Assembly: GCF_000711235.1 (NCBI RefSeq)
Contig: NZ_JOMI01000002.1
Location: forward strand, 124,001 to 188,000
Origin: Prevotella sp. 10(H)
GTDB lineage: Bacteria; Bacteroidota; Bacteroidia; Bacteroidales; Dysgonomonadaceae
Direction of reading: 5' to 3'
Length of the DNA stretch: 64,000 nucleotides
Below, piece after piece: positions 1-64,000 of this stretch (its first letter is position 1; each line of letters begins with the position of its first letter). The notes below the pieces were generated by a model. That model was not told the DNA's origin. It made no database searches and worked only from the letters and a program-made list of their open reading frames with translations. The position numbers and the translations under genes are program-made.

Positions 1-1436
1 TAGCCGGATTGTCGGAGGCCAAAGAAGAAATAGAAGAAATAGTAGAGTTTCTTAAAAACCCGTCGAGATACACCGAAATAGGGGGTAAAATACCAAAAGG
101 TGCTTTACTTGTAGGCCCTCCGGGAACAGGTAAGACATTGCTGGCAAAGGCTGTAGCCGGAGAAGCAAATGTGCCGTTTTTCTCATTGTCGGGTTCCGAC
201 TTTGTGGAAATGTTTGTCGGAGTGGGAGCATCCCGCGTTCGGGACTTGTTCAAACAGGCAAAGGAAAAATCTCCGTGTATCATATTTATTGATGAAATCG
301 ATGCTATCGGGCGTGCCCGCGGACGTAATGTGAATATGGGTTCGAACGATGAGCGCGAAAATACATTGAACCAATTGCTTACAGAAATGGACGGTTTCGG
401 TACCAACAGCGGTATAATCATACTTGCTGCAACCAACCGCGCCGACATTCTGGATAAGGCATTGCTTCGTGCCGGACGTTTCGACCGCCAGATCACTGTT
501 GACCTGCCGGATGTGAACGACCGTAAAGAGATATTCAAAGTACATCTTCGTCCTGTAAAAATAGACGATACGGTAGATGTGGAATTCCTTGCCCGTCAGA
601 CACCGGGATTTTCAGGGGCCGATATTGCCAATGTATGTAACGAGGCTGCCCTTATTGCTGCCCGTAAAGGCAAGAAGGTGGTTCAGAAAGATGATTTCAC
701 CAATGCAGTCGACCGTATAATCGGTGGTCTTGAAAAGAAAAATAAAGTGACTACGCTCGATGAGCGTAAGACTATTGCCATACATGAGGCCGGACATGCT
801 ACATTGAGCTGGTTCCTGCAATATGCCAATCCGTTGGTGAAGGTTACCATCGTGCCGCGCGGCAAGGCGTTGGGTGCTGCATGGTATCTGCCGGAAGAAA
901 GACAGATCACAACCAAAGAGCAGATGCTGGACGAAATGTGTGCATTACTCGGTGGACGTGCTGCCGAAGAAGTATTTGTAGGACATATATCTTCCGGTGC
1001 GGCAAACGACCTTGAGAGGGTAACAAAGCAGGCTTACGCGATGATATCATTCCTCGGTATGAGTGATAAATTGCCGAATATAAGCTATTACGATTCGTCG
1101 GGTGAGGCTTACGGCTTTACCAAACCATATAGTGAAGAAACCGCTCTGTTGATAGATAAAGAAGTACAGGTAATGATAAGCGAGCAGTACGAACGGGCAA
1201 AAGACCTGTTGCGTAAACATGCCGAAGGTCATGAAAAGCTGGCTAACCTGCTGGTAACAGAAGAGGTAATATTTGCCGAAGACCTGAAGAAAGTATTCGG
1301 TGAACGCCAATGGGTTTCACGCTCGGAAGAGATTTTGAAAGAAACGGAAGAATTACCAAAAGATGTTGAAATAGAAACCATAAAGAAAGAGGACGCTCCC
1401 GGCTTATTAGGCGGTACAGACCAATCGGGGGAATAA
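1..1436 (+). CDS. ftsH: ATP-dependent zinc metalloprotease FtsH (5' end outside window)
   Basis: Membrane-anchored AAA+ protease that unfolds and degrades membrane and cytosolic proteins. The gene is cut by the window start: the reading frame is open back to base 1 and the N-terminal membrane segments are missing. Counting from the TTG at 9, the visible part has Walker A GPPGTGKT (36-43), Walker B IIFIDEID (91-98), the AAA second region of homology, the zinc-protease motif HEAGH (259-263) and a likely third zinc ligand, Asp334, in the motif AANDLE. The tail is acidic. A hairpin terminator follows, and cdsA, which has its own promoter, is next on the same strand. Identification is certain; the true start cannot be seen. 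Confidence 0.97.
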   Translation, partial: AGLSEAKEEIEEIVEFLKNPSRYTEIGGKIPKGALLVGPPGTGKTLLAKAVAGEANVPFFSLSGSDFVEMFVGVGASRVRDLFKQAKEKSPCIIFIDEIDAIGRARGRNVNMGSNDERENTLNQLLTEMDGFGTNSGIIILAATNRADILDKALLRAGRFDRQITVDLPDVNDRKEIFKVHLRPVKIDDTVDVEFLARQTPGFSGADIANVCNEAALIAARKGKKVVQKDDFTNAVDRIIGGLEKKNKVTTLDERKTIAIHEAGHATLSWFLQYANPLVKVTIVPRGKALGAAWYLPEERQITTKEQMLDEMCALLGGRAAEEVFVGHISSGAANDLERVTKQAYAMISFLGMSDKLPNISYYDSSGEAYGFTKPYSEETALLIDKEVQVMISEQYERAKDLLRKHAEGHEKLANLLVTEEVIFAEDLKKVFGERQWVSRSEEILKETEELPKDVEIETIKKEDAPGLLGGTDQSGE

Positions 1437-1463
1437 ATTCCATATTCTGATATAATATATGAT

Positions 1464-1497
1464 AAAGGTATAGTTTTCACCGGACTATACCTTTTTT
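1464..1497 (+). terminator. Intrinsic terminator after ftsH
   Basis: An 11-bp perfect stem, AAAGGTATAGT (1464-1474) with ACTATACCTTT (1484-1494), a 9-base loop and a run of T. It lies 27 bases after the ftsH stop codon and before the cdsA promoter. Confidence 0.85.
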
Positions 1498-1533
1498 ATT
1501 TTCTTTTCACAGAGGGGTATGTTTTATTTTTAC

Positions 1534-1541
1534 TATTTTTG
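1534..1541 (+). promoter_or_regulatory. Bacteroidota-type promoter -7 box for cdsA
   Basis: TATTTTTG matches the Bacteroidota -7 consensus TAnnTTTG and sits 25 bases upstream of the cdsA start, after the ftsH terminator. I see no clear -33 TTTG. Confidence 0.6.
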
Positions 1542-1566
1542 TCGCATATAATAAAAATAGACTGCC

Positions 1567-2394
1567 TTGAAATTACCTAATATTGTTGTCCGTATTCTTG
1601 CCGGAGCCGTGTTTGTCGGGGTTATACTCGGAGGAATGCTAATAAACGAATATTCATTCGTCATCGTATTTTCACTTCTGACAGTATTGTGTTTATATGA
1701 ATTTTACGGGCTTATCGAAAAAGACGCTAAAGTCCCGGTTATCCGTTCGTGGAATGTATTGGGCGGTTTTTTTCTTTTTCTGGGTGGTTTTTATTACTGC
1801 ACCCTTACTCCCTCGGTTGTAGCCTTTACTCCTTATATTATTTATCTGATCGTACTGTTTCTCAGTGAACTGTATCTCAAACGTCAGAATCCGATACAAT
1901 CTTTGGCTTATTCGCTGCTTGGACAAGTTTATATTGCAGGGCCACTGGCTCTGACAAATTATCTTGTATTTGCCTACGAGCCGGGAAGCTATCATTGGGT
2001 ATATATCCTAGCGCTTCTGGTAATTATTTGGGTAAACGATACATTTGCATATCTCACGGGCATGGCATTCGGGAAGCATCGCCTTTTTGAACGCATTTCT
2101 CCTAAAAAATCATGGGAAGGCTTTTTCGGCGGGGCTGCGGTAGCAATCGGGGCATCGCTTATATTTGCACACTTTTTCCCGAATCTTTCTACATTAGGAT
2201 GGATGGGATTTGCAGTTGTTGTCGTAATATTCGGAACATGGGGAGACCTGTTCGAATCACTTATCAAACGTACATTGGGAGTGAAAGATTCCGGTAATAT
2301 GATTCCGGGGCATGGTGGTATTCTCGACCGTTTCGATAGTACAATACTGGCTATCCCGGCTGTATTTGTATACCTCCTATTTGTTAATCTCTAA
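1567..2394 (+). CDS. cdsA: Phosphatidate cytidylyltransferase (CDP-diacylglycerol synthase)
   Basis: Makes CDP-diacylglycerol from phosphatidic acid and CTP in the inner membrane, the branch point for phospholipid head groups. The 275-residue product is a polytopic membrane protein with about eight hydrophobic segments. The family signature is near the C-terminus (about 231-258): SLIKR, then KDSG, then PGHGGILDRFD, which carries the metal-binding acidic residues. The start is TTG at 1567, giving MKLPNIV; the promoter box at 1534-1541 leaves a short leader that fits. The gene converges with the polyprenyl synthase gene, with six bases between the stop codons. ftsH followed by cdsA is a common order in Bacteroidales. 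Confidence 0.95.
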   Translation: MKLPNIVVRILAGAVFVGVILGGMLINEYSFVIVFSLLTVLCLYEFYGLIEKDAKVPVIRSWNVLGGFFLFLGGFYYCTLTPSVVAFTPYIIYLIVLFLSELYLKRQNPIQSLAYSLLGQVYIAGPLALTNYLVFAYEPGSYHWVYILALLVIIWVNDTFAYLTGMAFGKHRLFERISPKKSWEGFFGGAAVAIGASLIFAHFFPNLSTLGWMGFAVVVVIFGTWGDLFESLIKRTLGVKDSGNMIPGHGGILDRFDSTILAIPAVFVYLLFVNL

Positions 2395-2400
2395 GCCAAT

Positions 2401-3372
2401 TTAATAAGCCCTTTCTACGATATAATCCACGGCGGCTTCTAGTGCCTCGCGCACTTCTGCATCAGCAATCGTTTGGATTATTTCTTCTGCCATATTTTTA
2501 TGCTCTTCTATTTTTTGGTAAGCATAGTCTATTCCGCCATGCTCTTTGGCATAGGTAATCAGGCTGTGAATATTTTCTTCGGTATAGTTGTATGAAAAGA
2601 TAATAGATAACAGTTCCTTTTTCTCACTTTCCGGCGCTGTTCTCAATGCATACAGCAGCGGCAGGGTAATCTTGCCCTCGCGGATATCATTTCCTGTAGG
2701 TTTACCGATAGCATTCGTGAAATAATCGAATATATCGTCTCTCAGCTGGAAGCAGATACCGAGTATTTCGCCCAGTCGTGTAAATTTGGCAACATCTTCG
2801 GCCGAAGCATTCACAGACATAGCCCCTGTGCGCATGCAAACCGACATGAGCGAAGCTGTCTTTTTCTTTATTACTTCGAAATATTCATCTTCGTCTATAA
2901 TCAGCTCTTTGACAAGCGACAACTGGTTTAGTTCGCCTTCCGCCAGATTACGCCCTAAGTCGGATATATTGGAGATTATCTCTATATTTCCGGTTAGTAC
3001 GCTTTTTATCAGAGCAGTTGACAGAAAATAATCTCCCGTTAATACAGCCATCTTATTATCATAAATAGCATTCAGCGATGCTTTGCCCCTACGTATTTTA
3101 GACTCGTCCACCACATCGTCGTGTATAAGGGAAGCGGTATGAAGCAACTCTACAGTTATGGCTGTATGATAAGTGATTTCGTTGATTTCACCGCATGCTT
3201 TTGCCGCAAGTAACAATAAAATCGGGCGGATTTTCTTACCATCCGATTTCATGATATAATCTATAATTTCCTGAATCCGGGTATTATTGCAAAAAACGGA
3301 TTCTTTATATAAACTATTGAACTTTTTTAATTCTTCCGCTACAGGTTTAGCTATGAGAAGCTTCTTATCCAT
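2401..3372 (-). CDS. Polyprenyl diphosphate synthase (IspB/HepT-like trans-prenyltransferase)
   Basis: Condenses isopentenyl diphosphate with an allylic diphosphate to build the long prenyl chain used for quinones (probably menaquinone). Using the ATG at 3372 the protein has 323 residues, usual for the family. It shows the first aspartate-rich motif DDVVD (85-89) with following RRG, the second DDIFD (212-216), and the GELNQL element between them. The frame stays open upstream to 3477, but a TAnnTTTG promoter box on this strand (3393-3400) lies inside that extension, so the start at 3372 is preferred. Chain length cannot be read from the sequence, so no gene symbol is given. Confidence 0.92.
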   Translation of the reverse strand: MDKKLLIAKPVAEELKKFNSLYKESVFCNNTRIQEIIDYIMKSDGKKIRPILLLLAAKACGEINEITYHTAITVELLHTASLIHDDVVDESKIRRGKASLNAIYDNKMAVLTGDYFLSTALIKSVLTGNIEIISNISDLGRNLAEGELNQLSLVKELIIDEDEYFEVIKKKTASLMSVCMRTGAMSVNASAEDVAKFTRLGEILGICFQLRDDIFDYFTNAIGKPTGNDIREGKITLPLLYALRTAPESEKKELLSIIFSYNYTEENIHSLITYAKEHGGIDYAYQKIEEHKNMAEEIIQTIADAEVREALEAAVDYIVERAY

Positions 3373-3392
3373 ATAATGATTTAGTTGAACTA

Positions 3393-3400
3393 CAAATTTA
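3393..3400 (-). promoter_or_regulatory. Promoter -7 box for the polyprenyl synthase gene
   Basis: Read on the minus strand this is TAAATTTG, a match to TAnnTTTG, about 20 bases upstream of the ATG at 3372. It helps decide the start codon. Confidence 0.6.
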
Positions 3401-3624
3401 GAAATAATTCGGTGTTTAGCCTTATAATATTCAGAACTTTGCACACATATAATGAAATATTCAATAAAAAAACGCATTTACAGTAGATAAATTTTACATC
3501 TGTGCGTTAAAATTAGATGTTCGTAAAAAACTGACATATTATTAAACCGGATTTATCATTTATAAACGGCTTTTTGACTGTGTATATACTTTTATTTAAC
3601 AAGGTTTTATGAGATAAGTTTAAT

Positions 3625-3655
3625 TTTGCTACTTATATTTTTTATTTTATATTTG
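3625..3655 (+). promoter_or_regulatory. Strong Bacteroidota promoter for the TlpA-like gene
   Basis: TTTG (3625-3628), a 19-base spacer and TATATTTG (3648-3655) match both elements of the Bacteroidota sigma-70 promoter. Transcription should begin near 3660, leaving a leader of about 140 bases before the ATG at 3804. Confidence 0.75.
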
Positions 3656-3659
3656 TATG

Positions 3660-3803
3660 ATACTGAGAAAGATAAAAACAGCAAATCTTTACACAAAAAC
3701 TGAAAGCGCAACCGGGGCAGGATCCTCGGATTGAGCAGAAGTTTCTTTGCCCGCAACCCCGACTGGGAACAGAAACTCAAGTAAAAACTAAAAAATAAAT
3801 GCC
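3660..3803 (+). promoter_or_regulatory. Long structured 5' leader, class not recognised
   Basis: This untranslated leader is richer in G and C than its surroundings. Two pairings compete: CGGGG (3713-3717) with CCCCG (3757-3761), and GGGCA (3715-3719) with TGCCC (3748-3752). The two arms share bases, so they cannot form fully together. It does not match a riboswitch class I can name. It may regulate the TlpA-like gene, or simply be a stable leader. Confidence 0.4.
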
Positions 3804-4853
3804 ATGAAAAAACTATTTCAGATCATAGCCTTAGCAACTATGTGTACATCCGGATTTGCACAGCAAGCGTATAAAATAACAGGAACAATAGAAAACCTTC
3901 AGGACTCGATAACGCTCCTTGTAGAACAGGAACCTGTGCAGACAGTGGCTGTGCATAACGGAGCATTTGCGATTGAGGGGCATACAGTAACACCGTTATT
4001 GGCGACGCTCGCGACCCCGGGACGCACTATTGCACGCTTCATATTGACGAACGATAATATCAATATTGAGACACACCCCGAAACCGGAATCGTCTTGACC
4101 GGGTCGTCCATGACCGACAATTACAACAAGCTTAAGCACGATCTCAGAGTATTGTATGGTGTAATCGACGAACGGCTGTCGCAACATGCCCGTGCAGAAG
4201 ACTGGGATGCCTACGACAAGGCGGGCCAAGACCGTTCTGAGGAATTGAAACGCGTAATAAAGGAGAATAACGATAATATTGTAGGCGCCCTTCTTCTGCA
4301 TGAAAATGTCGCAATGTTGGAGTCTCAAGAAGTTCTTGGCCTTATTGCCGGATTTGCACCCGAAATGAAATCGGATGAAAGACTGCGTGTCTTGACTCAA
4401 AATATCAGAACACAAATGGCCTTGAAAGAAGGTGAGAAATGCGTCGACATCACTTTACCCGATGCAGACGGTAAACTGCACTCTCTGACCGACTATCTGG
4501 CAGAGGGAAAGTATGTGATACTGGAATTTTGGGCTACATGGTGTTGGTCATGCATGCAGAAAGTTCCAAAACTGAAAAGTATATATGATATCTACAAGGA
4601 CAAGGGCCTCGAAATATTCGGTGTGTCCATGGATACAGACCCGAGAATATGGCAAAAGATTTACACCGAAAGAAATATGAATTGGATTCAGGTATCTAAT
4701 CTGAAAGAATGGCATAAAAATCCGGTGATTAAGGACTATGGTATAGACAGTATCCCTGTTATTCTGCTTATTGCTCCCGACGGAACTATCCTGTTTCGCG
4801 GACAAACGGATGTCATAAGTATAGAATATTTGCTGGCTGAGATATTCGAGTGA
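3804..4853 (+). CDS. TlpA-like thiol-disulfide oxidoreductase with DUF4369-type N-terminus
   Basis: A secreted 349-residue protein. Residues 1-20 are a signal peptide ending before QQAYK. The next stretch, about 20-130, has the beta-rich pattern of the DUF4369 domain that often precedes TlpA domains in Bacteroidota. The C-terminal 140 residues are an AhpC/TSA-thioredoxin fold with a redox pair Cys247-Cys250 in the motif WCWSC. The middle two residues are Trp-Ser instead of the usual Gly-Pro, which would change the redox potential. The cis-proline region is SIPVILLI. Such proteins act in periplasmic disulfide reduction or stress tolerance; the partner is unknown. It is monocistronic behind a strong promoter and a long leader. 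Confidence 0.85.
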   Translation: MKKLFQIIALATMCTSGFAQQAYKITGTIENLQDSITLLVEQEPVQTVAVHNGAFAIEGHTVTPLLATLATPGRTIARFILTNDNINIETHPETGIVLTGSSMTDNYNKLKHDLRVLYGVIDERLSQHARAEDWDAYDKAGQDRSEELKRVIKENNDNIVGALLLHENVAMLESQEVLGLIAGFAPEMKSDERLRVLTQNIRTQMALKEGEKCVDITLPDADGKLHSLTDYLAEGKYVILEFWATWCWSCMQKVPKLKSIYDIYKDKGLEIFGVSMDTDPRIWQKIYTERNMNWIQVSNLKEWHKNPVIKDYGIDSIPVILLIAPDGTILFRGQTDVISIEYLLAEIFE

Positions 4854-4983
4854 CCGGAATAACTTTAATTATTTCACAGTAAAATGCAGAATTATCTACA
4901 AGCTAAGGATTTAAGATTAATTCTGTATCGTTTTGTTGCTTTTGTTTTTTTATTCTGTATTTTTATGTGAAATAATGAATGTT

Positions 4984-6021
4984 ATGAAAAGAGTATTATT
5001 TGCGGTGTTGCCGGTACTTCTTTCGCTGCAACTGTATGCACAGAAGAAAAGTGATTTCAATATCGTTATTCCCGAATCGAAAGTGGAGAACAGCAAGTAT
5101 AATGCTTTGCAGTATATCGAATCCCGCCCCGATTCTTACAGTCTGGGTATTGTATATGTGAATGCATGGAACGGAATACAGGAGGTGACATTATCCGCTT
5201 CGCTTGAATCGCAATTGGAATCGCTGATAAAGTCTGTCGCTTCTTCCGCAGATGATGCAAAAACAATGGCAGTGCAGATGAGGGCTCTCTTTTTCGATTT
5301 CGGTAAGAAAGGCAAGGATGATAAGGCTATCTGTAGCCTGCGCATGTCTCTTTACGAAAAGGACGAAAATAACAGCTATTATTTCCTGAATACAATCGAT
5401 ACTGTATTGACTACTGAGAAGAAAGAAATCAGACAGGCAGCAAGCGATATGATTACTTCTTTTATCACCGATAATATGGTTGCACTTACTCAGGAAGATG
5501 AAAAGGCTTTGACCATGGACGAAGTAATGGATATCGACTTTTACGAAAAGAACAGCATACCTTTCTACACACAAGATCTGATACCCGACGGTGTGTATAA
5601 AACATACAGGTCGCTGATGTCGCTCAATCCCGATATTGCTTCCGGCATTACTATCGGAAAACAGGACGGAGACGATATAAAGGATGTGAAGATACCGGAT
5701 GAAAAGAAGCCGGGAAAAACTAAAACTCTTAAGGCGAAAGAAGCATATGCAATTGTCGTAGACGGAGTTCCTTATATCGGCTTCGACAACGATTTCCACA
5801 AAGCTTATAAACAAGATGATGACTGGCGGTTTGTCATTACACAGAAGGTTGCCGGAAGCGGTTTTTCATTGGGCGTCGGTGTTGGTGTCGGCGGTCGGAA
5901 TGCATCGGGTGGAGTAGGATTGGGAATTCCTATAGGCGGGAAAAAAGAGAATATAGAAATATTTATCGACCAGCTGAACGGTGCCTTTATATGGGGAGAG
6001 GCAATTAAGAAAGAAAAATAA
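4984..6021 (+). CDS. Secreted protein of unknown function with glycine-rich C-terminus
   Basis: I do not recognise the family. The protein begins with a signal peptide (MKRVLFAVLPVLLSLQLYAQ). The mature part is about 325 residues, mixed alpha/beta and rich in Lys and Asp. A repeating Gly-Val/Gly stretch (GVGVGVGG) lies near the C-terminus before IFIDQLNGAFIWGEAI; this resembles a membrane-inserting or beta-hairpin segment, but that is inference. There are three in-frame starts, TTG 4933, ATG 4975 and ATG 4984; the last puts the signal peptide directly at the N-terminus and is preferred. It stands alone between the TlpA-like gene and an inverted repeat. Confidence 0.7.
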   Translation: MKRVLFAVLPVLLSLQLYAQKKSDFNIVIPESKVENSKYNALQYIESRPDSYSLGIVYVNAWNGIQEVTLSASLESQLESLIKSVASSADDAKTMAVQMRALFFDFGKKGKDDKAICSLRMSLYEKDENNSYYFLNTIDTVLTTEKKEIRQAASDMITSFITDNMVALTQEDEKALTMDEVMDIDFYEKNSIPFYTQDLIPDGVYKTYRSLMSLNPDIASGITIGKQDGDDIKDVKIPDEKKPGKTKTLKAKEAYAIVVDGVPYIGFDNDFHKAYKQDDDWRFVITQKVAGSGFSLGVGVGVGGRNASGGVGLGIPIGGKKENIEIFIDQLNGAFIWGEAIKKEK

Positions 6022-6035
6022 TTTAGACTTTATAC

Positions 6036-6123
6036 CACAGAGTAAAATGAGTATAAAGAGTTGCTTTTTGAAGATAAAGAATTTTAATTTATTATAATCT
6101 CTTTTTACTCATTTTACTCTGTG
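6036..6123. repeat. 25-bp near-perfect inverted repeat (MITE-like or terminator)
   Basis: The arms 6036-6060 and 6099-6123 are complementary at 24 of 25 positions (arm begins CACAGAGTAAAATGAGTA) with a 38-base AT-rich spacer. It sits between the unknown secreted gene and polA. The arms are far longer than a normal terminator stem and lack a clean T-run, so a small palindromic repeat element is more likely; it could still end transcription. Confidence 0.7.
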
Positions 6124-6223
6124 TTTATAAGTTCGAAAGCAATCAGTGAAGTCTCACTGTCTTTTTCTCCTTTGTAGTTCCCTGCTTTTTCCTTAACTTG
6201 GCAGATATTTTTAATTTACCCCG

Positions 6224-9025
6224 ATGAAATTATTTCTTTTAGACGCCTACGCATTGATATACCGTTCATATTATGCGTTCATCAAAAGCCCCAGAGTCAA
6301 TTCAAAAGGTCAGAATACATCTGCTGTTTTCGGATTTGTAAATACACTTGAGGAACTTCTCCGCAAAGAGAATCCCACCCATATAGCCGTGGCTTTCGAC
6401 CCTCCCGGAGGCACATTTCGACATGAAGCCTACGAGCACTACAAAGCACAACGGTTGGAAACACCGGAAGATATAAAGGCTGCCGTTCCACTCATAAAGC
6501 AAATCATTGATGCTTACAATATAAAAGAGCTGGAAGTATCCCGCTACGAAGCAGATGATGTGATAGGGACAATAGCCAAACAGGCCGAAAAAGAAAACTT
6601 CGATGTCTATATGATGACCCCCGATAAGGATTACGGTCAGCTTACCAGCGATCATATCTTTATGTATAAGCCGAAGTTTGCAGGTACGGGATTCGATGTA
6701 CTCGATTCAAAGGCTATTATGGAGAAGTACGAATTGTCTTCACCTTGCCAGATGATAGATTTGCTCGGGCTGATGGGTGATGCCTCCGATAATATTCCGG
6801 GATGTCCCGGTGTAGGGCCTAAAACGGCACAAAAATTACTTCAGGAATACGGCACTATTGAAAACCTGCTTGAACATACATCCGATCTGAAAGGTACTTT
6901 AAAAATACGTTTGGAGGAAAATAAGGAGCAGATCATATTTTCTAAATTTCTGGCGACAATAAAGACAGATGTACCTATTCAGTTTAAAAAAGAAGAATAT
7001 AAACGGCAGGAAATAAATGCCGAGAAATTATCTGCCCTCTTCGAAGAATTGGAATTCAGGACACTGATCAACCGTGTATTGAAAAAAGACGGTACTCCTG
7101 CGAATCCGGTAAGAATAACAACTACTCACGAGGCTATACAGGGAGACTTGTTTGCCGAACTTTTACCTGCAGCAAGTACGCAGGAAATTGACGGGGATGT
7201 TAATTATTCGGGTTTGGTGCAATTGAAAGATATTCCGCATAACTATCACCTTGTGGATAAAGAAGATGAAATAGCGCAGCTGGCAAAAAAACTTGCAGAG
7301 CAAAAGTCCTGCTGCTTCGATACGGAGACTACTGGCCTCGACCCGAATGTGAGCGAACTGGTCGGTATATCTTTTGCATTTGAAGAAGGGGAAGCCTATT
7401 ATGTGCCTGTACCCGAAGATTTTGAAAGTACGAAAGCTATTGTGGAACAATTCCGTCCGTTCTTCGAGAATGAAGCAATTGAGAAGGTAGGGCAGAATAT
7501 CAAGTACGATATTATTGTTCTGAAAAAGTACGGTATAAATGTGCGTGGAAAGCTTTTCGATACAATGATCGCCCATTACCTTATCAATCCTGAGCTTCGG
7601 CATAATATGGATTATATGGCCGAAACATATCTTAAGTACAGGACTATCCATATCGATGAACTTATAGGGGCAAGAGGTAAGAACCAACTGAATATGCGTA
7701 GCCTTACTCCCGCGCAGATAAAAGATTATGCCTGTGAAGATGCCGACATAACCCTGAAACTGAAAGCTATATTGGAAAAAGCTATCGAAAAGCAGGATTT
7801 GAGCAAGTTGCTTTACGAAATAGAATTGCCGCTGATCTATGTACTTGCCGATATGGAATATACGGGAGTTAGCCTCGATAAAGCAGCATTGGGCGAATAT
7901 TCCAAAACGCTTACAAAGAATTTACAGGATATAGAATCGGAAATTTATACTGCTGCCGGACAGGAATTTAATGTGAACTCGGCTAAACAGGTCGGCGAAA
8001 TCCTCTTCGACAAACTAAAGATAGTAGAGAAACCCAAGAAGACAAAAACAGGGCAATATGTTACCAGTGAAGAAACACTGGAAAGCATCAGAGATACGCA
8101 TCCGATTGTAGGTAAGATACTGGAATACCGCGGTTTAAAGAAGCTATTAAGCACATATATCGATGCATTGCCATTGCTTTTAAGCCCGCTCGACGATAAA
8201 TTGCATACATCTTATAATCAGACGGTAACGGCTACGGGGCGCCTCAGTTCGAGCAACCCCAATCTGCAAAATATACCTATCCGCGATGCACAGGGTAAGG
8301 AGATCCGCAAGGCATTTATTGCCGATGAAGGATGTGTTTTCTTCTCGGCCGACTATTCGCAGATCGAACTCCGTATTATGGCGCATCTGAGTCAGGATCC
8401 TACAATGATCGAGGCCTTCAACAGCGGGGAAGACATCCATGCGGCTACTGCTGCCAAAATATATAAACTGCCTATAAATGAGGTTACAGGCGATATGCGC
8501 CGCAAGGCAAAGACTGCCAACTTCGGCATTATTTACGGAATTTCTGTCTTCGGGCTGGCTGAGCGTCTGACTATTCCGCGTGGAGAAGCGAAGGAACTTA
8601 TCGACGGCTATTTTGCCACTTATCCGAAAGTAAAAGAATATATGGATCAGAGTATTGCCGTAGCACGTACCAACAATTATGTGGAGACTGTTTTCGGGCG
8701 TAAACGCTACCTGCCGGATATTAATTCTCGGAATACAACCGTGCGGGGTTATGCCGAACGAAATGCGATTAACGCACCGATACAGGGGAGTGCTGCCGAT
8801 ATTATCAAAGTAGCGATGAATCGCATTTTTGACCGCTTCGACCGGGAGAATATCAGATCGAAAATGATTCTTCAGGTACATGATGAATTGAATTTCAATG
8901 TGCTGGAAAATGAACTTGAGAAAGTTCGCGAAATAGTAATAGAAGAAATGGAGAATGCATATAAATTAGCTGTACCTTTGCGCGCCGATTGCGGAAAAGG
9001 TAAGAACTGGCTGGAGGCACACTAG
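6224..9025 (+). CDS. polA: DNA polymerase I
   Basis: Repair and Okazaki-fragment-processing polymerase, 933 residues, with all three family domains. The 5'-3' exonuclease domain covers about 1-290 (acidic sites such as EADD 109-112 and the helix-hairpin-helix GCPGVGPKTAQ). The 3'-5' proofreading domain follows, with its ExoI motif intact (FDTETTG; Asp366 and Glu368), so proofreading is expected to be active. The polymerase domain carries motif A DYSQIELR (Asp710), motif B RRKAKTANFGIIYG and motif C QVHDE (Asp887). The ATG at 6224 gives the standard N-terminus MKLFLLDAYAL. The gene has no close partner upstream; the tail-fibre-like genes start 29 bases after its stop. Confidence 0.98.
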   Translation: MKLFLLDAYALIYRSYYAFIKSPRVNSKGQNTSAVFGFVNTLEELLRKENPTHIAVAFDPPGGTFRHEAYEHYKAQRLETPEDIKAAVPLIKQIIDAYNIKELEVSRYEADDVIGTIAKQAEKENFDVYMMTPDKDYGQLTSDHIFMYKPKFAGTGFDVLDSKAIMEKYELSSPCQMIDLLGLMGDASDNIPGCPGVGPKTAQKLLQEYGTIENLLEHTSDLKGTLKIRLEENKEQIIFSKFLATIKTDVPIQFKKEEYKRQEINAEKLSALFEELEFRTLINRVLKKDGTPANPVRITTTHEAIQGDLFAELLPAASTQEIDGDVNYSGLVQLKDIPHNYHLVDKEDEIAQLAKKLAEQKSCCFDTETTGLDPNVSELVGISFAFEEGEAYYVPVPEDFESTKAIVEQFRPFFENEAIEKVGQNIKYDIIVLKKYGINVRGKLFDTMIAHYLINPELRHNMDYMAETYLKYRTIHIDELIGARGKNQLNMRSLTPAQIKDYACEDADITLKLKAILEKAIEKQDLSKLLYEIELPLIYVLADMEYTGVSLDKAALGEYSKTLTKNLQDIESEIYTAAGQEFNVNSAKQVGEILFDKLKIVEKPKKTKTGQYVTSEETLESIRDTHPIVGKILEYRGLKKLLSTYIDALPLLLSPLDDKLHTSYNQTVTATGRLSSSNPNLQNIPIRDAQGKEIRKAFIADEGCVFFSADYSQIELRIMAHLSQDPTMIEAFNSGEDIHAATAAKIYKLPINEVTGDMRRKAKTANFGIIYGISVFGLAERLTIPRGEAKELIDGYFATYPKVKEYMDQSIAVARTNNYVETVFGRKRYLPDINSRNTTVRGYAERNAINAPIQGSAADIIKVAMNRIFDRFDRENIRSKMILQVHDELNFNVLENELEKVREIVIEEMENAYKLAVPLRADCGKGKNWLEAH

Positions 9026-9054
9026 ACAAATATATAATTAATTAAATTATTACT

Positions 9055-9750
9055 ATGAAAAAAATATTTTTACTTGTAGGGACACTGTTCCTGACAGGCT
9101 TATTGTCTGCACAGGATCAGGTGATTAATGGCAATCAAATATTTGTGGGAGATATAACAATAAGGTCGGAGCAGGTTCCTACACCTTTTGGAGAATGGGG
9201 TAAGAAGTTGCATTTTGGTATTGAGAATGGAGATGCGTTATATTTTTCTCGGGTTAATATCAGGAAGGATCATTCAGAGTTGAGGCTGGTATTAGGTGAC
9301 GATTCAACGGAAAAGTTTGCTATAGGTTACAAATATTATCTTGATGGTCTTTGGAAAGAAGGAATAGTTTTAAGGGCAAATGGATTTGTAGGAATTAAGG
9401 TTTCAGATCCTACTTGCGAATTGGATGTTAACGGGAGAATAAAATCTACAAATATAGATGTAACGGGCCTTATTCGCGCTAAAGAGGTAAAGATTCAGCT
9501 TCCTGCTGAGTGGGCGGATTTCGTTTTTGACAAAGACTATAACCTCCCCAGCCTTTCAGAAGTAGAAAAGCATATTAAGGAAAAACAACATCTGCCCGAT
9601 ATCCCATCAGAAAAAGAAGTAAAAGAGAACGGTATAGATTTAGGAGAGATGCAGGCAAAACTTCTTCAGAAGATAGAAGAGTTAACCTTATATGTCATTG
9701 AACAGGATAAGAAAATCAAAGATTTAGAGAACACACTCTCTGATAAATAA
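9055..9750 (+). CDS. Secreted tail-fibre-like protein, copy 1 of 3
   Basis: A 231-residue secreted protein. It has a signal peptide ending near LLSAQDQ, a variable beta-rich middle, a short ELDVNGRIKS element seen in phage-tail-like beta-helical repeats, and a C-terminal module of about 80 residues (from WADFVFDKDYNLPSL through LPDIPSEKEV to a coiled coil of the type LLQKIEELTLYVIEQ). The same C-terminal module ends the next two genes. Similar tails are widespread in Bacteroidota surface proteins; a trimerising or anchoring role is inference. No type IX secretion signal was recognised. It starts 29 bases after polA and six bases before copy 2. Confidence 0.75.
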   Translation: MKKIFLLVGTLFLTGLLSAQDQVINGNQIFVGDITIRSEQVPTPFGEWGKKLHFGIENGDALYFSRVNIRKDHSELRLVLGDDSTEKFAIGYKYYLDGLWKEGIVLRANGFVGIKVSDPTCELDVNGRIKSTNIDVTGLIRAKEVKIQLPAEWADFVFDKDYNLPSLSEVEKHIKEKQHLPDIPSEKEVKENGIDLGEMQAKLLQKIEELTLYVIEQDKKIKDLENTLSDK

Positions 9751-9756
9751 TACATT

Positions 9757-10401
9757 ATGAAAAAAAATATTGTTTTAATTATATTTTTTGTGAGAGGATT
9801 ATTATCCATGTTTGCACAGGATCAAGATATTAAAGGAAGTTTATATGTTGGGACAAATAGCACTGATTCGGATACTAAGATTGTATTAAGAGGCCCTAAT
9901 CATCCTAAAATGGAAGAGAGTAAAAGAGATATTTTATTTCAATACGCTTCAGCCGGTACCTCGGGGATCAGAGCTTTCAGAGGAGGGAGTTGGGGAAACT
10001 ATCTACAATTTCTTACAACCTCTGATTCCGGTCCTGACCTTAAAGTAAGAATGCATATCGATAAAACCGGAAAGATAGGCATTGGGACAACCAATCCCAC
10101 TAATTTGCTAGATGTTAATGGTACCATCCGCTCTAAAAAGGTACTAATAGAAGCAACAGGATGGTCCGATTTTGTTTTCGATAAAGATTATAAACTTCCG
10201 ACATTATCAGAAGTGGAAAAACATATCAAAGAAAAGCAACATCTGCCCGATATACCGTCTGAAAAAGAAGTAAAAGAAAACGGCATCGATCTGGGCGAGA
10301 TGCAGGCAAAGCTATTACAGAAGATTGAAGAATTGACTCTGTATGTTATAGAGCAGGATAAGCAAATAAAAGAACTGAAAGAACAACTAAATGAAAAATG
10401 A
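9757..10401 (+). CDS. Secreted tail-fibre-like protein, copy 2 of 3
   Basis: A 214-residue paralogue of the flanking genes. After the signal peptide (to about SMFAQ) the middle region is unrelated to the other copies except for GIGTTNP and LLDVNGTIRS. The last 75 residues (WSDFVFDKDYKLPTL through the coiled coil) match copies 1 and 3 closely in protein but use more divergent codons than copies 1 and 3 use between themselves. The stop codon lies five bases upstream of the preferred start of copy 3, so the three are probably one transcript. Confidence 0.75.
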   Translation: MKKNIVLIIFFVRGLLSMFAQDQDIKGSLYVGTNSTDSDTKIVLRGPNHPKMEESKRDILFQYASAGTSGIRAFRGGSWGNYLQFLTTSDSGPDLKVRMHIDKTGKIGIGTTNPTNLLDVNGTIRSKKVLIEATGWSDFVFDKDYKLPTLSEVEKHIKEKQHLPDIPSEKEVKENGIDLGEMQAKLLQKIEELTLYVIEQDKQIKELKEQLNEK

Positions 10402-10405
10402 TAAT

Positions 10406-11122
10406 ATGAAAAAGAGTATAATATACGTGTTTTCTTTTTTTATTGCATTAAATATTGCAGCGCAGGAACAAGTTATAGATGCAAATCTGAAAGTTACGGG
10501 CACCATATTAAGTCGTAGTGATATTTACGTAGGGGCGCATGTGGAACAGACCGGATTAGGTAATCGTATACATTTGAGGGGAACGGCTAGTAATACAGAT
10601 CAGCTATGGCTGGCAAAGTTTGTAAGAGGAACCGATTTGACAGATCTTCGTATAAATATTGGTGATTATTCTAATGGAGACAGGCTGGTCGTAGGAACAA
10701 CATATCCTTATTATTGGCGGGAGGCTTTTGTGGTTTCGGCATTAGATAACGGCAGAGTAGGTATAGGCGTGTCTTATCCGACATCTGCTCTCGATGTTAA
10801 CGGTGAGATAAGATGCAATGATCTTATTCGTGCTAAAGAAGTTAAAATTCAAATTCCTGATTGGTCGGATTTTGTCTTCGCCAAAGACTATAATCTCCCC
10901 AGCCTTTCAGAAGTAGAGAAACATATTAAAGAAAAACAACATCTGCCTGATATCCCATCAGAAAAAGAAGTAAAAGAAAATGGTATTGATCTAGGTCAGA
11001 TGCAGGCAAAGCTTTTGCAGAAGATAGAAGAGTTAACCTTATATGTCATTGAGTTGAAGAAAGAAAATGAATCGCAGAATAAACTGATAGAAGAGCTTCG
11101 TCAGGAAAAAACTATGCGGTAA
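10406..11122 (+). CDS. Secreted tail-fibre-like protein, copy 3 of 3
   Basis: A 238-residue paralogue with signal peptide, variable middle, a SALDVNGEIR element and the shared C-terminal module (WSDFVFAKDYNLPSL to a coiled coil ending QNKLIEELRQE). The ATG at 10406 is preferred over the one at 10391 because it begins the signal peptide MKKSIIYVFSFF and avoids overlap with copy 2. Over the conserved module its DNA is very close to copy 1, closer than to copy 2, which suggests gene conversion or a recent duplication. Function unknown; probably exported surface or periplasmic protein. Confidence 0.75.
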   Translation: MKKSIIYVFSFFIALNIAAQEQVIDANLKVTGTILSRSDIYVGAHVEQTGLGNRIHLRGTASNTDQLWLAKFVRGTDLTDLRINIGDYSNGDRLVVGTTYPYYWREAFVVSALDNGRVGIGVSYPTSALDVNGEIRCNDLIRAKEVKIQIPDWSDFVFAKDYNLPSLSEVEKHIKEKQHLPDIPSEKEVKENGIDLGQMQAKLLQKIEELTLYVIELKKENESQNKLIEELRQEKTMR

Positions 11123-11178
11123 ATCTTTCCTTTAGCTATAATTTGCTTGTATACAAGGCCTGAATAAATCTTTCTGAT

Positions 11179-11186
11179 TATCTTTG
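11179..11186 (+). promoter_or_regulatory. Promoter -7 box for the five-gene membrane array
   Basis: TATCTTTG, a TAnnTTTG match, lies 23 bases before the ATG at 11210. A 12-bp palindrome CTTGTATACAAG (11146-11157) is just upstream and could be an operator. No good -33 element is visible. Confidence 0.5.
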
Positions 11187-11209
11187 TTCCATGCATGCAT
11201 AGCTGACAG

Positions 11210-12919
11210 ATGGAACACTTTCAGAATAAGATACAACAAATTAAGAAAAACCAATACCTCATATTTTTAGGAGTTTTGGTTTTTCTTGCATTGTTTATGA
11301 TGTTCTGTTTCGGTTCGTCATCGTCTTATTCGGGCTTCGATTTCAATTTTCATTATAGGCGTCTTTTCACCCTTATAGATGCTTTGCAGCATGGAGTATA
11401 TCCCTCTTTCTATGTCGATTTTGCAAATGTGGACGGATACGGTTACTTCACTAAAGGCTTCTATTCCGATATTATTATGGTACCTTTCGCTGCGGTCGGT
11501 ATTTTCACAAGTGTCTACTTTGCCTACGACCTGATGATATTTACGATGACCGTTTTGTGCGGCGTATTTATGTATCATACGGTGAATGTGATTTATAAAA
11601 GCAGATATGCAGCTTCACTGAGTGCTGTACTTTATACCTTTGCCGTTTACCGTCTTTATGACATTTATCAACGGGGAGCATTGGGCGAAGCACTCTCTTT
11701 TACCTTTCTTCCTCTTGTTTTTCTGGGAGCGTATTATATTATTAAAGGTGATTACAAAAAGTGGTATGTGCTTGCAATAGGCTACAGCCTACTGATATAT
11801 ACGCATGTTATTGCATCGGTGTTAATGTTTGTCACCCTGTTGATACTGATGATTGTTTATAACCGTTCATTGGTAAAAGAGCCTAAACGCCTGCTATATC
11901 TTGTTCTTGCGGGATTAGTAACTATTTTGTTGACGGCTTACTACACATTCCCGATGCTGGAACAACTTTCATCCAATTCTTTTTATCTCGATACGCATAG
12001 CCCCGGGGGAGGGGCTGGCTATGGAAAAGTTGGACTCGATTATATCCTATGGGGATTTGTCAGTGGTATTGCATATCCCGAAAATCTGCTTTGGACAGGG
12101 ATTGGTATTATCCTCACTTTATTATTGTTTTTCCGTTTCTTTATCAAAGGAAAGGATAATCAGAAATTGAAGAGTGTCGATATAGTTGTCATTATCGGAA
12201 TCTGTTTTATTATAGCTACTTCCCATATTTTTCCGTGGGGAAAATTTCCTTTCAATTTATTGTCTTTCATTCAGTATCCGTGGCGTTTGTATGAATTCGT
12301 AACATTTTTCTTCGCCGTGGCGGGTGCTTATTATATTTCGTTATTGTTTGTCAGCAATAGGCAACGCATTTGTATGGCAATAATAGTCGTTTTGGCTACA
12401 ATGGCTACTGTGTATATCCATAGTGAAAACTATAAATCACTGGATTCATCGGTAAATTTGCCGGAAGAAGAAAGGCTACAGGCCGTCCTTCCGACTTACG
12501 AAAACGGTTACAATCTCATAGGCAGAGAATATTTGCCGTCTAAACTGGTGGATATATATTATGTACATACCCGGGGAGAAAAAGTAGAAAGTAAAAATGA
12601 AGATACCCGTATCTCGGATTTAAGGCGTGACTATAACGCCACTGTATTCAATGTTTCGCTGGATAAACCGGATACACTAGCCCTGCCACTTGTGTATTAT
12701 TATGGGTACTCGGCTGTTATGGATGGTGAAAAACTACCTGTAAACCAGAATGATATGGGTCTTGTGAATGTAGTTGCTGATAAGTCGGGTGAAATAAAAG
12801 CATGGTATGCCGGTACAACAGTTCAGAAGGCAAGCCTGTATATATCTGTAATAAGTATATTATCTTTGTGCCTGTATGTAACTTTATCAATCAGGAGAAA
12901 AAAGAATGAACAGCCTTAA
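11210..12919 (+). CDS. Polytopic membrane protein, PTPS-related/YfhO-like (array copy 1)
   Basis: A 569-residue inner-membrane protein with about a dozen hydrophobic segments, first of five tandem paralogues. The first external loop holds GFDFNFHYRRL (Asp44), then DGYGYFTKGFYSD and IFTMTVLCGVFMY; later come WGKFPF, IQYPWRLYEF and a soluble C-terminal beta domain ending before a last membrane helix. This layout fits the PTPS-related membrane domain and YfhO-like proteins of the GT-C glycosyltransferase type, where an acidic residue in the first loop is catalytic. Sugar transfer from a lipid donor is therefore inference, not shown. The gene overlaps copy 2 by 14 bases. Confidence 0.7.
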   Translation: MEHFQNKIQQIKKNQYLIFLGVLVFLALFMMFCFGSSSSYSGFDFNFHYRRLFTLIDALQHGVYPSFYVDFANVDGYGYFTKGFYSDIIMVPFAAVGIFTSVYFAYDLMIFTMTVLCGVFMYHTVNVIYKSRYAASLSAVLYTFAVYRLYDIYQRGALGEALSFTFLPLVFLGAYYIIKGDYKKWYVLAIGYSLLIYTHVIASVLMFVTLLILMIVYNRSLVKEPKRLLYLVLAGLVTILLTAYYTFPMLEQLSSNSFYLDTHSPGGGAGYGKVGLDYILWGFVSGIAYPENLLWTGIGIILTLLLFFRFFIKGKDNQKLKSVDIVVIIGICFIIATSHIFPWGKFPFNLLSFIQYPWRLYEFVTFFFAVAGAYYISLLFVSNRQRICMAIIVVLATMATVYIHSENYKSLDSSVNLPEEERLQAVLPTYENGYNLIGREYLPSKLVDIYYVHTRGEKVESKNEDTRISDLRRDYNATVFNVSLDKPDTLALPLVYYYGYSAVMDGEKLPVNQNDMGLVNVVADKSGEIKAWYAGTTVQKASLYISVISILSLCLYVTLSIRRKKNEQP

Positions 12920-14594
12920 TACCATTCTCGATAAGATAGCTTCGAATAAGCGGAGTCATTTTTGGCTTTTCTTTATTGTGTTGCTATTCCTTTCTTTTAT
13001 AATGGTTCACCTCTATCAGCCTTTATGCCCGGGGCAGGATTTCTTTTTTCACTACAGGCGCCTGCAGGCATTAATGGACGGGATGAAGGAAAGCCCGTTA
13101 CTGATTTATCTCGATTATAATGCTATCGACGGCTACGGCTATTTTACAAAAGCTTTTTATCCCGATTTTGTCCTGATACCTTTTGCTTTCATCGGTAATC
13201 TCACCAGCATCAGTTTTGCCTATCAGTTTATGATATTTACCATGACCGTTTTGTGCGGGGTGTTTACATATATCACGGTGAATATAATATACAGGAAATC
13301 CTTTGCTGCGGCAATAGCGGCATTACTGTATACATTCTGTGTATACCGGCTTCTCGATCTTTATCACAGGGCGGCATTGGGCGAAACATTGACTTTTACA
13401 TTTATTCCCCTTGTCTTTCTCGGGTTGTATCACATAATAAAAGGCGATTATAGAAAATGGTATATTTTGGCGGTTGGATTCAGCCTTATGATTTTTACCC
13501 ACCTGATATCATCGGTACTGATGTTCCTTACATTGGTAATATTCCTTATAATCTATTATAAGCCTTTGAAAAAAGAGCCTAAGCGCTTGCTCTATCTTCT
13601 TGTAGCAGGAATTGCCACACTAATAATAACCGCTTATTATATATTCCCGATGTTGGAACAAATGTCGTCAGGTACTTTCTATTATGAAAGCAGAAACCTG
13701 ATGGCAAAGACGCAAGATTCAGCCCTTGATTTTCACTGGCTTATCTGGGGCATGTTTTCGGGTATTGTGGAACCCGGACAAGCTTTTATTCCGGGAGTCG
13801 GCTTTATGCTTACCGGAGTAGTTGCGCTGAGGCTGTTTGTATATGAGCGGTCGGAAGGGTTAAAAAGTGTAGATATAGCTGTTGTTATCGGTTTGTTTTT
13901 TATCTTTGCGTCATCTCCGTTGTTCCCTTGGTCGGTTTTCCCGTTCAATAAACTGAATTTTATACAAATGGCATGGAGATTATTCGAATTCTCGAGTTTC
14001 TTTTTTGCCGTTGCCGGAGGATATTATTTATCCCTGATACTGAAAACGAGAGGGCGTCGTCTCACTATAATTTTTATAATATCTGTTATGCAAATTTTTG
14101 TGTTGGTGAGCGATGCCCAATCGTACAGGAAATACCGCTGTGGCCGTCCGGTAACACAAATTGCAACTTTCACTAACGATTATCATTTGGGCGGAATGGA
14201 ATATCTTCCGTCGAAAGTTCCTTCCCTTGAATATTTACACCAGCGTGGAGATAATATAACGGTTACGGCATCCGGAACAGCAAGTAATCAGGTTCGCGAG
14301 AATAGAAAGTTATCTTTCGACATATTCATAAATAGAAGCCAATCAGTCGAATTACCATTAATCTATTACAAAGGATACACAGCTAAACTAAATGATAAAT
14401 CACTGATTGTTGATGAAAGCGATAACGGCCTCGTCCAAATAACTGCCGATGAATCGGGGCATATAGAAGTATACTACGGAGGAACTTCTATACAGAAAGT
14501 AAGCTATTTTATAACCCTTGCCGCTATTTTTGCATTTTGTATTTATATATTTTTGCAAAGAAGACAACAAAGAAAGATTAACACAAACATATAA
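12906..14594 (+). CDS. Polytopic membrane protein, PTPS-related/YfhO-like (array copy 2)
   Basis: A 562-residue paralogue. It keeps the first-loop motif GQDFFFHYRRL (Asp45), GYGYFTKAFYPDF, IFTMTVLCGVFTY, ALGETLTFTFIPLVFLG and AWRLFEF near the C-terminal membrane bundle. The soluble tail contains LPLIYYKGYTA and GGTSIQKVSYF, as in the other copies. It starts inside the end of copy 1 and its stop is followed directly by the ATG of copy 3, so translation is probably coupled. Likely a GT-C-like envelope enzyme; substrate unknown. Confidence 0.7.
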   Translation: MNSLNTILDKIASNKRSHFWLFFIVLLFLSFIMVHLYQPLCPGQDFFFHYRRLQALMDGMKESPLLIYLDYNAIDGYGYFTKAFYPDFVLIPFAFIGNLTSISFAYQFMIFTMTVLCGVFTYITVNIIYRKSFAAAIAALLYTFCVYRLLDLYHRAALGETLTFTFIPLVFLGLYHIIKGDYRKWYILAVGFSLMIFTHLISSVLMFLTLVIFLIIYYKPLKKEPKRLLYLLVAGIATLIITAYYIFPMLEQMSSGTFYYESRNLMAKTQDSALDFHWLIWGMFSGIVEPGQAFIPGVGFMLTGVVALRLFVYERSEGLKSVDIAVVIGLFFIFASSPLFPWSVFPFNKLNFIQMAWRLFEFSSFFFAVAGGYYLSLILKTRGRRLTIIFIISVMQIFVLVSDAQSYRKYRCGRPVTQIATFTNDYHLGGMEYLPSKVPSLEYLHQRGDNITVTASGTASNQVRENRKLSFDIFINRSQSVELPLIYYKGYTAKLNDKSLIVDESDNGLVQITADESGHIEVYYGGTSIQKVSYFITLAAIFAFCIYIFLQRRQQRKINTNI

Positions 14595-16286
14595 ATGAAT
14601 CTCTTAAGAATAATAACAGATAGAATAGCCTTCAACAGGAAAAGCCATTTCTGGATATTCTTTTTTGTGCTGATCCTTCTTTCATTGGCGATGACTTACC
14701 TTTATCTGCCTTTCATTCCGGGTCACGATTCTTATTTTCATTTCAGAAGATTACAAGCATTAATGGATAGTATCGGGGAAAGCCCGTTTCTTATTTATAT
14801 GGATTACACGGCGATAGAGGGTTACGGCTACTTTACTAAAGGATTCTATCCCGACTTCGTACTCATACCGTTTGCCATAATAGGCAAAATTACCAATCTG
14901 GACTTTGCCTATCATTTTATGATATTTACTATGACGGTTCTCTGCGGTGTATTTACTTATATTGCTGTTAACCGTATGTATAAAAGTACATATGCAGCAT
15001 CGGTTTCAGCTATATTATACACTTTTGCGCTCTACCGTCTGCTCGACCTTTTTCACCGGGGAGCATTGGGTGAAGCCGTTTCCTTTACCTTCGTACCTTT
15101 GGCCATACTGGGCATTTATGAGATAATAAAAGGCAATTATAAAAAATGGTATATACTTACCATTGCTTTCAGCTTATTGATTTTCAATCATGCGCTATCA
15201 TCATTACTAATGTTTATTACGATTATAATACTCGTATTGGTTTATTATAAATCGATCCTGAATGAGCCTAAACGGATACTATATTTGGTTATCTCCGGAA
15301 TCATAACAATCCCTATAGTCAGCTATGCCATATTTCCGATGATGGAACAGCTGGCATCCAACTCGTTCTATTATGAGATCAATCCTCTGACTTCGGTAAC
15401 GGAAAACACTCTGGCTGCATCGGTTATCATTCCCGGTATGTTTATGGGTATTATTTATCCTATGCGAACATTCGCTCCGGCGATAGGACTGCTGCTTACC
15501 TGCGGAATATTTTTGAGATTGTTTGTTTATGGTAAATCACCGCGGTTGAGGAGTGTAGATATAGGCGTAATTATTGGATTGATATATGTCTGTGCATCTT
15601 CTTACTGGTTCCCATGGACGATTTTTCCATTCAATAAGCTGGGAATTATTCAAATACCTTGGCGACTGTATGAGTTTTCATCTTATTTCTTTGCCGTTGC
15701 CGGAGGATATTATCTGGCTTTGTTGCTAAAATCGAGCCTGCGCAAGTTTGTTGCCGGAGGATTTCTTGTCATCTGTACCTTATTGGTATTGGCCAACGAT
15801 GCTAAATTATATCACGATGTGAGGATTACGGCCGGAATAGAACGGGAGGCCAGCCTTGAGAACCTCTATCATCTGATAGGCCTCGAGTATCTTCCTGTAA
15901 AAGTACCTTCGGTAGGATATCTCGTGGAAAGAGGGGATTCGATAAAAAGTAATAAAGGAGAAGTAAACATCAGCAACTTCCAAAGGGATAAAGGAACACT
16001 GACTTTTAAGATAGAACAAACGGCAGATGCAGAACTCGAACTGCCGCTTATCTACTATAAGGGATATACCGCAAAACTCGATGGAACCGACTTATCAGTT
16101 TCCGAAAGTGACGACGGACTGGTACAGATTTATGCTGATAAGCCGGGCGAAGTAAAAGTATATTACGGAGGAACATTTACACAGAAAGCAAGTTGGATTG
16201 TTACATTAATCAGCATTGTTGCCCTGTGTGTCTATATATTTCTGTTTAAAAGAAAGAGTAAAACCGGATTGAGAGAGAATGAATAG
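14595..16286 (+). CDS. Polytopic membrane protein, PTPS-related/YfhO-like (array copy 3)
   Basis: A 563-residue paralogue, closest by eye to copy 2 (shared N-terminus with SHFW and the PG[HQ]D loop). Conserved sites: GHDSYFHFRRL (Asp45), GYGYFTKGFYPDF, IFTMTVLCGVFTY, ALGEAVSFTFVPL, PWRLYEFSSYFFAVAGGYY and LPLIYYKGYTAKLDG. The ATG follows the stop of copy 2 without a gap and the end overlaps copy 4 by eight bases. Confidence 0.7.
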   Translation: MNLLRIITDRIAFNRKSHFWIFFFVLILLSLAMTYLYLPFIPGHDSYFHFRRLQALMDSIGESPFLIYMDYTAIEGYGYFTKGFYPDFVLIPFAIIGKITNLDFAYHFMIFTMTVLCGVFTYIAVNRMYKSTYAASVSAILYTFALYRLLDLFHRGALGEAVSFTFVPLAILGIYEIIKGNYKKWYILTIAFSLLIFNHALSSLLMFITIIILVLVYYKSILNEPKRILYLVISGIITIPIVSYAIFPMMEQLASNSFYYEINPLTSVTENTLAASVIIPGMFMGIIYPMRTFAPAIGLLLTCGIFLRLFVYGKSPRLRSVDIGVIIGLIYVCASSYWFPWTIFPFNKLGIIQIPWRLYEFSSYFFAVAGGYYLALLLKSSLRKFVAGGFLVICTLLVLANDAKLYHDVRITAGIEREASLENLYHLIGLEYLPVKVPSVGYLVERGDSIKSNKGEVNISNFQRDKGTLTFKIEQTADAELELPLIYYKGYTAKLDGTDLSVSESDDGLVQIYADKPGEVKVYYGGTFTQKASWIVTLISIVALCVYIFLFKRKSKTGLRENE

Positions 16287-17964
16287 TGTAGCCGGAATAG
16301 AGAGGAATAATAAACGGGATTACCTTATCTTCCTGTTTATATTATTCGCCTTATCGCTGTTTATGGTGTGCTGGCTCGGGCCGGTATCGACCTATGCAGG
16401 GCACGACTATTTTTTTAATATACGGCGGTTCGATGTGCTTATTCACGCGTTGAAATCGGGAAATTATCCCATTTATATAGATTATTCCGCACTGGAAGGC
16501 TACGGCTATTTCACCAAAGGATTTTACCCCGACCTCGTTATTCTGCCTTTTGCCGTACCGGGCATTATTATCGGCACGGTTGCGGCATATAACGTGATGA
16601 TATTTACGATGACATTCCTCTGCGGATTGTTTATGTATAAGGCGGTCAATACGGTTTTCATGAATACGTTTGTAGCTTCTGTCTCTGCCATACTGTATAC
16701 GTTTTCGGCCTATCATCTTTTCGACTGGTACAACAGGGCGGCGCTCGGCGAATCGCTTTCGTTTACTTTCCTGCCGGTTATCTTTTTAGGGGCTTATCAT
16801 ATTATCAAAGGAGATTACCGTAAATGGTATCTGCTGACAATCGGGTATAGCCTGCTGATTTACACTCACCTGTTATCTTCGTTTCTTGCCTTTGTTTCAT
16901 TGGCGCTGGTCTTCATTCTCAGTTATAAACCGTTGATGAAGGAGCCGAAACGCATTGCTTTTCTTCTCCTTGCCGCCATTGTGACTATACCGCTTACAGG
17001 CAGCTATATATTTACACTACTCGAACAAATGGATAGCAATACTTTCTACTATAGTATCAAAGAAAATATAACCGGACAAACCAAACTCGGACTTGCAGAC
17101 CTCGGCTGGGGTGCACTCAGCGGTATTATGTATCCGAAGACGGAAAATATGGCAGGCATAGGTCCTTTGCTTATCATTTTCGTTATCCTGCGCTTGTTTA
17201 TAAAAGAAAAAACCGCAGCGTTGAAAATAGCAGATTTCTGCCTTTTTACCGGAGTAATCCTGCTTATTATTGCATCGGCTGTTTTTCCGTGGGGGCGGTT
17301 GCCGTTGGGATTTATACAATTCCCGTGGCGGCTGTATGAGTTTATTATCTTCTTTATGGCTGTCAGCGGCGCTTATTATCTTTCGCTTCTGCTGAAAACA
17401 AGGAAGCAGCAATATATTGCGGGAGCGTTTATAATTGCTTTCACATGTGTAGTTTTTGTTGTCAATAACAATAATTACAAATACTGGCAGACGCTAGCAA
17501 AAAGCGAGGCTCCACACTGGTTTACGGGAGTTGCTTCTGTGGATAACGAATACTATCTTGGCGGGCTCGAATATCTTCCCGTAAAAGTACCTTCGCATAA
17601 TTATATTCACGAAAGAGGAGACAGTATCGGAACCGGTAATGCCGATACGCGGCTTTCTAATTTTTCCCGTAAGAAAGGCACTACTAAAGTAAATGTAATG
17701 ACCGAGACAACCGATAAAATCGAACTTCCACTCATATATTACAAAGGCTACAAGGCCTATCTGAATGATGAAGAACTGGCCGTATCGGAAAGCGCTAACG
17801 GTCTGATAGAAGTTTCAGTCGGTAAATCGGGGCAAATCCGTGCTTATTATTCATGGACAACCGTGCAGCAATATAGCTGGTATCTGTCTATCATTACTGC
17901 TATCGGTGTGATTATATATATCTTTGTATCGGAAAGAAGAAGGAGGAAATCGCATGCCGGATAA
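16279..17964 (+). CDS. Polytopic membrane protein, PTPS-related/YfhO-like (array copy 4)
   Basis: A 561-residue paralogue. The first-loop motif is GHDYFFNIRRF: Asp43 is kept but the His found in the other four copies is replaced by Asn. Other conserved sites are GYGYFTKGFYPDL, IFTMTFLCGLFMY, ALGESLSFTFLP, FPWRLYEF and LPLIYYKGYKAYL. It overlaps copy 3 at its start and copy 5 at its end. The His-to-Asn change, if that His is functional, would make this the most divergent member in activity. Confidence 0.7.
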   Translation: MNSVAGIERNNKRDYLIFLFILFALSLFMVCWLGPVSTYAGHDYFFNIRRFDVLIHALKSGNYPIYIDYSALEGYGYFTKGFYPDLVILPFAVPGIIIGTVAAYNVMIFTMTFLCGLFMYKAVNTVFMNTFVASVSAILYTFSAYHLFDWYNRAALGESLSFTFLPVIFLGAYHIIKGDYRKWYLLTIGYSLLIYTHLLSSFLAFVSLALVFILSYKPLMKEPKRIAFLLLAAIVTIPLTGSYIFTLLEQMDSNTFYYSIKENITGQTKLGLADLGWGALSGIMYPKTENMAGIGPLLIIFVILRLFIKEKTAALKIADFCLFTGVILLIIASAVFPWGRLPLGFIQFPWRLYEFIIFFMAVSGAYYLSLLLKTRKQQYIAGAFIIAFTCVVFVVNNNNYKYWQTLAKSEAPHWFTGVASVDNEYYLGGLEYLPVKVPSHNYIHERGDSIGTGNADTRLSNFSRKKGTTKVNVMTETTDKIELPLIYYKGYKAYLNDEELAVSESANGLIEVSVGKSGQIRAYYSWTTVQQYSWYLSIITAIGVIIYIFVSERRRRKSHAG

Positions 17965-19633
17965 TCTGATAAATAGGATAACAGAAAATAAAAGATATCA
18001 CTTCCGGATATTTTTTGCGGTGTTGGTTCTTCTGGCCGTTTATATGATATTGGTTTTCGGCCCTGCATACAATCATCCCGGTTACGACTACTATTTTCAT
18101 CTGAAACGGTTCGAAGCCATGATAACTGCCATGCAGGAAGGCACTTTCCCGTTTTATATCGATTATGCTGCCGCTTTGAAATATGGTTACCTCAGCCGCG
18201 TGTTCTATTCGGATGTGATATTTCTGCCCTTTGCTGCTTTAGGTACCCTTATCGGTTCATACGAAGCCTACGAAGTGATGCTGTTTACGATGACTGTTCT
18301 TTGCGGCGTGTTTATGTATATTGCAGTTGATAAAATCTATAAAAGTTCATATGCTGCCTTTCTCGCAGGGATCTTATATACTTTTTCGGTCTACCGTTTT
18401 TATGATATTTACAATCGCGGTGCATTGGGTGAAGTCTTTGCTTTTACATTTATCCCGATTGTTTTTCTCGGCTTGTACTATATAATTAAAGGCGATTACA
18501 GAAAATGGTATATTATCGCTGCCGGATTCAGCCTGTTGATATTTTCACATGTCATATCCACAGTACTTACATTTATTTCGGTTGTTATCATCCTGATTTT
18601 CTACTGTAAATCAATGATTAAAGAGCCAAAGAGGATTTATTACCTCCTACTTGCCGGAGTGGTTACCCTGCTTATTACGGCAGCCTTTATTTTTCCGTTA
18701 TTGGAACAGATGCAGGCGAACCATTACCGATATGAAACAAATGACTGGACATTGCCTGCCAATGCTAAAATACCACTCGATTATGTATTTTGGGGATTAA
18801 TCAGCGGATTTTATTATCCGAAAGATATTTCAATTGTCGGAATCGGTATTCAGCTGACATCGGTTATCCTGCTCAGAATCTTTGTAAAAGATAAGTCTGC
18901 TGCTCTGAAAAGCGTGGATATCGGCCTTTTAATCGGAATATTCTACATTTTTGCTTCCTCAAAGTTATTTCCATGGGGGCGTTTCCCGTTCACCTTATTA
19001 TCTTTTATCCAATATCCGGGGCGGCTCTATTTGCTGGTGACTTTCTTTTTTGCCGTCGGCGGGGGCTATTATCTTTCTAAAATCGTAACAAAGCAGAAAA
19101 CAAGGCTTATTGTTGCGGCATTTGTTATTATCTGTACGGGAACAGTCATATATATGCACAACCAGAATTTCAGATTGCTGCATGTCCATATCGGGCAAAC
19201 CAATAAAGAACCCAACCCCAGTAACTTTTTTTACCTCAACGGTGCCGAATATGTACCCGACAGGATAGAATCCGCTTATCATATACTATTCAGAGGAGAT
19301 ACGATTGTCAGCATAGACGGAAAAGCGAAAGCAGAGAACCAACAAAGGGAGAAAAGTGTTTTAAATATCAACGTAAATACGCAAGATGCCGATTCGTTGG
19401 AACTTCCGCTTTTCTATTACAAAGGATATACGGCAGAAATAGATAACGAAACATTGCCTGTAAGGCAGAGTAAAAACGGGTTGGTGCAGATTCCGGTCGA
19501 TAAATCCGAAGATGTGAAAGTATATTATAAGGGTACAATTATTCAAAAAGTGAGTTACTGTATTTCCATTCTCGCTATATTTGCGTTGTGTATTTATATC
19601 ATTATTCAAAGAAAGAGAACATCTAAAACATAA
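17954..19633 (+). CDS. Polytopic membrane protein, PTPS-related/YfhO-like (array copy 5)
   Basis: A 559-residue paralogue from the ATG at 17954. That start follows AGGAGG (17941-17946) by seven bases and overlaps copy 4 by 11 bases; an upstream frame start at 17924 would overlap by 41 and is less likely. Conserved sites: GYDYYFHLKRF (Asp45), YGYLSRVFYSDV (here Thr-Lys of the other copies is changed to Ser-Arg), LFTMTVLCGVFMY, ALGEVFAFTFIP, YPGRLYLL (Gly replaces Trp) and LPLFYYKGYTAEID. It is the most divergent copy at these motifs, but still a full-length protein. Confidence 0.7.
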   Translation: MPDNLINRITENKRYHFRIFFAVLVLLAVYMILVFGPAYNHPGYDYYFHLKRFEAMITAMQEGTFPFYIDYAAALKYGYLSRVFYSDVIFLPFAALGTLIGSYEAYEVMLFTMTVLCGVFMYIAVDKIYKSSYAAFLAGILYTFSVYRFYDIYNRGALGEVFAFTFIPIVFLGLYYIIKGDYRKWYIIAAGFSLLIFSHVISTVLTFISVVIILIFYCKSMIKEPKRIYYLLLAGVVTLLITAAFIFPLLEQMQANHYRYETNDWTLPANAKIPLDYVFWGLISGFYYPKDISIVGIGIQLTSVILLRIFVKDKSAALKSVDIGLLIGIFYIFASSKLFPWGRFPFTLLSFIQYPGRLYLLVTFFFAVGGGYYLSKIVTKQKTRLIVAAFVIICTGTVIYMHNQNFRLLHVHIGQTNKEPNPSNFFYLNGAEYVPDRIESAYHILFRGDTIVSIDGKAKAENQQREKSVLNINVNTQDADSLELPLFYYKGYTAEIDNETLPVRQSKNGLVQIPVDKSEDVKVYYKGTIIQKVSYCISILAIFALCIYIIIQRKRTSKT

Positions 19634-19637
19634 CGGT

Positions 19638-19847
19638 ATGCTTTATTCTAACTGGGATTTTATTTATCCTGTTTTCATGCTTATTTTCGGTATTGTCATG
19701 ATACTCAGTCCGCGGACATTTATGCGCAAGGCTAAGTATGACGAAGATAGCGTAAAAGCCGAATCGTGGGTTAAGAAAGCAGGGATAGGTCTTGCTATCA
19801 TGGCGCCGCTACTGGCCTTTTTTATATATTATAAGATGAATATGTAA
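19638..19847 (+). CDS. Small membrane protein, unknown
   Basis: A 69-residue protein with two hydrophobic helices separated by a charged, basic loop (SPRTFMRKAKYDEDSVKAESW). The ATG at 19638 is preferred to 19581, which would run back into the end of the membrane array. It lies four bases after array copy 5, and its stop codon abuts the start of the YqaA-like gene, so it is probably co-transcribed with both. No family recognised. Confidence 0.65.
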   Translation: MLYSNWDFIYPVFMLIFGIVMILSPRTFMRKAKYDEDSVKAESWVKKAGIGLAIMAPLLAFFIYYKMNM

Positions 19848-20906
19848 ATGCTTGACGGCTTTGTCGAATATGGCTATATAGGCCTTTTTATTGCGTCATT
19901 TCTTGCGGCGACTATTCTTCCTTTCGGTTCTGAGTTTGTCTTTGCCGGACTGCTGGCAATGGGTCTGAATGCATGGGGCTGCGTCATTGTGGCTTCGGTA
20001 GGCAACTGGCTGGGCGGCATGACCAACTATTTTCTCGGACGCCTTGGTAAAGTAGAATGGATAGAAAAATACCTGAAAGTCGACAGAGGCAAGATTGATA
20101 AGATGCAGAAATGGCTGGAAGGGAAGGGGGCGATTATGGCCTTTTTCAGTTTTATGCCTATAGTGGGAGATATTATAGCATTGGCGCTCGGTTTTATGCG
20201 GGCGAATGTATATATCGTAAATATTGCGATGTTTGCGGGAAAACTGTTGCGTTATGTATTGATAATGTACGGTGTAGGTTGGATATTCTTATCACCGCAT
20301 TCTGTGCCGGATAAAGATAAACAAAGTTCTGATATCGAGTGGAAAAAAGAGTTGCAAGGTGATTTCTCTTTTACCGAAGAATGGAGTTATCCCGAAAATA
20401 TCTTTAAAAATGAATACGGGCAACTCGTATGTGACGGATTCTGTGAACCCGAACTTGATAAAATGCGCGATGAAAGCGGGAAAATTATAGATGATTCCAT
20501 TACCCGCTATTATCAGTTGGTAGATACAACTCATTATCATCATACCATTAGTAGCGAAGCAAAAAGTTATGAATGGATTGGAACGGATTTTGCAGATGCA
20601 TATGAGGCGGATAATGATACAATAAAATGTAAGACAAGATGTGGCGTGGCCACTCATTCCAGCTTGCAATTATCCATAATAGGTGATATGTGCATTCCGC
20701 AGATTGAGTTGAATAGTGTCAGTATGTCAGGTGTACAACATTTTAAATATAAAAGCGGATCTATAAAGATAGATAAGCCGCTTTTTGAGAAAGGTATTCT
20801 AAAAGCCGAATTCGATTATACATTCGATGATCCCACCGATCCGAAAAACCCTTTGTGGTGGAAAGGTAGGATTTATACAACGATAAAAGAAAAGGAAAAT
20901 ATATAA
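19848..20906 (+). CDS. YqaA/VTT-domain membrane protein fused to a soluble domain of unknown function
   Basis: Residues 1-150 are a YqaA-like VTT (SNARE-associated, DedA-superfamily) membrane domain: LPFGSEFVFAGLL, GNWLGGMTNYFLGRLG, and the re-entrant segment SFMPIVGDIIALALGF. DedA-type proteins are lipid scramblases or flippase-like transporters. Residues from about 155 to 352 form a soluble domain with several Cys and His (CDGFCEPELDKM, DTTHYHH, CKTRCGVATH) that I do not recognise. Normal YqaA proteins stop near 150-190 residues, so this is a fusion. It starts directly after the 69-residue membrane gene and ends two bases before the radical SAM gene. Confidence 0.8.
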   Translation: MLDGFVEYGYIGLFIASFLAATILPFGSEFVFAGLLAMGLNAWGCVIVASVGNWLGGMTNYFLGRLGKVEWIEKYLKVDRGKIDKMQKWLEGKGAIMAFFSFMPIVGDIIALALGFMRANVYIVNIAMFAGKLLRYVLIMYGVGWIFLSPHSVPDKDKQSSDIEWKKELQGDFSFTEEWSYPENIFKNEYGQLVCDGFCEPELDKMRDESGKIIDDSITRYYQLVDTTHYHHTISSEAKSYEWIGTDFADAYEADNDTIKCKTRCGVATHSSLQLSIIGDMCIPQIELNSVSMSGVQHFKYKSGSIKIDKPLFEKGILKAEFDYTFDDPTDPKNPLWWKGRIYTTIKEKENI

Positions 20907-20908
20907 TT

Positions 20909-21688
20909 ATGTCGACTATATTATTTCACGAAATAGTTTTCGGGCCGCTTCATAGCCGTCGTCTGGGTGCATCATTAGGAATTAACCTTCTGCCTTATGA
21001 CGGTAAACTTTGCTCGTTCGACTGTATTTATTGTGAATGTGGTTATAATAAGGATTTCAGAACGAAGACAAAATTACCCGACCGCGACAATGTACGTGCA
21101 GCTTTAGAAGATAAGCTGATACAGCTGCAACAGGAGGGTACAAATATTGATGTCATTACCTTTGCCGGAAATGGTGAACCGACGATGCATCCGCAGTTTG
21201 CTGAAATAATAGACGATACAATTGCATTGCGTGATATTTATTTCCCTGCGGCTAAGATCAGTGTATTGTCCAATGCGATGCATTTAGGTAAGCAAAAGGT
21301 ATTCGATGCATTGAAGAAAGTAGATAATAATATATTGAAACTGGATTCTGCCATTCTGGATACCGTGAAGCTAATCGATCGTCCGAATTCACCGGGTTAT
21401 AGCATCGACAAGCAACTAGAGCTTTTCAAACTTTTCAATGGCGATTTCATTATGCAGACCATGTTCGTAAAAGGCAGCCACAACGGCAGGATAGTGGATA
21501 ATACGACCGAAGAAGAAATATCGGCATGGCTCGAAGCTGTAAAGGAAACGCGCCCGAAAGAGGTAATGATATATACTATCGACCGTGAAACGCCGGAAAA
21601 GAATCTTGAAAAAGTTTCTGTTGAAAAACTCAGGGAGATAGGCAAGAGAGTAGAGGAGCTCGGAATAAAAGTAAATATAGCAGGATAA
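20909..21688 (+). CDS. Radical SAM protein, COG0731-like
   Basis: A 259-residue radical SAM enzyme. The 4Fe-4S motif is CSFDCIYC (Cys35, Cys39, Cys42; CX3CX2C), preceded by the family opening FGPLHSRRLGASLGINLLPY, and the glycine-rich SAM-binding strand FAGNGEPTMHP follows. The opening is typical of the COG0731 group, which is related to wyosine-type tRNA enzymes, but bacterial members have unproven reactions. Two bases separate it from the YqaA-like gene. A symmetrical terminator ends it. Confidence 0.85.
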   Translation: MSTILFHEIVFGPLHSRRLGASLGINLLPYDGKLCSFDCIYCECGYNKDFRTKTKLPDRDNVRAALEDKLIQLQQEGTNIDVITFAGNGEPTMHPQFAEIIDDTIALRDIYFPAAKISVLSNAMHLGKQKVFDALKKVDNNILKLDSAILDTVKLIDRPNSPGYSIDKQLELFKLFNGDFIMQTMFVKGSHNGRIVDNTTEEEISAWLEAVKETRPKEVMIYTIDRETPEKNLEKVSVEKLREIGKRVEELGIKVNIAG

Positions 21689-21690
21689 AA

Positions 21691-21717
21691 AAACGGCTTC
21701 AGTTATTGAAGCCGTTT
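21691..21717. terminator. Bidirectional terminator between convergent genes
   Basis: An 11-bp perfect stem, AAACGGCTTCA (21691-21701) with TGAAGCCGTTT (21707-21717), and a five-base loop. A-runs on one side and T-runs on the other serve the radical SAM gene (+) and the TlpA-like gene (-). Confidence 0.9.
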
Positions 21718-21726
21718 CTGTTTGTA

Positions 21727-23250
21727 TTATTTCTGTTCCCTGATAAACTTATCGAATTTGGAATGCTCGCCGCTCCTTAATATCGCCGACGGCCTTTCGC
21801 ATTTCGCGTCCACTATCTTTCCTTCCTTATCTATGAGTACATACTGAGGAATACCCTGCACATTATAGGCTTTGCATACCGGATTCTTTTCCCAGCCTTC
21901 CGCCATAAGGTTTACACCTTCCAGTTTATAGTCGTTTATCAGTTTTCTCCATTGCTCGTCACTTCCGTCTACGCATACATAAACATATGTGATATCATAG
22001 TCTTTATATTTTTCATGGAACTTATCCTTAAAGTTTTTGAACTCATGGATACACGGGCCGCACCATGGCGCCCAAAAATCCATATATACGACTTTGCCTC
22101 TCAAGTCAGCCAGCCGCACCGTTTTCCCCTCTGTATCTATCAGTTCGAAGTCAGGGGCAGGCTTACCCGGCTGTAATTTGGCGGCAGCCTGATAACGTTC
22201 TTCAACAATATCCAGATAATCCTTATTCCGGCATATCTTTTTGAATTCATCATATACAAAACAAGCCTCGTCAAAACTGAAATAGGTGAATGCAGAGTTA
22301 AGCAGATCGGCAATATACCAGTCGCGTATAGCCGGAACCTTAAGAGAGGCCATAGCAAAATAGTAGCCGTCTTTTGCAGGTGTAAAGTCTTCAAATTTTT
22401 CCTCTTCATCGGAACTGGCAGTATAGGAGAATCTTACTTTAGACCCGTTCATATAAGAGGAGATAAAGTTCCGGTAATCGCTGCTGCTTCTGAACATGTC
22501 GTAGTTCAGTTCGCTATACGGCAGAATCGGTGTTTTTTTTACATTGCCGTCATCTTCCGTTTTTTCATTATAACCTATCGGATAATTACAGTGTACTTCC
22601 GATATCAATTTCATCCTATAGCAAATAGTGCTTGCAGCCTTGTAGTAAGCCTCATCCCTAAATTTTTTAATTAGCTTAAGGCTGCCGTTCTCCTTTTCAT
22701 ACGAATCTACAGTATTTATTAAAGCGTCATAGTAATCATTAATTTTTTTCAGCATCTCGTCATCTGAGATAGTCCGGTCATAACCCAGACCACTAGTTTC
22801 AAGAAAAGCCTTGCGGTGTTGCCTGAAAATGAGCATCGACAAATCCAGTTCTTTTTGTCTTTCTGCATTTTTACCCTTTAGTACTACCGATTCTTTTGGG
22901 TTATTAGCATCGAAAGTTACTTCGATAGTATCTCCCGGATAAGAAAATATTGTAATGGCATCGCCCAGATAGAGGTAAATGTCCTGAATATCCTGTATAG
23001 GAAATGATTCCATAAAGCTGCCGTCATCGGCTACATTTACCCTGTGTCCTTTGTTTGTGATGTAATCTGTAATGGCCATTTCCCAGTAATTCATTTTTTC
23101 GGGCTTGTTCAGCGCTTTACCTTTTATAACTACATGGCCTTTACCATAGTGAACTTTGAAAGGATTTTCTGTATCCGCAGGCGTTTGTGAAAAAAGCATG
23201 GATGAACAGAGAAATAAAACAACAATAGTGAAGTTTCTCATAAGAGGCAT
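21727..23250 (-). CDS. TlpA-family thioredoxin-like protein, large secreted form
   Basis: A 507-residue secreted protein. A signal peptide (to about FSQT) precedes a long N-terminal region of about 330 residues, with an early beta-rich part and a later helical part, and a C-terminal AhpC/TSA-thioredoxin domain (about 360-507) with WCGPC (Cys397, Cys400) and the cis-proline strand GIPQYVLID. Likely a periplasmic thiol-disulfide reductase, a group abundant in Bacteroidales. The ATG at 23250 is used; an in-frame ATG at 23241 (MRNFTIVV) is an equally good signal-peptide start. The promoter box at 23280-23287 suits both. The gene is divergent from the flavodoxin-fold gene. Confidence 0.85.
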   Translation of the reverse strand: MPLMRNFTIVVLFLCSSMLFSQTPADTENPFKVHYGKGHVVIKGKALNKPEKMNYWEMAITDYITNKGHRVNVADDGSFMESFPIQDIQDIYLYLGDAITIFSYPGDTIEVTFDANNPKESVVLKGKNAERQKELDLSMLIFRQHRKAFLETSGLGYDRTISDDEMLKKINDYYDALINTVDSYEKENGSLKLIKKFRDEAYYKAASTICYRMKLISEVHCNYPIGYNEKTEDDGNVKKTPILPYSELNYDMFRSSSDYRNFISSYMNGSKVRFSYTASSDEEEKFEDFTPAKDGYYFAMASLKVPAIRDWYIADLLNSAFTYFSFDEACFVYDEFKKICRNKDYLDIVEERYQAAAKLQPGKPAPDFELIDTEGKTVRLADLRGKVVYMDFWAPWCGPCIHEFKNFKDKFHEKYKDYDITYVYVCVDGSDEQWRKLINDYKLEGVNLMAEGWEKNPVCKAYNVQGIPQYVLIDKEGKIVDAKCERPSAILRSGEHSKFDKFIREQK

Positions 23251-23279
23251 TATTTTAAGGTAATTAAATGAGCATTTCC

Positions 23280-23287
23280 CAAAAGTA
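23280..23287 (-). promoter_or_regulatory. Promoter -7 box for the large TlpA-like gene
   Basis: On the minus strand this is TACTTTTG, a TAnnTTTG match 30 bases upstream of the ATG at 23250. Confidence 0.55.
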
Positions 23288-23362
23288 ATTAAATTTTTGA
23301 TTTATAGGCATAAAGTTGCCTATCTTTAGGCCACAAATTAAAAAATAACGAATTATAAGACA

Positions 23363-23917
23363 ATGGTAACGATAGTTTTCAGCCATCCATGGCATGGTAG
23401 TTTCAATAAGGCGATTCTGGATACGATTACAGCAAAACTGGCTCAAGTGAACAGGCCTTATCAGGTAATCGACCTTTATAAAGATAATTTCAATCCTGTA
23501 TTTACGGAAGAAGAGCTCGCCGTATATAATCAGGGAAAAGCCTTAGACCCGTTAATTACTAAATATCACGAATACATCGCTAAATCCGATGAAATGGTAT
23601 TTATTTTTCCCAACTGGTGGAATACAATGCCTGCCATACTGAAAGGTTTTTTCGATAAAGTGCTGCTCAAAGATTTTGCCTTTAACTATGAAGGTGGTTT
23701 CAACCCATTACTCAAAATAGATAAGGCGCTGGTAATAACCACGTCGGAGAAGCCAAGCCCCAACTTCAAGAATGCCATAGAAAACGGATTTATCGGCGAT
23801 ATGCTCAATCCGGTAGGAATACGGAATGCCAAATGGCTGACTTGTGAAGGTACATCGAAAGGTACGGATGAGGACAGGCTAAATTTTCTGGAAAAGGTAG
23901 AGAAAGCATTCGAGTAA
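23363..23917 (+). CDS. NAD(P)H-dependent quinone reductase, flavodoxin-like fold
   Basis: A 184-residue cytosolic protein of the KefF/MdaB/YwrO group: two-electron reduction of quinones by NAD(P)H with bound flavin. Visible signatures are the N-terminal phosphate-binding stretch FSHPWHGSFNKAIL, the flavin-loop region FIFPNWWNTMPAILKGFFD, and the family tail from FNYEGGFNPLL. Length is normal. It is divergent from the TlpA-like gene, with 112 bases between the starts. A second member of the same superfamily is at 48274; the two differ in their flavin loop and are not recent copies. Confidence 0.85.
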   Translation: MVTIVFSHPWHGSFNKAILDTITAKLAQVNRPYQVIDLYKDNFNPVFTEEELAVYNQGKALDPLITKYHEYIAKSDEMVFIFPNWWNTMPAILKGFFDKVLLKDFAFNYEGGFNPLLKIDKALVITTSEKPSPNFKNAIENGFIGDMLNPVGIRNAKWLTCEGTSKGTDEDRLNFLEKVEKAFE

Positions 23918-23928
23918 TTATATAATAA

Positions 23929-23962
23929 AAAAGCAGGGCTCAATTTCTTAAGCCCTGCTTTT
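23929..23962. terminator. Bidirectional terminator
   Basis: A 12-bp stem, AAAAGCAGGGCT (23929-23940) with AGCCCTGCTTTT (23951-23962), and a 10-base loop. It lies between the reductase (+) and the sigma-factor operon (-). Confidence 0.85.
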
Positions 23963-23977
23963 CTTATTTATGGTTTA

Positions 23978-24322
23978 TCATTTCATTTTCATTTTGCTGC
24001 GGCGTCGGTCGTCATATACCGATATCATCCAGAAGACGCTGCATACACAGGATACCAGAATCACCATTATGTAGAAACCGGGTGATTTCAACGCTTCGAT
24101 TCCCGATGTGAAATACATACCCAGACCGATTGCTGCAATGATGGCATACATTATCCCGAAAATAGAGAACATGCTTCCAAGTACAGGACGACTTTTCACT
24201 TTCTTCTTCGGAATGAGGGCCTGTTCTGCTTCCAGCTGGTGCATAATCCTGAATTTCAGATTTTCACTGGCTTTTATCTTTGTGCCCGACAACAATTCAT
24301 TTATTTTATCATCTTTTTTCAT
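23978..24322 (-). CDS. Two-helix membrane protein encoded with an ECF sigma factor, possible anti-sigma
   Basis: A 114-residue protein with a charged N-terminal cytosolic segment of about 45 residues (MKKDDKINELLSGTKIKASE, then RIMHQLEAEQ) and two membrane helices, ending in a basic tail. It is the last gene of an operon with an ECF sigma factor, 53 bases downstream of it. Position and layout fit a small anti-sigma factor or membrane modulator. No zinc-binding HXXXCXXC motif is present, so it is not a ZAS-type anti-sigma; the role is inferred from context only. Confidence 0.6.
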   Translation of the reverse strand: MKKDDKINELLSGTKIKASENLKFRIMHQLEAEQALIPKKKVKSRPVLGSMFSIFGIMYAIIAAIGLGMYFTSGIEALKSPGFYIMVILVSCVCSVFWMISVYDDRRRSKMKMK

Positions 24323-24375
24323 TATATCTTCCTTTTCTGTTTCGAATATATAAAAATTCCCGTAAGCGCGAAAAG

Positions 24376-24933
24376 CTAAGTCGTTTCATGCTTCATCAGC
24401 AGGTTTATGGCATCGGCAAACCGCTTGCGTGCCCTGTATAATTTCACTTTCACATTTGCATCGGTCAGGCCTGTTATCTTTACAATCTCTTTTACCGGAT
24501 TATCTTCAAGATAATAGAGCGTGAGAATAACCGCTTCATCCTTGGGCATTCGCTCCATCGCCTGATTTACAAGTTCCTTTCGTTCTTTTTCTTCTACCTG
24601 CGTCATTGTATCCATATCGGAATATGAATCGTTCAGATCGATCACCTTGTAGTCCACAAACTCGGTATTATGCGTACTTCCGCGGATTTCCGTTATCGCC
24701 TGATTATATACGATGCGGTAAAACCAAGTAGAGAATTTGCTGTCCAACCTGAATGAATGAAGATTATGAAAAGCTTTCACAAAGGCATTCTGTACGATAT
24801 CTTCTGCATCCTGTCTGTTGCCGCAGACGCGGAAAGCTATTGTAACAGCCATGTCCTGATATGTGTCTACAAAGTAGCCGAAGGCAGAAGTATCCCCCTT
24901 CAGCACTTTTTGTATTTGTTGCTTTTCATTCAT
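24376..24933 (-). CDS. RNA polymerase ECF-type sigma factor
   Basis: A 185-residue group IV sigma-70 factor. Region 2 (about 10-80) includes YFVDTYQDMAVTIAFRV, the core-binding helix DAEDIVQNAFVKAF and the -10-melting segment FSTWFYRIVYN. Region 4 (about 120-172) is a helix-turn-helix: MPKDEAVILTLYYLED, then VKEIVKITGLTDANVKVKLY. It lies between a DUF6249 gene (eight bases upstream) and a two-helix membrane protein, which may sense the signal. Regulated genes cannot be told from this window. Confidence 0.93.
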   Translation of the reverse strand: MNEKQQIQKVLKGDTSAFGYFVDTYQDMAVTIAFRVCGNRQDAEDIVQNAFVKAFHNLHSFRLDSKFSTWFYRIVYNQAITEIRGSTHNTEFVDYKVIDLNDSYSDMDTMTQVEEKERKELVNQAMERMPKDEAVILTLYYLEDNPVKEIVKITGLTDANVKVKLYRARKRFADAINLLMKHETT

Positions 24934-24941
24934 CTATACTT

Positions 24942-25343
24942 CTATTCAGCGTCGTCGTCAAATTCTTTTTTGTTTTTGACCAGCATAAAGAAGCTGACAT
25001 AGGCAATACCGAGGAACAGTAACACACCCGCTCCAATTACCCAGAAGGCTTCATCTGCCCCTAAATCCATTACTCTTGCTATTATCAGTGCAACGATAAA
25101 TCCAATAGCTATACCTATACACAGGATACCATTGCGCAATGAGCGGTATTTATTAGGCGTCGGTTTGGTTTTTTCGGGCGGAATGATGCCTTGTCTTATC
25201 AGTTCCATCCGCTCGGAGTGTTTTGCATTTATAGACTTCAATCCCAGATACATGCCAAAAGCTATCGGTAGGGCTACACTACAGATAATTGCTACTATAG
25301 GGATTAAGCTCCCCAAAAAATCTGCGTCATACATAATGTTCAA
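24942..25343 (-). CDS. DUF6249-like membrane protein
   Basis: A 133-residue protein with an N-terminal membrane helix, a basic linker with ERMELIRQGIIPPE, and two more helices before an acidic tail. The RxELIRQGIIP element is characteristic of the DUF6249 group often found beside ECF sigma genes in Bacteroidota. First gene of the operon with the sigma factor. Function unknown; a role in signal perception is inference. An alternative ATG lies at 25334. Confidence 0.75.
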   Translation of the reverse strand: MNIMYDADFLGSLIPIVAIICSVALPIAFGMYLGLKSINAKHSERMELIRQGIIPPEKTKPTPNKYRSLRNGILCIGIAIGFIVALIIARVMDLGADEAFWVIGAGVLLFLGIAYVSFFMLVKNKKEFDDDAE

Positions 25344-25992
25344 TATTTATGTTGTTAATAATCTGCTTTCGAATATATGACTACATGTGGTCATATTTGG
25401 TTACAGATTTATTGAAATATTTTTTAATTGGCTTTTATAGATACAAATATAGGTGATAATGGGTAAGGTTTTTGAATATAAATAAGGAATTTTTATGCTC
25501 GGCTGAAAATCTGTTTTGTAATTCTCACTACCGCGCCTATCGGCTTGTTCTTCATTTTGCCTTGATGCAAAACGAAGCAAAAAATCAAGGCTTTATCCCT
25601 CAGCGACCCGTCAACGGCTTGCCGGCTGAAAGTGACACACGGGCTATCGCCCCGTCCCTTTCCACGCCGTCTGTACCGGACGGGTGCCCCGCTTGCGGGA
25701 AAGAGGCCGGAATCGCAATGCGACGACAAGAATTAAAGAAGACCTGAGACCAGTTTGTAATTCTTGACATGCGTCAGCCAATGCGCATTAGTCGCGCAGC
25801 CGTTATCCGAACGGTGCAGTTGCCGTTAAAAACCAAATTTTGCCAATAGGCAAGTTTATTTGGTTTAGGAAACAAGACGAATTCGGATAGGCGAGCAACG
25901 AAGCGCTAGCCTTTTGGTTCGTTTTGGGCAATGCCAAAATGAACATTAAAAAGATTTATCTATACAAGAAAACCCTTTAAAACATTATCATC
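25344..25992. repeat. Gene-free GC-rich island with nested inverted repeats
   Basis: No convincing gene occurs in this 650-base stretch. From about 25500 to 25950 base composition is clearly richer in G and C than its neighbours. It holds: a hairpin 25550-25560/25567-25577 whose loop CTTGAT can also pair with ATCAAG at 25584-25589; a 9-bp inverted repeat CAAGAATTA (25727-25735) with TAATTCTTG (25758-25766); a hairpin 25830-25838/25858-25866 with an inner TTGCC/GGCAA stem; and a hairpin 25917-25927/25934-25944. It leads directly to the HTH gene at 25993. Probably a repeat or mobile-element-derived sequence. Confidence 0.6.
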
Positions 25993-26649
25993 ATGTCAAA
26001 ATTCAACAACAAACTCGCAGCCCGTATCATAGAAATGATAGAACAAGACCTATTCGGCATCTCCGAAATCTGTAAAATACTCCACATCGCCCCGAAAACA
26101 TTCTACGAATGGAGAAAAACAAAGCCCGAATTTAACGAAGCGGTAGAAGCCGCTATCGACCACCGCGAAGAATCACTGGTGTCATCCGCCCGTATGGGAT
26201 TGAAACAGCTGCTCGAAGGTTATATACAGAAAGAAGAACGGATAACCTATGTTCCCGATAAAAATAATCCTACCGAGGATATTGAAAAAAACAGGGTAGT
26301 AAAGAAAAAACACTGTGCCCCGAGCATCCGCGCTATCAGGTATGTACTCGAACGCAACGATAAGATGAAAGAAAAGAAAGCAGAACAACCCTCACAGCAA
26401 CGCCCGTTAATAATAGAAGTACCCGACGAAGAAACAAAACGACAACTTATGATTTTTCGCAAGAATGATTTCCGTACAGGCGGAGCAGAAGATGCAGAGA
26501 TAGTTGCAGCAGTAGATGAAGAGTTGAAAATGGAACGTGAGAAAAAAGCGCAAATGAATAGGATAGAATCGAAGAAACAGGAAAGATCGGAAATATTGCC
26601 TTCATCCATCGATTGCTGTTTACCTCCGGGATATACCAGAAGAGGATGA
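25993..26649 (+). CDS. Phage-type helix-turn-helix protein (terminase-small-subunit/phBC6A51-like)
   Basis: A 218-residue protein. The first 65 residues form a helix-turn-helix of the kind found in phBC6A51-like proteins and phage terminase small subunits (ISEICKILHIAPKTFYEWRK). The rest is charged and helical (ERNDKMKEKKAEQ, EELKMEREKKAQ). The last residues, DCCLPPGYTRRG, look unlike the rest. No phage structural genes are nearby, so it is a stand-alone or remnant gene. The AT-rich leader directly follows the hairpin island, and a 20-base imperfect direct repeat lies after it. DNA binding is likely; the role is unknown. Confidence 0.6.
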   Translation: MSKFNNKLAARIIEMIEQDLFGISEICKILHIAPKTFYEWRKTKPEFNEAVEAAIDHREESLVSSARMGLKQLLEGYIQKEERITYVPDKNNPTEDIEKNRVVKKKHCAPSIRAIRYVLERNDKMKEKKAEQPSQQRPLIIEVPDEETKRQLMIFRKNDFRTGGAEDAEIVAAVDEELKMEREKKAQMNRIESKKQERSEILPSSIDCCLPPGYTRRG

Positions 26650-26656
26650 TTTTAAT

Positions 26657-26803
26657 CATTGGCATATTGGCACATTAAGAAATTATTACATTGATATCTG
26701 TTACTTTCGTTACTTTTTAACAATATATAGTTAATAAATGTAAGAATGATTGAATGTTATTAATTATGAGTAACTCTTTATTCCATTGACATATCGGCAC
26801 ATT
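26657..26803. repeat. Imperfect direct repeat after the HTH gene
   Basis: Two 20-base units at 26657-26676 and 26784-26803 agree at 17 positions (CATTGGCATATTGGCACATT and CATTGACATATCGGCACATT). The spacer is AT-rich and has no gene. The words resemble intergenic repeats common in Bacteroidales. Confidence 0.55.
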
Positions 26804-26828
26804 TGCTAATTTACAAATTGATTTTTCG

Positions 26829-28844
26829 TTACTGCTTCGATTTCAGTTCGTCTTCCAGTCTGATAATCTGATCGCGAAACTGTGCCGCTTCGAGGAACTC
26901 GAGTCTTTTAGCAGCAGCGCTCATTTGCTTACGGGCTTTTTCGATAGCCTTTTTCAGATCATCTTTAGACATATATTGTATCTTATCTTCGGAGGCAATA
27001 GCGATTGCACTTTCCTGACTATAATTACGGACAGATACCTCTTCCATTTTTCGGAGACTGAATACCGAAGTCTGAGCCTTGCGTATTTGTTGAGGCGTGA
27101 TACCGTGCTCTTCGTTGTATTCCATTTGTATCTCGCGGCGACGGTTGGTTTCATTGATCGTCTTTTCCATACTATCTGTAATCTTGTCGGCATAAAAGAT
27201 TACCTTGCCGTTTACATTACGGGCAGCACGTCCAACAGTCTGGGTTAGCGAACGGTGCGAACGCAGAAAACCTTCCTTATCGGCATCGAGGATAGCAACA
27301 AGAGATACTTCGGGCAGGTCGAGGCCTTCACGCAAGAGGTTGACTCCGACCAGTACATCGAAAGTACCTGTGCGCAGGTCATCCATAATCTGCACGCGGT
27401 CGAGGGTATCCACATCGGAGTGAATGTAGCTGCACTTGATATCGTTATTAGAGAGGTAAGTCGTCAGTTCCTCGGCCATGCGCTTGGTAAGAGTAGTCAC
27501 GAGGGTACGCTCGTTCTTTTCCACCCGCATCTGTATTTCTTCCATGAGGTCGTCTATCTGGTTGAGGCTCGGGCGCACATCGATAGGAGGATCGAGTAGT
27601 CCTGTAGGACGGATCAGCTGTTCTACAACAATACCTTCCGACTTCATCAGTTCATAATCAGCAGGCGTAGCGCTCACATATATAGTTTGCGGAACCAGCG
27701 ATTCGAATTCTTCGAACTTCAACGGCCTGTTGTCGAGCGCTGCCGGAAGCCGGAAACCGTATTCGACAAGGTTTTCCTTACGGGAATGGTCGCCTCCGTA
27801 CATCGCCCTTATCTGCGGGATGGTAACATGGCTTTCGTCTATTACCAGCATAAAGTCGTCGGGGAAGAAGTCGAGCAGGCAGAACGGACGAGTACCCGGT
27901 TTACGGTTGTCGAAGTAACGGGAATAGTTTTCTATACCTGAACAATGCCCCACTTCGCGGATCATCTCCAGATCGTAAGTCACGCGCTCATAAAGCCGCT
28001 TTGCTTCGAGGGGTTTCCCTACCGACTGGAAGAAGTCGACCTGACGTCCGAGGTCTATATCTATTTCCGAGATGGCTCTCACCATACGGTCTTTGGTAGT
28101 CACGAAGAGGTTGGCAGGATAAATGCGGAAGTCCTTATACTCGTCTATCTTTACACCGCTCAACGGATCGAGGCACTCGATGCTCTCTATCTCATCGCCC
28201 CAGAACACTACACGTACTACGGGGTCGCCATAGGCAAGAAAGACATCGACCGTATCGCCTTTCACCCGGAAGTTCCCGGCTTTGGGATCAACTTCATTGC
28301 GGGAATATAGTGCACTGACGAGTGCTCTGAGAAATACATCGCGAACCAACTTTTGTCCGACATGGATAGCTATAGTGGAGTTCTCAAAGTCTTCGGGGTT
28401 ACCCATACCGTAAAGGCACGAAACGGATGATACAACTATCACATCGCGCCTGCCCGACAAGAGAGAAGTGGTAGTTGCCAGACGCAACTTTTCTATCTCT
28501 TCGTTTATCGAGAGGTCTTTCTCTATATAGGTGTTGGTAGACGGTATGTAAGCCTCGGGCTGGTAGTAGTCGTAGTAAGATACGAAGTATTCAACCGCAT
28601 TATCGGGGAAGAATGTCTTGAACTCACTATACAACTGTGCTGCCAGCGTCTTGTTGTGGCTGAGTACCAAGGTAGGTTTCTTCACATTCTGGATGACATT
28701 GGCTACGGTAAATGTTTTACCCGAACCGGTTACACCGAGCAATGTTTGTGAAGGAACATTCTGTAAAATACCTTCCGAAAGAGCAGCGATTGCAGCAGGC
28801 TGGTCTCCGGTAGGGCTGTAGTTAGACGTTAATTTGAAATCCAT
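26829..28844 (-). CDS. uvrB: UvrABC excision nuclease subunit B
   Basis: The damage-verifying helicase-like subunit of nucleotide excision repair, 671 residues. It has Walker A GVTGSGKT (37-44), the DNA-inserting beta-hairpin region YYDYYQPEAYIPSTNTYIE, helicase motif DESHVTIPQI, motif V/VI region LLREGLDLPEVSLVAILDAD and QTVGRAARN, and a C-terminal UVR domain that binds UvrC (about 630-668, AAKRLEFLEAAQFRDQI). Length is normal. It is transcribed alone from its own promoter (28867-28874). Identification is certain. Confidence 0.98.
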   Translation of the reverse strand: MDFKLTSNYSPTGDQPAAIAALSEGILQNVPSQTLLGVTGSGKTFTVANVIQNVKKPTLVLSHNKTLAAQLYSEFKTFFPDNAVEYFVSYYDYYQPEAYIPSTNTYIEKDLSINEEIEKLRLATTTSLLSGRRDVIVVSSVSCLYGMGNPEDFENSTIAIHVGQKLVRDVFLRALVSALYSRNEVDPKAGNFRVKGDTVDVFLAYGDPVVRVVFWGDEIESIECLDPLSGVKIDEYKDFRIYPANLFVTTKDRMVRAISEIDIDLGRQVDFFQSVGKPLEAKRLYERVTYDLEMIREVGHCSGIENYSRYFDNRKPGTRPFCLLDFFPDDFMLVIDESHVTIPQIRAMYGGDHSRKENLVEYGFRLPAALDNRPLKFEEFESLVPQTIYVSATPADYELMKSEGIVVEQLIRPTGLLDPPIDVRPSLNQIDDLMEEIQMRVEKNERTLVTTLTKRMAEELTTYLSNNDIKCSYIHSDVDTLDRVQIMDDLRTGTFDVLVGVNLLREGLDLPEVSLVAILDADKEGFLRSHRSLTQTVGRAARNVNGKVIFYADKITDSMEKTINETNRRREIQMEYNEEHGITPQQIRKAQTSVFSLRKMEEVSVRNYSQESAIAIASEDKIQYMSKDDLKKAIEKARKQMSAAAKRLEFLEAAQFRDQIIRLEDELKSKQ

Positions 28845-28866
28845 TGTAGTTTACCCTTTCGTAAGC

Positions 28867-28874
28867 CAAAGATA
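28867..28874 (-). promoter_or_regulatory. Promoter -7 box for uvrB
   Basis: On the minus strand this reads TATCTTTG (TAnnTTTG), 23 bases upstream of the uvrB ATG. Confidence 0.55.
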
Positions 28875-28993
28875 ATAAGATTTGCGTACTTTCTTTTTAT
28901 AATGATTACTATTAACTCTTTATATACAAATAAGATGCCAGAACACTGATTATTAGAGCGAATATAAGACATATTAGGCATTTATTAAACAAA

Positions 28994-29021
28994 GCAGGGA
29001 TAAACCGAAGCTTATCCCTGC
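28994..29021 (-). terminator. Terminator for the beta-barrel gene
   Basis: A perfect 10-bp stem, GCAGGGATAA (28994-29003) with TTATCCCTGC (29012-29021). Read on the minus strand, it is followed by TTTGTTT, 23 bases after the stop codon of the 29044 gene. Confidence 0.75.
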
Positions 29022-29043
29022 CGTTAAGTTAGTAATGTGTTGG

Positions 29044-29664
29044 CTAGAAGAAGTATCCTACAGATAGTGAAATATTGCCTGACTTCATTTTCGCATCTTT
29101 GGCGCCGTTGATATCGGCAAGTCCTATCTGATTATTCAGGCTCACGACAAACTGTTTTACTTCCATACCTACTCCGATACCTACACCGTAATCCCAGCGT
29201 TTCATGTTCGAGCCTTTGGTGAATATCTCTGTGTCTTCGGTTTTACCGTTTATTTTGCCTTTGGCTTTTCCATAGAGGTTATATCCTACATAAGGGCCGG
29301 CGTAAACAAATAGCTTATTATTGCCGAGAGGAAAAGAAGCTTTCAGGTTAACGGGAAGTTGAAGAGTATTGATCGTTATATGTCCGTCTGTCATTCCGAA
29401 AGAGTTGTCGCTCTTAAGGTTTGCTCCTGCATTTGTGTACATGAATTCGGGTTGTATGGCAAACATTTCAGAAAGGGAATATTCCATCATTCCGCCGAAG
29501 TGGTAACTAACGCGGCCTTTATACTGCTCTGCATTTATGCCCTGTCTTTCACCGCTAACATATAGTTGGGATAGATTAGTTCCTGCTTTTACGCCAAAAC
29601 GGATTTGTGCACTGATAGTTGATACTAAACAAAGAACTGCTGATAATAAGATTAGCTTTTTCAT
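29044..29664 (-). CDS. Outer-membrane beta-barrel protein, porin-family (OMP_b-brl_2 type)
   Basis: A 206-residue outer-membrane protein. The signal peptide ends near VSTISAQ, followed by the typical RFGVKAGTNLSQLY strand and alternating hydrophobic strands (FAIQPEFMYTNAG, NLKASFPL, KLFVYAGPYVGYN) to the C-terminal strand ISLSVGYFF with terminal Phe. Probably an eight-stranded barrel. Function is unknown; the type is very common in Bacteroidota. A near-consensus promoter box (TATCTTCG on the minus strand, 29717-29724) lies 53 bases upstream. Confidence 0.85.
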   Translation of the reverse strand: MKKLILLSAVLCLVSTISAQIRFGVKAGTNLSQLYVSGERQGINAEQYKGRVSYHFGGMMEYSLSEMFAIQPEFMYTNAGANLKSDNSFGMTDGHITINTLQLPVNLKASFPLGNNKLFVYAGPYVGYNLYGKAKGKINGKTEDTEIFTKGSNMKRWDYGVGIGVGMEVKQFVVSLNNQIGLADINGAKDAKMKSGNISLSVGYFF

Positions 29665-29903
29665 AATGGTAAATTTTTATTGTTTATAATTTGTTATTTG
29701 TTTTATGATTATACTGCGAAGATATAGCAGGGAAAGAAGCGGATTTTTGAGAGTGGACGAAATGCCGTATTTAGTATACCAAAGCATTTATTTAGTATAC
29801 GAGGTAAATAAAGGAGGAAAACTTTATCTATACATTAAGTATTAGATTTCAGAATGTGAATAACTTCATATGATATTTTTAAATATACTTTTAATTAAAA
29901 ATG

Positions 29904-29911
29904 TATTTTTG
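29904..29911 (+). promoter_or_regulatory. Promoter -7 box for the acyltransferase gene
   Basis: TATTTTTG matches TAnnTTTG and lies 20 bases before the ATG at 29931. It overlaps a longer open frame that starts at 29901, and so rules out that start. Confidence 0.65.
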
Positions 29912-29930
29912 CATATCGAACCGGAATATC

Positions 29931-30668
29931 ATGAATATGAAGAAAGTAGTTTTTTTTCTTTATCAGCTGTTTATATTTGCTCCCATATTTATTTTGGCCA
30001 CAATAGCTACGGCAATTACAGTCATGATAGGATGCCTTGTCAGCAAAAACTCATTCTGGAGATACAATCCGCCAAGATACTGGTCTAAACTGGCCTGTAG
30101 ATTAACATTGAGCAAGATAAAAGTGACAAGGAAAGGCACAATCGATCCGAAACAGTCCTATGTTTTTGTTGCCAATCATCAGGGAGCTTTCGATATATTC
30201 CTTATTTACGGTTATCTGGGGCAAAATATCAAATGGATGCAGAAGCAGGAACTGCGTAAAATACCTTTTGTAGGAAAAGCATCGGAAATAGCAGGTCATA
30301 TATTTGTCGATCATTCGAGCCTGAGATCTATGCTTAATTCTATCGACAAAGCAAAATCGGAACTGACAGACGGCGCATCGGTTACCATATTTCCTGAAGG
30401 GGCAAGGACACGTACCGGGAAAATGGACAGCTTTAAGAAAGGCGCTTTTGTAATAGCAAAGCAAATGGGACTTCCTATTGTACCAATCACTGTAAACGGG
30501 CCGTATGATGTAATGAAAATAAATACATATCTTATAAATCCTTCAAAAATGGAACTGGTAATACATGACCTCATTCCTGCCGAAACAGTAGAAAAAGAGT
30601 CTATGAACGTGCTGATGGATAAGTGTCAAAGTATCATCTATTCAGGATTGTGGGAGAAATATAAATAA
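29931..30668 (+). CDS. 1-acyl-sn-glycerol-3-phosphate acyltransferase (PlsC family)
   Basis: Adds the second acyl chain to lysophosphatidic acid at the inner membrane, making the phosphatidate used by CdsA. It has an N-terminal hydrophobic anchor (about 10-40), the catalytic motif NHQGAFDIF (HX4D) and the substrate motif FPEGARTRTGK. Length 245 is normal. Two ATGs, 29931 and 29937, fit after the promoter; 29931 is the first after the predicted transcription start. Monocistronic. A related acyltransferase role, such as lysophospholipid repair, cannot be excluded. Confidence 0.88.
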   Translation: MNMKKVVFFLYQLFIFAPIFILATIATAITVMIGCLVSKNSFWRYNPPRYWSKLACRLTLSKIKVTRKGTIDPKQSYVFVANHQGAFDIFLIYGYLGQNIKWMQKQELRKIPFVGKASEIAGHIFVDHSSLRSMLNSIDKAKSELTDGASVTIFPEGARTRTGKMDSFKKGAFVIAKQMGLPIVPITVNGPYDVMKINTYLINPSKMELVIHDLIPAETVEKESMNVLMDKCQSIIYSGLWEKYK

Positions 30669-30716
30669 CAAAGACTAATTAAAAACGTTATAACTTAATA
30701 CAAACTCATTTTTTTG

Positions 30717-30724
30717 TACTTTTG
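30717..30724 (+). promoter_or_regulatory. Promoter -7 box for the LysM operon
   Basis: TACTTTTG matches TAnnTTTG, 23 bases before the ATG at 30748. It overlaps a GTG start at 30724, which is therefore unlikely to be used. Confidence 0.65.
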
Positions 30725-30747
30725 TGCCTTACTTAACAACAATCGAC

Positions 30748-32514
30748 ATGAAGTTAAAGAACATCTTTTTTCTATCATTTATACTGTCGGCGACAATGTT
30801 TTGCAATTTGTCAGCTGCCGGTAATTGTGATATGATTGCAGCCGGAATTGAAAATACGACACAGAATCCAAACAACAATATTATATTACATACGGTAGCG
30901 CAGGGGGAAAATGTATATTCTATTGCTAATAAATACAGTACTACCGTAAAGGAAATATACAGGCTTAACCCGAAAGCCGAGAATGGTATCAGAACAGGAG
31001 AAAAGCTTAATGTACCTGCGGCAAATGCAATGCAGTACAGCGATCACCGCATCGAAGCAAAAGAAACATTATACTCGGTAGCGAAAATGTATAATGTGTC
31101 GGAGAATGATATCAAAAAAGCTAATCCGGGAATCGATGAGAATAATTTCCGTTCGGGAAGGCTGATCAGAATACCTAAATCGAAAGGAACATCTTCCTCT
31201 TCGGGGCCGAATATCGGATATGCCTCTAAAGATATAGAATACAAGGTACAGAAAAAGGAAACGCTTTACGGTATAGCCAGAAAACATAATATATCGGAAC
31301 AAGCGATACTTAATGCAAATCCGTCTTTGGCCCAAAAAGGGCTGAAAGAAGGAATGACTATTTTTATCCCTCGAAAACAAATTTCGGAGCCGGTTGTAAT
31401 AGCATCCGGACAAAATACATCGATTAGGGAAACTCCATATGCACAGAAAGGCGAAATGGTGAGAGTAGGAGTTCTTCTTCCGTTTCTCGATAAAAGCGGA
31501 AGTGTAACTAAAGATAAGCTTGCCGAATATTATCAGGGATTTTTAATAGCTTTAAAAGAAATGAAGAGCAAGGGGTTGAATGCAGAAGTCTATGCTTTCG
31601 ATATAGGCCCTGAAAGAAATACAAAGAAACTGGAGAGCCTTTTGGATACATACGAGATGCAGAACCTGCACCTTATAATAGGTGGAGTGTCTAAGCAACA
31701 AATCGACGTGTTGACAAAATTTTCTAAGAAAACAGGTATTAAATATGCCATACCTTTCGGCACGGCTGACGGTATGCAGTCTTCACCTACATTGTATCAA
31801 CTGACAACATCTCACTCGGCCTTATACAGCGAAGTGATTTCTGCGTTTAAAGACCAGTATGAGGGCTACAATATCATATTTGTAAATGAGGCAGGTTCAA
31901 ATAATGATAAATCGGACTTTACCAACGAACTGAAAAAGGAACTGACAAAAGCCGGTATACAATACAAGACAACAGCAAGTACGGCCAGCCTTGTAGATGA
32001 TGTCAGAAATGAAATAGAAGGCATCAAAAGAAATGTGCTTGTACCTACTTCTTCATCCGAGGCTACTTTGCGTAAAGTGCTCTGGTCGATGAATTCACTG
32101 ACCACCGAGGCTGTTACTTTATTCGGGTATCCTGAGTGGCAGACATATACGCAATATACTGCTAATTTGCATAAATACGATTCCGAGATTTATAGTATAT
32201 TCTTTTTGGACGAACAACAAAATGATGTCAAAGAGTTCGTTACCGAATATAAATTATGGTATAACAAAAATCTGGTAAATTCTTTCCCTAAATACGGCTA
32301 TCTGGGTTACGATACGGGGCTTTACTTTCTGACGGCATTGAGCCGCTTTGGAAGCAACTTCGAAAGCAATATCCCGAACGTCAGCGTAAAGACGTTACAG
32401 TCTGCCATACATATGGAGCAGTCGGGCAATAACGGAGGTTATGTCAATAAGGGAATTTATCTGATCAGATATAAAACAGATTCTACAATCGAAAAAATAG
32501 ATATAAGCAGATAA
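30748..32514 (+). CDS. PBP1 and LysM domain protein
   Basis: A 588-residue secreted protein. After the signal peptide come three LysM peptidoglycan-binding repeats (opening with HTVAQGENVYSIANKY, HRIEAKETLYSVAKMY and YKVQKKETLYGIARKH), then a type-1 periplasmic-binding-protein domain from about residue 230 (VRVGVLLPFLDKSG, YYQGFLIALKEM, HLIIGGVSKQQ). The protein probably sits in the periplasm bound to peptidoglycan; a bound ligand is not known. It heads a likely operon with a beta-barrel, a methyltransferase and a cobalamin adenosyltransferase; the next gene starts two bases after its stop. Confidence 0.88.
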   Translation: MKLKNIFFLSFILSATMFCNLSAAGNCDMIAAGIENTTQNPNNNIILHTVAQGENVYSIANKYSTTVKEIYRLNPKAENGIRTGEKLNVPAANAMQYSDHRIEAKETLYSVAKMYNVSENDIKKANPGIDENNFRSGRLIRIPKSKGTSSSSGPNIGYASKDIEYKVQKKETLYGIARKHNISEQAILNANPSLAQKGLKEGMTIFIPRKQISEPVVIASGQNTSIRETPYAQKGEMVRVGVLLPFLDKSGSVTKDKLAEYYQGFLIALKEMKSKGLNAEVYAFDIGPERNTKKLESLLDTYEMQNLHLIIGGVSKQQIDVLTKFSKKTGIKYAIPFGTADGMQSSPTLYQLTTSHSALYSEVISAFKDQYEGYNIIFVNEAGSNNDKSDFTNELKKELTKAGIQYKTTASTASLVDDVRNEIEGIKRNVLVPTSSSEATLRKVLWSMNSLTTEAVTLFGYPEWQTYTQYTANLHKYDSEIYSIFFLDEQQNDVKEFVTEYKLWYNKNLVNSFPKYGYLGYDTGLYFLTALSRFGSNFESNIPNVSVKTLQSAIHMEQSGNNGGYVNKGIYLIRYKTDSTIEKIDISR

Positions 32515-32516
32515 TA

Positions 32517-33203
32517 ATGACAAGCAAGCATATCGTTTTACTACTGTTATCAACGCTTTTTGCAATTATTGTAAACGGTCAGAATAAAAAATTTGAGGCC
32601 GAATGGAATGTCGGTGTCGGATTCGGGCCTACGTTTTCTTCTGTAAGCTTTGACCCTGGTGTAAGTACGAAAAACAAGCAGCAGTTTCACGGCGGGCTTG
32701 CCATACGCTATATTTCGGAAAAGAATCTCGGACTGATTGCCGAGTTGAATTATACTCAACAGGGGTGGGAGCAAAACTGGAAAGAAAATCCGTTGATGCT
32801 GGAGCATTCGCATCAGTTGAATTATATAGAATTGCCTATACTGACACATATTTATTTCGGAAACAAAGTGCGTTTCTTTGTCAATCTGGGGCCTAAGATC
32901 GGCTACCTGATAAGCGACAGCGAGAAAATGAATCAGGCTTTGACTGATCTGCTCCAAAGCGGTAACCTTCCGGCCAACGAGATGACGCACCAATACTACC
33001 GTATGGCGGAACGTAAACTCGATTATTCGCTTATGGGAGGTATGGGGCTCGAGTTCAGGACGGGTATCGGTTATTTTGCGCTGGAAGGGCGTTATACATT
33101 TGGATTAGGAGACATATATAATAATAAAAAATCAGATTTTTTCAATCGTTCTGCCAACAGAGTGATTTCAGCTAAATTGACCTATTACGTTAAGCTATTC
33201 TGA
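32517..33203 (+). CDS. Outer-membrane beta-barrel protein
   Basis: A 228-residue outer-membrane barrel with signal peptide (ending near NGQNKK), strands such as WNVGVGFGPTFSSVSF, LGLIAELNYTQQGW and RFFVNLGPKIGYL, and a C-terminal strand SAKLTYYVKLF ending in Phe. The pattern resembles PorT-type and OMP_b-brl_2 proteins; PorT function itself cannot be claimed. It is the second gene of the LysM operon, and the next gene begins one base after it. Confidence 0.8.
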   Translation: MTSKHIVLLLLSTLFAIIVNGQNKKFEAEWNVGVGFGPTFSSVSFDPGVSTKNKQQFHGGLAIRYISEKNLGLIAELNYTQQGWEQNWKENPLMLEHSHQLNYIELPILTHIYFGNKVRFFVNLGPKIGYLISDSEKMNQALTDLLQSGNLPANEMTHQYYRMAERKLDYSLMGGMGLEFRTGIGYFALEGRYTFGLGDIYNNKKSDFFNRSANRVISAKLTYYVKLF

Positions 33204-33204
33204 T

Positions 33205-33894
33205 ATGCCGCGTATATACAAGCTTTCGAAGACTGGACTAAAATTATTATATAAGATACGCCACCACCGTGGACATGGTATTCATTCTCCTTTCGTATTC
33301 GACCTTATCACAAAGGTGATAGAAGACAAGACGCCCTATCAGGCTTATAAGAACATAAAATCAATCTTAGACAACTCCCAGACAGAAAAGAGTTTCAGGC
33401 TGGATAAATTGAATAAGCTGACATATAGGTTGGCCAATCATTTTGAAGTAAAACATGTACTTGATATAGGTGCCGGCTATGGAATAAATACTGTTTGTAT
33501 GACAGCACCGTTTCCGGATAGTACCTGTACAAGTGTGGAGATGTCGGATCGAAAATATACCTTAGCCCGGAAAATAATCGATAACTGCGACAGGAAAATA
33601 GATCTGTATACCGGTGCCGGATTACCTGCTTTGAAAGAGAAACAGGATTGTATATTTATCGATTTGAATAATTATAGTGATTTTCTACCTGACATAAACA
33701 ACTATTTATCTGAACTTTCACATCAGAAGACATTTATTATTGTGAAAGGCATCCGAACAAATAAACGTTATCAAATGTTATGGAGGAATATTATAAGCAT
33801 GGAGTCGAGAACGGCAGTGCTGGATTTATTTAACGTTGGCATTATCTTTTTCGACAAACGGCTGTACAGATGGGATTATCAGATCAGTTTCTAA
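33205..33894 (+). CDS. SAM-dependent methyltransferase, class I
   Basis: A 229-residue methyltransferase. The SAM-binding motif I is VLDIGAGYGINT (about 90-102), with an acidic end-of-strand-2 residue in CTSVEMSD. The N-terminus has a recognisable Bacteroidota motif RHHRGHGIHSPFVF and the tail has DLFNVGIIFFDKRLYRW. The substrate is unknown; such proteins are cytosolic and often sit beside envelope genes. It is the third gene of the LysM operon, 12 bases before the adenosyltransferase gene. Confidence 0.82.
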   Translation: MPRIYKLSKTGLKLLYKIRHHRGHGIHSPFVFDLITKVIEDKTPYQAYKNIKSILDNSQTEKSFRLDKLNKLTYRLANHFEVKHVLDIGAGYGINTVCMTAPFPDSTCTSVEMSDRKYTLARKIIDNCDRKIDLYTGAGLPALKEKQDCIFIDLNNYSDFLPDINNYLSELSHQKTFIIVKGIRTNKRYQMLWRNIISMESRTAVLDLFNVGIIFFDKRLYRWDYQISF

Positions 33895-33906
33895 AATAAT
33901 CGAAAG

Positions 33907-34467
33907 ATGAAAAAAAGCTTAGTTTATACTAAAACAGGAGACAAAGGGTTGACTTCCCTTGTCGGCGGAAAACGTGTGCCTAAAGCCCATATAAGGCTCG
34001 AAGCGTATGGAACGACCGACGAACTGAATTCTTTTATAGGATTTCTGATGGCGGAAATCGATGAAGGACATGATATGGAAGTATTGTTATACATCCAGAA
34101 TAAACTATTTAATGTGGGATCGTATCTCGCCACCGATACCGAAACTACGCCGCCTAAAGAAGCAAGCATTATAACAGATCGAGATATCGCTTTGCTGGAA
34201 ACAGAAATGGACAGAATGGACAGCGAGTTGCCGCCTTTGAGCCAATTTGTACTTCCGGGAGGAAGTGAGTCTGCTGCGAGAGCACATATTTGTCGTACGG
34301 TGTGTCGCAGGACCGAACGTTGCATATACAGAGTGAAGGAAGTATTTCCTGTTGACGATCAGATTCTTATGTTTGTAAATCGTCTTTCCGACTACTTTTT
34401 TCTGCTGGCAAGAAAGGAAAGTAATAAGAAAGGAAAAGAAATATTTTGGAATCAGTCTTTGATATAA
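33907..34467 (+). CDS. Cob(I)alamin adenosyltransferase, PduO type
   Basis: Transfers the adenosyl group of ATP to cob(I)alamin, forming coenzyme B12. At 186 residues it has the ATP-binding N-terminal motif YTKTGDKGLTSL with the following RVPK, the helix GTTDELNSFIGF, and the C-terminal signature CRTVCRRTERC. It is the last gene of the LysM operon. No other cobalamin gene is in the window, so the link to its neighbours is unclear. Confidence 0.93.
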   Translation: MKKSLVYTKTGDKGLTSLVGGKRVPKAHIRLEAYGTTDELNSFIGFLMAEIDEGHDMEVLLYIQNKLFNVGSYLATDTETTPPKEASIITDRDIALLETEMDRMDSELPPLSQFVLPGGSESAARAHICRTVCRRTERCIYRVKEVFPVDDQILMFVNRLSDYFFLLARKESNKKGKEIFWNQSLI

Positions 34468-34487
34468 GAAATATTGTTCTATTTTTG
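34458..34487 (+). promoter_or_regulatory. Promoter for the DUF2795 gene
   Basis: TTTG (34458-34461), an 18-base spacer and TATTTTTG (34480-34487) fit the Bacteroidota promoter. The -33 element overlaps the last codons of the preceding gene. Confidence 0.65.
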
Positions 34488-34533
34488 CGAAAAATTATAA
34501 CCAAACTGACAATCAAATAAAACTAAAATAACT

Positions 34534-34755
34534 ATGTACTGGACTTTAGAACTCGCATCGAAATTGGAAGATGCACCGTGGCCTGCAACAAAGGAAGAGT
34601 TGATTGACTATGCTCAACGTTCAGGCGCTCCTTTAGAGGTTATAGAAAACTTACAGGAGATTGAGGATGAAGATGAGATCTTTGATACTATCGAAGATAT
34701 CTGGCCCGATTATCCGAGCAAAGAAGACTTTTTCTTTAACGAGGACGAATATTAA
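34534..34755 (+). CDS. DUF2795 domain protein
   Basis: A 73-residue acidic protein with the DUF2795 pattern (WTLELASKLEDAPWPATKEELIDYAQRSGAP shortened here to its central words: LEDAPWPATKEELIDYA). The C-terminus is very acidic (DEDEIFDTIEDIWPD). Function unknown. It has its own promoter and terminator, so it is a monocistronic, probably well expressed small gene. Confidence 0.85.
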   Translation: MYWTLELASKLEDAPWPATKEELIDYAQRSGAPLEVIENLQEIEDEDEIFDTIEDIWPDYPSKEDFFFNEDEY

Positions 34756-34793
34756 TCTTTAATCTGTTTAAAGAATAATAACAGATATACACA

Positions 34794-34824
34794 AATTGGA
34801 GTAACATAAGGCGTTACTCCAATT
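34794..34824 (+). terminator. Terminator after the DUF2795 gene
   Basis: A perfect 12-bp stem, AATTGGAGTAAC (34794-34805) with GTTACTCCAATT (34813-34824), a seven-base loop and a following T-rich stretch. Confidence 0.85.
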
Positions 34825-34900
34825 GTTGTTTTTATTCGATAACATTTCTCACAACAGTGCCCAGAAAGTAAAGCTACATTGGCGAACTATCAATGTGAAC

Positions 34901-35515
34901 TTATTTGACATATTTAAAAATAATCTTTTCAAAGTTTTTAATTGCCCTTTCTTCCCATTCAGCATATTCGGGCTGACCTGATTGTAGAATTATATTATTG
35001 GGACTATAATTTACTTTTTTCGATGTAGATGTGGTCAATTGAGAAACATCAAGATCTGCTTTTTGAAAATCACCTCTAGATATATCTGTATTAGAGTTTA
35101 CCAATCTGATTATGGTTGTATTCTCATCCTTTCTGATGATCTGGATATCCATCGTCTTTTGTAAAAAATCGGCAGCTCGTGTAAAACCAATTATCCTGAT
35201 AGTGTCACCTTTTTTATAGTGTTCTGGAAATGCCGGAACAATTTTTTCACCAAATGAAGAGTAAAAGGATTTAGATTCTTCGTGGTAGTAGCCACTAGGC
35301 TTAATTTTCCTAAACACCTCCCTCAAATTATTGATTTGAATATTACCAATTATCTCTAAAACTTTATCATATGGTTTATTGCTTTCATATTCCTTATTTA
35401 TCGATTGAAAATTAATTCCGATTTTTTTAGGTAATTTTATGTCACCTCTTGGAAAGCCAAATATTAGACATGGGATGATAGATAAAAAAAGAAACAAGAC
35501 AATAAATTTTTTCAT
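34901..35515 (-). CDS. Secreted protein of unknown function
   Basis: A 204-residue protein with a signal peptide or membrane anchor (MKKFIVLFLFLSIIPCLIFG). I do not recognise the mature part, which is mixed alpha/beta and rich in Lys, Ile and Asn. Base composition is more AT-rich than in the flanking genes, and it stands alone in a gene-poor stretch, which hints at recent acquisition. A Cys inside the hydrophobic segment (IIPC) might be a weak lipobox, but the context around it is poor. Confidence 0.65.
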   Translation of the reverse strand: MKKFIVLFLFLSIIPCLIFGFPRGDIKLPKKIGINFQSINKEYESNKPYDKVLEIIGNIQINNLREVFRKIKPSGYYHEESKSFYSSFGEKIVPAFPEHYKKGDTIRIIGFTRAADFLQKTMDIQIIRKDENTTIIRLVNSNTDISRGDFQKADLDVSQLTTSTSKKVNYSPNNIILQSGQPEYAEWEERAIKNFEKIIFKYVK

Positions 35516-35718
35516 AAAGTATTAATTTAGAGTTTTTAGCACAAATATAACCTTTAATATAGAAAAATAAAAAAAATAATTAGTAATCACATTATACCAG
35601 TTAATAAGTTACACTAAATACTCATCTAAAAGAATTAATACATTGATAATAAACAGACTAATCATTGAAATAGATTTTTCAACGAAGATAAATACTGACA
35701 TTCTTATTCAAAAAGAAT

Positions 35719-35759
35719 AACAGGCTACCGGAAAAGATTCGGGCAGCCTGTTTTTTTAT
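35719..35759 (+). terminator. Orphan intrinsic terminator, possible small RNA 3' end
   Basis: Stem AACAGGCT (35719-35726) with AGCCTGTT (35745-35752), extended inside by CCGGA with TCGGG (one G-T pair), then seven T. The T-run shows + strand orientation, yet there is no + strand gene between it and the terminator at 34824. It could end a small RNA transcribed from about 35530-35700. Confidence 0.6.
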
Positions 35760-35955
35760 TCAGAAACTTTATCTTTATATAAAGTAAGGGAAAGAATATT
35801 CTTTTTAATTGCTGATAAGTTTGTTATTATATTTTAGTTTTAAAAAATAATGAAAACTTATATCCAATCTTACTTCTTAATTTGAACAGAATATTAAATT
35901 GAGCAAAACAGATGGGTATTTTAAGCGATGACTTACTATTTCGGGATATTTTATA

Positions 35956-35963
35956 TACTTTTG
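35956..35963 (+). promoter_or_regulatory. Promoter -7 box for gltX
   Basis: TACTTTTG matches TAnnTTTG, 24 bases upstream of the gltX ATG. Confidence 0.6.
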
Positions 35964-35987
35964 TAGCCTTGATTTAAACAAAATGTT

Positions 35988-37505
35988 ATGGCTCAAAAAG
36001 TGAGGGTGCGTTTTGCACCGAGCCCTACAGGACCTCTGCACATTGGCGGAGTACGTACGGCGCTATATAATTACCTGTTTGCAAAGAAACATGGCGGAGA
36101 TTTTGTCCTGCGTATCGAAGATACCGATTCGCAGCGTTTTGTGCCGGGTGCCGAAGAATATATTATAGAATCTCTTACATGGCTTGGCCTTCAATTCGAT
36201 GAAGGAACCCATTTGGGAGGAGCTTATGCTCCGTACCGCCAGTCGGACAGAAAAGAGATATACAGAAAATATGTAGATATGCTCGTCGAAAAAGGGGCTG
36301 CTTATATAGCATTCGATACGCCTCAGGAGTTGGAAGCGAAGCGCGCTGCAGTTCCAAATTTTCAATATGATGCTTCTACACGCGGAGAAATGCGCAATTC
36401 GCTGACAATGGATAAAGAGGAGGTGAAAAACCTTATAGATGCCGGTAATCAGTATGTAGTGCGTTTCAGAATAGAAGCTGAACAGGAAGTAACAGTAAAT
36501 GATGTAATCCGTGGCGAAGTGAAGTACAATTCGTCGGTTCTCGATGATAAAGTATTGTATAAATCGGCCGATAATTTACCGACTTACCATCTTGCCAATA
36601 TCGTAGATGATCATCTGATGGAAATAACCCACGTTATTCGTGGTGAAGAATGGCTTCCCTCTGCACCATTGCATGTATTGCTGTATAAAGCATTCGGATG
36701 GGAAGAAACGATGCCGCAGTTTGCGCATCTTCCTTTGTTGCTTAAGCCAGAGGGGAATGGCAAACTGAGCAAGCGTGACGGCGATCGTCTTGGATTTCCT
36801 GTATTTCCCTTGGAATGGAAAGATCCGAAGACAGGAGAAATATCTTCCGGTTATCGCGAAAGCGGTTATTTACCCGAAGCAGTTATCAATTTCTTAGCCT
36901 TGTTAGGCTGGAATCCGGGTAACGATCAGGAGATAATGTCGATGGATGAACTTATCCAACTCTTTTCTCTCGAAAAGTGCAGCAAGAGTGGGGCTAAGTT
37001 CGATTATGAAAAAGGTAAATGGTTCAACCACCAATATATACAATTAAGGCCCGATTCTGAAATCGCAAATATTTATTATCCTATCCTAGAAGAAAAAGGG
37101 GTGGATGTAAATATCGGCTATGTGGAAACTGTAGTCGGTCTGGTTAAGGAACGTGTCAGTTTTGTTAAGGAATTGTGGGATCAGTCGTCTTTCTTTTTTA
37201 TTGCCCCTACATCCTATGATGAAAAGGTTGTGAAGAAACGTTGGAAAGAAGACTCTCCTGCACAAATGACGGAATTGGTCGAAGTGCTAAAAGGAATTGA
37301 GGACTTTTCTTCCCATAATCAGGAAGAAATTGTAAAGGCATGGATAGAATCGAAAGGCTATCATTTAGGTAATGTGATGAATGCATTCCGTCTTGCTATC
37401 GTTGGTGAATCTAAGGGGCCGCATATGTTCGATATCACTGCAGTTATCGGTAAGGACGAAACAATCGCACGCCTTGAGAAAGCCGTAAAGGAAATCAAAA
37501 ATTAA
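35988..37505 (+). CDS. gltX: Glutamate-tRNA ligase
   Basis: Charges tRNA-Glu with glutamate, 505 residues. Class I synthetase motifs: HIGH as HIGG (18-21, in [11 protein letters not shown]), the zinc-less specificity insert, and KMSKS as KLSKR (from 259). The acceptor-binding region [28 protein letters not shown] and C-terminal helical anticodon-binding domain are present in order. The gene is followed after four bases by waaA, so the two are co-transcribed. Confidence 0.97.
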
Positions 37506-37509
37506 AGGG

Positions 37510-38748
37510 ATGTTTTTTTATAATCTGGCCATATATCTGTATGCGTTTGTCGTTCGCATTATCTCGCCCTTCCACAAGAAAGCGCGGAAAATGATAAAAG
37601 GACATAAGCAAACATACAAATTGCTTAGGGAGAATGTAGACCCTAAAGCAAAATATATATGGTTTCATGCAGCTTCGCTCGGAGAATTTGAACAGGGACG
37701 CCCGATTATTGAAGAGGTGAAAAGCAGGCATCCGGAATATAAGATTTTGCTTACATTTTTCTCCCCGTCGGGATATGAGGTTCGCAAAGATTACTCGTTG
37801 GCAGATATTGTTTGTTACCTCCCGTTCGATAAGAAACGTAACGTAAAGAAATTCCTCAGATTGGTACAGCCTGAGATGGCTATCTTTATTAAGTATGAGT
37901 TCTGGTACAATTTTGTAAATACGTTATATAAGAAAGGCATTCCGGTATATATGGTTTCTGCTATTTTCCGTTCATCACAGATATTCTTCAAATGGTACGG
38001 AATGGATATGAGGAAGCTTCTAAAGAAATATACCTGTATTTGTGTACAGGATACCGTATCGGCAGAGTTGCTGAAAGGCATCAATGTAACCAATGTAGCT
38101 GTTTGCGGCGATACCCGTTTCGACAGGGTATTGGATATACAGAAACAGGCAAAACAACTCAATGTAGTAGAGGCAATGGTGAAAAAAGCCAAAGCCGAAA
38201 ATGAAAAGATATTTGTTGTCGGCAGTTCGTGGCCGAAAGATGAGGATGTAATCATTCCTTACTTCAACATGACCACCGACTTGAAAATGATAATTGCTCC
38301 CCATGAAATAAACGAGGCTCATCTGAAGTATATCGAAAGTAATCTGCAACGTCCGCATATCCGCTATTCAAATGCAATTCCCGAAATGATGGACGATTAC
38401 GACTGCCTGATTATCGATAGCATAGGGTTGCTTTCATCCGCTTATCGCTACGGGCAGATAGCATATGTTGGCGGGGGATTCGGTGTAGGGATACACAATC
38501 TTCTCGAAGCTGCCGTATATGATATTCCGGTTATTTTCGGGCCTAACTTCAAGAAGTTCCGCGAAGCACACCAGCTTATAGAGAAAGGCGGAGGATATTC
38601 TGTCTCTGACTCTGAGTCTTTCAGAGGCCTTATGGATGAGTTTCTTCAATATGACGAAAGTCTTCGCGCGGCCGGAAATCATGCAGGCGACTATGTTCGT
38701 TCTAACGGTGGTGTTGTAGACAGGGTGATGCAAGTTCTTAAGCTATAA
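37510..38748 (+). CDS. waaA: 3-deoxy-D-manno-octulosonic acid transferase
   Basis: Adds Kdo to lipid A precursor at the inner membrane, a step of lipopolysaccharide core synthesis. At 412 residues it shows an N-terminal membrane anchor, the motif HAASLGEFEQ with catalytic Glu59, the CMP-Kdo-binding GSSWPKDE region and the C-terminal GGGFGVGIHNLLEAAVY loop. Number of Kdo units added cannot be told. It lies four bases after gltX. Confidence 0.95.
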   Translation: MFFYNLAIYLYAFVVRIISPFHKKARKMIKGHKQTYKLLRENVDPKAKYIWFHAASLGEFEQGRPIIEEVKSRHPEYKILLTFFSPSGYEVRKDYSLADIVCYLPFDKKRNVKKFLRLVQPEMAIFIKYEFWYNFVNTLYKKGIPVYMVSAIFRSSQIFFKWYGMDMRKLLKKYTCICVQDTVSAELLKGINVTNVAVCGDTRFDRVLDIQKQAKQLNVVEAMVKKAKAENEKIFVVGSSWPKDEDVIIPYFNMTTDLKMIIAPHEINEAHLKYIESNLQRPHIRYSNAIPEMMDDYDCLIIDSIGLLSSAYRYGQIAYVGGGFGVGIHNLLEAAVYDIPVIFGPNFKKFREAHQLIEKGGGYSVSDSESFRGLMDEFLQYDESLRAAGNHAGDYVRSNGGVVDRVMQVLKL

Positions 38749-38791
38749 CTCCTTTTAGGATTTATTTATAGTTATAATAAAAATATTCTTG

Positions 38792-38799
38792 TAGATTTG
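38792..38799 (+). promoter_or_regulatory. Promoter -7 box for the 7TM-HD gene
   Basis: TAGATTTG matches TAnnTTTG, 19 bases before the ATG at 38819. Confidence 0.55.
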
Positions 38800-38818
38800 T
38801 ATTCTAAACCATAGTATT

Positions 38819-40906
38819 ATGGCTCAAATAGATAAGATATTCAATTCAAGGATTAAGATACCAACCCCAGTATTTTTTATAGTCACTATCCTGATTATTA
38901 TGTACTTTTTGCCTCGCGAGGGCAAATACAAATATTCCTATGCCGAAAACAGACCTTGGCAGTACGGATTACTGACTGCACCATTTAATTTCCATGTACA
39001 TAAATCCGATGCACAGGTAGAGGCCGAAAAGGATAGTATACTAAAGTCTTACCAACCTTATTACTTTCCTGATCTCACTGTTTCTAAACAGGCAGTATCC
39101 CAGTTTTCGAAGGATGCATCAGCCAAAAGTATTCCAGCCGAATATATAAATTATGTAAACCGGAAGCTGAATGAGGTATATAAGGCAGGTATCATACCGG
39201 CGGAAGACTATGACAAAATACAGCTGTTGACGAAGAAACAGATACAACTACGAAATGATAATAACAACATATCTTCCACCCGTCATCTGGCATCTTTCTA
39301 TACTCCTAAGCAGGCTTATGAAAAGATAATAACAGATGCTCCTTCGCATGTAGATATAAATCATCTGAAAGCTATTAACCTGAATGATTATCTTCTTCCC
39401 AATATTATGTTCGACGAAAAGATGTCGACCAATATGAAAGAAGAACTGCTTAAGCAGGTGGCTTTATACGATGGAGAAGTTCAATCGGGAGAGAAGATAA
39501 TCGACCGGGGAGAAATTGTTGACTCCCGTACGAAAAATATTCTCGATTCGTACAATAAGGAAGTTGAAAGCAAGGTCGGTACAAAGGCAAAACCCGGCTG
39601 GCTGATATTGGGAGAACTGGTTATGATCACATTGCTGATAATGGCATTGATGATATACCTGAAATTCTACCGCTTGCATGAATATAATAACCGCAAGAAT
39701 GTTATATTCATACTTATCATGGTCGGCATATTCCCTATAATAACGGGACTGATGGCTGATGTCAAGATGTTCAGCCTGATGTATCTGGTACCTTTTGCCA
39801 TACCTACTATTCTGATCCGTACATTTATCGATTCACGAACGGCAATGACCACACACATGGTCACTGTCCTTATATGTGCATTGATGCTGCCTTTGGCACA
39901 AATGGCACAGTTTATCGTTATTCAGGTAATGATAGGCTATATGTGTATATTCAGTCTGAGAAATCTGTCGGAAAGGTCGCAACTTGTCTATTGCTCACTG
40001 CTTATATTGGTAACATATATCGTTACATATACGGCATGGGTGTTATGCACCGAAGGTGACCCGTCTCTGATTATTGAGAACGGCAGGCTATATATATATT
40101 TCTGTATCAATTTCGTATTTGTATCCTTTGCCTATCTTTTGGTATATGTTTGCGAGAAGGTCTTTGGTTTCATTTCCGAGGTAAGTATGATAGAACTATC
40201 GAATACCAACAGGCCGTTGTTGCAGGAACTTTCGGAAGTAGCTCCCGGCACATTCCAGCATTCCATGCAGGTGTCTACACTGGTTGTCTCGGTTGCGCAG
40301 CGCATCGGTGCAAATGCAACGCTTGTACGTACAGGAGCATTGTATCATGACATAGGTAAAATGGTAAATCCTATCTTTTTTACCGAAAACCAGATTGAAG
40401 GGATTAATCCGCATGCAGGCCTTACAGAGAAAGAAAGCGCACAGGTTATTATAGGCCATGTCGCCGAAGGTGTGAAAATAGCGAAGAAGCATAATCTGCC
40501 TCAGCAAATAATAGACTTTATAGAAACTCATCACGGAAAAGGCAAGGCAAAATACTTCTATAATTCTTATGTAAACAGTCATCCCGAAGAAGTGGTGGAT
40601 GAAGAAGATTTCACATATCCCGGCCCTAATCCATTTACCCGTGAAACAGCTATACTGATGATGGCCGACACGGTAGAAGCGGCATCCCGCAGTCTTAAGG
40701 ACAATAGTAAAGAGGCTATTACCGAAATGGTGAACCGGCTTATCGATGCACAGCTGACAGACGGACTTTTCAAGAACGCACCCATAACCTTTAAGGATAT
40801 TGAGATTGCCAAGGAAGTCTTTTGCGAACGGCTTATAAGTATGCGCCATATGCGTGTTGCTTATCCGGAGCTCAAGAAAAGCGATGAAACGGAAACCGAA
40901 CAATGA
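38819..40906 (+). CDS. 7TM-HD family phosphodiesterase, PgpH-like
   Basis: A 695-residue membrane protein. It has an N-terminal membrane helix, a 7TMR-HDED extracellular domain (about 60-270), seven membrane helices (about 280-450) and a cytosolic HD domain (about 480-690) with the HDIG motif HDIGK (His510, Asp511), upstream FQHSMQVS and downstream HHGKGK. PgpH of this architecture degrades cyclic di-AMP, so that reaction is the best guess; no cyclase is in the window. A single gene with its own promoter. Confidence 0.88.
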   Translation: MAQIDKIFNSRIKIPTPVFFIVTILIIMYFLPREGKYKYSYAENRPWQYGLLTAPFNFHVHKSDAQVEAEKDSILKSYQPYYFPDLTVSKQAVSQFSKDASAKSIPAEYINYVNRKLNEVYKAGIIPAEDYDKIQLLTKKQIQLRNDNNNISSTRHLASFYTPKQAYEKIITDAPSHVDINHLKAINLNDYLLPNIMFDEKMSTNMKEELLKQVALYDGEVQSGEKIIDRGEIVDSRTKNILDSYNKEVESKVGTKAKPGWLILGELVMITLLIMALMIYLKFYRLHEYNNRKNVIFILIMVGIFPIITGLMADVKMFSLMYLVPFAIPTILIRTFIDSRTAMTTHMVTVLICALMLPLAQMAQFIVIQVMIGYMCIFSLRNLSERSQLVYCSLLILVTYIVTYTAWVLCTEGDPSLIIENGRLYIYFCINFVFVSFAYLLVYVCEKVFGFISEVSMIELSNTNRPLLQELSEVAPGTFQHSMQVSTLVVSVAQRIGANATLVRTGALYHDIGKMVNPIFFTENQIEGINPHAGLTEKESAQVIIGHVAEGVKIAKKHNLPQQIIDFIETHHGKGKAKYFYNSYVNSHPEEVVDEEDFTYPGPNPFTRETAILMMADTVEAASRSLKDNSKEAITEMVNRLIDAQLTDGLFKNAPITFKDIEIAKEVFCERLISMRHMRVAYPELKKSDETETEQ

Positions 40907-40947
40907 AATTATGTAGTGTTAATACCATATAAAACTAAAATGTATTT

Positions 40948-42129
40948 ATGAAGAAATTATTTTTATTGTCAGCTTTAGTATTGCTGACTTTGGGCATCGG
41001 AGCTCAGAATACCGGCTACCAGTTTTCGGTAGTTAAAGAAAACCCTATTACTTCTATCAAAAATCAGGGAAACAGCGGTACTTGCTGGAGCTTTTCGGGA
41101 GTCGCTTTCCTCGAATCGGAAGTTATCCGTATGGGTAAAGGCGAACATGATCTATCTGAAATGTATATTGTACGCCGCAACTATGCAGATAAAGCAGATA
41201 AGTTTGTAAGGGTAGGAGGTAATCTCAATTTTGCACAGGGCGGTTCATTTGCCGATGTTGTAGAAACACTTAACGAATATGGCGTAATTCCAAATGATAC
41301 CTATGCCGGACTTAATTACGGAGAAACTATGCACAAGCATGGTGAAGTTGAAGCAGGACTGGCAGGTTATGTAAAAGGCATCAACGAAAACAAAAACAGA
41401 CGTCTGTCTCCGGTATGGAAATCAGGATTGAACGGTATCCTCGATGCTTATTTCGGAGCTGTTCCTGCTACTTTCCAGTATCAGGGAAAATCTTACACAG
41501 CAGAGTCTTTGCGTCAGTCTTTAGGATTGGATGCTAATAATTATATCTCATTGACTTCGTTCACACATCATCCGTTCTATACTCCTTTTGCACTGGAAAT
41601 ACCTGACAACTGGCGTTGGTCTTTATCTTATAATTTACCTATCGACGAGATGATGCAGGCAATCGATAATGCTCTTAACAACGGTTACACAGTAGCATGG
41701 GCATCGGATGTGAGCGAAATAGGTTTTACACGCAACGGAATTGCAGTTATCCCTGATGAAGATGCTCCTGAAAATATCGGTTCGGATCAGGCACATTGGC
41801 TGGGCCTTTCTCAGAATGAGAAAAACAACCGTATCAGAACTAAAATCGAGCAGGGTCCTGTAAAAGAAAAGACTATAACTCAGGAAATGCGCCAGATCGC
41901 TTATGATAATCAAGAGACTACCGATGACCATGGTATGCAGATATATGGTATTGTTAAAGATCAAAATGGAAGCAAATACTATCTTGTGAAAAACTCATGG
42001 GGTGAAGCCGGTGCTTATAAGGGTATATGGTATGCATCGGAAGCATTTGTAAAATACAAAACTATGAGTGTGATGATTCATAAAGATGCGTTGCCGAAAG
42101 CTATGGCTAATAAGATGAACATTAAATAA
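40948..42129 (+). CDS. C1-family cysteine peptidase (aminopeptidase C/bleomycin hydrolase-like), secreted
   Basis: A 393-residue papain-fold peptidase with a signal peptide ending near GIGAQ. The oxyanion Gln40 and catalytic Cys46 are in KNQGNSGTCWSFSG; His328 is in DDHGMQI and Asn349 in VKNSWGE, so the catalytic set is complete. The order and the insert before the His match bleomycin hydrolase/PepC (C1B). The cytosolic PepC of other bacteria has no signal peptide, so this one works in the periplasm or outside. Ends at a strong terminator. Confidence 0.92.
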   Translation: MKKLFLLSALVLLTLGIGAQNTGYQFSVVKENPITSIKNQGNSGTCWSFSGVAFLESEVIRMGKGEHDLSEMYIVRRNYADKADKFVRVGGNLNFAQGGSFADVVETLNEYGVIPNDTYAGLNYGETMHKHGEVEAGLAGYVKGINENKNRRLSPVWKSGLNGILDAYFGAVPATFQYQGKSYTAESLRQSLGLDANNYISLTSFTHHPFYTPFALEIPDNWRWSLSYNLPIDEMMQAIDNALNNGYTVAWASDVSEIGFTRNGIAVIPDEDAPENIGSDQAHWLGLSQNEKNNRIRTKIEQGPVKEKTITQEMRQIAYDNQETTDDHGMQIYGIVKDQNGSKYYLVKNSWGEAGAYKGIWYASEAFVKYKTMSVMIHKDALPKAMANKMNIK

Positions 42130-42147
42130 AATTATATCTCAGTATTA

Positions 42148-42178
42148 AAAAGCCTGACAATTAATTTGTCAGGCTTTT
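42148..42178. terminator. Bidirectional terminator
   Basis: A 13-bp stem, AAAAGCCTGACAA (42148-42160) with TTGTCAGGCTTTT (42166-42178), five-base loop. Between the peptidase (+) and the GH99-like gene (-). Confidence 0.9.
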
Positions 42179-42224
42179 CTTTTCTGACAGAATCATTCTG
42201 GCAGAATGCACAAACATCTAATGT

Positions 42225-43433
42225 TTACTTATTTTCGTCAATAAATACTTTCTTTATTGCTTCCAGATAGCCATAGCCAAATACATTGCATGGCTGCAGA
42301 TAGCTGGTTTCTGTCCATTCGTTCCAGCTGTTAATAGTAATCAGTGGAGCCTGGTTCGGATGATTGTCGACATACTCTTTCGCTATTTCCAACGCTTTTC
42401 CGAAATTCTCGGGAGTATTATTCTTTACTACTGCACTGCGCTCTATGCGCGGACTGTTATCCCAGCCAACACTTACATGCGGATAGTACTTAAGGTCGAA
42501 AGTCTTATCTATACGGTCATACTCTTTCTTTACATCCTGCATAATCTCCATATAATCACGGTTGACATTCGTAAAGTGAGCAAACTGGTAATGAGTAGCA
42601 CTTGTAAAGCCCATTTTCCTTACAAAGTCGCGTTGGGGATTTTCTGTTTTATTCCCGTCAAGACCACTGTAATTTACATTAATAGACCACATGGTGAGTT
42701 GTAAATCAAGTCCCGGGAATCCGGCTTTCTTCGCTTCCTTTTCGAACCAGCTCAATGCATCGAGGGTTTTATCCAGTCCGCCAAGTCCTTCTATCAGTTG
42801 AGGAATATCATAGATCATAAACACTGGCTTGCCGTCTATTTTATAATACTGCGGATGCTTGAAATACTTATCGATGTTTCGCCTGCAAATCTTTTCAAAT
42901 TCTTCCCTGTCTACTTTGCCTGTCCAGATCACATTCGGTTCATTCAATCTGGATATGCGTGTATCCCATGTATTGTTAACCTCGTGGTTTGCCCACATCA
43001 GGTAGAATTTCATCTTTTCCACATTATCGGCTTTGAGGAATCCGTTATTGAGTGTTGTTTCCATAAACGGGCGCCCGTCATACCAGTACCAGTCGAAAAT
43101 GAATACATTTACACCATGCTTTGTAGCTACATCGATTTCCATAGCCATAACGGATGGGTCGGCTTCATTTATGCAGCCCCAGACAGGTTTCCTGTTCCAG
43201 TAATGACCCGGATAGCGTTGCTGTACGGATTCTACAGTTTCCCATTCTCCGATACCTTTAGGCCAGAAAGGTCGCAGCCGCGGATCGTCAAAAGCGTAGG
43301 CAGGATACAGGAATGCTGCTATATCATATTTTTTCTTGGTATTGCTTTCTTTATTTTGGGCATTTGATTGGTTAAAACCGATGAGTTGAAAAACAAATAG
43401 TGCAAGGAAATAAATGTTGAATTTACTTTTCAT
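42225..43433 (-). CDS. GH99-like (WbsX-type) secreted glycan enzyme
   Basis: A 402-residue protein with a signal peptide (MKSKFNIYFLALFVFQLIG, to NAQ). The mature part matches the WbsX/GH99-like fold: WPKGIGEWE, YWNRKPVWGCIN, KHGVNVFIFDWYWYDG, FYLMWANHEVNNTWD, and SWNEWTETSYLQP near the end. Such proteins act on mannan-like or surface polysaccharides, either as endo-glycosidases or transferases; the substrate is not known. The frame extends to 43487, but a promoter box at 43461-43468 lies in that extension, so ATG 43433 is chosen. Divergent from the MarR operon. Confidence 0.8.
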   Translation of the reverse strand: MKSKFNIYFLALFVFQLIGFNQSNAQNKESNTKKKYDIAAFLYPAYAFDDPRLRPFWPKGIGEWETVESVQQRYPGHYWNRKPVWGCINEADPSVMAMEIDVATKHGVNVFIFDWYWYDGRPFMETTLNNGFLKADNVEKMKFYLMWANHEVNNTWDTRISRLNEPNVIWTGKVDREEFEKICRRNIDKYFKHPQYYKIDGKPVFMIYDIPQLIEGLGGLDKTLDALSWFEKEAKKAGFPGLDLQLTMWSINVNYSGLDGNKTENPQRDFVRKMGFTSATHYQFAHFTNVNRDYMEIMQDVKKEYDRIDKTFDLKYYPHVSVGWDNSPRIERSAVVKNNTPENFGKALEIAKEYVDNHPNQAPLITINSWNEWTETSYLQPCNVFGYGYLEAIKKVFIDENK

Positions 43434-43460
43434 AGTTGTTAATAATTGGTCAAACTGTGT

Positions 43461-43468
43461 CAAAGATA
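43461..43468 (-). promoter_or_regulatory. Promoter -7 box for the GH99-like gene
   Basis: On the minus strand TATCTTTG, with TTGACA about 19 bases upstream of it. About 28 bases from the ATG at 43433. Confidence 0.65.
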
Positions 43469-43571
43469 CAAAACGATTGATTGTCAATATTTTGTTTTTT
43501 GATATAATTGTTTTGAAAATTGATTAAGCAAATTTCTGATTTATAGATGTAGAATATAATAAAGCCTAAAT

Positions 43572-43628
43572 TATTTGTCACTAGCAAATAGTTTGTTTAA
43601 CTTTGTAAATATTTTGTATTAGCAAATA
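43572..43628. promoter_or_regulatory. Paired 19-bp palindromic operators overlapping the MarR promoter
   Basis: Site 1 (43572-43590) is TATTTGTCACTAGCAAATA and site 2 (43610-43628) is TATTTTGTATTAGCAAATA; they agree at 15 of 19 positions and are each an inverted repeat with TATTT/AAATA ends. They flank the -7 box TAACTTTG (43598-43605). Such sites suit a MarR dimer repressing its own promoter. Spacing between centres is 38 bp. Confidence 0.65.
43598..43605 (+). promoter_or_regulatory. Promoter -7 box for the MarR operon
   Basis: TAACTTTG, a TAnnTTTG match lying between the two operator palindromes, 27 bases before the ATG. Confidence 0.6.
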
Positions 43629-43632
43629 ATTT

Positions 43633-43992
43633 ATGGAACAGATTTGTAAACTAAAAGATATGTATAAAGCTCTTTATAACTTTGAGAAAGAGTTTTCCGA
43701 AAAGAACGGGATTACGATCAATGAGGGCATGTTACTTTGCTGCTTGAAAAATGGAGAGCGTAAATCTGCGAATGAGTTGTGCGAATTTGTAGGGTTATCC
43801 AATTCGAGGGTGTCACGTGTAATAAATACAGTGGAAGAAAAAGGCTATATTTCCCGTGAAATGGGCTCTAATGATAAACGGCAGATGATATTCACGCTGA
43901 CTGAATCAGGAAAGAAGAAAACGGAAGAAATGCAAATAGAGAAAATAGATTTTTCACAACTGATTTCCCTAATTTCAAAATTGCAAGAATAA
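43633..43992 (+). CDS. MarR-family transcriptional regulator
   Basis: A 119-residue winged-helix repressor. The recognition region is SANELCEFVGLSNSRVSRVI (helix-turn-helix) followed by the wing (GYISREMGSNDKRQMIFTLT). MarR proteins act as dimers and often sense small phenols, oxidants or sulfur species; the C-terminal helices are short. No Cys occurs except Cys5 and two near the middle (LLCCLKN, ELCEFVG); those could be redox sensors, but this is inference. It leads an operon with DUF6132, a tiny lipoprotein and a thioredoxin, and probably regulates itself. Confidence 0.9.
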   Translation: MEQICKLKDMYKALYNFEKEFSEKNGITINEGMLLCCLKNGERKSANELCEFVGLSNSRVSRVINTVEEKGYISREMGSNDKRQMIFTLTESGKKKTEEMQIEKIDFSQLISLISKLQE

Positions 43993-44008
43993 ATAATGAG
44001 GATTTAAA

Positions 44009-44233
44009 ATGGATAAACTGATAATCATATTAAAGCGAAACTGGACATACTTTGCCGGAGCATTAGTCGGAGCAATAACAGGCTGGTTGTATTGGTACTT
44101 TATCGGATGCGAAAGCGGAACCTGCCCGATTACAGCCTCGCCTATGAATAGTATGCTGTGGGGTGCGGTAATGGGTAGCCTCTTGTTCAGCTTATTTAAA
44201 AAAGAATCCAAGAATGAGAAAGATACTGAATAA
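44009..44233 (+). CDS. DUF6132 membrane protein
   Basis: A 74-residue membrane protein with two helices: WTYFAGALVGAITGWLYWYF and MNSMLWGAVMGSLLFSLF, joined by a loop with GCESGTCPITASP, where two Cys sit five residues apart. This layout is the DUF6132 group of Bacteroidota. The paired Cys next to a thioredoxin suggests redox chemistry, but no function is established. It starts 16 bases after the MarR gene and overlaps the next small gene by 20 bases. Confidence 0.82.
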   Translation: MDKLIIILKRNWTYFAGALVGAITGWLYWYFIGCESGTCPITASPMNSMLWGAVMGSLLFSLFKKESKNEKDTE

Positions 44234-44387
44234 TATCAGGCAACTGCCGTTTATCGTAAAGGGCATGGTATTTGCACTGATTGTAATGTATTCTTTTTCA
44301 TCGTGCTGCATTACCGGATATTGTCAGGTCGCAGAACCGGAAAATACGCAGCAAGAAGAAACTAACAATAATAATATAAAGAATTAA
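44214..44387 (+). CDS. 57-residue putative lipoprotein
   Basis: A small gene of 57 codons. The product begins MRKILNNIRQLPFIVKGM, followed by a hydrophobic stretch VFALIVMYSFSS and then CC, which fits a lipoprotein signal (SFSSC, lipid on Cys31), then CITGYCQVA with two more Cys and an Asn-rich tail. The ATG lies inside the end of the DUF6132 gene, and the stop directly abuts the thioredoxin ATG, so it is tightly coupled in the operon. No homology recognised; the support is the coupling and the signal. Confidence 0.6.
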   Translation: MRKILNNIRQLPFIVKGMVFALIVMYSFSSCCITGYCQVAEPENTQQEETNNNNIKN

Positions 44388-44861
44388 ATGAAACAGATCT
44401 TACTGATGTTACTTGTTGCCGGAATGGCATTCACTTCATGTAACGCACAAACGAAAAATAATAAATCAAACGAAATAAACGGAAAGGAGAATAAAATGAA
44501 AACAATACATCTGAATAAAACAGATTTTCTAAAGAAAGTAGCTAATTATGAAGCAAATCCCGGAGAATTCAAATATTTGGGAGATAAACCCGCTTTAATA
44601 GACTTTTATGCCGACTGGTGCGGCCCTTGCAAAGCTATTGCACCTGTATTGGAAGAATTGGCTGCTGAATACGACGGTGAGATTTATATCTACAAAATAA
44701 ATACCGAAGAAGAGCAGGAACTTGCCGCATTGTTTGGCATCCGAAACATACCTAGTTTGCTGTTTGTGCCTATGGGCGGAGAACAGCCGCAAATGGCGCA
44801 GGGAGCATTGCCTAAGCCAAATTTAAAAGAAGCTATCGATAAAGTATTATTGAAGAAATAA
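44388..44861 (+). CDS. Secreted thioredoxin, probable lipoprotein
   Basis: A 157-residue thioredoxin. A lipoprotein signal (MKQILLMLLVAGMAFTSC; Cys18) precedes a polar linker and then the thioredoxin domain (about 40-157) with WCGPC (Cys78, Cys81) and the cis-proline NIPSLLF. It acts as a periplasmic dithiol reductant. It closes the MarR operon; its start abuts the small lipoprotein gene. A second methionine at residue 37 (MKTIHLNK) could start a cytosolic form, but the operon junction favours the longer product. Confidence 0.9.
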   Translation: MKQILLMLLVAGMAFTSCNAQTKNNKSNEINGKENKMKTIHLNKTDFLKKVANYEANPGEFKYLGDKPALIDFYADWCGPCKAIAPVLEELAAEYDGEIYIYKINTEEEQELAALFGIRNIPSLLFVPMGGEQPQMAQGALPKPNLKEAIDKVLLKK

Positions 44862-44877
44862 TATATACAGATAAAGA

Positions 44878-44910
44878 AAAAGTCCGGTTTCAATCTGATA
44901 CCGGACTTTT
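44878..44910. terminator. Terminator after the MarR operon
   Basis: An 11-bp stem, AAAAGTCCGGT (44878-44888) with ACCGGACTTTT (44900-44910) and more T. It also serves the convergent marC-family gene. Confidence 0.88.
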
Positions 44911-44917
44911 TTATTTC

Positions 44918-45514
44918 TTATTGTTGCAGACTTTCTAATAGTGCACTGAAGTTTGCCGTAAACAACCGCACGGCAATGGCCATTACTATGACCCCGAAAA
45001 ATTTTCGAAGTACATATACACCGCCTATACCCAGCAACTTTTCTACGACATTCAGGTATTTGAGTACAAGGAATACGATTATCATATTCAGGAATAGTGC
45101 TATAATAATATTTGATACATCATATTCTGCCCGCATGGAAAGCAATACGGTAAAGGTTCCGGGCCCGGCTATAAGCGGAAAAACGATAGGGACAAGAGTC
45201 TTCGATCCGCCCGGAGCGTCATTTTTGAAAACTTCCACACCGAATATCATTTCTATAGATATAATAAAGATTACTAAAGCACCGGCAACGGCAAATGACG
45301 ACACATCCACATTAAACAAATTCAATACCCATTTGCCGACAAAAAGAAAAGCCCCCATTATCAGGAATGAGTAGACCGAAGCCTGTAGTGGATTTATATC
45401 TCGTCCCTCTCCTTTAAAGCTAAGGAATATAGGAATCGACCCCGATACATCGATTAAGACAAACAGCACCACAAAAGCACTTAATATCTGTGTAAGATTG
45501 ATACCTAATTCCAT
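44918..45514 (-). CDS. MarC-family integral membrane protein
   Basis: A 198-residue protein with six hydrophobic segments, of the MarC (UPF0056) family: NLTQILSAFVVLFVLIDVSG at the start, SVYSFLIMGAFLF, and the duplicated mid-region with PIVFPLIAGPGTF. Transport is suspected for the family but not proven; it is not the multiple-antibiotic-resistance determinant its name suggests. Single gene with its own promoter (45540-45547), converging on the thioredoxin gene. Confidence 0.88.
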   Translation of the reverse strand: MELGINLTQILSAFVVLFVLIDVSGSIPIFLSFKGEGRDINPLQASVYSFLIMGAFLFVGKWVLNLFNVDVSSFAVAGALVIFIISIEMIFGVEVFKNDAPGGSKTLVPIVFPLIAGPGTFTVLLSMRAEYDVSNIIIALFLNMIIVFLVLKYLNVVEKLLGIGGVYVLRKFFGVIVMAIAVRLFTANFSALLESLQQ

Positions 45515-45539
45515 AATATTTACTTTTTTTAAGATATAA

Positions 45540-45547
45540 CAAAGGTA
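45540..45547 (-). promoter_or_regulatory. Promoter -7 box for the marC-family gene
   Basis: On the minus strand TACCTTTG, a TAnnTTTG match 26 bases upstream of the ATG at 45514. Confidence 0.55.
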
Positions 45548-45597
45548 TATATTTTTGGTTCACTAAAAAAACTGATAAATAACATAAAAAACTTTCG

Positions 45598-45605
45598 TAA
45601 GTTTG
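45598..45605 (+). promoter_or_regulatory. Promoter -7 box for nadE
   Basis: TAAGTTTG matches TAnnTTTG, 33 bases upstream of the nadE ATG. Confidence 0.55.
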
Positions 45606-45638
45606 TATACGTTTATTTAGTAACAAGCTGAAACATAT

Positions 45639-47579
45639 ATGAATAATTACGGATTCGTTCGCGTGGCTGCTGCCACTCCTTCTCTTAAGGTTGCCGATTG
45701 CGGTTATAATACGGGTGAAATATTAAAACAGATAGAGGATGCCGAACGCAAAGGCGTCTCGGTGATTGTATTTCCTGAACTCTGTATAACTGCCTATACC
45801 TGTGGAGATTTGTTTCTGCAAAGATTACTGTTGGAGGAAGCGGAAAAATCGCTTCAGGACATTTGCGATGCAACAAGAGAACGGGCGGTGACCGCTATTG
45901 TCGGACTACCTGTTGAAATTTCAAATAAGCTTTATAATATGGCTGTCGTAATCGGTGGGGGACGTATATACGGGGCAGTACCGAAAACATTCCTACCTAA
46001 TTATAATGAGTTTTATGAAATGCGCTGGTTTTATCCTTCTGATGAATTAAAGGATAAATATACATATATCTGCGGGCAGTATATTCCTGTAGGCATCGAC
46101 CTGATTTTTAAAACTGTAGATTTCAATTTTGCCATAGATATTTGTGAAGATTTATGGACACCTATACCGCCGTCTTGCTTTACTTCGTTGAGTGGGGCGG
46201 ATATTATCTTTAATCTTTCGGCCAGCAATGAAACTACAGGGAAAGATGCTTACCGCAAATCACTGATCAGCCAGCAATCGGCACGATGCATAGCCGGGTA
46301 TGTATATGCTGCATCGGGTAACGGGGAATCGACTACCGATATCATATTTGCCGGAAGCAGCATGATAGCCGAGAATGGTTCTATATTAGCCGAAGGAGAG
46401 CGCTTTTCGTTCGATAGCACATTGATAACTGCCGATATTGATATTGAACGGTTAAGGAATGACAGATACAGGAATAAATCATTTTCAATGTCGGAATACC
46501 GTGAACTGGATAATCTGGAATTTCGTCATATAGAAATAAATCCGGTGGATTCGGATAATGAGTTTATTTTGAATCGTTACATATCGCCTGCACCATTTGT
46601 TCCGCTACAAGATGCAACCTTAGGTGAAAGATGCAACGAAATATTTTCTATACAGGTAGGTGGTCTTGCAAAAAGGTTACTACATACAAATAGTAAAACT
46701 GCAGTGATAGGTGTATCCGGCGGCCTCGATTCTACTCTTGCCTTACTTGTAATGGTAAAGACATTCGATAAGTTAAATCTTCCCCGCGAAGGAATATACG
46801 GAATTACCATGCCGGGCTTCGGCACTACTGACCGTACTTACAATAATGCTATGAAGTTGATGCAGTCGTTAGGAGTAACGATAAAGGAAATATCCATAAA
46901 GGATGCAGTCATACAGCATTTCAAAGATATAGAACACGATATAAATGTACATGACATTACATACGAAAATTCACAGGCGCGTGAGCGTACCCAAATACTC
47001 ATGGATTACGCCAATAAAGTCAACGGACTTGTAATCGGTACAGGCGACTTGTCCGAACTGGCACTCGGCTGGTGTACATATAATGGTGACCACATGTCGA
47101 TGTATGCCGTGAATACCGGAATACCAAAAACACTGGTACGCACACTTGTATCTTGGGTCGCATCCACTCAGATGGATGATAATTCCAAAGAGATTCTAAA
47201 TGACGTGGTAGATACTCCTGTCAGCCCTGAGCTTTTACCTGCAGCAAAAGATGGTACAATTGCACAGAAGACAGAAGACGTTGTAGGGCCTTATATTCTG
47301 CATGATTTCTTTCTTTATTATGTACTTCGTTTCGGCTTTTCTCCTGCTAAGATTTATTATCTGGCAAAACATGCATTTAAAGGGCAATTTAGAAATGAAG
47401 AGATATTGAAATGGCTGAAGACATTTTTCCGCCGTTTCTTCTCACAACAGTTCAAGCGTTCATGTATGCCAGATGGACCGAAAGTGGGTTCCGTCAATCT
47501 CTCGCCGCGTGGCGATTGGCGCATGCCGAGCGATGCATCTGTAACGATGTGGATGAATCAACTGGATACACTAAGCTGA
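45639..47579 (+). CDS. nadE: Glutamine-dependent NAD+ synthetase
   Basis: Final step of NAD synthesis: amidation of deamido-NAD with glutamine and ATP. The 646-residue, two-domain form. The N-terminal nitrilase-type glutaminase has its triad: Glu46 (FPELCIT), Lys115 (VPKTFLP) and Cys168 (IDICED). The C-terminal synthetase has the P-loop SGGLDS (359-364), GTGDLSELALGW and the KVGSVNLSPRGDWRMPSD tail. The DUF1444 gene follows after 29 bases and may be co-transcribed. Confidence 0.97.
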   Translation: MNNYGFVRVAAATPSLKVADCGYNTGEILKQIEDAERKGVSVIVFPELCITAYTCGDLFLQRLLLEEAEKSLQDICDATRERAVTAIVGLPVEISNKLYNMAVVIGGGRIYGAVPKTFLPNYNEFYEMRWFYPSDELKDKYTYICGQYIPVGIDLIFKTVDFNFAIDICEDLWTPIPPSCFTSLSGADIIFNLSASNETTGKDAYRKSLISQQSARCIAGYVYAASGNGESTTDIIFAGSSMIAENGSILAEGERFSFDSTLITADIDIERLRNDRYRNKSFSMSEYRELDNLEFRHIEINPVDSDNEFILNRYISPAPFVPLQDATLGERCNEIFSIQVGGLAKRLLHTNSKTAVIGVSGGLDSTLALLVMVKTFDKLNLPREGIYGITMPGFGTTDRTYNNAMKLMQSLGVTIKEISIKDAVIQHFKDIEHDINVHDITYENSQARERTQILMDYANKVNGLVIGTGDLSELALGWCTYNGDHMSMYAVNTGIPKTLVRTLVSWVASTQMDDNSKEILNDVVDTPVSPELLPAAKDGTIAQKTEDVVGPYILHDFFLYYVLRFGFSPAKIYYLAKHAFKGQFRNEEILKWLKTFFRRFFSQQFKRSCMPDGPKVGSVNLSPRGDWRMPSDASVTMWMNQLDTLS

Positions 47580-47608
47580 AAAGATTATTAACCATAAACC
47601 GATATACT

Positions 47609-48187
47609 ATGATTGATTTGAAAAAAGTGTTTCCGAGATTAAAGGAAACTTATCCTGACGATGCTCCGGTTATGCTTGAATTACAGGAAGGGAAAAATAT
47701 AACATTATCGCAGGAAGACAGTCCGGTAATGAAACCATTTGCCGACAACCTGACAATATCTTATGCCATAGATAAAGGTACTCATTACGAGTTTATCCCC
47801 AATCGCGATTTATCGGATGAACTAACTATCGATATGATGCATGACGCAGCGATGGAAAACATGATAGATGAAATAGCCGATAATATACAGGCACATGGCG
47901 ACCCCGCAGATGTACTGATGATAACCAACGGTGGAAATTATGAAGCCGCTATGCTGATATGGGATGGTATATGGCCGCAAATAGAATCTATTGTAGGCGG
48001 CGAATTGTATGCTGCCGTGCCTGCCCGCGATGTACTGTATGTTGCTCCCAAAAGTAATTCCCAAGCAATTGAACGCCTGAGTGAATTGATAAAAGAATTG
48101 TTTGATACACCGAATGCGCAGGGTCTGATGGTAAGGCATATCTACCAGAGGGGAGAAAACGGCTGGGAAGTAGTAGTTACTGCCTGA
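47609..48187 (+). CDS. DUF1444-like protein
   Basis: A 192-residue cytosolic protein resembling DUF1444 (YtpQ-like): an N-terminal acidic part, the mid region YAIDKGTHYEFIPNRDL, and the conserved core MITNGGNYEAAMLIWDGIWP followed by AAVPARDVLYVAP. Function unknown. The ATG at 47609 begins MIDLKKVFPRL; a longer frame from 47411 overlaps nadE and is rejected. Follows nadE by 29 bases. Confidence 0.78.
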   Translation: MIDLKKVFPRLKETYPDDAPVMLELQEGKNITLSQEDSPVMKPFADNLTISYAIDKGTHYEFIPNRDLSDELTIDMMHDAAMENMIDEIADNIQAHGDPADVLMITNGGNYEAAMLIWDGIWPQIESIVGGELYAAVPARDVLYVAPKSNSQAIERLSELIKELFDTPNAQGLMVRHIYQRGENGWEVVVTA

Positions 48188-48227
48188 GTATTTGAACTTT
48201 ATTTAATATAGTTTGTTAAAAAGGATA

Positions 48228-48235
48228 TATATTTG
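48228..48235 (+). promoter_or_regulatory. Promoter -7 box for the second flavodoxin-fold reductase
   Basis: TATATTTG matches TAnnTTTG, 38 bases upstream of the ATG at 48274. No well-spaced -33 TTTG. Confidence 0.5.
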
Positions 48236-48273
48236 TAAAATAGAACTTCATATTCTCATTCTAAAAACTGCAT

Positions 48274-48831
48274 ATGGAACTAGAAAATAAAAACGAAAAA
48301 AATAAAATTGTTATCTTGCTGGCACATCCTGATTATAATGAGTCGGAAGCTAACAAAGCATTGATTGAAGCCGTTTACAATCCTATCGATGTAGACTTGT
48401 ATAATCTGTATAGTGAAAAGCAATACACGGTTACAGAATGGGCAAATATTCTGGCGAAAGCTTCTTTCGTCATCTTTCAATTCCCTTTTTACTGGATGTC
48501 GGCACCTGCCAAACTTAAGGAGTGGCAGGATGATGTACTAAATTCCTTAGCAAGAACTCCTGCTATTGCGGGTAAACCGTTTATGGTGGCGACCACAACC
48601 GGATGGAGTCAGGATGCATACAGAAGCGGTGGAAAGATAGGCTTTACAATGGATGAACTTTTACGTCCTTTTCAGGCAGGGATTACCTATGCCGGTATGA
48701 TTTGGAAAACACCATTGGTTGTATATGGAATCGGGACTGCCAACTCGGCTAAGAATATTTCTATCGGGGTCGACCAATACAGGAATATTGTAAATCATTA
48801 TATAGAGACATCACAAGAAAGTGCATGGTGA
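48274..48831 (+). CDS. NAD(P)H-dependent oxidoreductase, flavodoxin-like fold (MdaB-type)
   Basis: A 185-residue flavin-dependent quinone reductase-like protein. After a charged N-terminal tail (ENKNEKNK) come the nucleotide-binding strand IVILLAHPDYNESEANKAL, FVIFQFPFYWMSAPAKLKEWQDDVL, and a flavin loop TTTGWSQDAYRSGG. It likely reduces quinones or nitro compounds. It has its own promoter and terminator. It is a distant relative of the 23363 gene, not a duplicate. Confidence 0.83.
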   Translation: MELENKNEKNKIVILLAHPDYNESEANKALIEAVYNPIDVDLYNLYSEKQYTVTEWANILAKASFVIFQFPFYWMSAPAKLKEWQDDVLNSLARTPAIAGKPFMVATTTGWSQDAYRSGGKIGFTMDELLRPFQAGITYAGMIWKTPLVVYGIGTANSAKNISIGVDQYRNIVNHYIETSQESAW

Positions 48832-48855
48832 TCTTTCCTGAACTGAACATATACT

Positions 48856-48891
48856 AAGAAAGGCTATTCTCTTCAAAGAATAGCCTTTCTT
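48856..48891. terminator. Bidirectional terminator
   Basis: A perfect 15-bp stem, AAGAAAGGCTATTCT (48856-48870) with AGAATAGCCTTTCTT (48877-48891), six-base loop. Between the reductase (+) and the DUF2867 gene (-). Confidence 0.88.
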
Positions 48892-49432
48892 ATTGCTCCT
48901 TATGCTGTTCTAATTTATAGATAATATCCTTCAGGGAACTTCGTAAGATCATTTTATGAAAGGGTTTCACAGGCAAGAAGTATAATCTGCCAAAGAAATT
49001 ATTGAAATGTACAGCCGTCGTTATAGATAACTTCTTTTTATCCGGATCATCCGCAACCGGCTCTAGTAGCATAGAAACTTTAAAATTCAGGTGCTTGTCC
49101 TCTTCGCCTAATATGATTTCGTTTTCAGCTTTATCCAGCAATTTGAAAATTCCGATTTGCTCTCCCGCCTCATATTTAATTTCATCAGCGTGTACTACCG
49201 GCATATCGTCCCCGGTTTTAAGTCCGAACGGCTTCATAAGTATATTTCTGAGTTTCAATAAAGATTCTGCCCATTTCGGGCCACCCGATGCGAATATTCT
49301 CACCACATCTGTCAGCCCGATCTTTTGATCTTTATCGGAGAAAAAGCTTTGGAATGAATCGATGTAATCGAATGATTTCTCTTCATTTTTAATAATTGAC
49401 ACTTCCGGGATGTCTGCTCTTTTTATTACCAT
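48890..49432 (-). CDS. DUF2867 protein
   Basis: A 180-residue protein of the DUF2867 type: IKRADIPEVS, FDYIDSFQSFF, the middle LKTGDDMPVVHAD, EIILGEEDKHLNFKVSMLL, TAVHFNNFFGRLYFLPVKPFH and a hydrophobic-basic end. Such proteins resemble START/SRPBCC-type lipid- or small-molecule-binding folds and often sit by transporters or regulators. Here it follows the MFS gene on the same strand; an inverted repeat operator candidate lies just upstream of its start. Confidence 0.82.
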   Translation of the reverse strand: MVIKRADIPEVSIIKNEEKSFDYIDSFQSFFSDKDQKIGLTDVVRIFASGGPKWAESLLKLRNILMKPFGLKTGDDMPVVHADEIKYEAGEQIGIFKLLDKAENEIILGEEDKHLNFKVSMLLEPVADDPDKKKLSITTAVHFNNFFGRLYFLPVKPFHKMILRSSLKDIIYKLEQHKEQ

Positions 49433-49483
49433 TTCTCTAATCTTTTGATTATGTTATATATAGGTTACGATAATAGAGCTTAG

Positions 49484-49508
49484 TATTCAGTATTAAAGAT
49501 ACTGAATA
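49484..49508. promoter_or_regulatory. Perfect 10-bp inverted repeat upstream of DUF2867, operator candidate
   Basis: TATTCAGTAT (49484-49493), five-base spacer TAAAG, ATACTGAATA (49499-49508). The arms are perfect complements. It sits between the MFS stop and the DUF2867 start (51 bases upstream of the start codon); its size suits a TetR-, MarR- or PadR-type dimer, but no such regulator gene is adjacent. Confidence 0.5.
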
Positions 49509-49534
49509 TTTAGTATAAAAACCTTTCCGGAACA

Positions 49535-50761
49535 TTATTCTTTCACCCCTTTTGTCGAATATCCCAGCCTTTTTATTGCGGGTATAAATGATGCGATTAT
49601 TCCGATCGCAAGCGTTGCGATTCCGGCAATAATAAATGCATTCAGCAGTCCTATTCTTTCGGCAATAAATCCTGTAGCGAGTAAACCCGGTATGGTCGGT
49701 AATAAGCTTACACTATCGTATATGGAGAATACCCGTCCAAGCGCTGCCGGATCTATTTTGGTTTGAAGAATCACTGTAAAAGAACTCCAATAGATAGAGC
49801 CTGCCACACCGCTTAGGGCAGTAAGGAATACATACAATACAAATCCTGATGTAGGCAGCACACCCATCGCCCAATAAGTAATACCTAAACCTATTGCTAC
49901 AATATTCATACAAAGAACCTTATTTGCCGTCTTCATAAATTTAAGGCTAAGGAGTGCTCCTCCGACAAGCATACCTATTCCCCATGCCATTTCTACCAGT
50001 CCCATCTGGTAAGCGTTCCCGCCGAAATAACTGGTTGTCATCAACGGATAGAGGGCGGCGATAGGCACAATAAAGAAAGTAATACCGATGACAGATATCA
50101 TAAGGTAGGTTATTCCACGGTCGATAAACATATGTCTTATGCCTTCCTTTACTTCGAGCCATACATTCGGCTCTGCATTTTCTTTCTTTTCCGGATTAGG
50201 AATCTTAACAAAAAGCAAGGACGTACATGCTATGGCCGCGCCCAATACGTCGAACATCATTACATATGTCATATTGAGTAATGATATAAGCACGGCACCC
50301 AACGCGGGCCCTGCAATATTACTGATCGACTGTATCATCTGGTTGATTCCCGCAACCCGCATGAGTTCGCTTTCGGGAGCTAGCAACGGCACGGATGCCT
50401 GCATGGCGGGCATATGAAAAGCACTTCCTGCCGAACGGAGAGCTAGTAAGAAGTAAATCAGCCATAAAGGAGTTATATCAAGATAAAAGAGTATACCCAA
50501 TACAGCAGAGCAAACAGCGACAAAGCTGTCGGCAAGTATCATCGTGCGTTTTCTGTCCCAGCGGTCTACATATACTCCGGTGAAAAGCCCTAGTACAATG
50601 AAAGGAAGCAGGGTAGCTATCATGGCAGTGGCCAAAACTTCGGCTGATTCTGTCTTTATACTGAGCCAGAATACAACGGCGAAGCCTACAATAGAGCTAC
50701 TGAGGGTGGAGAAGAGCTGCCCGCTCCATATTATGGCGAATGTTCGTTTCCAATTATTCAT
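49535..50761 (-). CDS. MFS transporter, DHA3-like exporter
   Basis: A 408-residue major facilitator with about 12 membrane helices. The conserved loop between helices 2 and 3 is GVYVDRWDRKRTM, and the helix-4/5 region has NQMIQSISNIAGPALG, typical of the MFS_3/DHA3 group that exports drugs or siderophores. The N-terminal cytosolic stretch MNNWKRTFAIIWSGQLFS is also typical. Substrate unknown. Upstream is a cluster of repeats that may be its control region; DUF2867 lies downstream on the same strand. Confidence 0.88.
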   Translation of the reverse strand: MNNWKRTFAIIWSGQLFSTLSSSIVGFAVVFWLSIKTESAEVLATAMIATLLPFIVLGLFTGVYVDRWDRKRTMILADSFVAVCSAVLGILFYLDITPLWLIYFLLALRSAGSAFHMPAMQASVPLLAPESELMRVAGINQMIQSISNIAGPALGAVLISLLNMTYVMMFDVLGAAIACTSLLFVKIPNPEKKENAEPNVWLEVKEGIRHMFIDRGITYLMISVIGITFFIVPIAALYPLMTTSYFGGNAYQMGLVEMAWGIGMLVGGALLSLKFMKTANKVLCMNIVAIGLGITYWAMGVLPTSGFVLYVFLTALSGVAGSIYWSSFTVILQTKIDPAALGRVFSIYDSVSLLPTIPGLLATGFIAERIGLLNAFIIAGIATLAIGIIASFIPAIKRLGYSTKGVKE

Positions 50762-51166
50762 AAATGTATTTATCCTGATACAGGAATTCGGGTATTAAAC
50801 AAATCCGTACTAAATACGATTTGTTGATTATTAAACAAATGTGCGTGAAAATCGATTTTGCCTTAATTATAATTAAGGATTGGGAGGAATCGGGAATTCC
50901 TCAATGGTAAAAGGCCGAGAAGAGAAGTATAAGCTTCATAATAGTATGCTTTAGAGGTGCAAAAATACAATTTTGTTTTGAAATTATAAAAATTATTTAT
51001 GTATATGTTCGTTTGTTAATGACTTTCGCTTAGAAAATATTAGTTGCATAGACAACAAATATTTGATTTTCAATAAGATAAAAATGTTATTTTCGCATAG
51101 TTTCTTTTGAAACTAATATAATACTCATATCTTTGTGCCTCATTTAACTAATTTTATTTTATCAGA
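50762..51166. promoter_or_regulatory. Gene-free control region with palindromes and direct repeats
   Basis: Between the divergent MFS and FadL-type genes. It holds TATTAAACAAAT twice (50793-50804 and 50829-50840); an inverted repeat ACAAATCCGTA with TACGATTTGT (50799-50824); a perfect 18-bp palindrome CCTTAATTATAATTAAGG (50861-50878); and GAGGAAT (50884-50890) with ATTCCTC (50896-50902). Such a density of sites suggests regulation of the MFS gene. The rest is AT-rich without a gene. Confidence 0.55.
51128..51135 (+). promoter_or_regulatory. Promoter -7 box for the FadL-type gene
   Basis: TATCTTTG matches TAnnTTTG, 31 bases before the ATG at 51167. Confidence 0.6.
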
Positions 51167-52660
51167 ATGAAGAAGAGATCAATACTGGTTGCGGTTCTGT
51201 CCCTTTGCCAGATTACATTTATTTTTGCCGGAGGGATTCTGACAAATACGAATCAGAGTGCACATTTTATACGTATGGTGGCGCGCGATGCATCATTGCA
51301 GATCGATGCGGCGTATACCAATCCTGCCGGACTGGTAAAACTCAAAGACGGTTTTCACTTCTCGTTCACAAATCAGAGTGCATTCCAGACAAGGACTATA
51401 ACTTCCACATATGCGCCTTTTGCAGGTTTTGGAGGAAATGCCACTAAAGAATTTGAAGGTAAAGCTTCGGCACCTATAATTCCTAGTTTACAGGCTGCTT
51501 ACAAGACAGGCAAATGGGTGCTTTCCGGTAATATTGCAGTAACAGGCGGTGGCGGTAAAGCCACATTTAACAGAGGGCTTCCTTCTTTCGAGGCTCAACT
51601 GGCAGTGCTTCCCGGAGGGATAAATAAATTGGGTCCTTTGGTGGGGCAGGTAATTCCCGGGGCAACACTGACTGCCGATAAATACTCTGTGGATGCTTAT
51701 ATGAGAGGTTCATCTTTTATCTACGGCGCCCAATTGGGAGGCTCGTACGAAATAAATGATATGTTTTCTGTATATGGCGGTTTCCGCCTGAATATAGTAA
51801 ACAACAAGTATGAAGGTCATTTGCGGAATATTATGATAAATCCTACATCTAATGTTCCGGCATTAGGCACAGGTGCTATGGTTTCTGCCCCGCAATATTT
51901 TAGTACACTTGCGCAGAACCCGCAAATGCCAGCACAATATAAAGCTTTGCTGGAAGGTTATGCGGCTAGTACTGCTGATAAATACCTTGAATCTTCACAG
52001 TCAGGTTGGGGAATATCGCCGATACTCGGATTCAATTTTAATTACAAAAATCTGAATGTTGGAATGAAGTTCGAGTTTAAAACCCCGTTGAATGTGGAAA
52101 ATAAAACGAAAGTAGATAATACAGGACAGTTTGGTGACGGTGTAAATACCGCTCATGATATTCCTGCTTTATTTACGGTGGGAGCATCTTATCAGATAAC
52201 TCCGAAATTGCTGGCTAGCGTAGGTTATCATCATTTTTTCGACTCTTCTGCCGGAATGGCTGCGGTATCTAATCCTGCAAACCCTGCCGAAAAAATAGAA
52301 AAGCAAAATTTTATCAATGGCGGTACAAATGAGTATCTTGCCGGAATTGAATATCGTATAGACAGGATGTTTTTGATCAGTGCCGGAGGGCAGATAACCC
52401 GTTACGGTTCAACTGATGCATACCAGCAAGACCTGAGCTTTTCTTGTAATTCTTATTCAGTAGGTTTGGGGGGTGAAGTGACAGTCGCAAAGAATGTAGC
52501 CATTAATGTAGGTTATTTTTGGACAACATATTCAGACTGGACAAAGAAATGGGATAATTACAATTATTTAACCCCTGCGGATCAAACGCCGGTTCCGGGA
52601 ACAGATGTATTCTCACGTACAAATAAAGTATTCGCAGCAGGAGTCGATTTTTCATTCTGA
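51167..52660 (+). CDS. OmpP1/FadL-family outer-membrane porin
   Basis: A 497-residue outer-membrane beta-barrel for hydrophobic compounds such as long-chain fatty acids or aromatics. After the signal peptide (ending at the AGG of IFAGG) comes the FadL N-terminal plug with TNQSAHFIRMVARDAS, then TNPAGLVKLKDGFHFS, the conserved NPAG element. Alternating strands continue to the last strand VFAAGVDFSF with terminal Phe. It has its own promoter; a hairpin follows. Substrate not determined. Confidence 0.9.
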   Translation: MKKRSILVAVLSLCQITFIFAGGILTNTNQSAHFIRMVARDASLQIDAAYTNPAGLVKLKDGFHFSFTNQSAFQTRTITSTYAPFAGFGGNATKEFEGKASAPIIPSLQAAYKTGKWVLSGNIAVTGGGGKATFNRGLPSFEAQLAVLPGGINKLGPLVGQVIPGATLTADKYSVDAYMRGSSFIYGAQLGGSYEINDMFSVYGGFRLNIVNNKYEGHLRNIMINPTSNVPALGTGAMVSAPQYFSTLAQNPQMPAQYKALLEGYAASTADKYLESSQSGWGISPILGFNFNYKNLNVGMKFEFKTPLNVENKTKVDNTGQFGDGVNTAHDIPALFTVGASYQITPKLLASVGYHHFFDSSAGMAAVSNPANPAEKIEKQNFINGGTNEYLAGIEYRIDRMFLISAGGQITRYGSTDAYQQDLSFSCNSYSVGLGGEVTVAKNVAINVGYFWTTYSDWTKKWDNYNYLTPADQTPVPGTDVFSRTNKVFAAGVDFSF

Positions 52661-52704
52661 AAAAGACTCTAAGTACAATAGATTTTTTCTATAAAACATA
52701 TGGT

Positions 52705-52735
52705 AAAGCAGGAAAGAAATATTCTTTTCTGCTTT
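52705..52735 (+). terminator. Terminator after the FadL-type gene
   Basis: A 14-bp stem with one mismatch, AAAGCAGGAAAGAA (52705-52718) with TTCTTTTCTGCTTT (52722-52735), and a three-base loop. The tail is T-rich but broken. Confidence 0.6.
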
Positions 52736-52814
52736 CTGTATTATTATCATTATTTAGGGCTAACGGCTTATTTGGCTTACAGTCTGCATTTTTCTTGTTT
52801 TTTTCTGATAAATA

Positions 52815-52846
52815 TTTGTGTAATTAGCTGATAATGTCTACATTTG
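52815..52846 (+). promoter_or_regulatory. Promoter of the str ribosomal operon
   Basis: TTTG (52815-52818), 20-base spacer and TACATTTG (52839-52846) fit the Bacteroidota promoter. The leader to rpsL is about 140 bases long. Confidence 0.65.
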
Positions 52847-52990
52847 CAACCCGAATAACGCATGAAAAGAAGCTTATTTTGGTGGTAAATATTTGATTGC
52901 CATTAAAATAGCTTTCGTTTATTGTGTTTTTCGATAAAGTAAATATGTATAACAAAAATTGAATTTAAAAGTTCTAAAGATTAAAACAAG

Positions 52991-53401
52991 ATGCCTACGA
53001 TTCAACAATTAGTAAGAAAAGGACGTACTGTTTTGGTTGAAAAGAGTAAATCACGTGCATTGGATTCTTGCCCTCAACGCAGAGGTGTTTGTATCCGCGT
53101 GTACACAACTACTCCTAAGAAACCTAACTCAGCGATGCGTAAAGTAGCACGTGTGCGCTTGACAAACACAAAAGAGGTAAATGCTTATATTCCTGGAGAA
53201 GGACACAACTTGCAGGAGCACTCGATTGTACTTGTTAGAGGTGGCCGTGTGAAAGACCTTCCGGGTGTTCGTTATCACATTGTTCGCGGAACATTGGATA
53301 CTGCCGGTGTGAATGGTCGCACACAACGTCGCTCTAAGTACGGAGCAAAACGTCCTAAACCGGGAGCAGCAGCTGCAGCAGCTAAGGGTAAAAAGAAATA
53401 A
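52991..53401 (+). CDS. rpsL: 30S ribosomal protein S12
   Basis: Decoding-centre protein of the small subunit, 136 residues. Universal motif [18 protein letters not shown], with the Lys that streptomycin-resistance mutations change, is intact, as is [20 protein letters not shown]. The C-terminus is extended by an Ala-Lys-rich tail ([14 protein letters not shown]). First gene of the str operon; 165 bases separate it from rpsG. Confidence 0.98.
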
Positions 53402-53566
53402 TCCCTGACGGCAATCCCTTTAACCGAGATTTTTAATTAAGTATTAAAACGGTTTAAGTTTATTGGATAGGCTATACATATGGGTTGAGTAAATGGTTCG
53501 GCGGAACCGTTGAAGACATCAGAAAATTGGCAACCAAAAACAAGAACAAAATTTTTTTAAGCAAAA
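53402..53566 (+). promoter_or_regulatory. rpsL-rpsG spacer with a hairpin
   Basis: A stem AATGGTTC (53492-53499) with GAACCGTT (53504-53511), loop GGCG, one G-T pair. The spacer is long for this operon and may be an S7-type autoregulatory or processing site; the S7 regulation known from E. coli lies in the same spacer, but sequence similarity is not shown. Confidence 0.4.
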
Positions 53567-54043
53567 ATGAGAAAAGCAAAACCAAAGAAAAGACAGATCC
53601 TTCCGGATCCTGTTTTCGGTGATGTAAAGGTTACAAAGTTTGTTAACCACTTAATGTACGATGGTAAAAAATCGACTGCGTTCGATATTTTCTATACAGC
53701 ATTGGAGATTGTAAAGAAAAAACTACCAAACGAAGAAAAGTCTGCTTTGGAAATATGGAAAGCAGCATTAGATAATGTAACTCCACAAGTAGAAGTGAAG
53801 TCACGCCGTGTAGGTGGTGCAACATTTCAGGTTCCTACCGAAATTCGCCCAGACCGCAAAGAATCAATCTGCATGAAGAATCTTATTCTATACGCTCGCA
53901 AGAGAGGTGGAAAAACCATGGCTGATAAGTTGGGTGCAGAAATTACAGATGCATTCAATAGCCAGGGAGGCGCATACAAAAGAAAAGAGGATATGCACAA
54001 AATGGCAGAAGCTAACCGTGCGTTCGCTCATTTCAGATTTTAA
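53567..54043 (+). CDS. rpsG: 30S ribosomal protein S7
   Basis: Primary 16S rRNA binder of the 3' major domain, 158 residues. The head motif [21 protein letters not shown] and the central [19 protein letters not shown] are conserved. Precedes fusA by 24 bases in the str operon. Confidence 0.98.
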
Positions 54044-54067
54044 TTAAAAGAGAGTTATTTAAAACCG

Positions 54068-56191
54068 ATGGCAAAAGTTATTGACAATTTAAGACTTACA
54101 AGAAATATAGGCATCATGGCTCACATCGATGCCGGTAAAACCACTACCTCAGAACGTATCTTGTTCTATACCGGTCTTACCCATAAGATAGGAGAAGTGC
54201 ACGATGGTGCAGCTACTATGGACTGGATGGCGCAGGAGCAGGAACGTGGTATCACTATTACATCTGCTGCGACAACAGCGAGTTGGAAGTATAACAATGA
54301 GATTTTTAAGATCAATTTGATAGATACACCCGGACACGTTGACTTTACAGTAGAGGTAGAGCGCTCGCTTCGTATCCTCGACGGTGCTATTGCTGCTTAC
54401 GATGCTGTAAGTGGAGTAGAACCTCAGTCGGAAACAGTATGGCGTCAGGCTGACAAATACGACGTGCCTCGTATGTGTTATGTAAACAAGATGGACCGTT
54501 CGGGTGCAGACTTCTTTGAAGTGGTTCGCCAGATCAAAGAAATGCTCAACGGTAACCCTTGTCCTGTTCAGATTCCTATCGGAGCTGAAGAAAACTTCAA
54601 AGGTATTATCGACCTTGTGAAAATGAAGGCGATGTACTGGCACGATGAAACTATGGGCGCTGACTATGAATTGGCTGATATTCCTGCCGAATATATGGAC
54701 GAAGCTCAGGAGTGGAGAGAAAAAATGCTTGAAAAAGCTGCTGAATGCGATGAAACCTTAATGGAGAAATTCTTCGATGACCCTTCTACTATTACAGAAG
54801 ACGAAATTCTTGCAGCGCTTCGTATCGGTACTCTGTCTATGCAGATCAATCCGATGCTTTGCGGTTCTTCATTTAAGAATAAAGGTGTTCAACCGCTTTT
54901 GGATGCAGTTTGTAAATTCCTGCCTAGTCCTACTGATACTTTAGCTATCGAAGGTACAGACCCTAGAAACGGAAATACAATTGTACGTCATCCAAGCCCG
55001 GATGAGCCGATGTGTGCTTTGGCATTTAAGATTGCTACCGACCCGTTTGTAGGCCGTTTGTGCTTCTTCCGTGTTTACTCGGGAGAACTGGCTGCCGGAT
55101 CGTATGTATATAATACTCGTTCTGAAAAGAAAGAGCGTATTTCACGTCTGTTTCAGATGCACTCAAACAAGCAGAATCCTAAGGATGTGATCGGTACAGG
55201 TGATATAGGTGCAGGTGTCGGTTTCAAAGATATCCGTACAGGAGATACATTATGCGATGAGAATAATCCGATTGTTCTGGAATCTATGGACTTCCCTGAA
55301 CCGGTTATCGGAATCTCTATCGAGCCTATCACTCAGAAAGATGTGGATAAACTTTCTAACGGCCTGGCTAAACTGGCTGAAGAAGATCCTACATTCCGTG
55401 TACACACAGACGAAGATTCAGGTCAGACAATTATCGAAGGTATGGGTGAGCTTCACCTCGAAATTATCATCGACCGTCTGAAACGCGAATTTAAAGTTGA
55501 ATGTAACCAAGGCCGTCCTCAGGTATCTTATAAAGAAGCGATTTCTCAGACAGTTGAGCTTCGCGAAGTTTATAAGAAACAATCAGGAGGTCGCGGTAAG
55601 TTTGCCGATATCATTGTTAAGGTGGGTCCTACCGATGCAGGCTTCGAAGGTGATCTTCAGTTCATCGATGAAGTAAAAGGTGGTAATGTTCCTAAAGAAT
55701 TTATCCCTTCTGTACAAAAAGGTTTCCTTGCTGCAATGAAGAATGGTGTACTTGCAGGATATGCGCTTGATAAACTGAAAGTAGTTCTTGTAGATGGTTC
55801 TTACCATACAGTGGACTCCGACCAGTTGTCTTTCGAACTTTGTGCTAAGTTTGCATTCAAGAATGCTTGTGAAAAAGCAAGCCCGGTATTACAGGAGCCT
55901 ATCATGAAACTTGAGGTGGTTACACCTGAAGAAAGCATGGGTGATGTGATCTCCGACCTTAACAAACGTCGCGGACAAGTTGAAGGTATGGAATCGAGCC
56001 GTTCAGGTGCACGTATCGTGAAAGCGAAAGTGCCTTTGGCAGAAATGTTCGGTTATGTAACATCGCTTCGTACTATTACATCGGGTAGAGCAACATCAGC
56101 AATGACATTCTCTCACTACGAAGTAGTATCGCCGTCGATTGCCCGTCAGGTACTGACAGAAGTTAAAGGACGTGTCGATCTGATCAAATAA
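54068..56191 (+). CDS. fusA: Elongation factor G
   Basis: GTPase that drives translocation, 707 residues. G-domain motifs: AHIDAGKTT (G1), the switch I region, DTPGHVDF (G3) and NKMD (G4). Domains II to V follow in order to the C-terminal [10 protein letters not shown]. No tuf gene follows; rpsJ is next, as usual in Bacteroidales. Confidence 0.98.
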
Positions 56192-56200
56192 AAATTCAGG

Positions 56201-56230
56201 CTGCGGTTAGTAAATGACTCTTAACCGCAG
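56201..56230 (+). terminator. Hairpin between fusA and rpsJ
   Basis: A perfect 9-bp stem, CTGCGGTTA (56201-56209) with TAACCGCAG (56222-56230), 12-base loop. It is followed by CTTCAAATTTTA rather than a clean T-run, so it may be a weak terminator or an RNA processing or stability element between the str and S10 parts. Confidence 0.5.
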
Positions 56231-56279
56231 TCTTCAAATTTTATATAACAATTATTGAATAACTAATTAAAAAAAGACA

Positions 56280-56585
56280 ATGAGTCAAAAGATTAGAATT
56301 AAACTAAAATCTTACGATTACATGCTGGTAGACAAGTCTGCCGAAAAAATCGTTAAAACAGTAAAAGCAACAGGTGCAGTAGTAAGCGGTCCAATTCCGT
56401 TGCCGACACACAAACGTATATTTACTGTTAACCGTTCAACTTTCGTTAACAAGAAATCGCGCGAGCAGTTCGAACTGTCTTCTTATAAAAGACTGATCGA
56501 CATCTACAGCTCTACAGCCAAAACAGTAGATGCACTGATGAAACTTGAATTGCCAAGCGGTGTCGAAGTTGAAATTAAAGTTTGA
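56280..56585 (+). CDS. rpsJ: 30S ribosomal protein S10
   Basis: Small-subunit head protein, 101 residues, also the NusE antitermination factor. Conserved [16 protein letters not shown] and [16 protein letters not shown]. Start of the S10 cluster. Confidence 0.98.
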
Positions 56586-56620
56586 TGAAATTTATAGTTT
56601 TAAATAAATAATTAAGAGAA

Positions 56621-57235
56621 ATGCCAGGATTATTAGGAAAAAAAATCGGAATGACATCCGTTTTCAGTGCCGAGGGAAAAAATATTCCATGCACTGTTAT
56701 CGAAGTGGGTCCTTGTGTTGTTACTCAGGTAAAAACAGTTGATAAAGACGGTTACGAAGCTGTGCAACTGGGGTTTGTTGAAAAGAAAGACAAACACACC
56801 AGCAAGCCGCTTGCCGGACATTTCAAAAAAGCCGGAGTAGCACCTCAAAGACACTTGGCCGAGTTCAAAGGAATTGAAGGTCGCAAAGCAGGCGATGTAC
56901 TTACTGTAGACTTCTTCGAAGACGCACAGTATGTAGATATTATCGGAACATCGAAAGGTAAAGGATTTCAGGGAGTTGTTAAACGCCACAATTTCGGTGG
57001 GGTAGGACAGGCTACACTGGGTCAGCACAACCGTCTTCGTGCTCCGGGTTCTATCGGTGCTTGTTCTTATCCTGCGAAAGTATTCAAGGGAACAAGAATG
57101 GGCGGACAGATGGGTAACGAACGTGTTACTATCCAAAACCTTGAAGTAATTAAGTTGATTCCGGAACACAATCTTTTGTTGATTAAAGGCTCTGTACCGG
57201 GAAGTAAAGGTTCAATCGTATTAATAGAGAAATAA
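56621..57235 (+). CDS. rplC: 50S ribosomal protein L3
   Basis: Binds near the peptidyl-transferase centre, 204 residues. Conserved [11 protein letters not shown] at the start, [16 protein letters not shown] in the middle. The stop codon overlaps the rplD start by one base (TAATG). Confidence 0.98.
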
Positions 57236-57864
57236 TGGAACTGAGTATATTAGATAAAAGCGGTAAAGATACCGGCAAAAAAATAGCGTTGAACGATGCT
57301 ATTTATGGAATTGAGCCTAATGAACACGTTCTTTGGTTAGATGTAAAACAGTATCTGGCTAACCAGCGTCAGGGTACTCACAAAACAAAGGAAAGAAGCG
57401 AAATGTCAGGTAGTACACGCAAACTTATCCGCCAGAAAGGTGGAGGCGGTGCACGTCGCGGTGACATTAATTCTCCTGTATTAGTGGGTGGTGCACGTGT
57501 ATTCGGCCCTAAACCGAGAGATTATAGCTTCAAACTGAATAAGAAGGTTAAACAACTTGCCCGCAGATCGGCTCTTTCTATGAAAGCTAAAGACAGCCAG
57601 ATTGTAATAGTTGAAGACCTTTCGTTCGATGCACCGAAAACAAAAGATTTCGTAGCACTGACTAAGAGCCTGCAAGTAGCTGATAAAAAGATACTTCTTG
57701 TTTTGCCGGATCAAAATAAAAATGTATATTTGTCGGCTCGTAATTTAGAGAGAGTAAAAGTGGTAAGAGCTTCTGACCTAAATACTTACTCAATACTTAA
57801 CTGCACAAGTCTGGTATTGGCTGAGTCATCGGTTGCTGTTATCGATAACCTTTTAAAAGCATAA
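57235..57864 (+). CDS. rplD: 50S ribosomal protein L4
   Basis: Lines the exit tunnel, 209 residues. Conserved loop [20 protein letters not shown] with [10 protein letters not shown]. In enterobacteria L4 represses the S10 operon; no evidence for that here. Overlaps rplC by one base. Confidence 0.97.
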
Positions 57865-57869
57865 GGAGG
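57863..57869 (+). promoter_or_regulatory. Shine-Dalgarno sequence before rplW
   Basis: AAGGAGG ends eight bases before the rplW ATG and overlaps the rplD stop codon. Such a strong site is unusual for this lineage and supports the rplW start at 57877. Confidence 0.6.
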
Positions 57870-57876
57870 TAATACT

Positions 57877-58170
57877 ATGGGAATTATTATAAAACCAATA
57901 TTGACAGAAAAACAAACAGCGATTTCGGAAAAGTTCCCTAATCGTTATGGTTTTCGCGTAGCTCCAAGTGCAAACAAAGTGGAGATTAAGAAAGCGATCG
58001 AAGAGCTTTACGGCGTAAAGGTTGAGTCTGTAAACACAATCAACTATGCCGGAAAGCGTAAAAGCCGTTACACCAAAGCAGGTGTTATCAGTGGTAAGAC
58101 TTCAGCTTTCAAAAAAGCAATAATCACCCTCAAAGACGGTGACAGTATAGACTTTTTTAGTAATATCTAA
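57877..58170 (+). CDS. rplW: 50S ribosomal protein L23
   Basis: Exit-tunnel rim protein, docking site for trigger factor and SRP, 97 residues. Conserved KPILTEKQ, YGFRVAPSANKVEIKKAIE and NTINYAGKRK. The start is supported by AAGGAGG. Confidence 0.97.
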   Translation: MGIIIKPILTEKQTAISEKFPNRYGFRVAPSANKVEIKKAIEELYGVKVESVNTINYAGKRKSRYTKAGVISGKTSAFKKAIITLKDGDSIDFFSNI

Positions 58171-58177
58171 ATAAAAA

Positions 58178-59002
58178 ATGGCAGTACGTAAACTAAAGCC
58201 CACAACACCGGGGCAAAGACACAAAATTATTGGTACATTCGAAGAGATCACTGCAAGTGTACCAGAGAAATCTCTTGTAGTCGGTAAAAAAGCGTCTGGA
58301 GGCCGTAACAACCAAGGAAAGATGACCATGCGTTATCTTGGTGGTGGTCACAAAAGAAGCTTCAGGCTTATCGATTTCAAGAGAACAAAAGACGGAATAC
58401 CAGCCACTGTAAAATCAGTAGAATACGATCCGAACCGTTCGGCTCGTATCGCTTTGTTGTATTACGCTGACGGAGCAAAGACATATATCCTCGCTCCTCA
58501 GGGATTGGTAGTAGGTCAGACAGTGATGTCGGGAGCCGATGCTGCTCCTGAAGTTGGGAATGCATTGCCGCTGGCAAAAATTCCAATCGGTACAGTTATT
58601 CATAATATCGAATTACGCCCGGGTCAGGGTGCTAAGATGATTCGCTCGGCAGGTACATTTGCTCAGTTGACTTCACGCGAAGGAAACTATGCGATTATCA
58701 GAATGCCTTCAGGTGAAACACGTAAAATCCTTTTAGCTTGTAAAGCTACTATCGGTAGCGTAGGTAATTCGGATCATGCTCTTGAAAAATCAGGTAAAGC
58801 CGGACGCTCTCGCTGGCTTGGACGTCGCCCTCACAACCGTGGTGTAGTAATGAACCCTGTCGATCACCCAATGGGTGGTGGTGAAGGTCGCGCTTCGGGA
58901 GGACACCCAAGATCACGTAAAGGATTGTACGCTAAGGGTCTTAAAACTAGGGCTCCTAAGAAACATTCTTCTAAGTACATAATCGAAAGAAGAAAGAAAT
59001 AA
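58178..59002 (+). CDS. rplB: 50S ribosomal protein L2
   Basis: Needed for subunit association and peptidyl transferase assembly, 274 residues. Conserved [19 protein letters not shown] and the C-terminal [17 protein letters not shown] with the key His. Confidence 0.98.
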
Positions 59003-59027
59003 TAACCTGATTAATCAATAAGAAATT

Positions 59028-59297
59028 ATGAGTCGTTCGTTAAAAAAAGGCCCGTATATTAATGTTAAGCTTGAGAAAAAAGTCTTGGCCATGAATGAGT
59101 CAGGTAAGAAAGCTGTAGTTAAGACATGGGCAAGAGCTTCGATGATATCACCCGACTTTGTAGGTCACACTATCGCTGTTCACAACGGAAATAAATTTAT
59201 TCCTGTATATGTAACAGAAAATATGGTAGGCCACAAACTTGGAGAATTTGCTCTGACACGTACATTCCGTGGACATGGTGGTAACAAGAAAAGATAA
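59028..59297 (+). CDS. rpsS: 30S ribosomal protein S19
   Basis: Small-subunit head protein that forms a complex with S13, 89 residues. Conserved [11 protein letters not shown] and [20 protein letters not shown]. Confidence 0.98.
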
Positions 59298-59340
59298 GAA
59301 GCAGCCAGTAATTAATTAAAAAAAGAAAACATTAAAAATA

Positions 59341-59748
59341 ATGGGTAAAAGAAAACGTATAGCAGCTGAAGCAAGAAAGGAAGCTTTGAAGACCATTTCT
59401 TTTGCTAAGTTGAACGATGTACCGACTTCGCCTCGAAAAATGCGCCTTGTGGCCGACATGATTCGCGGTATGGAAGCGTTCCGTGCACTTGGCGTACTGA
59501 AATACTCTAATAAAGAAGCAGCTGCTAGAATAGAAAAACTATTACGTTCAGCTATCGCAAACTGGGAAGCTAAGAATGAGCGTAAAGCCGAAAGCGGTGA
59601 ATTATATGTGTCGTTGATAAATGTAGACGGTGGCGCCATGCTGAAAAGAATGCGCCCTGCTCCACAGGGAAGAGGTTACAGAATACGCAAGCGTTCAAAC
59701 CATGTAACCCTCCACGTAGATACACTTAATAAAGAAATTCAAAATTAA
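59341..59748 (+). CDS. rplV: 50S ribosomal protein L22
   Basis: Exit-tunnel protein, 135 residues. Its N-terminus is longer than in E. coli and Lys-rich ([16 protein letters not shown]). The conserved beta-hairpin tip region is [20 protein letters not shown]. Confidence 0.97.
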
Positions 59749-59755
59749 TTAGCAG

Positions 59756-60517
59756 ATGGGACAAAAAGTAAATCCAATAGCAAATCGTCTAGGAATCATC
59801 CGTGGATGGGATTCTAACTGGTATGGAGGCAAAAAATATGGCAACACACTGTTGGAAGACAGCAAAATCCGTAAATACCTCAATGCCCGTCTGGCTAAGG
59901 CAAGTGTGTCGCGCATCGTTATCGAGCGCACACTAAAACTGGTAACTATTACAGTTTGTACTGCACGTCCGGGTATCATCATCGGTAAAGGCGGACAGGA
60001 AGTAGACAAACTGAAAGAAGAGTTGAAGAAAATTACAGATAAAGATATTCAGATCAACATTTTCGAAATCAAGAAGCCGGAATTGGATGCAGTCATTGTA
60101 GCCAACAACGTAGCCCGTCAGCTGGAAGGTAAGATCGCTTACCGCCGCGCTATCAAGATGGCTATCGCTTCAACGATGAGAATGGGTGCCGAAGGTATTA
60201 AGATTCAGATATCAGGCCGTCTTAACGGAGCCGAAATGGCCCGTTCAGAAATGTATAAAGAAGGACGTACTCCGCTTCATACATTCCGTGCCGATATCGA
60301 CTATGCACATGCCGAAGCGCTTACAAAAGTTGGTTTGATAGGTATCAAAGTATGGATTTGCCGTGGAGAAATATACGGCAAGAAAGACCTAGCCCCTTCG
60401 TTCGTATCGTCTAAAGAAGGCGGACACTCCAACAACAGAGGTGGTGGTGACCGTCGCAACAATAGAGGCGACAGAGACGATCAGGGAAAAGGTTTCAAGA
60501 GAAATAAGAGAAAGTAA
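59756..60517 (+). CDS. rpsC: 30S ribosomal protein S3
   Basis: KH-domain protein at the mRNA entry, 253 residues. KH motif [17 protein letters not shown] is intact. The last 40 residues are low-complexity, rich in Gly, Asn, Arg and Asp ([17 protein letters not shown]); this makes the protein about 20 residues longer than the E. coli S3. Confidence 0.97.
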
Positions 60518-60539
60518 TTAAAAAAACGTTTGAAGTAAA

Positions 60540-60971
60540 ATGTTACAACCGAAGAAAACAAAATTCAGAAGACAGCAAAAAGGTCGTATGAAAGGTAATG
60601 CCCAGAGAGGGCATGAGCTGGCTTTCGGTTCATTTGGTATCAAAACGCTTGAAAACAAATGGATCACAGGACGCCAGATAGAAGCGGCCCGTATTGCAGT
60701 AACTCGTTACATGCAGCGTCAAGGACAAGTTTGGGTTAGAATTTTCCCTGACAAACCTATCACTAAGAAACCTGCCGAAGTACGTATGGGTAAAGGTAAA
60801 GGTTCTCCGGAAGGTTTCGTTGCACCGGTAACACCAGGTAGAATCATTTTCGAAATCGAAGGTGTCTCTTTCGATGTGGCAAAAGAAGCATTGCGCCTTG
60901 CAGCACAAAAGCTTCCTGTGACTACAAAATTTGTAGTGCGCAGAGATTATGACTTAACTCAAAACGCTTAA
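60540..60971 (+). CDS. rplP: 50S ribosomal protein L16
   Basis: Near the A-site tRNA, 143 residues. Conserved [27 protein letters not shown] and [16 protein letters not shown]. Confidence 0.98.
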
Positions 60972-60976
60972 GAAGT

Positions 60977-61174
60977 ATGAAAATTGCAGAAGTAAGAGAA
61001 CTTTCGGACAAAGAATTGAAAGAAAGATTAGATGCTGAAAGAATAGCATTAAACCAATTGGTGTTAAACCACAGTGTATCTCCATTGGATAACCCGACTA
61101 AGATCAAAGAAAAACGTCGCGACATCGCACGTTTCATGACTGAGTTGCGCCAAAGAGAACTAAAAAACAAATAA
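60977..61174 (+). CDS. rpmC: 50S ribosomal protein L29
   Basis: Small helical exit-tunnel protein, 65 residues. Conserved ELSDKELKERLDAERIALN, and IARFMTELRQREL at the end. Five bases after rplP. Confidence 0.96.
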   Translation: MKIAEVRELSDKELKERLDAERIALNQLVLNHSVSPLDNPTKIKEKRRDIARFMTELRQRELKNK

Positions 61175-61180
61175 GAGCTG

Positions 61181-61438
61181 ATGGAAACGAGAAATTTAAG
61201 AAAAGAAAGATTCGGGGTCGTTTTCAGTAATAAGATGGACAAGACTATCACAGTTGCTGTAAAATGGAAAGAAAAACACCCTATTTATGGAAAATTCGTT
61301 AACAAAACGAAGAAATATCATGCTCACGATGAAAAGAACGAGTGCAACATCGGCGACACAGTGCGCATCATGGAAACTCGTCCGTTGAGTAAAACAAAAA
61401 GATGGAGATTAGTAGAAATAATCGAAAGGGCTAAATAA
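61181..61438 (+). CDS. rpsQ: 30S ribosomal protein S17
   Basis: 16S rRNA binder, 85 residues. Conserved [17 protein letters not shown] and [19 protein letters not shown]. Confidence 0.97.
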
Positions 61439-61440
61439 TT

Positions 61441-61806
61441 ATGATACAACAAGAATCAAGACTGGTAGTTACTGATAACAGTGGAGCCAGAGAATGCTTA
61501 TGTATCCGCGTATTGGGCGGAACAAGAAGACGTTATGCGTCGGTAGGGGATGTGATTGTGGTTGCTGTCAAAAATGTGATCCCTTCGAGTGATATAAAGA
61601 AAGGTGCTGTAACAAAAGCTATTATCGTACGTACAAAGAAAGAAATCCGCCGTCAGGACGGTTCTTATATCCGTTTCGACGATAATGCTTGTGTATTGCT
61701 AAATGCAGCAGGTGAAATCAGAGGAAGCCGTATTTTCGGACCGGTTGCACGTGAACTTCGCGCAACTAACATGAAAATCGTTTCGTTGGCACCAGAGGTA
61801 CTTTAA
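61441..61806 (+). CDS. rplN: 50S ribosomal protein L14
   Basis: Intersubunit bridge protein, 121 residues. Conserved [18 protein letters not shown] and [19 protein letters not shown]. Start of the spc part of the cluster, two bases after rpsQ. Confidence 0.98.
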
Positions 61807-61825
61807 TCCATAAAACTAAAAAGCA

Positions 61826-62143
61826 ATGAGTAAATTACATATCAAAAAAGGCGATATAGTTTATGTGAATACCGGTGTCGACAAAGGTAAGACAGGCCGC
61901 GTACTGAAGGTGCTTGTTGAAAAACAACGCGCTATAGTAGAAGGTCTCAACATGGTATCAAAAGCTACTAAGCCTAACGCGAAAAATACGCAGGGAGGAA
62001 TAGAGAAAAAAGAAGCTCCTATCCACATCTCGAACCTTAACGTGGTAGACCCTAAATCAGGTAAACCTACACGTATCGGCCGCAAAGAAGTGAATGGAAA
62101 GCTAGTACGTTACGCTAAAAAATCAGGGGAGGAAATTAAATAA
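61826..62143 (+). CDS. rplX: 50S ribosomal protein L24
   Basis: Assembly-initiating protein, 105 residues, with a KOW motif ([20 protein letters not shown]). The stop overlaps the rplE start by one base. Confidence 0.97.
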
Positions 62144-62706
62144 TGAGCAATACAACAACTCTTAGGACAGATTATAAAGACCGTATTGTAGCTTCTTTGA
62201 TGAAAGAATTCGGTTATAAATCGACAATGCAGGTTCCTGTATTGAAAAAAATAGTTGTCAACCAAGGTCTTGGTATTGCAGTTGCAGATAAAAAAATTAT
62301 CGAAACAGCGATCAACGAAGTTTCAACTATTACAGGACAAAAAGCGGTAGCGACATTCTCTAAAAAAGATATTTCGAACTTCAAATTGCGTAAGAAAATG
62401 CCTATCGGTGTGATGGTTACGCTGCGTCACGATAAAATGTACGAGTTCCTTGAAAGACTTGTACGTGTTGCATTGCCTCGTATCCGCGACTTCAAGGGTA
62501 TCGAAAGCAAGCTGGACGGGCGTGGAAACTATACACTGGGTATACAGGAACAGATCATCTTCCCTGAAATAAATATCGACAATATTAGCCGTATTTTGGG
62601 AATGAATATTACCTTTGTAACTTCCGCAAAAACGGATGAAGAAGGGTATGCCCTACTGAGAGAGTTCGGATTACCATTTAAGAACGCAAAAAAAGAATCG
62701 ATATAA
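62143..62706 (+). CDS. rplE: 50S ribosomal protein L5
   Basis: 5S rRNA-binding protein, 187 residues. Conserved [30 protein letters not shown] and [17 protein letters not shown]. One base before rpsN. Confidence 0.97.
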
Positions 62707-62707
62707 G

Positions 62708-62977
62708 ATGGCAAAAGAATCAATGAAAGCTCGTGAGGTAAAAAGAGCTAAAATGGTTGCTAAATATGCAGCTAAAAGAGCGCAACTGAAAGCTGATGGC
62801 GATTACGAAGCGCTACAGGCTCTACCTAAGAATGCTTCACCTGTACGCCTGCACAACCGTTGCAGCATCACAGGACGTCCGAAAGGCTTTATCCGCCAGT
62901 TCGGAATTTCGCGTATTCAATTCCGCGAAATGGCATCCAAAGGTCTGATACCGGGAGTGAAAAAAGCGAGCTGGTAA
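62708..62977 (+). CDS. rpsN: 30S ribosomal protein S14 (zinc-free type)
   Basis: Small-subunit head protein, 89 residues. Conserved [19 protein letters not shown] and the terminal [11 protein letters not shown]. Only one Cys, so this is the long C-minus form without zinc. Confidence 0.97.
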
Positions 62978-62991
62978 ACACAGAAATTATA

Positions 62992-63060
62992 AGTTATAAA
63001 TTATAATGATGAATGAGCGGCCGATGCTATCCGAAAATTCATACCTTATAATTTATAACT
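62992..63060. repeat. Palindromic insert in the spc operon
   Basis: A perfect 15-bp inverted repeat, AGTTATAAATTATAA (62992-63006) with TTATAATTTATAACT (63046-63060), extended inside by ATGAAT (63009-63014) with ATTCAT (63037-63042). It fills most of the 148-base gap between rpsN and rpsH, where all other gaps in this part of the cluster are below 50 bases. It looks like a small palindromic repeat element; if transcribed it forms a long hairpin inside the operon. Confidence 0.7.
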
Positions 63061-63125
63061 CGTAACTATAATAACAGTTTTTAAATATTGTCCCGGAGTC
63101 GGGATTAATTTAAATCATTTTAAAC

Positions 63126-63521
63126 ATGACAGATCCAATAGCAGATTATTTGACGCGTGTAAGAAACGCCATCATGGCTGGACACAGAGTTGTAGAAATT
63201 CCGGCGTCAAATTTGAAAAAAGAGATTACTAAAATTCTCTTGGAAAAAGGCTACATTCTTAACTATAAGTTTGTAGAAGAAGGACCTCAGGGCTCTATCA
63301 AGATAGCCTTGAAATACGATCCTGTAAATAAAGTAAATGCAATAAAGAAACTTATCCGCATTTCTACACCGGGACTTCGTAAATATGTAGGGTATAAAGA
63401 CATGCCCCGTGTTCTTAACGGACTAGGGATAGCTGTAGTATCTACCTCTAAAGGAGTGATGACAGACAAGGAAGCTCGCGAACTCAAAGTTGGTGGCGAA
63501 GTAATGTGTTATGTTTATTAA
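63126..63521 (+). CDS. rpsH: 30S ribosomal protein S8
   Basis: 16S rRNA central-domain binder, 131 residues. Conserved [15 protein letters not shown] and [14 protein letters not shown] at the C-terminal part. S8 represses the spc operon in E. coli; here the gene follows the palindromic insert. Confidence 0.97.
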
Positions 63522-63526
63522 TTAAG

Positions 63527-63532
63527 AGGAGG
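63527..63532 (+). promoter_or_regulatory. Shine-Dalgarno sequence before rplF
   Basis: AGGAGG, 10 bases before the ATG at 63543. Strong sites like this are rare in the window. Confidence 0.55.
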
Positions 63533-63542
63533 ATAACAAATT

Positions 63543-64000
63543 ATGTCTAGAATAGGAAAATTACCCGTAAACCTTCCCGCAGGCGTTACAGTTACTGTTG
63601 GTAAGGATAACGTAGTTACAGTGAAAGGCCCTAAAGGAGAACTTACACAAGAAGTGAATCCTGATATTAAAGTATCTGTAGAAGATGGAGTGTTATCAGT
63701 AACACGTCCGTCCGACGATAAAGCTCATCGCTCACTACATGGATTGTACAGATCGTTGATCAACAACATGGTTGTAGGAGTTTCTGAAGGATATCGCAAA
63801 GAAATGGAATTGATCGGAGTTGGTTACCGTGCTTCTAACACAGGCCAGCTACTCGAGCTTTCTTTAGGTTACACGCACAATATCTTTTTGCAGTTGCCTA
63901 ACGAAGTAAAGCTTGAAACTAAATCGGAAAGAAACAAAGCTCCGCTAATCATTCTCGAATCTTGTGATAAACAACTGATCGGTCAGGTTTGCTCAAAAAT
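63543..64000 (+). CDS. rplF: 50S ribosomal protein L6 (3' end outside window)
   Basis: Binds near the sarcin-ricin loop. The first 152 codons are present, MSRIGKLPVNLPAGVTVTV to GQVCSK, with the conserved LINNMVVGVSEGY and GVGYRAS. The gene runs past the window end; normal length is about 180 residues. Confidence 0.95.
   Translation, partial: MSRIGKLPVNLPAGVTVTVGKDNVVTVKGPKGELTQEVNPDIKVSVEDGVLSVTRPSDDKAHRSLHGLYRSLINNMVVGVSEGYRKEMELIGVGYRASNTGQLLELSLGYTHNIFLQLPNEVKLETKSERNKAPLIILESCDKQLIGQVCSK

Follow-up and report, generated by a model that had tools for sequence, protein, structure and literature searches.

The DNA analysed here (the window) is a 64,000-nucleotide stretch, and its host is a gut bacterium of the genus Dysgonomonas. 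It contains an array of five genes encoding homologous polytopic membrane proteins, listed in Table 1 together with a promoter-like element in front of them. The genes are tightly packed: going from copy 1 to copy 5, the junctions are a 14-nucleotide overlap, an exact abutment, an 8-nucleotide overlap and an 11-nucleotide overlap. The start of copy 5 is taken as the ATG at 17954; the mechanically called reading frame opens at a TTG at 17924. A previous sequence-only reading had described five full-length paralogues of 559–569 residues, overlapping or without gaps, and their coordinates and lengths are correct. Copy 1 is 45–47% identical to copies 2–5, and the host genome (4.3 Mb, 99.97% complete) holds no further family matches besides these five. 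Two of the motifs reported as common to all copies, G-x-D-x-x-F in the first loop and FTMT, do occur in all five. The other two were overstated by one copy each: GYGY is found in copies 1–4 and reads KYGY in copy 5, and RLY, at the PWRLY site, reads RLF in copy 2. The run of five contains no other glycan gene, as had been observed.

Table 1. Coordinates of the GT-C array and its upstream element within the window.
Feature	Position	Strand	Remarks
20-nt promoter-like element AAATCTTTCTGATTATCTTT	11166..11185	+	sole match in the genome at ≤2 mismatches
GT-C copy 1	11210..12919	+	orthogroup A, 569 aa
GT-C copy 2	12906..14594	+	orthogroup B, 562 aa; PF10131 above curated cut-off; structure modelled
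GT-C copy 3	14595..16286	+	563 aa; younger duplicate in B group, common to G003 and L008
GT-C copy 4	16279..17964	+	orthogroup C, 561 aa
GT-C copy 5	17954..19633	+	orthogroup D, 559 aa; structure modelled

The structures of copies 2 and 5 were predicted using AlphaFold2, and both models are confident (pLDDT 90.9 and pTM 0.92 for copy 2; pLDDT 88.9 and pTM 0.90 for copy 5). Nearly all the high-ranking structural matches of both are GT-C proteins, with Z values of up to 24.7; all 50 matches listed for copy 2 are GT-C or GT-C-like, as are those listed for copy 5 down to Z 8.3. VIA-align places Stt3 at the top for both models (Z 21.1 over 361 residues at 4.2 Å for copy 2; Z 24.7 over 365 residues at 4.1 Å for copy 5), and Pmt4, ArnT (Z 16.8 and 19.9 for copies 2 and 5 respectively) and PglB rank after it. 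The longest alignment is to AftD (Z 18.9 and 22.6, 477–485 residues), which also covers the last helix and the C-terminal β domain; this domain, proposed earlier, is present in both models. Searches of the PDB with two profiles gave no sequence matches, and a viral structure library gave no meaningful match.

The proteins have about 12 transmembrane helices, within the 8–13 of the GT-C class, and the invariant Asp in the first extracytoplasmic loop that goes with it. Eleven residues do not vary among 58 homologues: D45, R52, Y77, Y79, R155, E160, H199, E251, Q252, R358 and E432. The content of Lys plus Arg is 32% in the predicted cytosolic loops versus 8% in the extracytoplasmic segments, which places D45, R155, E160, H199, E251, R358 and E432 at the outer face, the layout expected for a periplasmic enzyme that uses a polyprenyl-linked sugar. 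The equivalence of D45 to the catalytic Asp of Stt3 and ArnT is based on topology and on the profile alignment to PF10131 described below, the structural aligner reporting ranges only. Fold and topology are thus strongly predicted, and the five proteins are almost certainly membrane enzymes of the GT-C class, which glycosylates molecules at the outer side of the inner membrane. The sequence-only reading, which had suggested this fold and an Asp facing away from the cytosol, is borne out for both modelled copies and, by topology, for D45.

Searched singly, the copies give weak Pfam matches. Copy 2 matches PF10131 (PTPS_related) at 28.4 bits against a cut-off of 26.4, copy 3 falls below the cut-off, and copies 1, 4 and 5 have no match. 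YfhO (PF09586) is matched below threshold by copies 2 and 3 and not at all by copies 1, 4 and 5. At E < 0.01, YfhO is matched by 30 of the 58 homologues and PF10131 by 17; neither the homologues nor the five copies have a Pfam match to PMT_2. The profile of the 58 homologues was also compared, using hhalign, with three clear PF10131 proteins of the same phylum, giving 99.7% and E 1.9e-25 over 508 columns, a single comparison of shallow profiles that is strong but not calibrated. In this alignment D45 (G-x-D-x-x-F) matches the Asp of G-Y-D-G-F-H, and the pair R155/E160 (Y-x-R-x4-E), R358 (the Arg before helix 10) and the motif E-Y-x-P are also aligned, so that the homology is full-length and includes shared conserved residues. 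The corresponding comparison with YfhO from Bacteroidia was weaker (79%, 119 columns). The kinship with PF10131, a GT-C clan family, and with YfhO that had been put forward for checking is therefore supported. From these profiles, we assign the array proteins to a divergent branch of PF10131, with strong homologues only in Dysgonomonadaceae.

Members of PF10131 (clan CL0111) share with the array the 508-column match, the loop-1 motif G-x-D-x-x-(F/H), Y-x-R-x4-E and E-Y-x-P, but the array is a divergent tandem branch confined to Dysgonomonadaceae, of which copies 1, 3, 4 and 5 lie below the Pfam cut-off. The literature yielded no member of PF10131 with a known or assigned reaction. YfhO, of the CsbB-GtcA-YfhO system of teichoic acid glycosylation, belongs to the same superfamily and has both a C-terminal β domain between the last helices and an extracytoplasmic active site. 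However, it is around 860 residues long rather than around 560, it works with a CsbB-like partner that the array operon lacks, and it acts on teichoic acids, which the Gram-negative array host does not have. Proteins of the ArnT/GtlB/PMT_2 type share the GT-C fold and an Asp in the first extracytoplasmic loop, but in a motif that differs from G-x-D-x-x-F; both Asp residues of the D-x-x-D motif of GtlB are needed (PMC5836110). The arabinofuranosyltransferase AftD resembles the array proteins over the greatest length, including the β domain and last helix, but it is mycobacterial, more than twice as long, carries carbohydrate-binding modules, and is only about 10–12% identical. We note that the host genome also encodes a true YfhO of 862 residues beside a GT2 gene (L064, C3:348831-351416). 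Of 60 Bacteroidia genomes sampled, 59 have a YfhO of this kind, on whose role in Bacteroidia we found no literature.

The family is present in 17 of 18 good genomes of the same genus, and the number of array genes ranges from 1 to 7 between species. Of 396 genomes sampled from the class, only the two from Dysgonomonas gave strong matches. Homologues also occur in other genera of Dysgonomonadaceae, in a patchy manner, with presence and absence within a single genus. In phylogenetic trees, copies 1, 4 and 5 fall into orthogroups A, C and D respectively, all three supported by an SH-aLRT of 100%, and copy 2 and the younger copy 3 belong to a B group. The order A-B-C-D is found in 11 arrays, and none with a different order was seen; the only copy in D. 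mossii and in sp. 521 is of the B group. The array occurs at the same place in most relatives, which is far beyond chance; conservation of the array in relatives, raised earlier as a check, is thereby confirmed. Values of dN/dS are 0.11–0.13 for A, B, C and D (L020 versus L138; dS 0.56–0.80), dS for copy 3 being saturated in the available pair, and each of the four orthogroups is therefore under purifying selection. Taking orthogroups, fixed order and purifying selection together, we conclude that the array is not a random expansion, and that at least four of its five genes are, as judged from the comparison across the genus, kept as distinct ordered genes. This conservation fits specialised roles. 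Some copies in relatives are split or contain stops (L010 at 13331-15045; G007, G010, G011, G020 and G021), which indicates that some extra copies are decaying and that some can be dispensed with. Dysgonomonas-type GT-C genes also occur in metagenome bins that bear the label Prevotella or Flavobacteriaceae (L013, L014, L017, L018, L022 and L026), so that these labels are probably wrong.

Only 17 positions are specific to an orthogroup. Most are in, or on helices close to, loops 1, 2, 3 and 5, and those that separate the orthogroups cluster around loops 1 and 3 and the outer ends of helices; group-specific positions include 53, 57, 197–203, 355 and 361, and the last of these, Glu361, is Leu throughout orthogroup D. 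This pattern fits differing choices of donor or acceptor by enzymes that share a catalytic scaffold. Evolution is about twice as fast in the C-terminal domain (dN 0.25–0.30) as in the membrane domain (dN 0.11–0.15), which could reflect contact with an acceptor or, equally, weaker constraint.

The array adjoins polA in all Dysgonomonas loci that extend far enough to show it. Genera of Dysgonomonadaceae that lack the array keep the arrangement polyprenyl synthase-polA-VTT, mostly with a radical SAM gene next. The simplest account is therefore that the array entered a polA-VTT-radical SAM locus older than itself, which makes its neighbours no guide to its function. In particular, the VTT/DedA gene starting at 19848 follows the array in nearly all Dysgonomonas, and we considered a link through it to the recycling of Und-P; yet polA-VTT or polA-VTT-radical SAM is kept in relatives without GT-C genes, and the adjacency is therefore not evidence for such a link. 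From its short single-domain form in relatives, the VTT protein seems to be of the COG1238/YqaA type, and flipping of Und-P by that subfamily has been judged unlikely (PMC10127716). In the window the VTT/DedA-type protein (19848-20906) is fused in frame to a domain of around 190 residues, which in L012 and other relatives has a gene of its own. Between it and copy 5 is a two-helix membrane protein of 69 residues (19638-19844), and L013 has a homologue in the corresponding position. Between polA and the array (9055-11122) are three secreted proteins in tandem, whose coiled-coil C-termini are nearly identical and which have no Pfam match. A similar protein is found at the locus in G003 (L138), but because they are missing from the locus in most relatives we rejected them as substrates or partners of the array. 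Nor did dispersed GT-C copies in relatives point to a partner, their neighbours being housekeeping or unrelated genes (RuvA, DUF4139, DUF7000, transposase-type HTH). No defence system was matched by PADLOC, and no RNA element by Rfam at 8900-22000.

The element AAATCTTTCTGATTATCTTT together with the G that follows it reads TATCTTTG, which fits the Bacteroidota -7 box TAnnTTTG. The exact sequence occurs in 6 of 101 family genomes, once in each and always just before the first GT-C gene, which belongs to group A or group B. The non-coding sequence around it has no more than 8 nucleotides in common between species. Copies with one mismatch in L184 and L196 precede a gene that starts ATGTG(T/C)GG and looks like glmS, and we therefore read the element as an unusually conserved promoter or operator. 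It suggests that in species with the element the array forms a transcription unit of its own; in L020 and other species, the first GT-C gene begins around 20–30 nucleotides after polA, with no such element. A classical TTTG-N-TAnnTTTG promoter was looked for and is not there, matches to it across the window being near chance.

We consider it probable that the array proteins are inner-membrane GT-C transferases of PF10131 type with a periplasmic active site, specialised from one another, that decorate a surface glycan. Each copy would most likely take one sugar from a polyprenyl-phosphate-sugar, with D45 as base or metal ligand and the conserved Arg, His and Glu residues holding the donor, and attach it to a glycan or glycoconjugate of the cell surface that is put together at the periplasmic face. 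Binding of the acceptor is probably aided by the β domain, which lies between the last two helices. Orthogroups A, B, C and D would differ in donor, acceptor or position, copy 3 being a younger duplicate of B, and the synthesis and flipping of the donor lipids would fall to enzymes encoded elsewhere. Catalytic activity, the kind of donor, the acceptor, a division of labour, and any stepwise or combinatorial working such as the sequence-only reading had proposed are all features that we infer; there is genetic evidence for the relatives YfhO and GtlB (PMC5836110, PMC8035078).

Against this reading, neither a donor-making GT-A enzyme nor a GtrA flippase is encoded in the array or its neighbourhood, and the GT-A/GT-C linkage of a three-component system is likewise absent at the conserved locus. 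That a single copy exceeds the Pfam cut-off, that no PF10131 relative with an assigned reaction was found, and that relatives have broken copies weigh on the same side. A GtrA-type flippase is available in the genome, which has two clear GtrA genes; neither is linked to the array, the first lying next to a PMT_2 protein and the second among CDP-alcohol transferase/PAP2 genes. Systems of the CsbB-GtcA-YfhO type are the precedent, and in L. lactis three GT-A/GT-C pairs share a single GtrA flippase (PMC8035078). A more ambitious version, in which A-B-C-D form a self-contained periplasmic assembly line, is possible but rather doubtful; here four dedicated polyprenyl-phosphate-sugar transferases, expressed together from one conserved promoter element and supplied by a shared flippase, would each contribute a defined sugar to one branched decoration of a Dysgonomonas surface glycan. 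A search of an open library for tandem GT-C paralogues or Dysgonomonas envelope glycans gave nothing relevant.

Several other explanations have to be weighed. The array might be a locus of antigenic or phage-receptor diversification, in which enzymes that decorate a surface glycan change in copy number and acceptor domain under pressure from phage or host; the set would then matter for variability and not as a fixed pathway. The variation of copy number between species through gains and losses, along with truncated copies and in-frame stops, the faster C-terminal domain, and the patchiness of the family even within one genus are as such a locus would have them; we nevertheless think it unlikely, given a gene order stable in 11 arrays, purifying selection on each orthogroup, a 20-nucleotide element that is conserved rather than variable, and no invertible promoter or recombinase noticed at the array. 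That the copies all perform the same reaction, as a redundant or dosage expansion, is improbable. Copies of that sort would be expected to stay alike or to decay, but four orthogroups with around 45% mutual identity have been kept apart, with group-specific residues such as the Leu in place of Glu361, even though all copies have the same active-site residues, copy 3 arose recently by duplication within group B, and two species manage with one group-B copy.

The rank of Stt3 in both structural searches raises the further idea of oligosaccharyltransferases that transfer a lipid-linked oligosaccharide onto proteins, as Stt3 and PglB do. We regard this as very improbable: rank among GT-C proteins is a poor guide to reaction, with AftD, Pmt4 and ArnT close behind; the layout of the β domain and last helix is like that of YfhO/PTPS, and the longest alignment is with AftD; and general O-glycosylation has been described for several species of Bacteroidota (PMC10897501), whereas the array family is nearly confined to Dysgonomonadaceae. 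Finally, a shared fold is no proof of activity, since PIG-U has the GT-C fold and is inactive (PMC7801869), and the array proteins could in principle be scaffolds or binders of lipid-sugars. This is barely credible for proteins in which the loop-1 Asp and at least 10 other polar residues are invariant across 58 homologues, several of them aligning with PF10131.

The array is a natural experiment on GT-C specificity: four anciently separated members, kept in order, have the same scaffold and catalytic residues, and the differences between groups amount to a short list of positions, many of them near the outer face. Surface glycans can be compared directly between D. mossii, which has one copy, and species with the full set. 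More generally, the array argues for seeking GT-C arrays that have no linked donor synthase in other Gram-negative bacteria.
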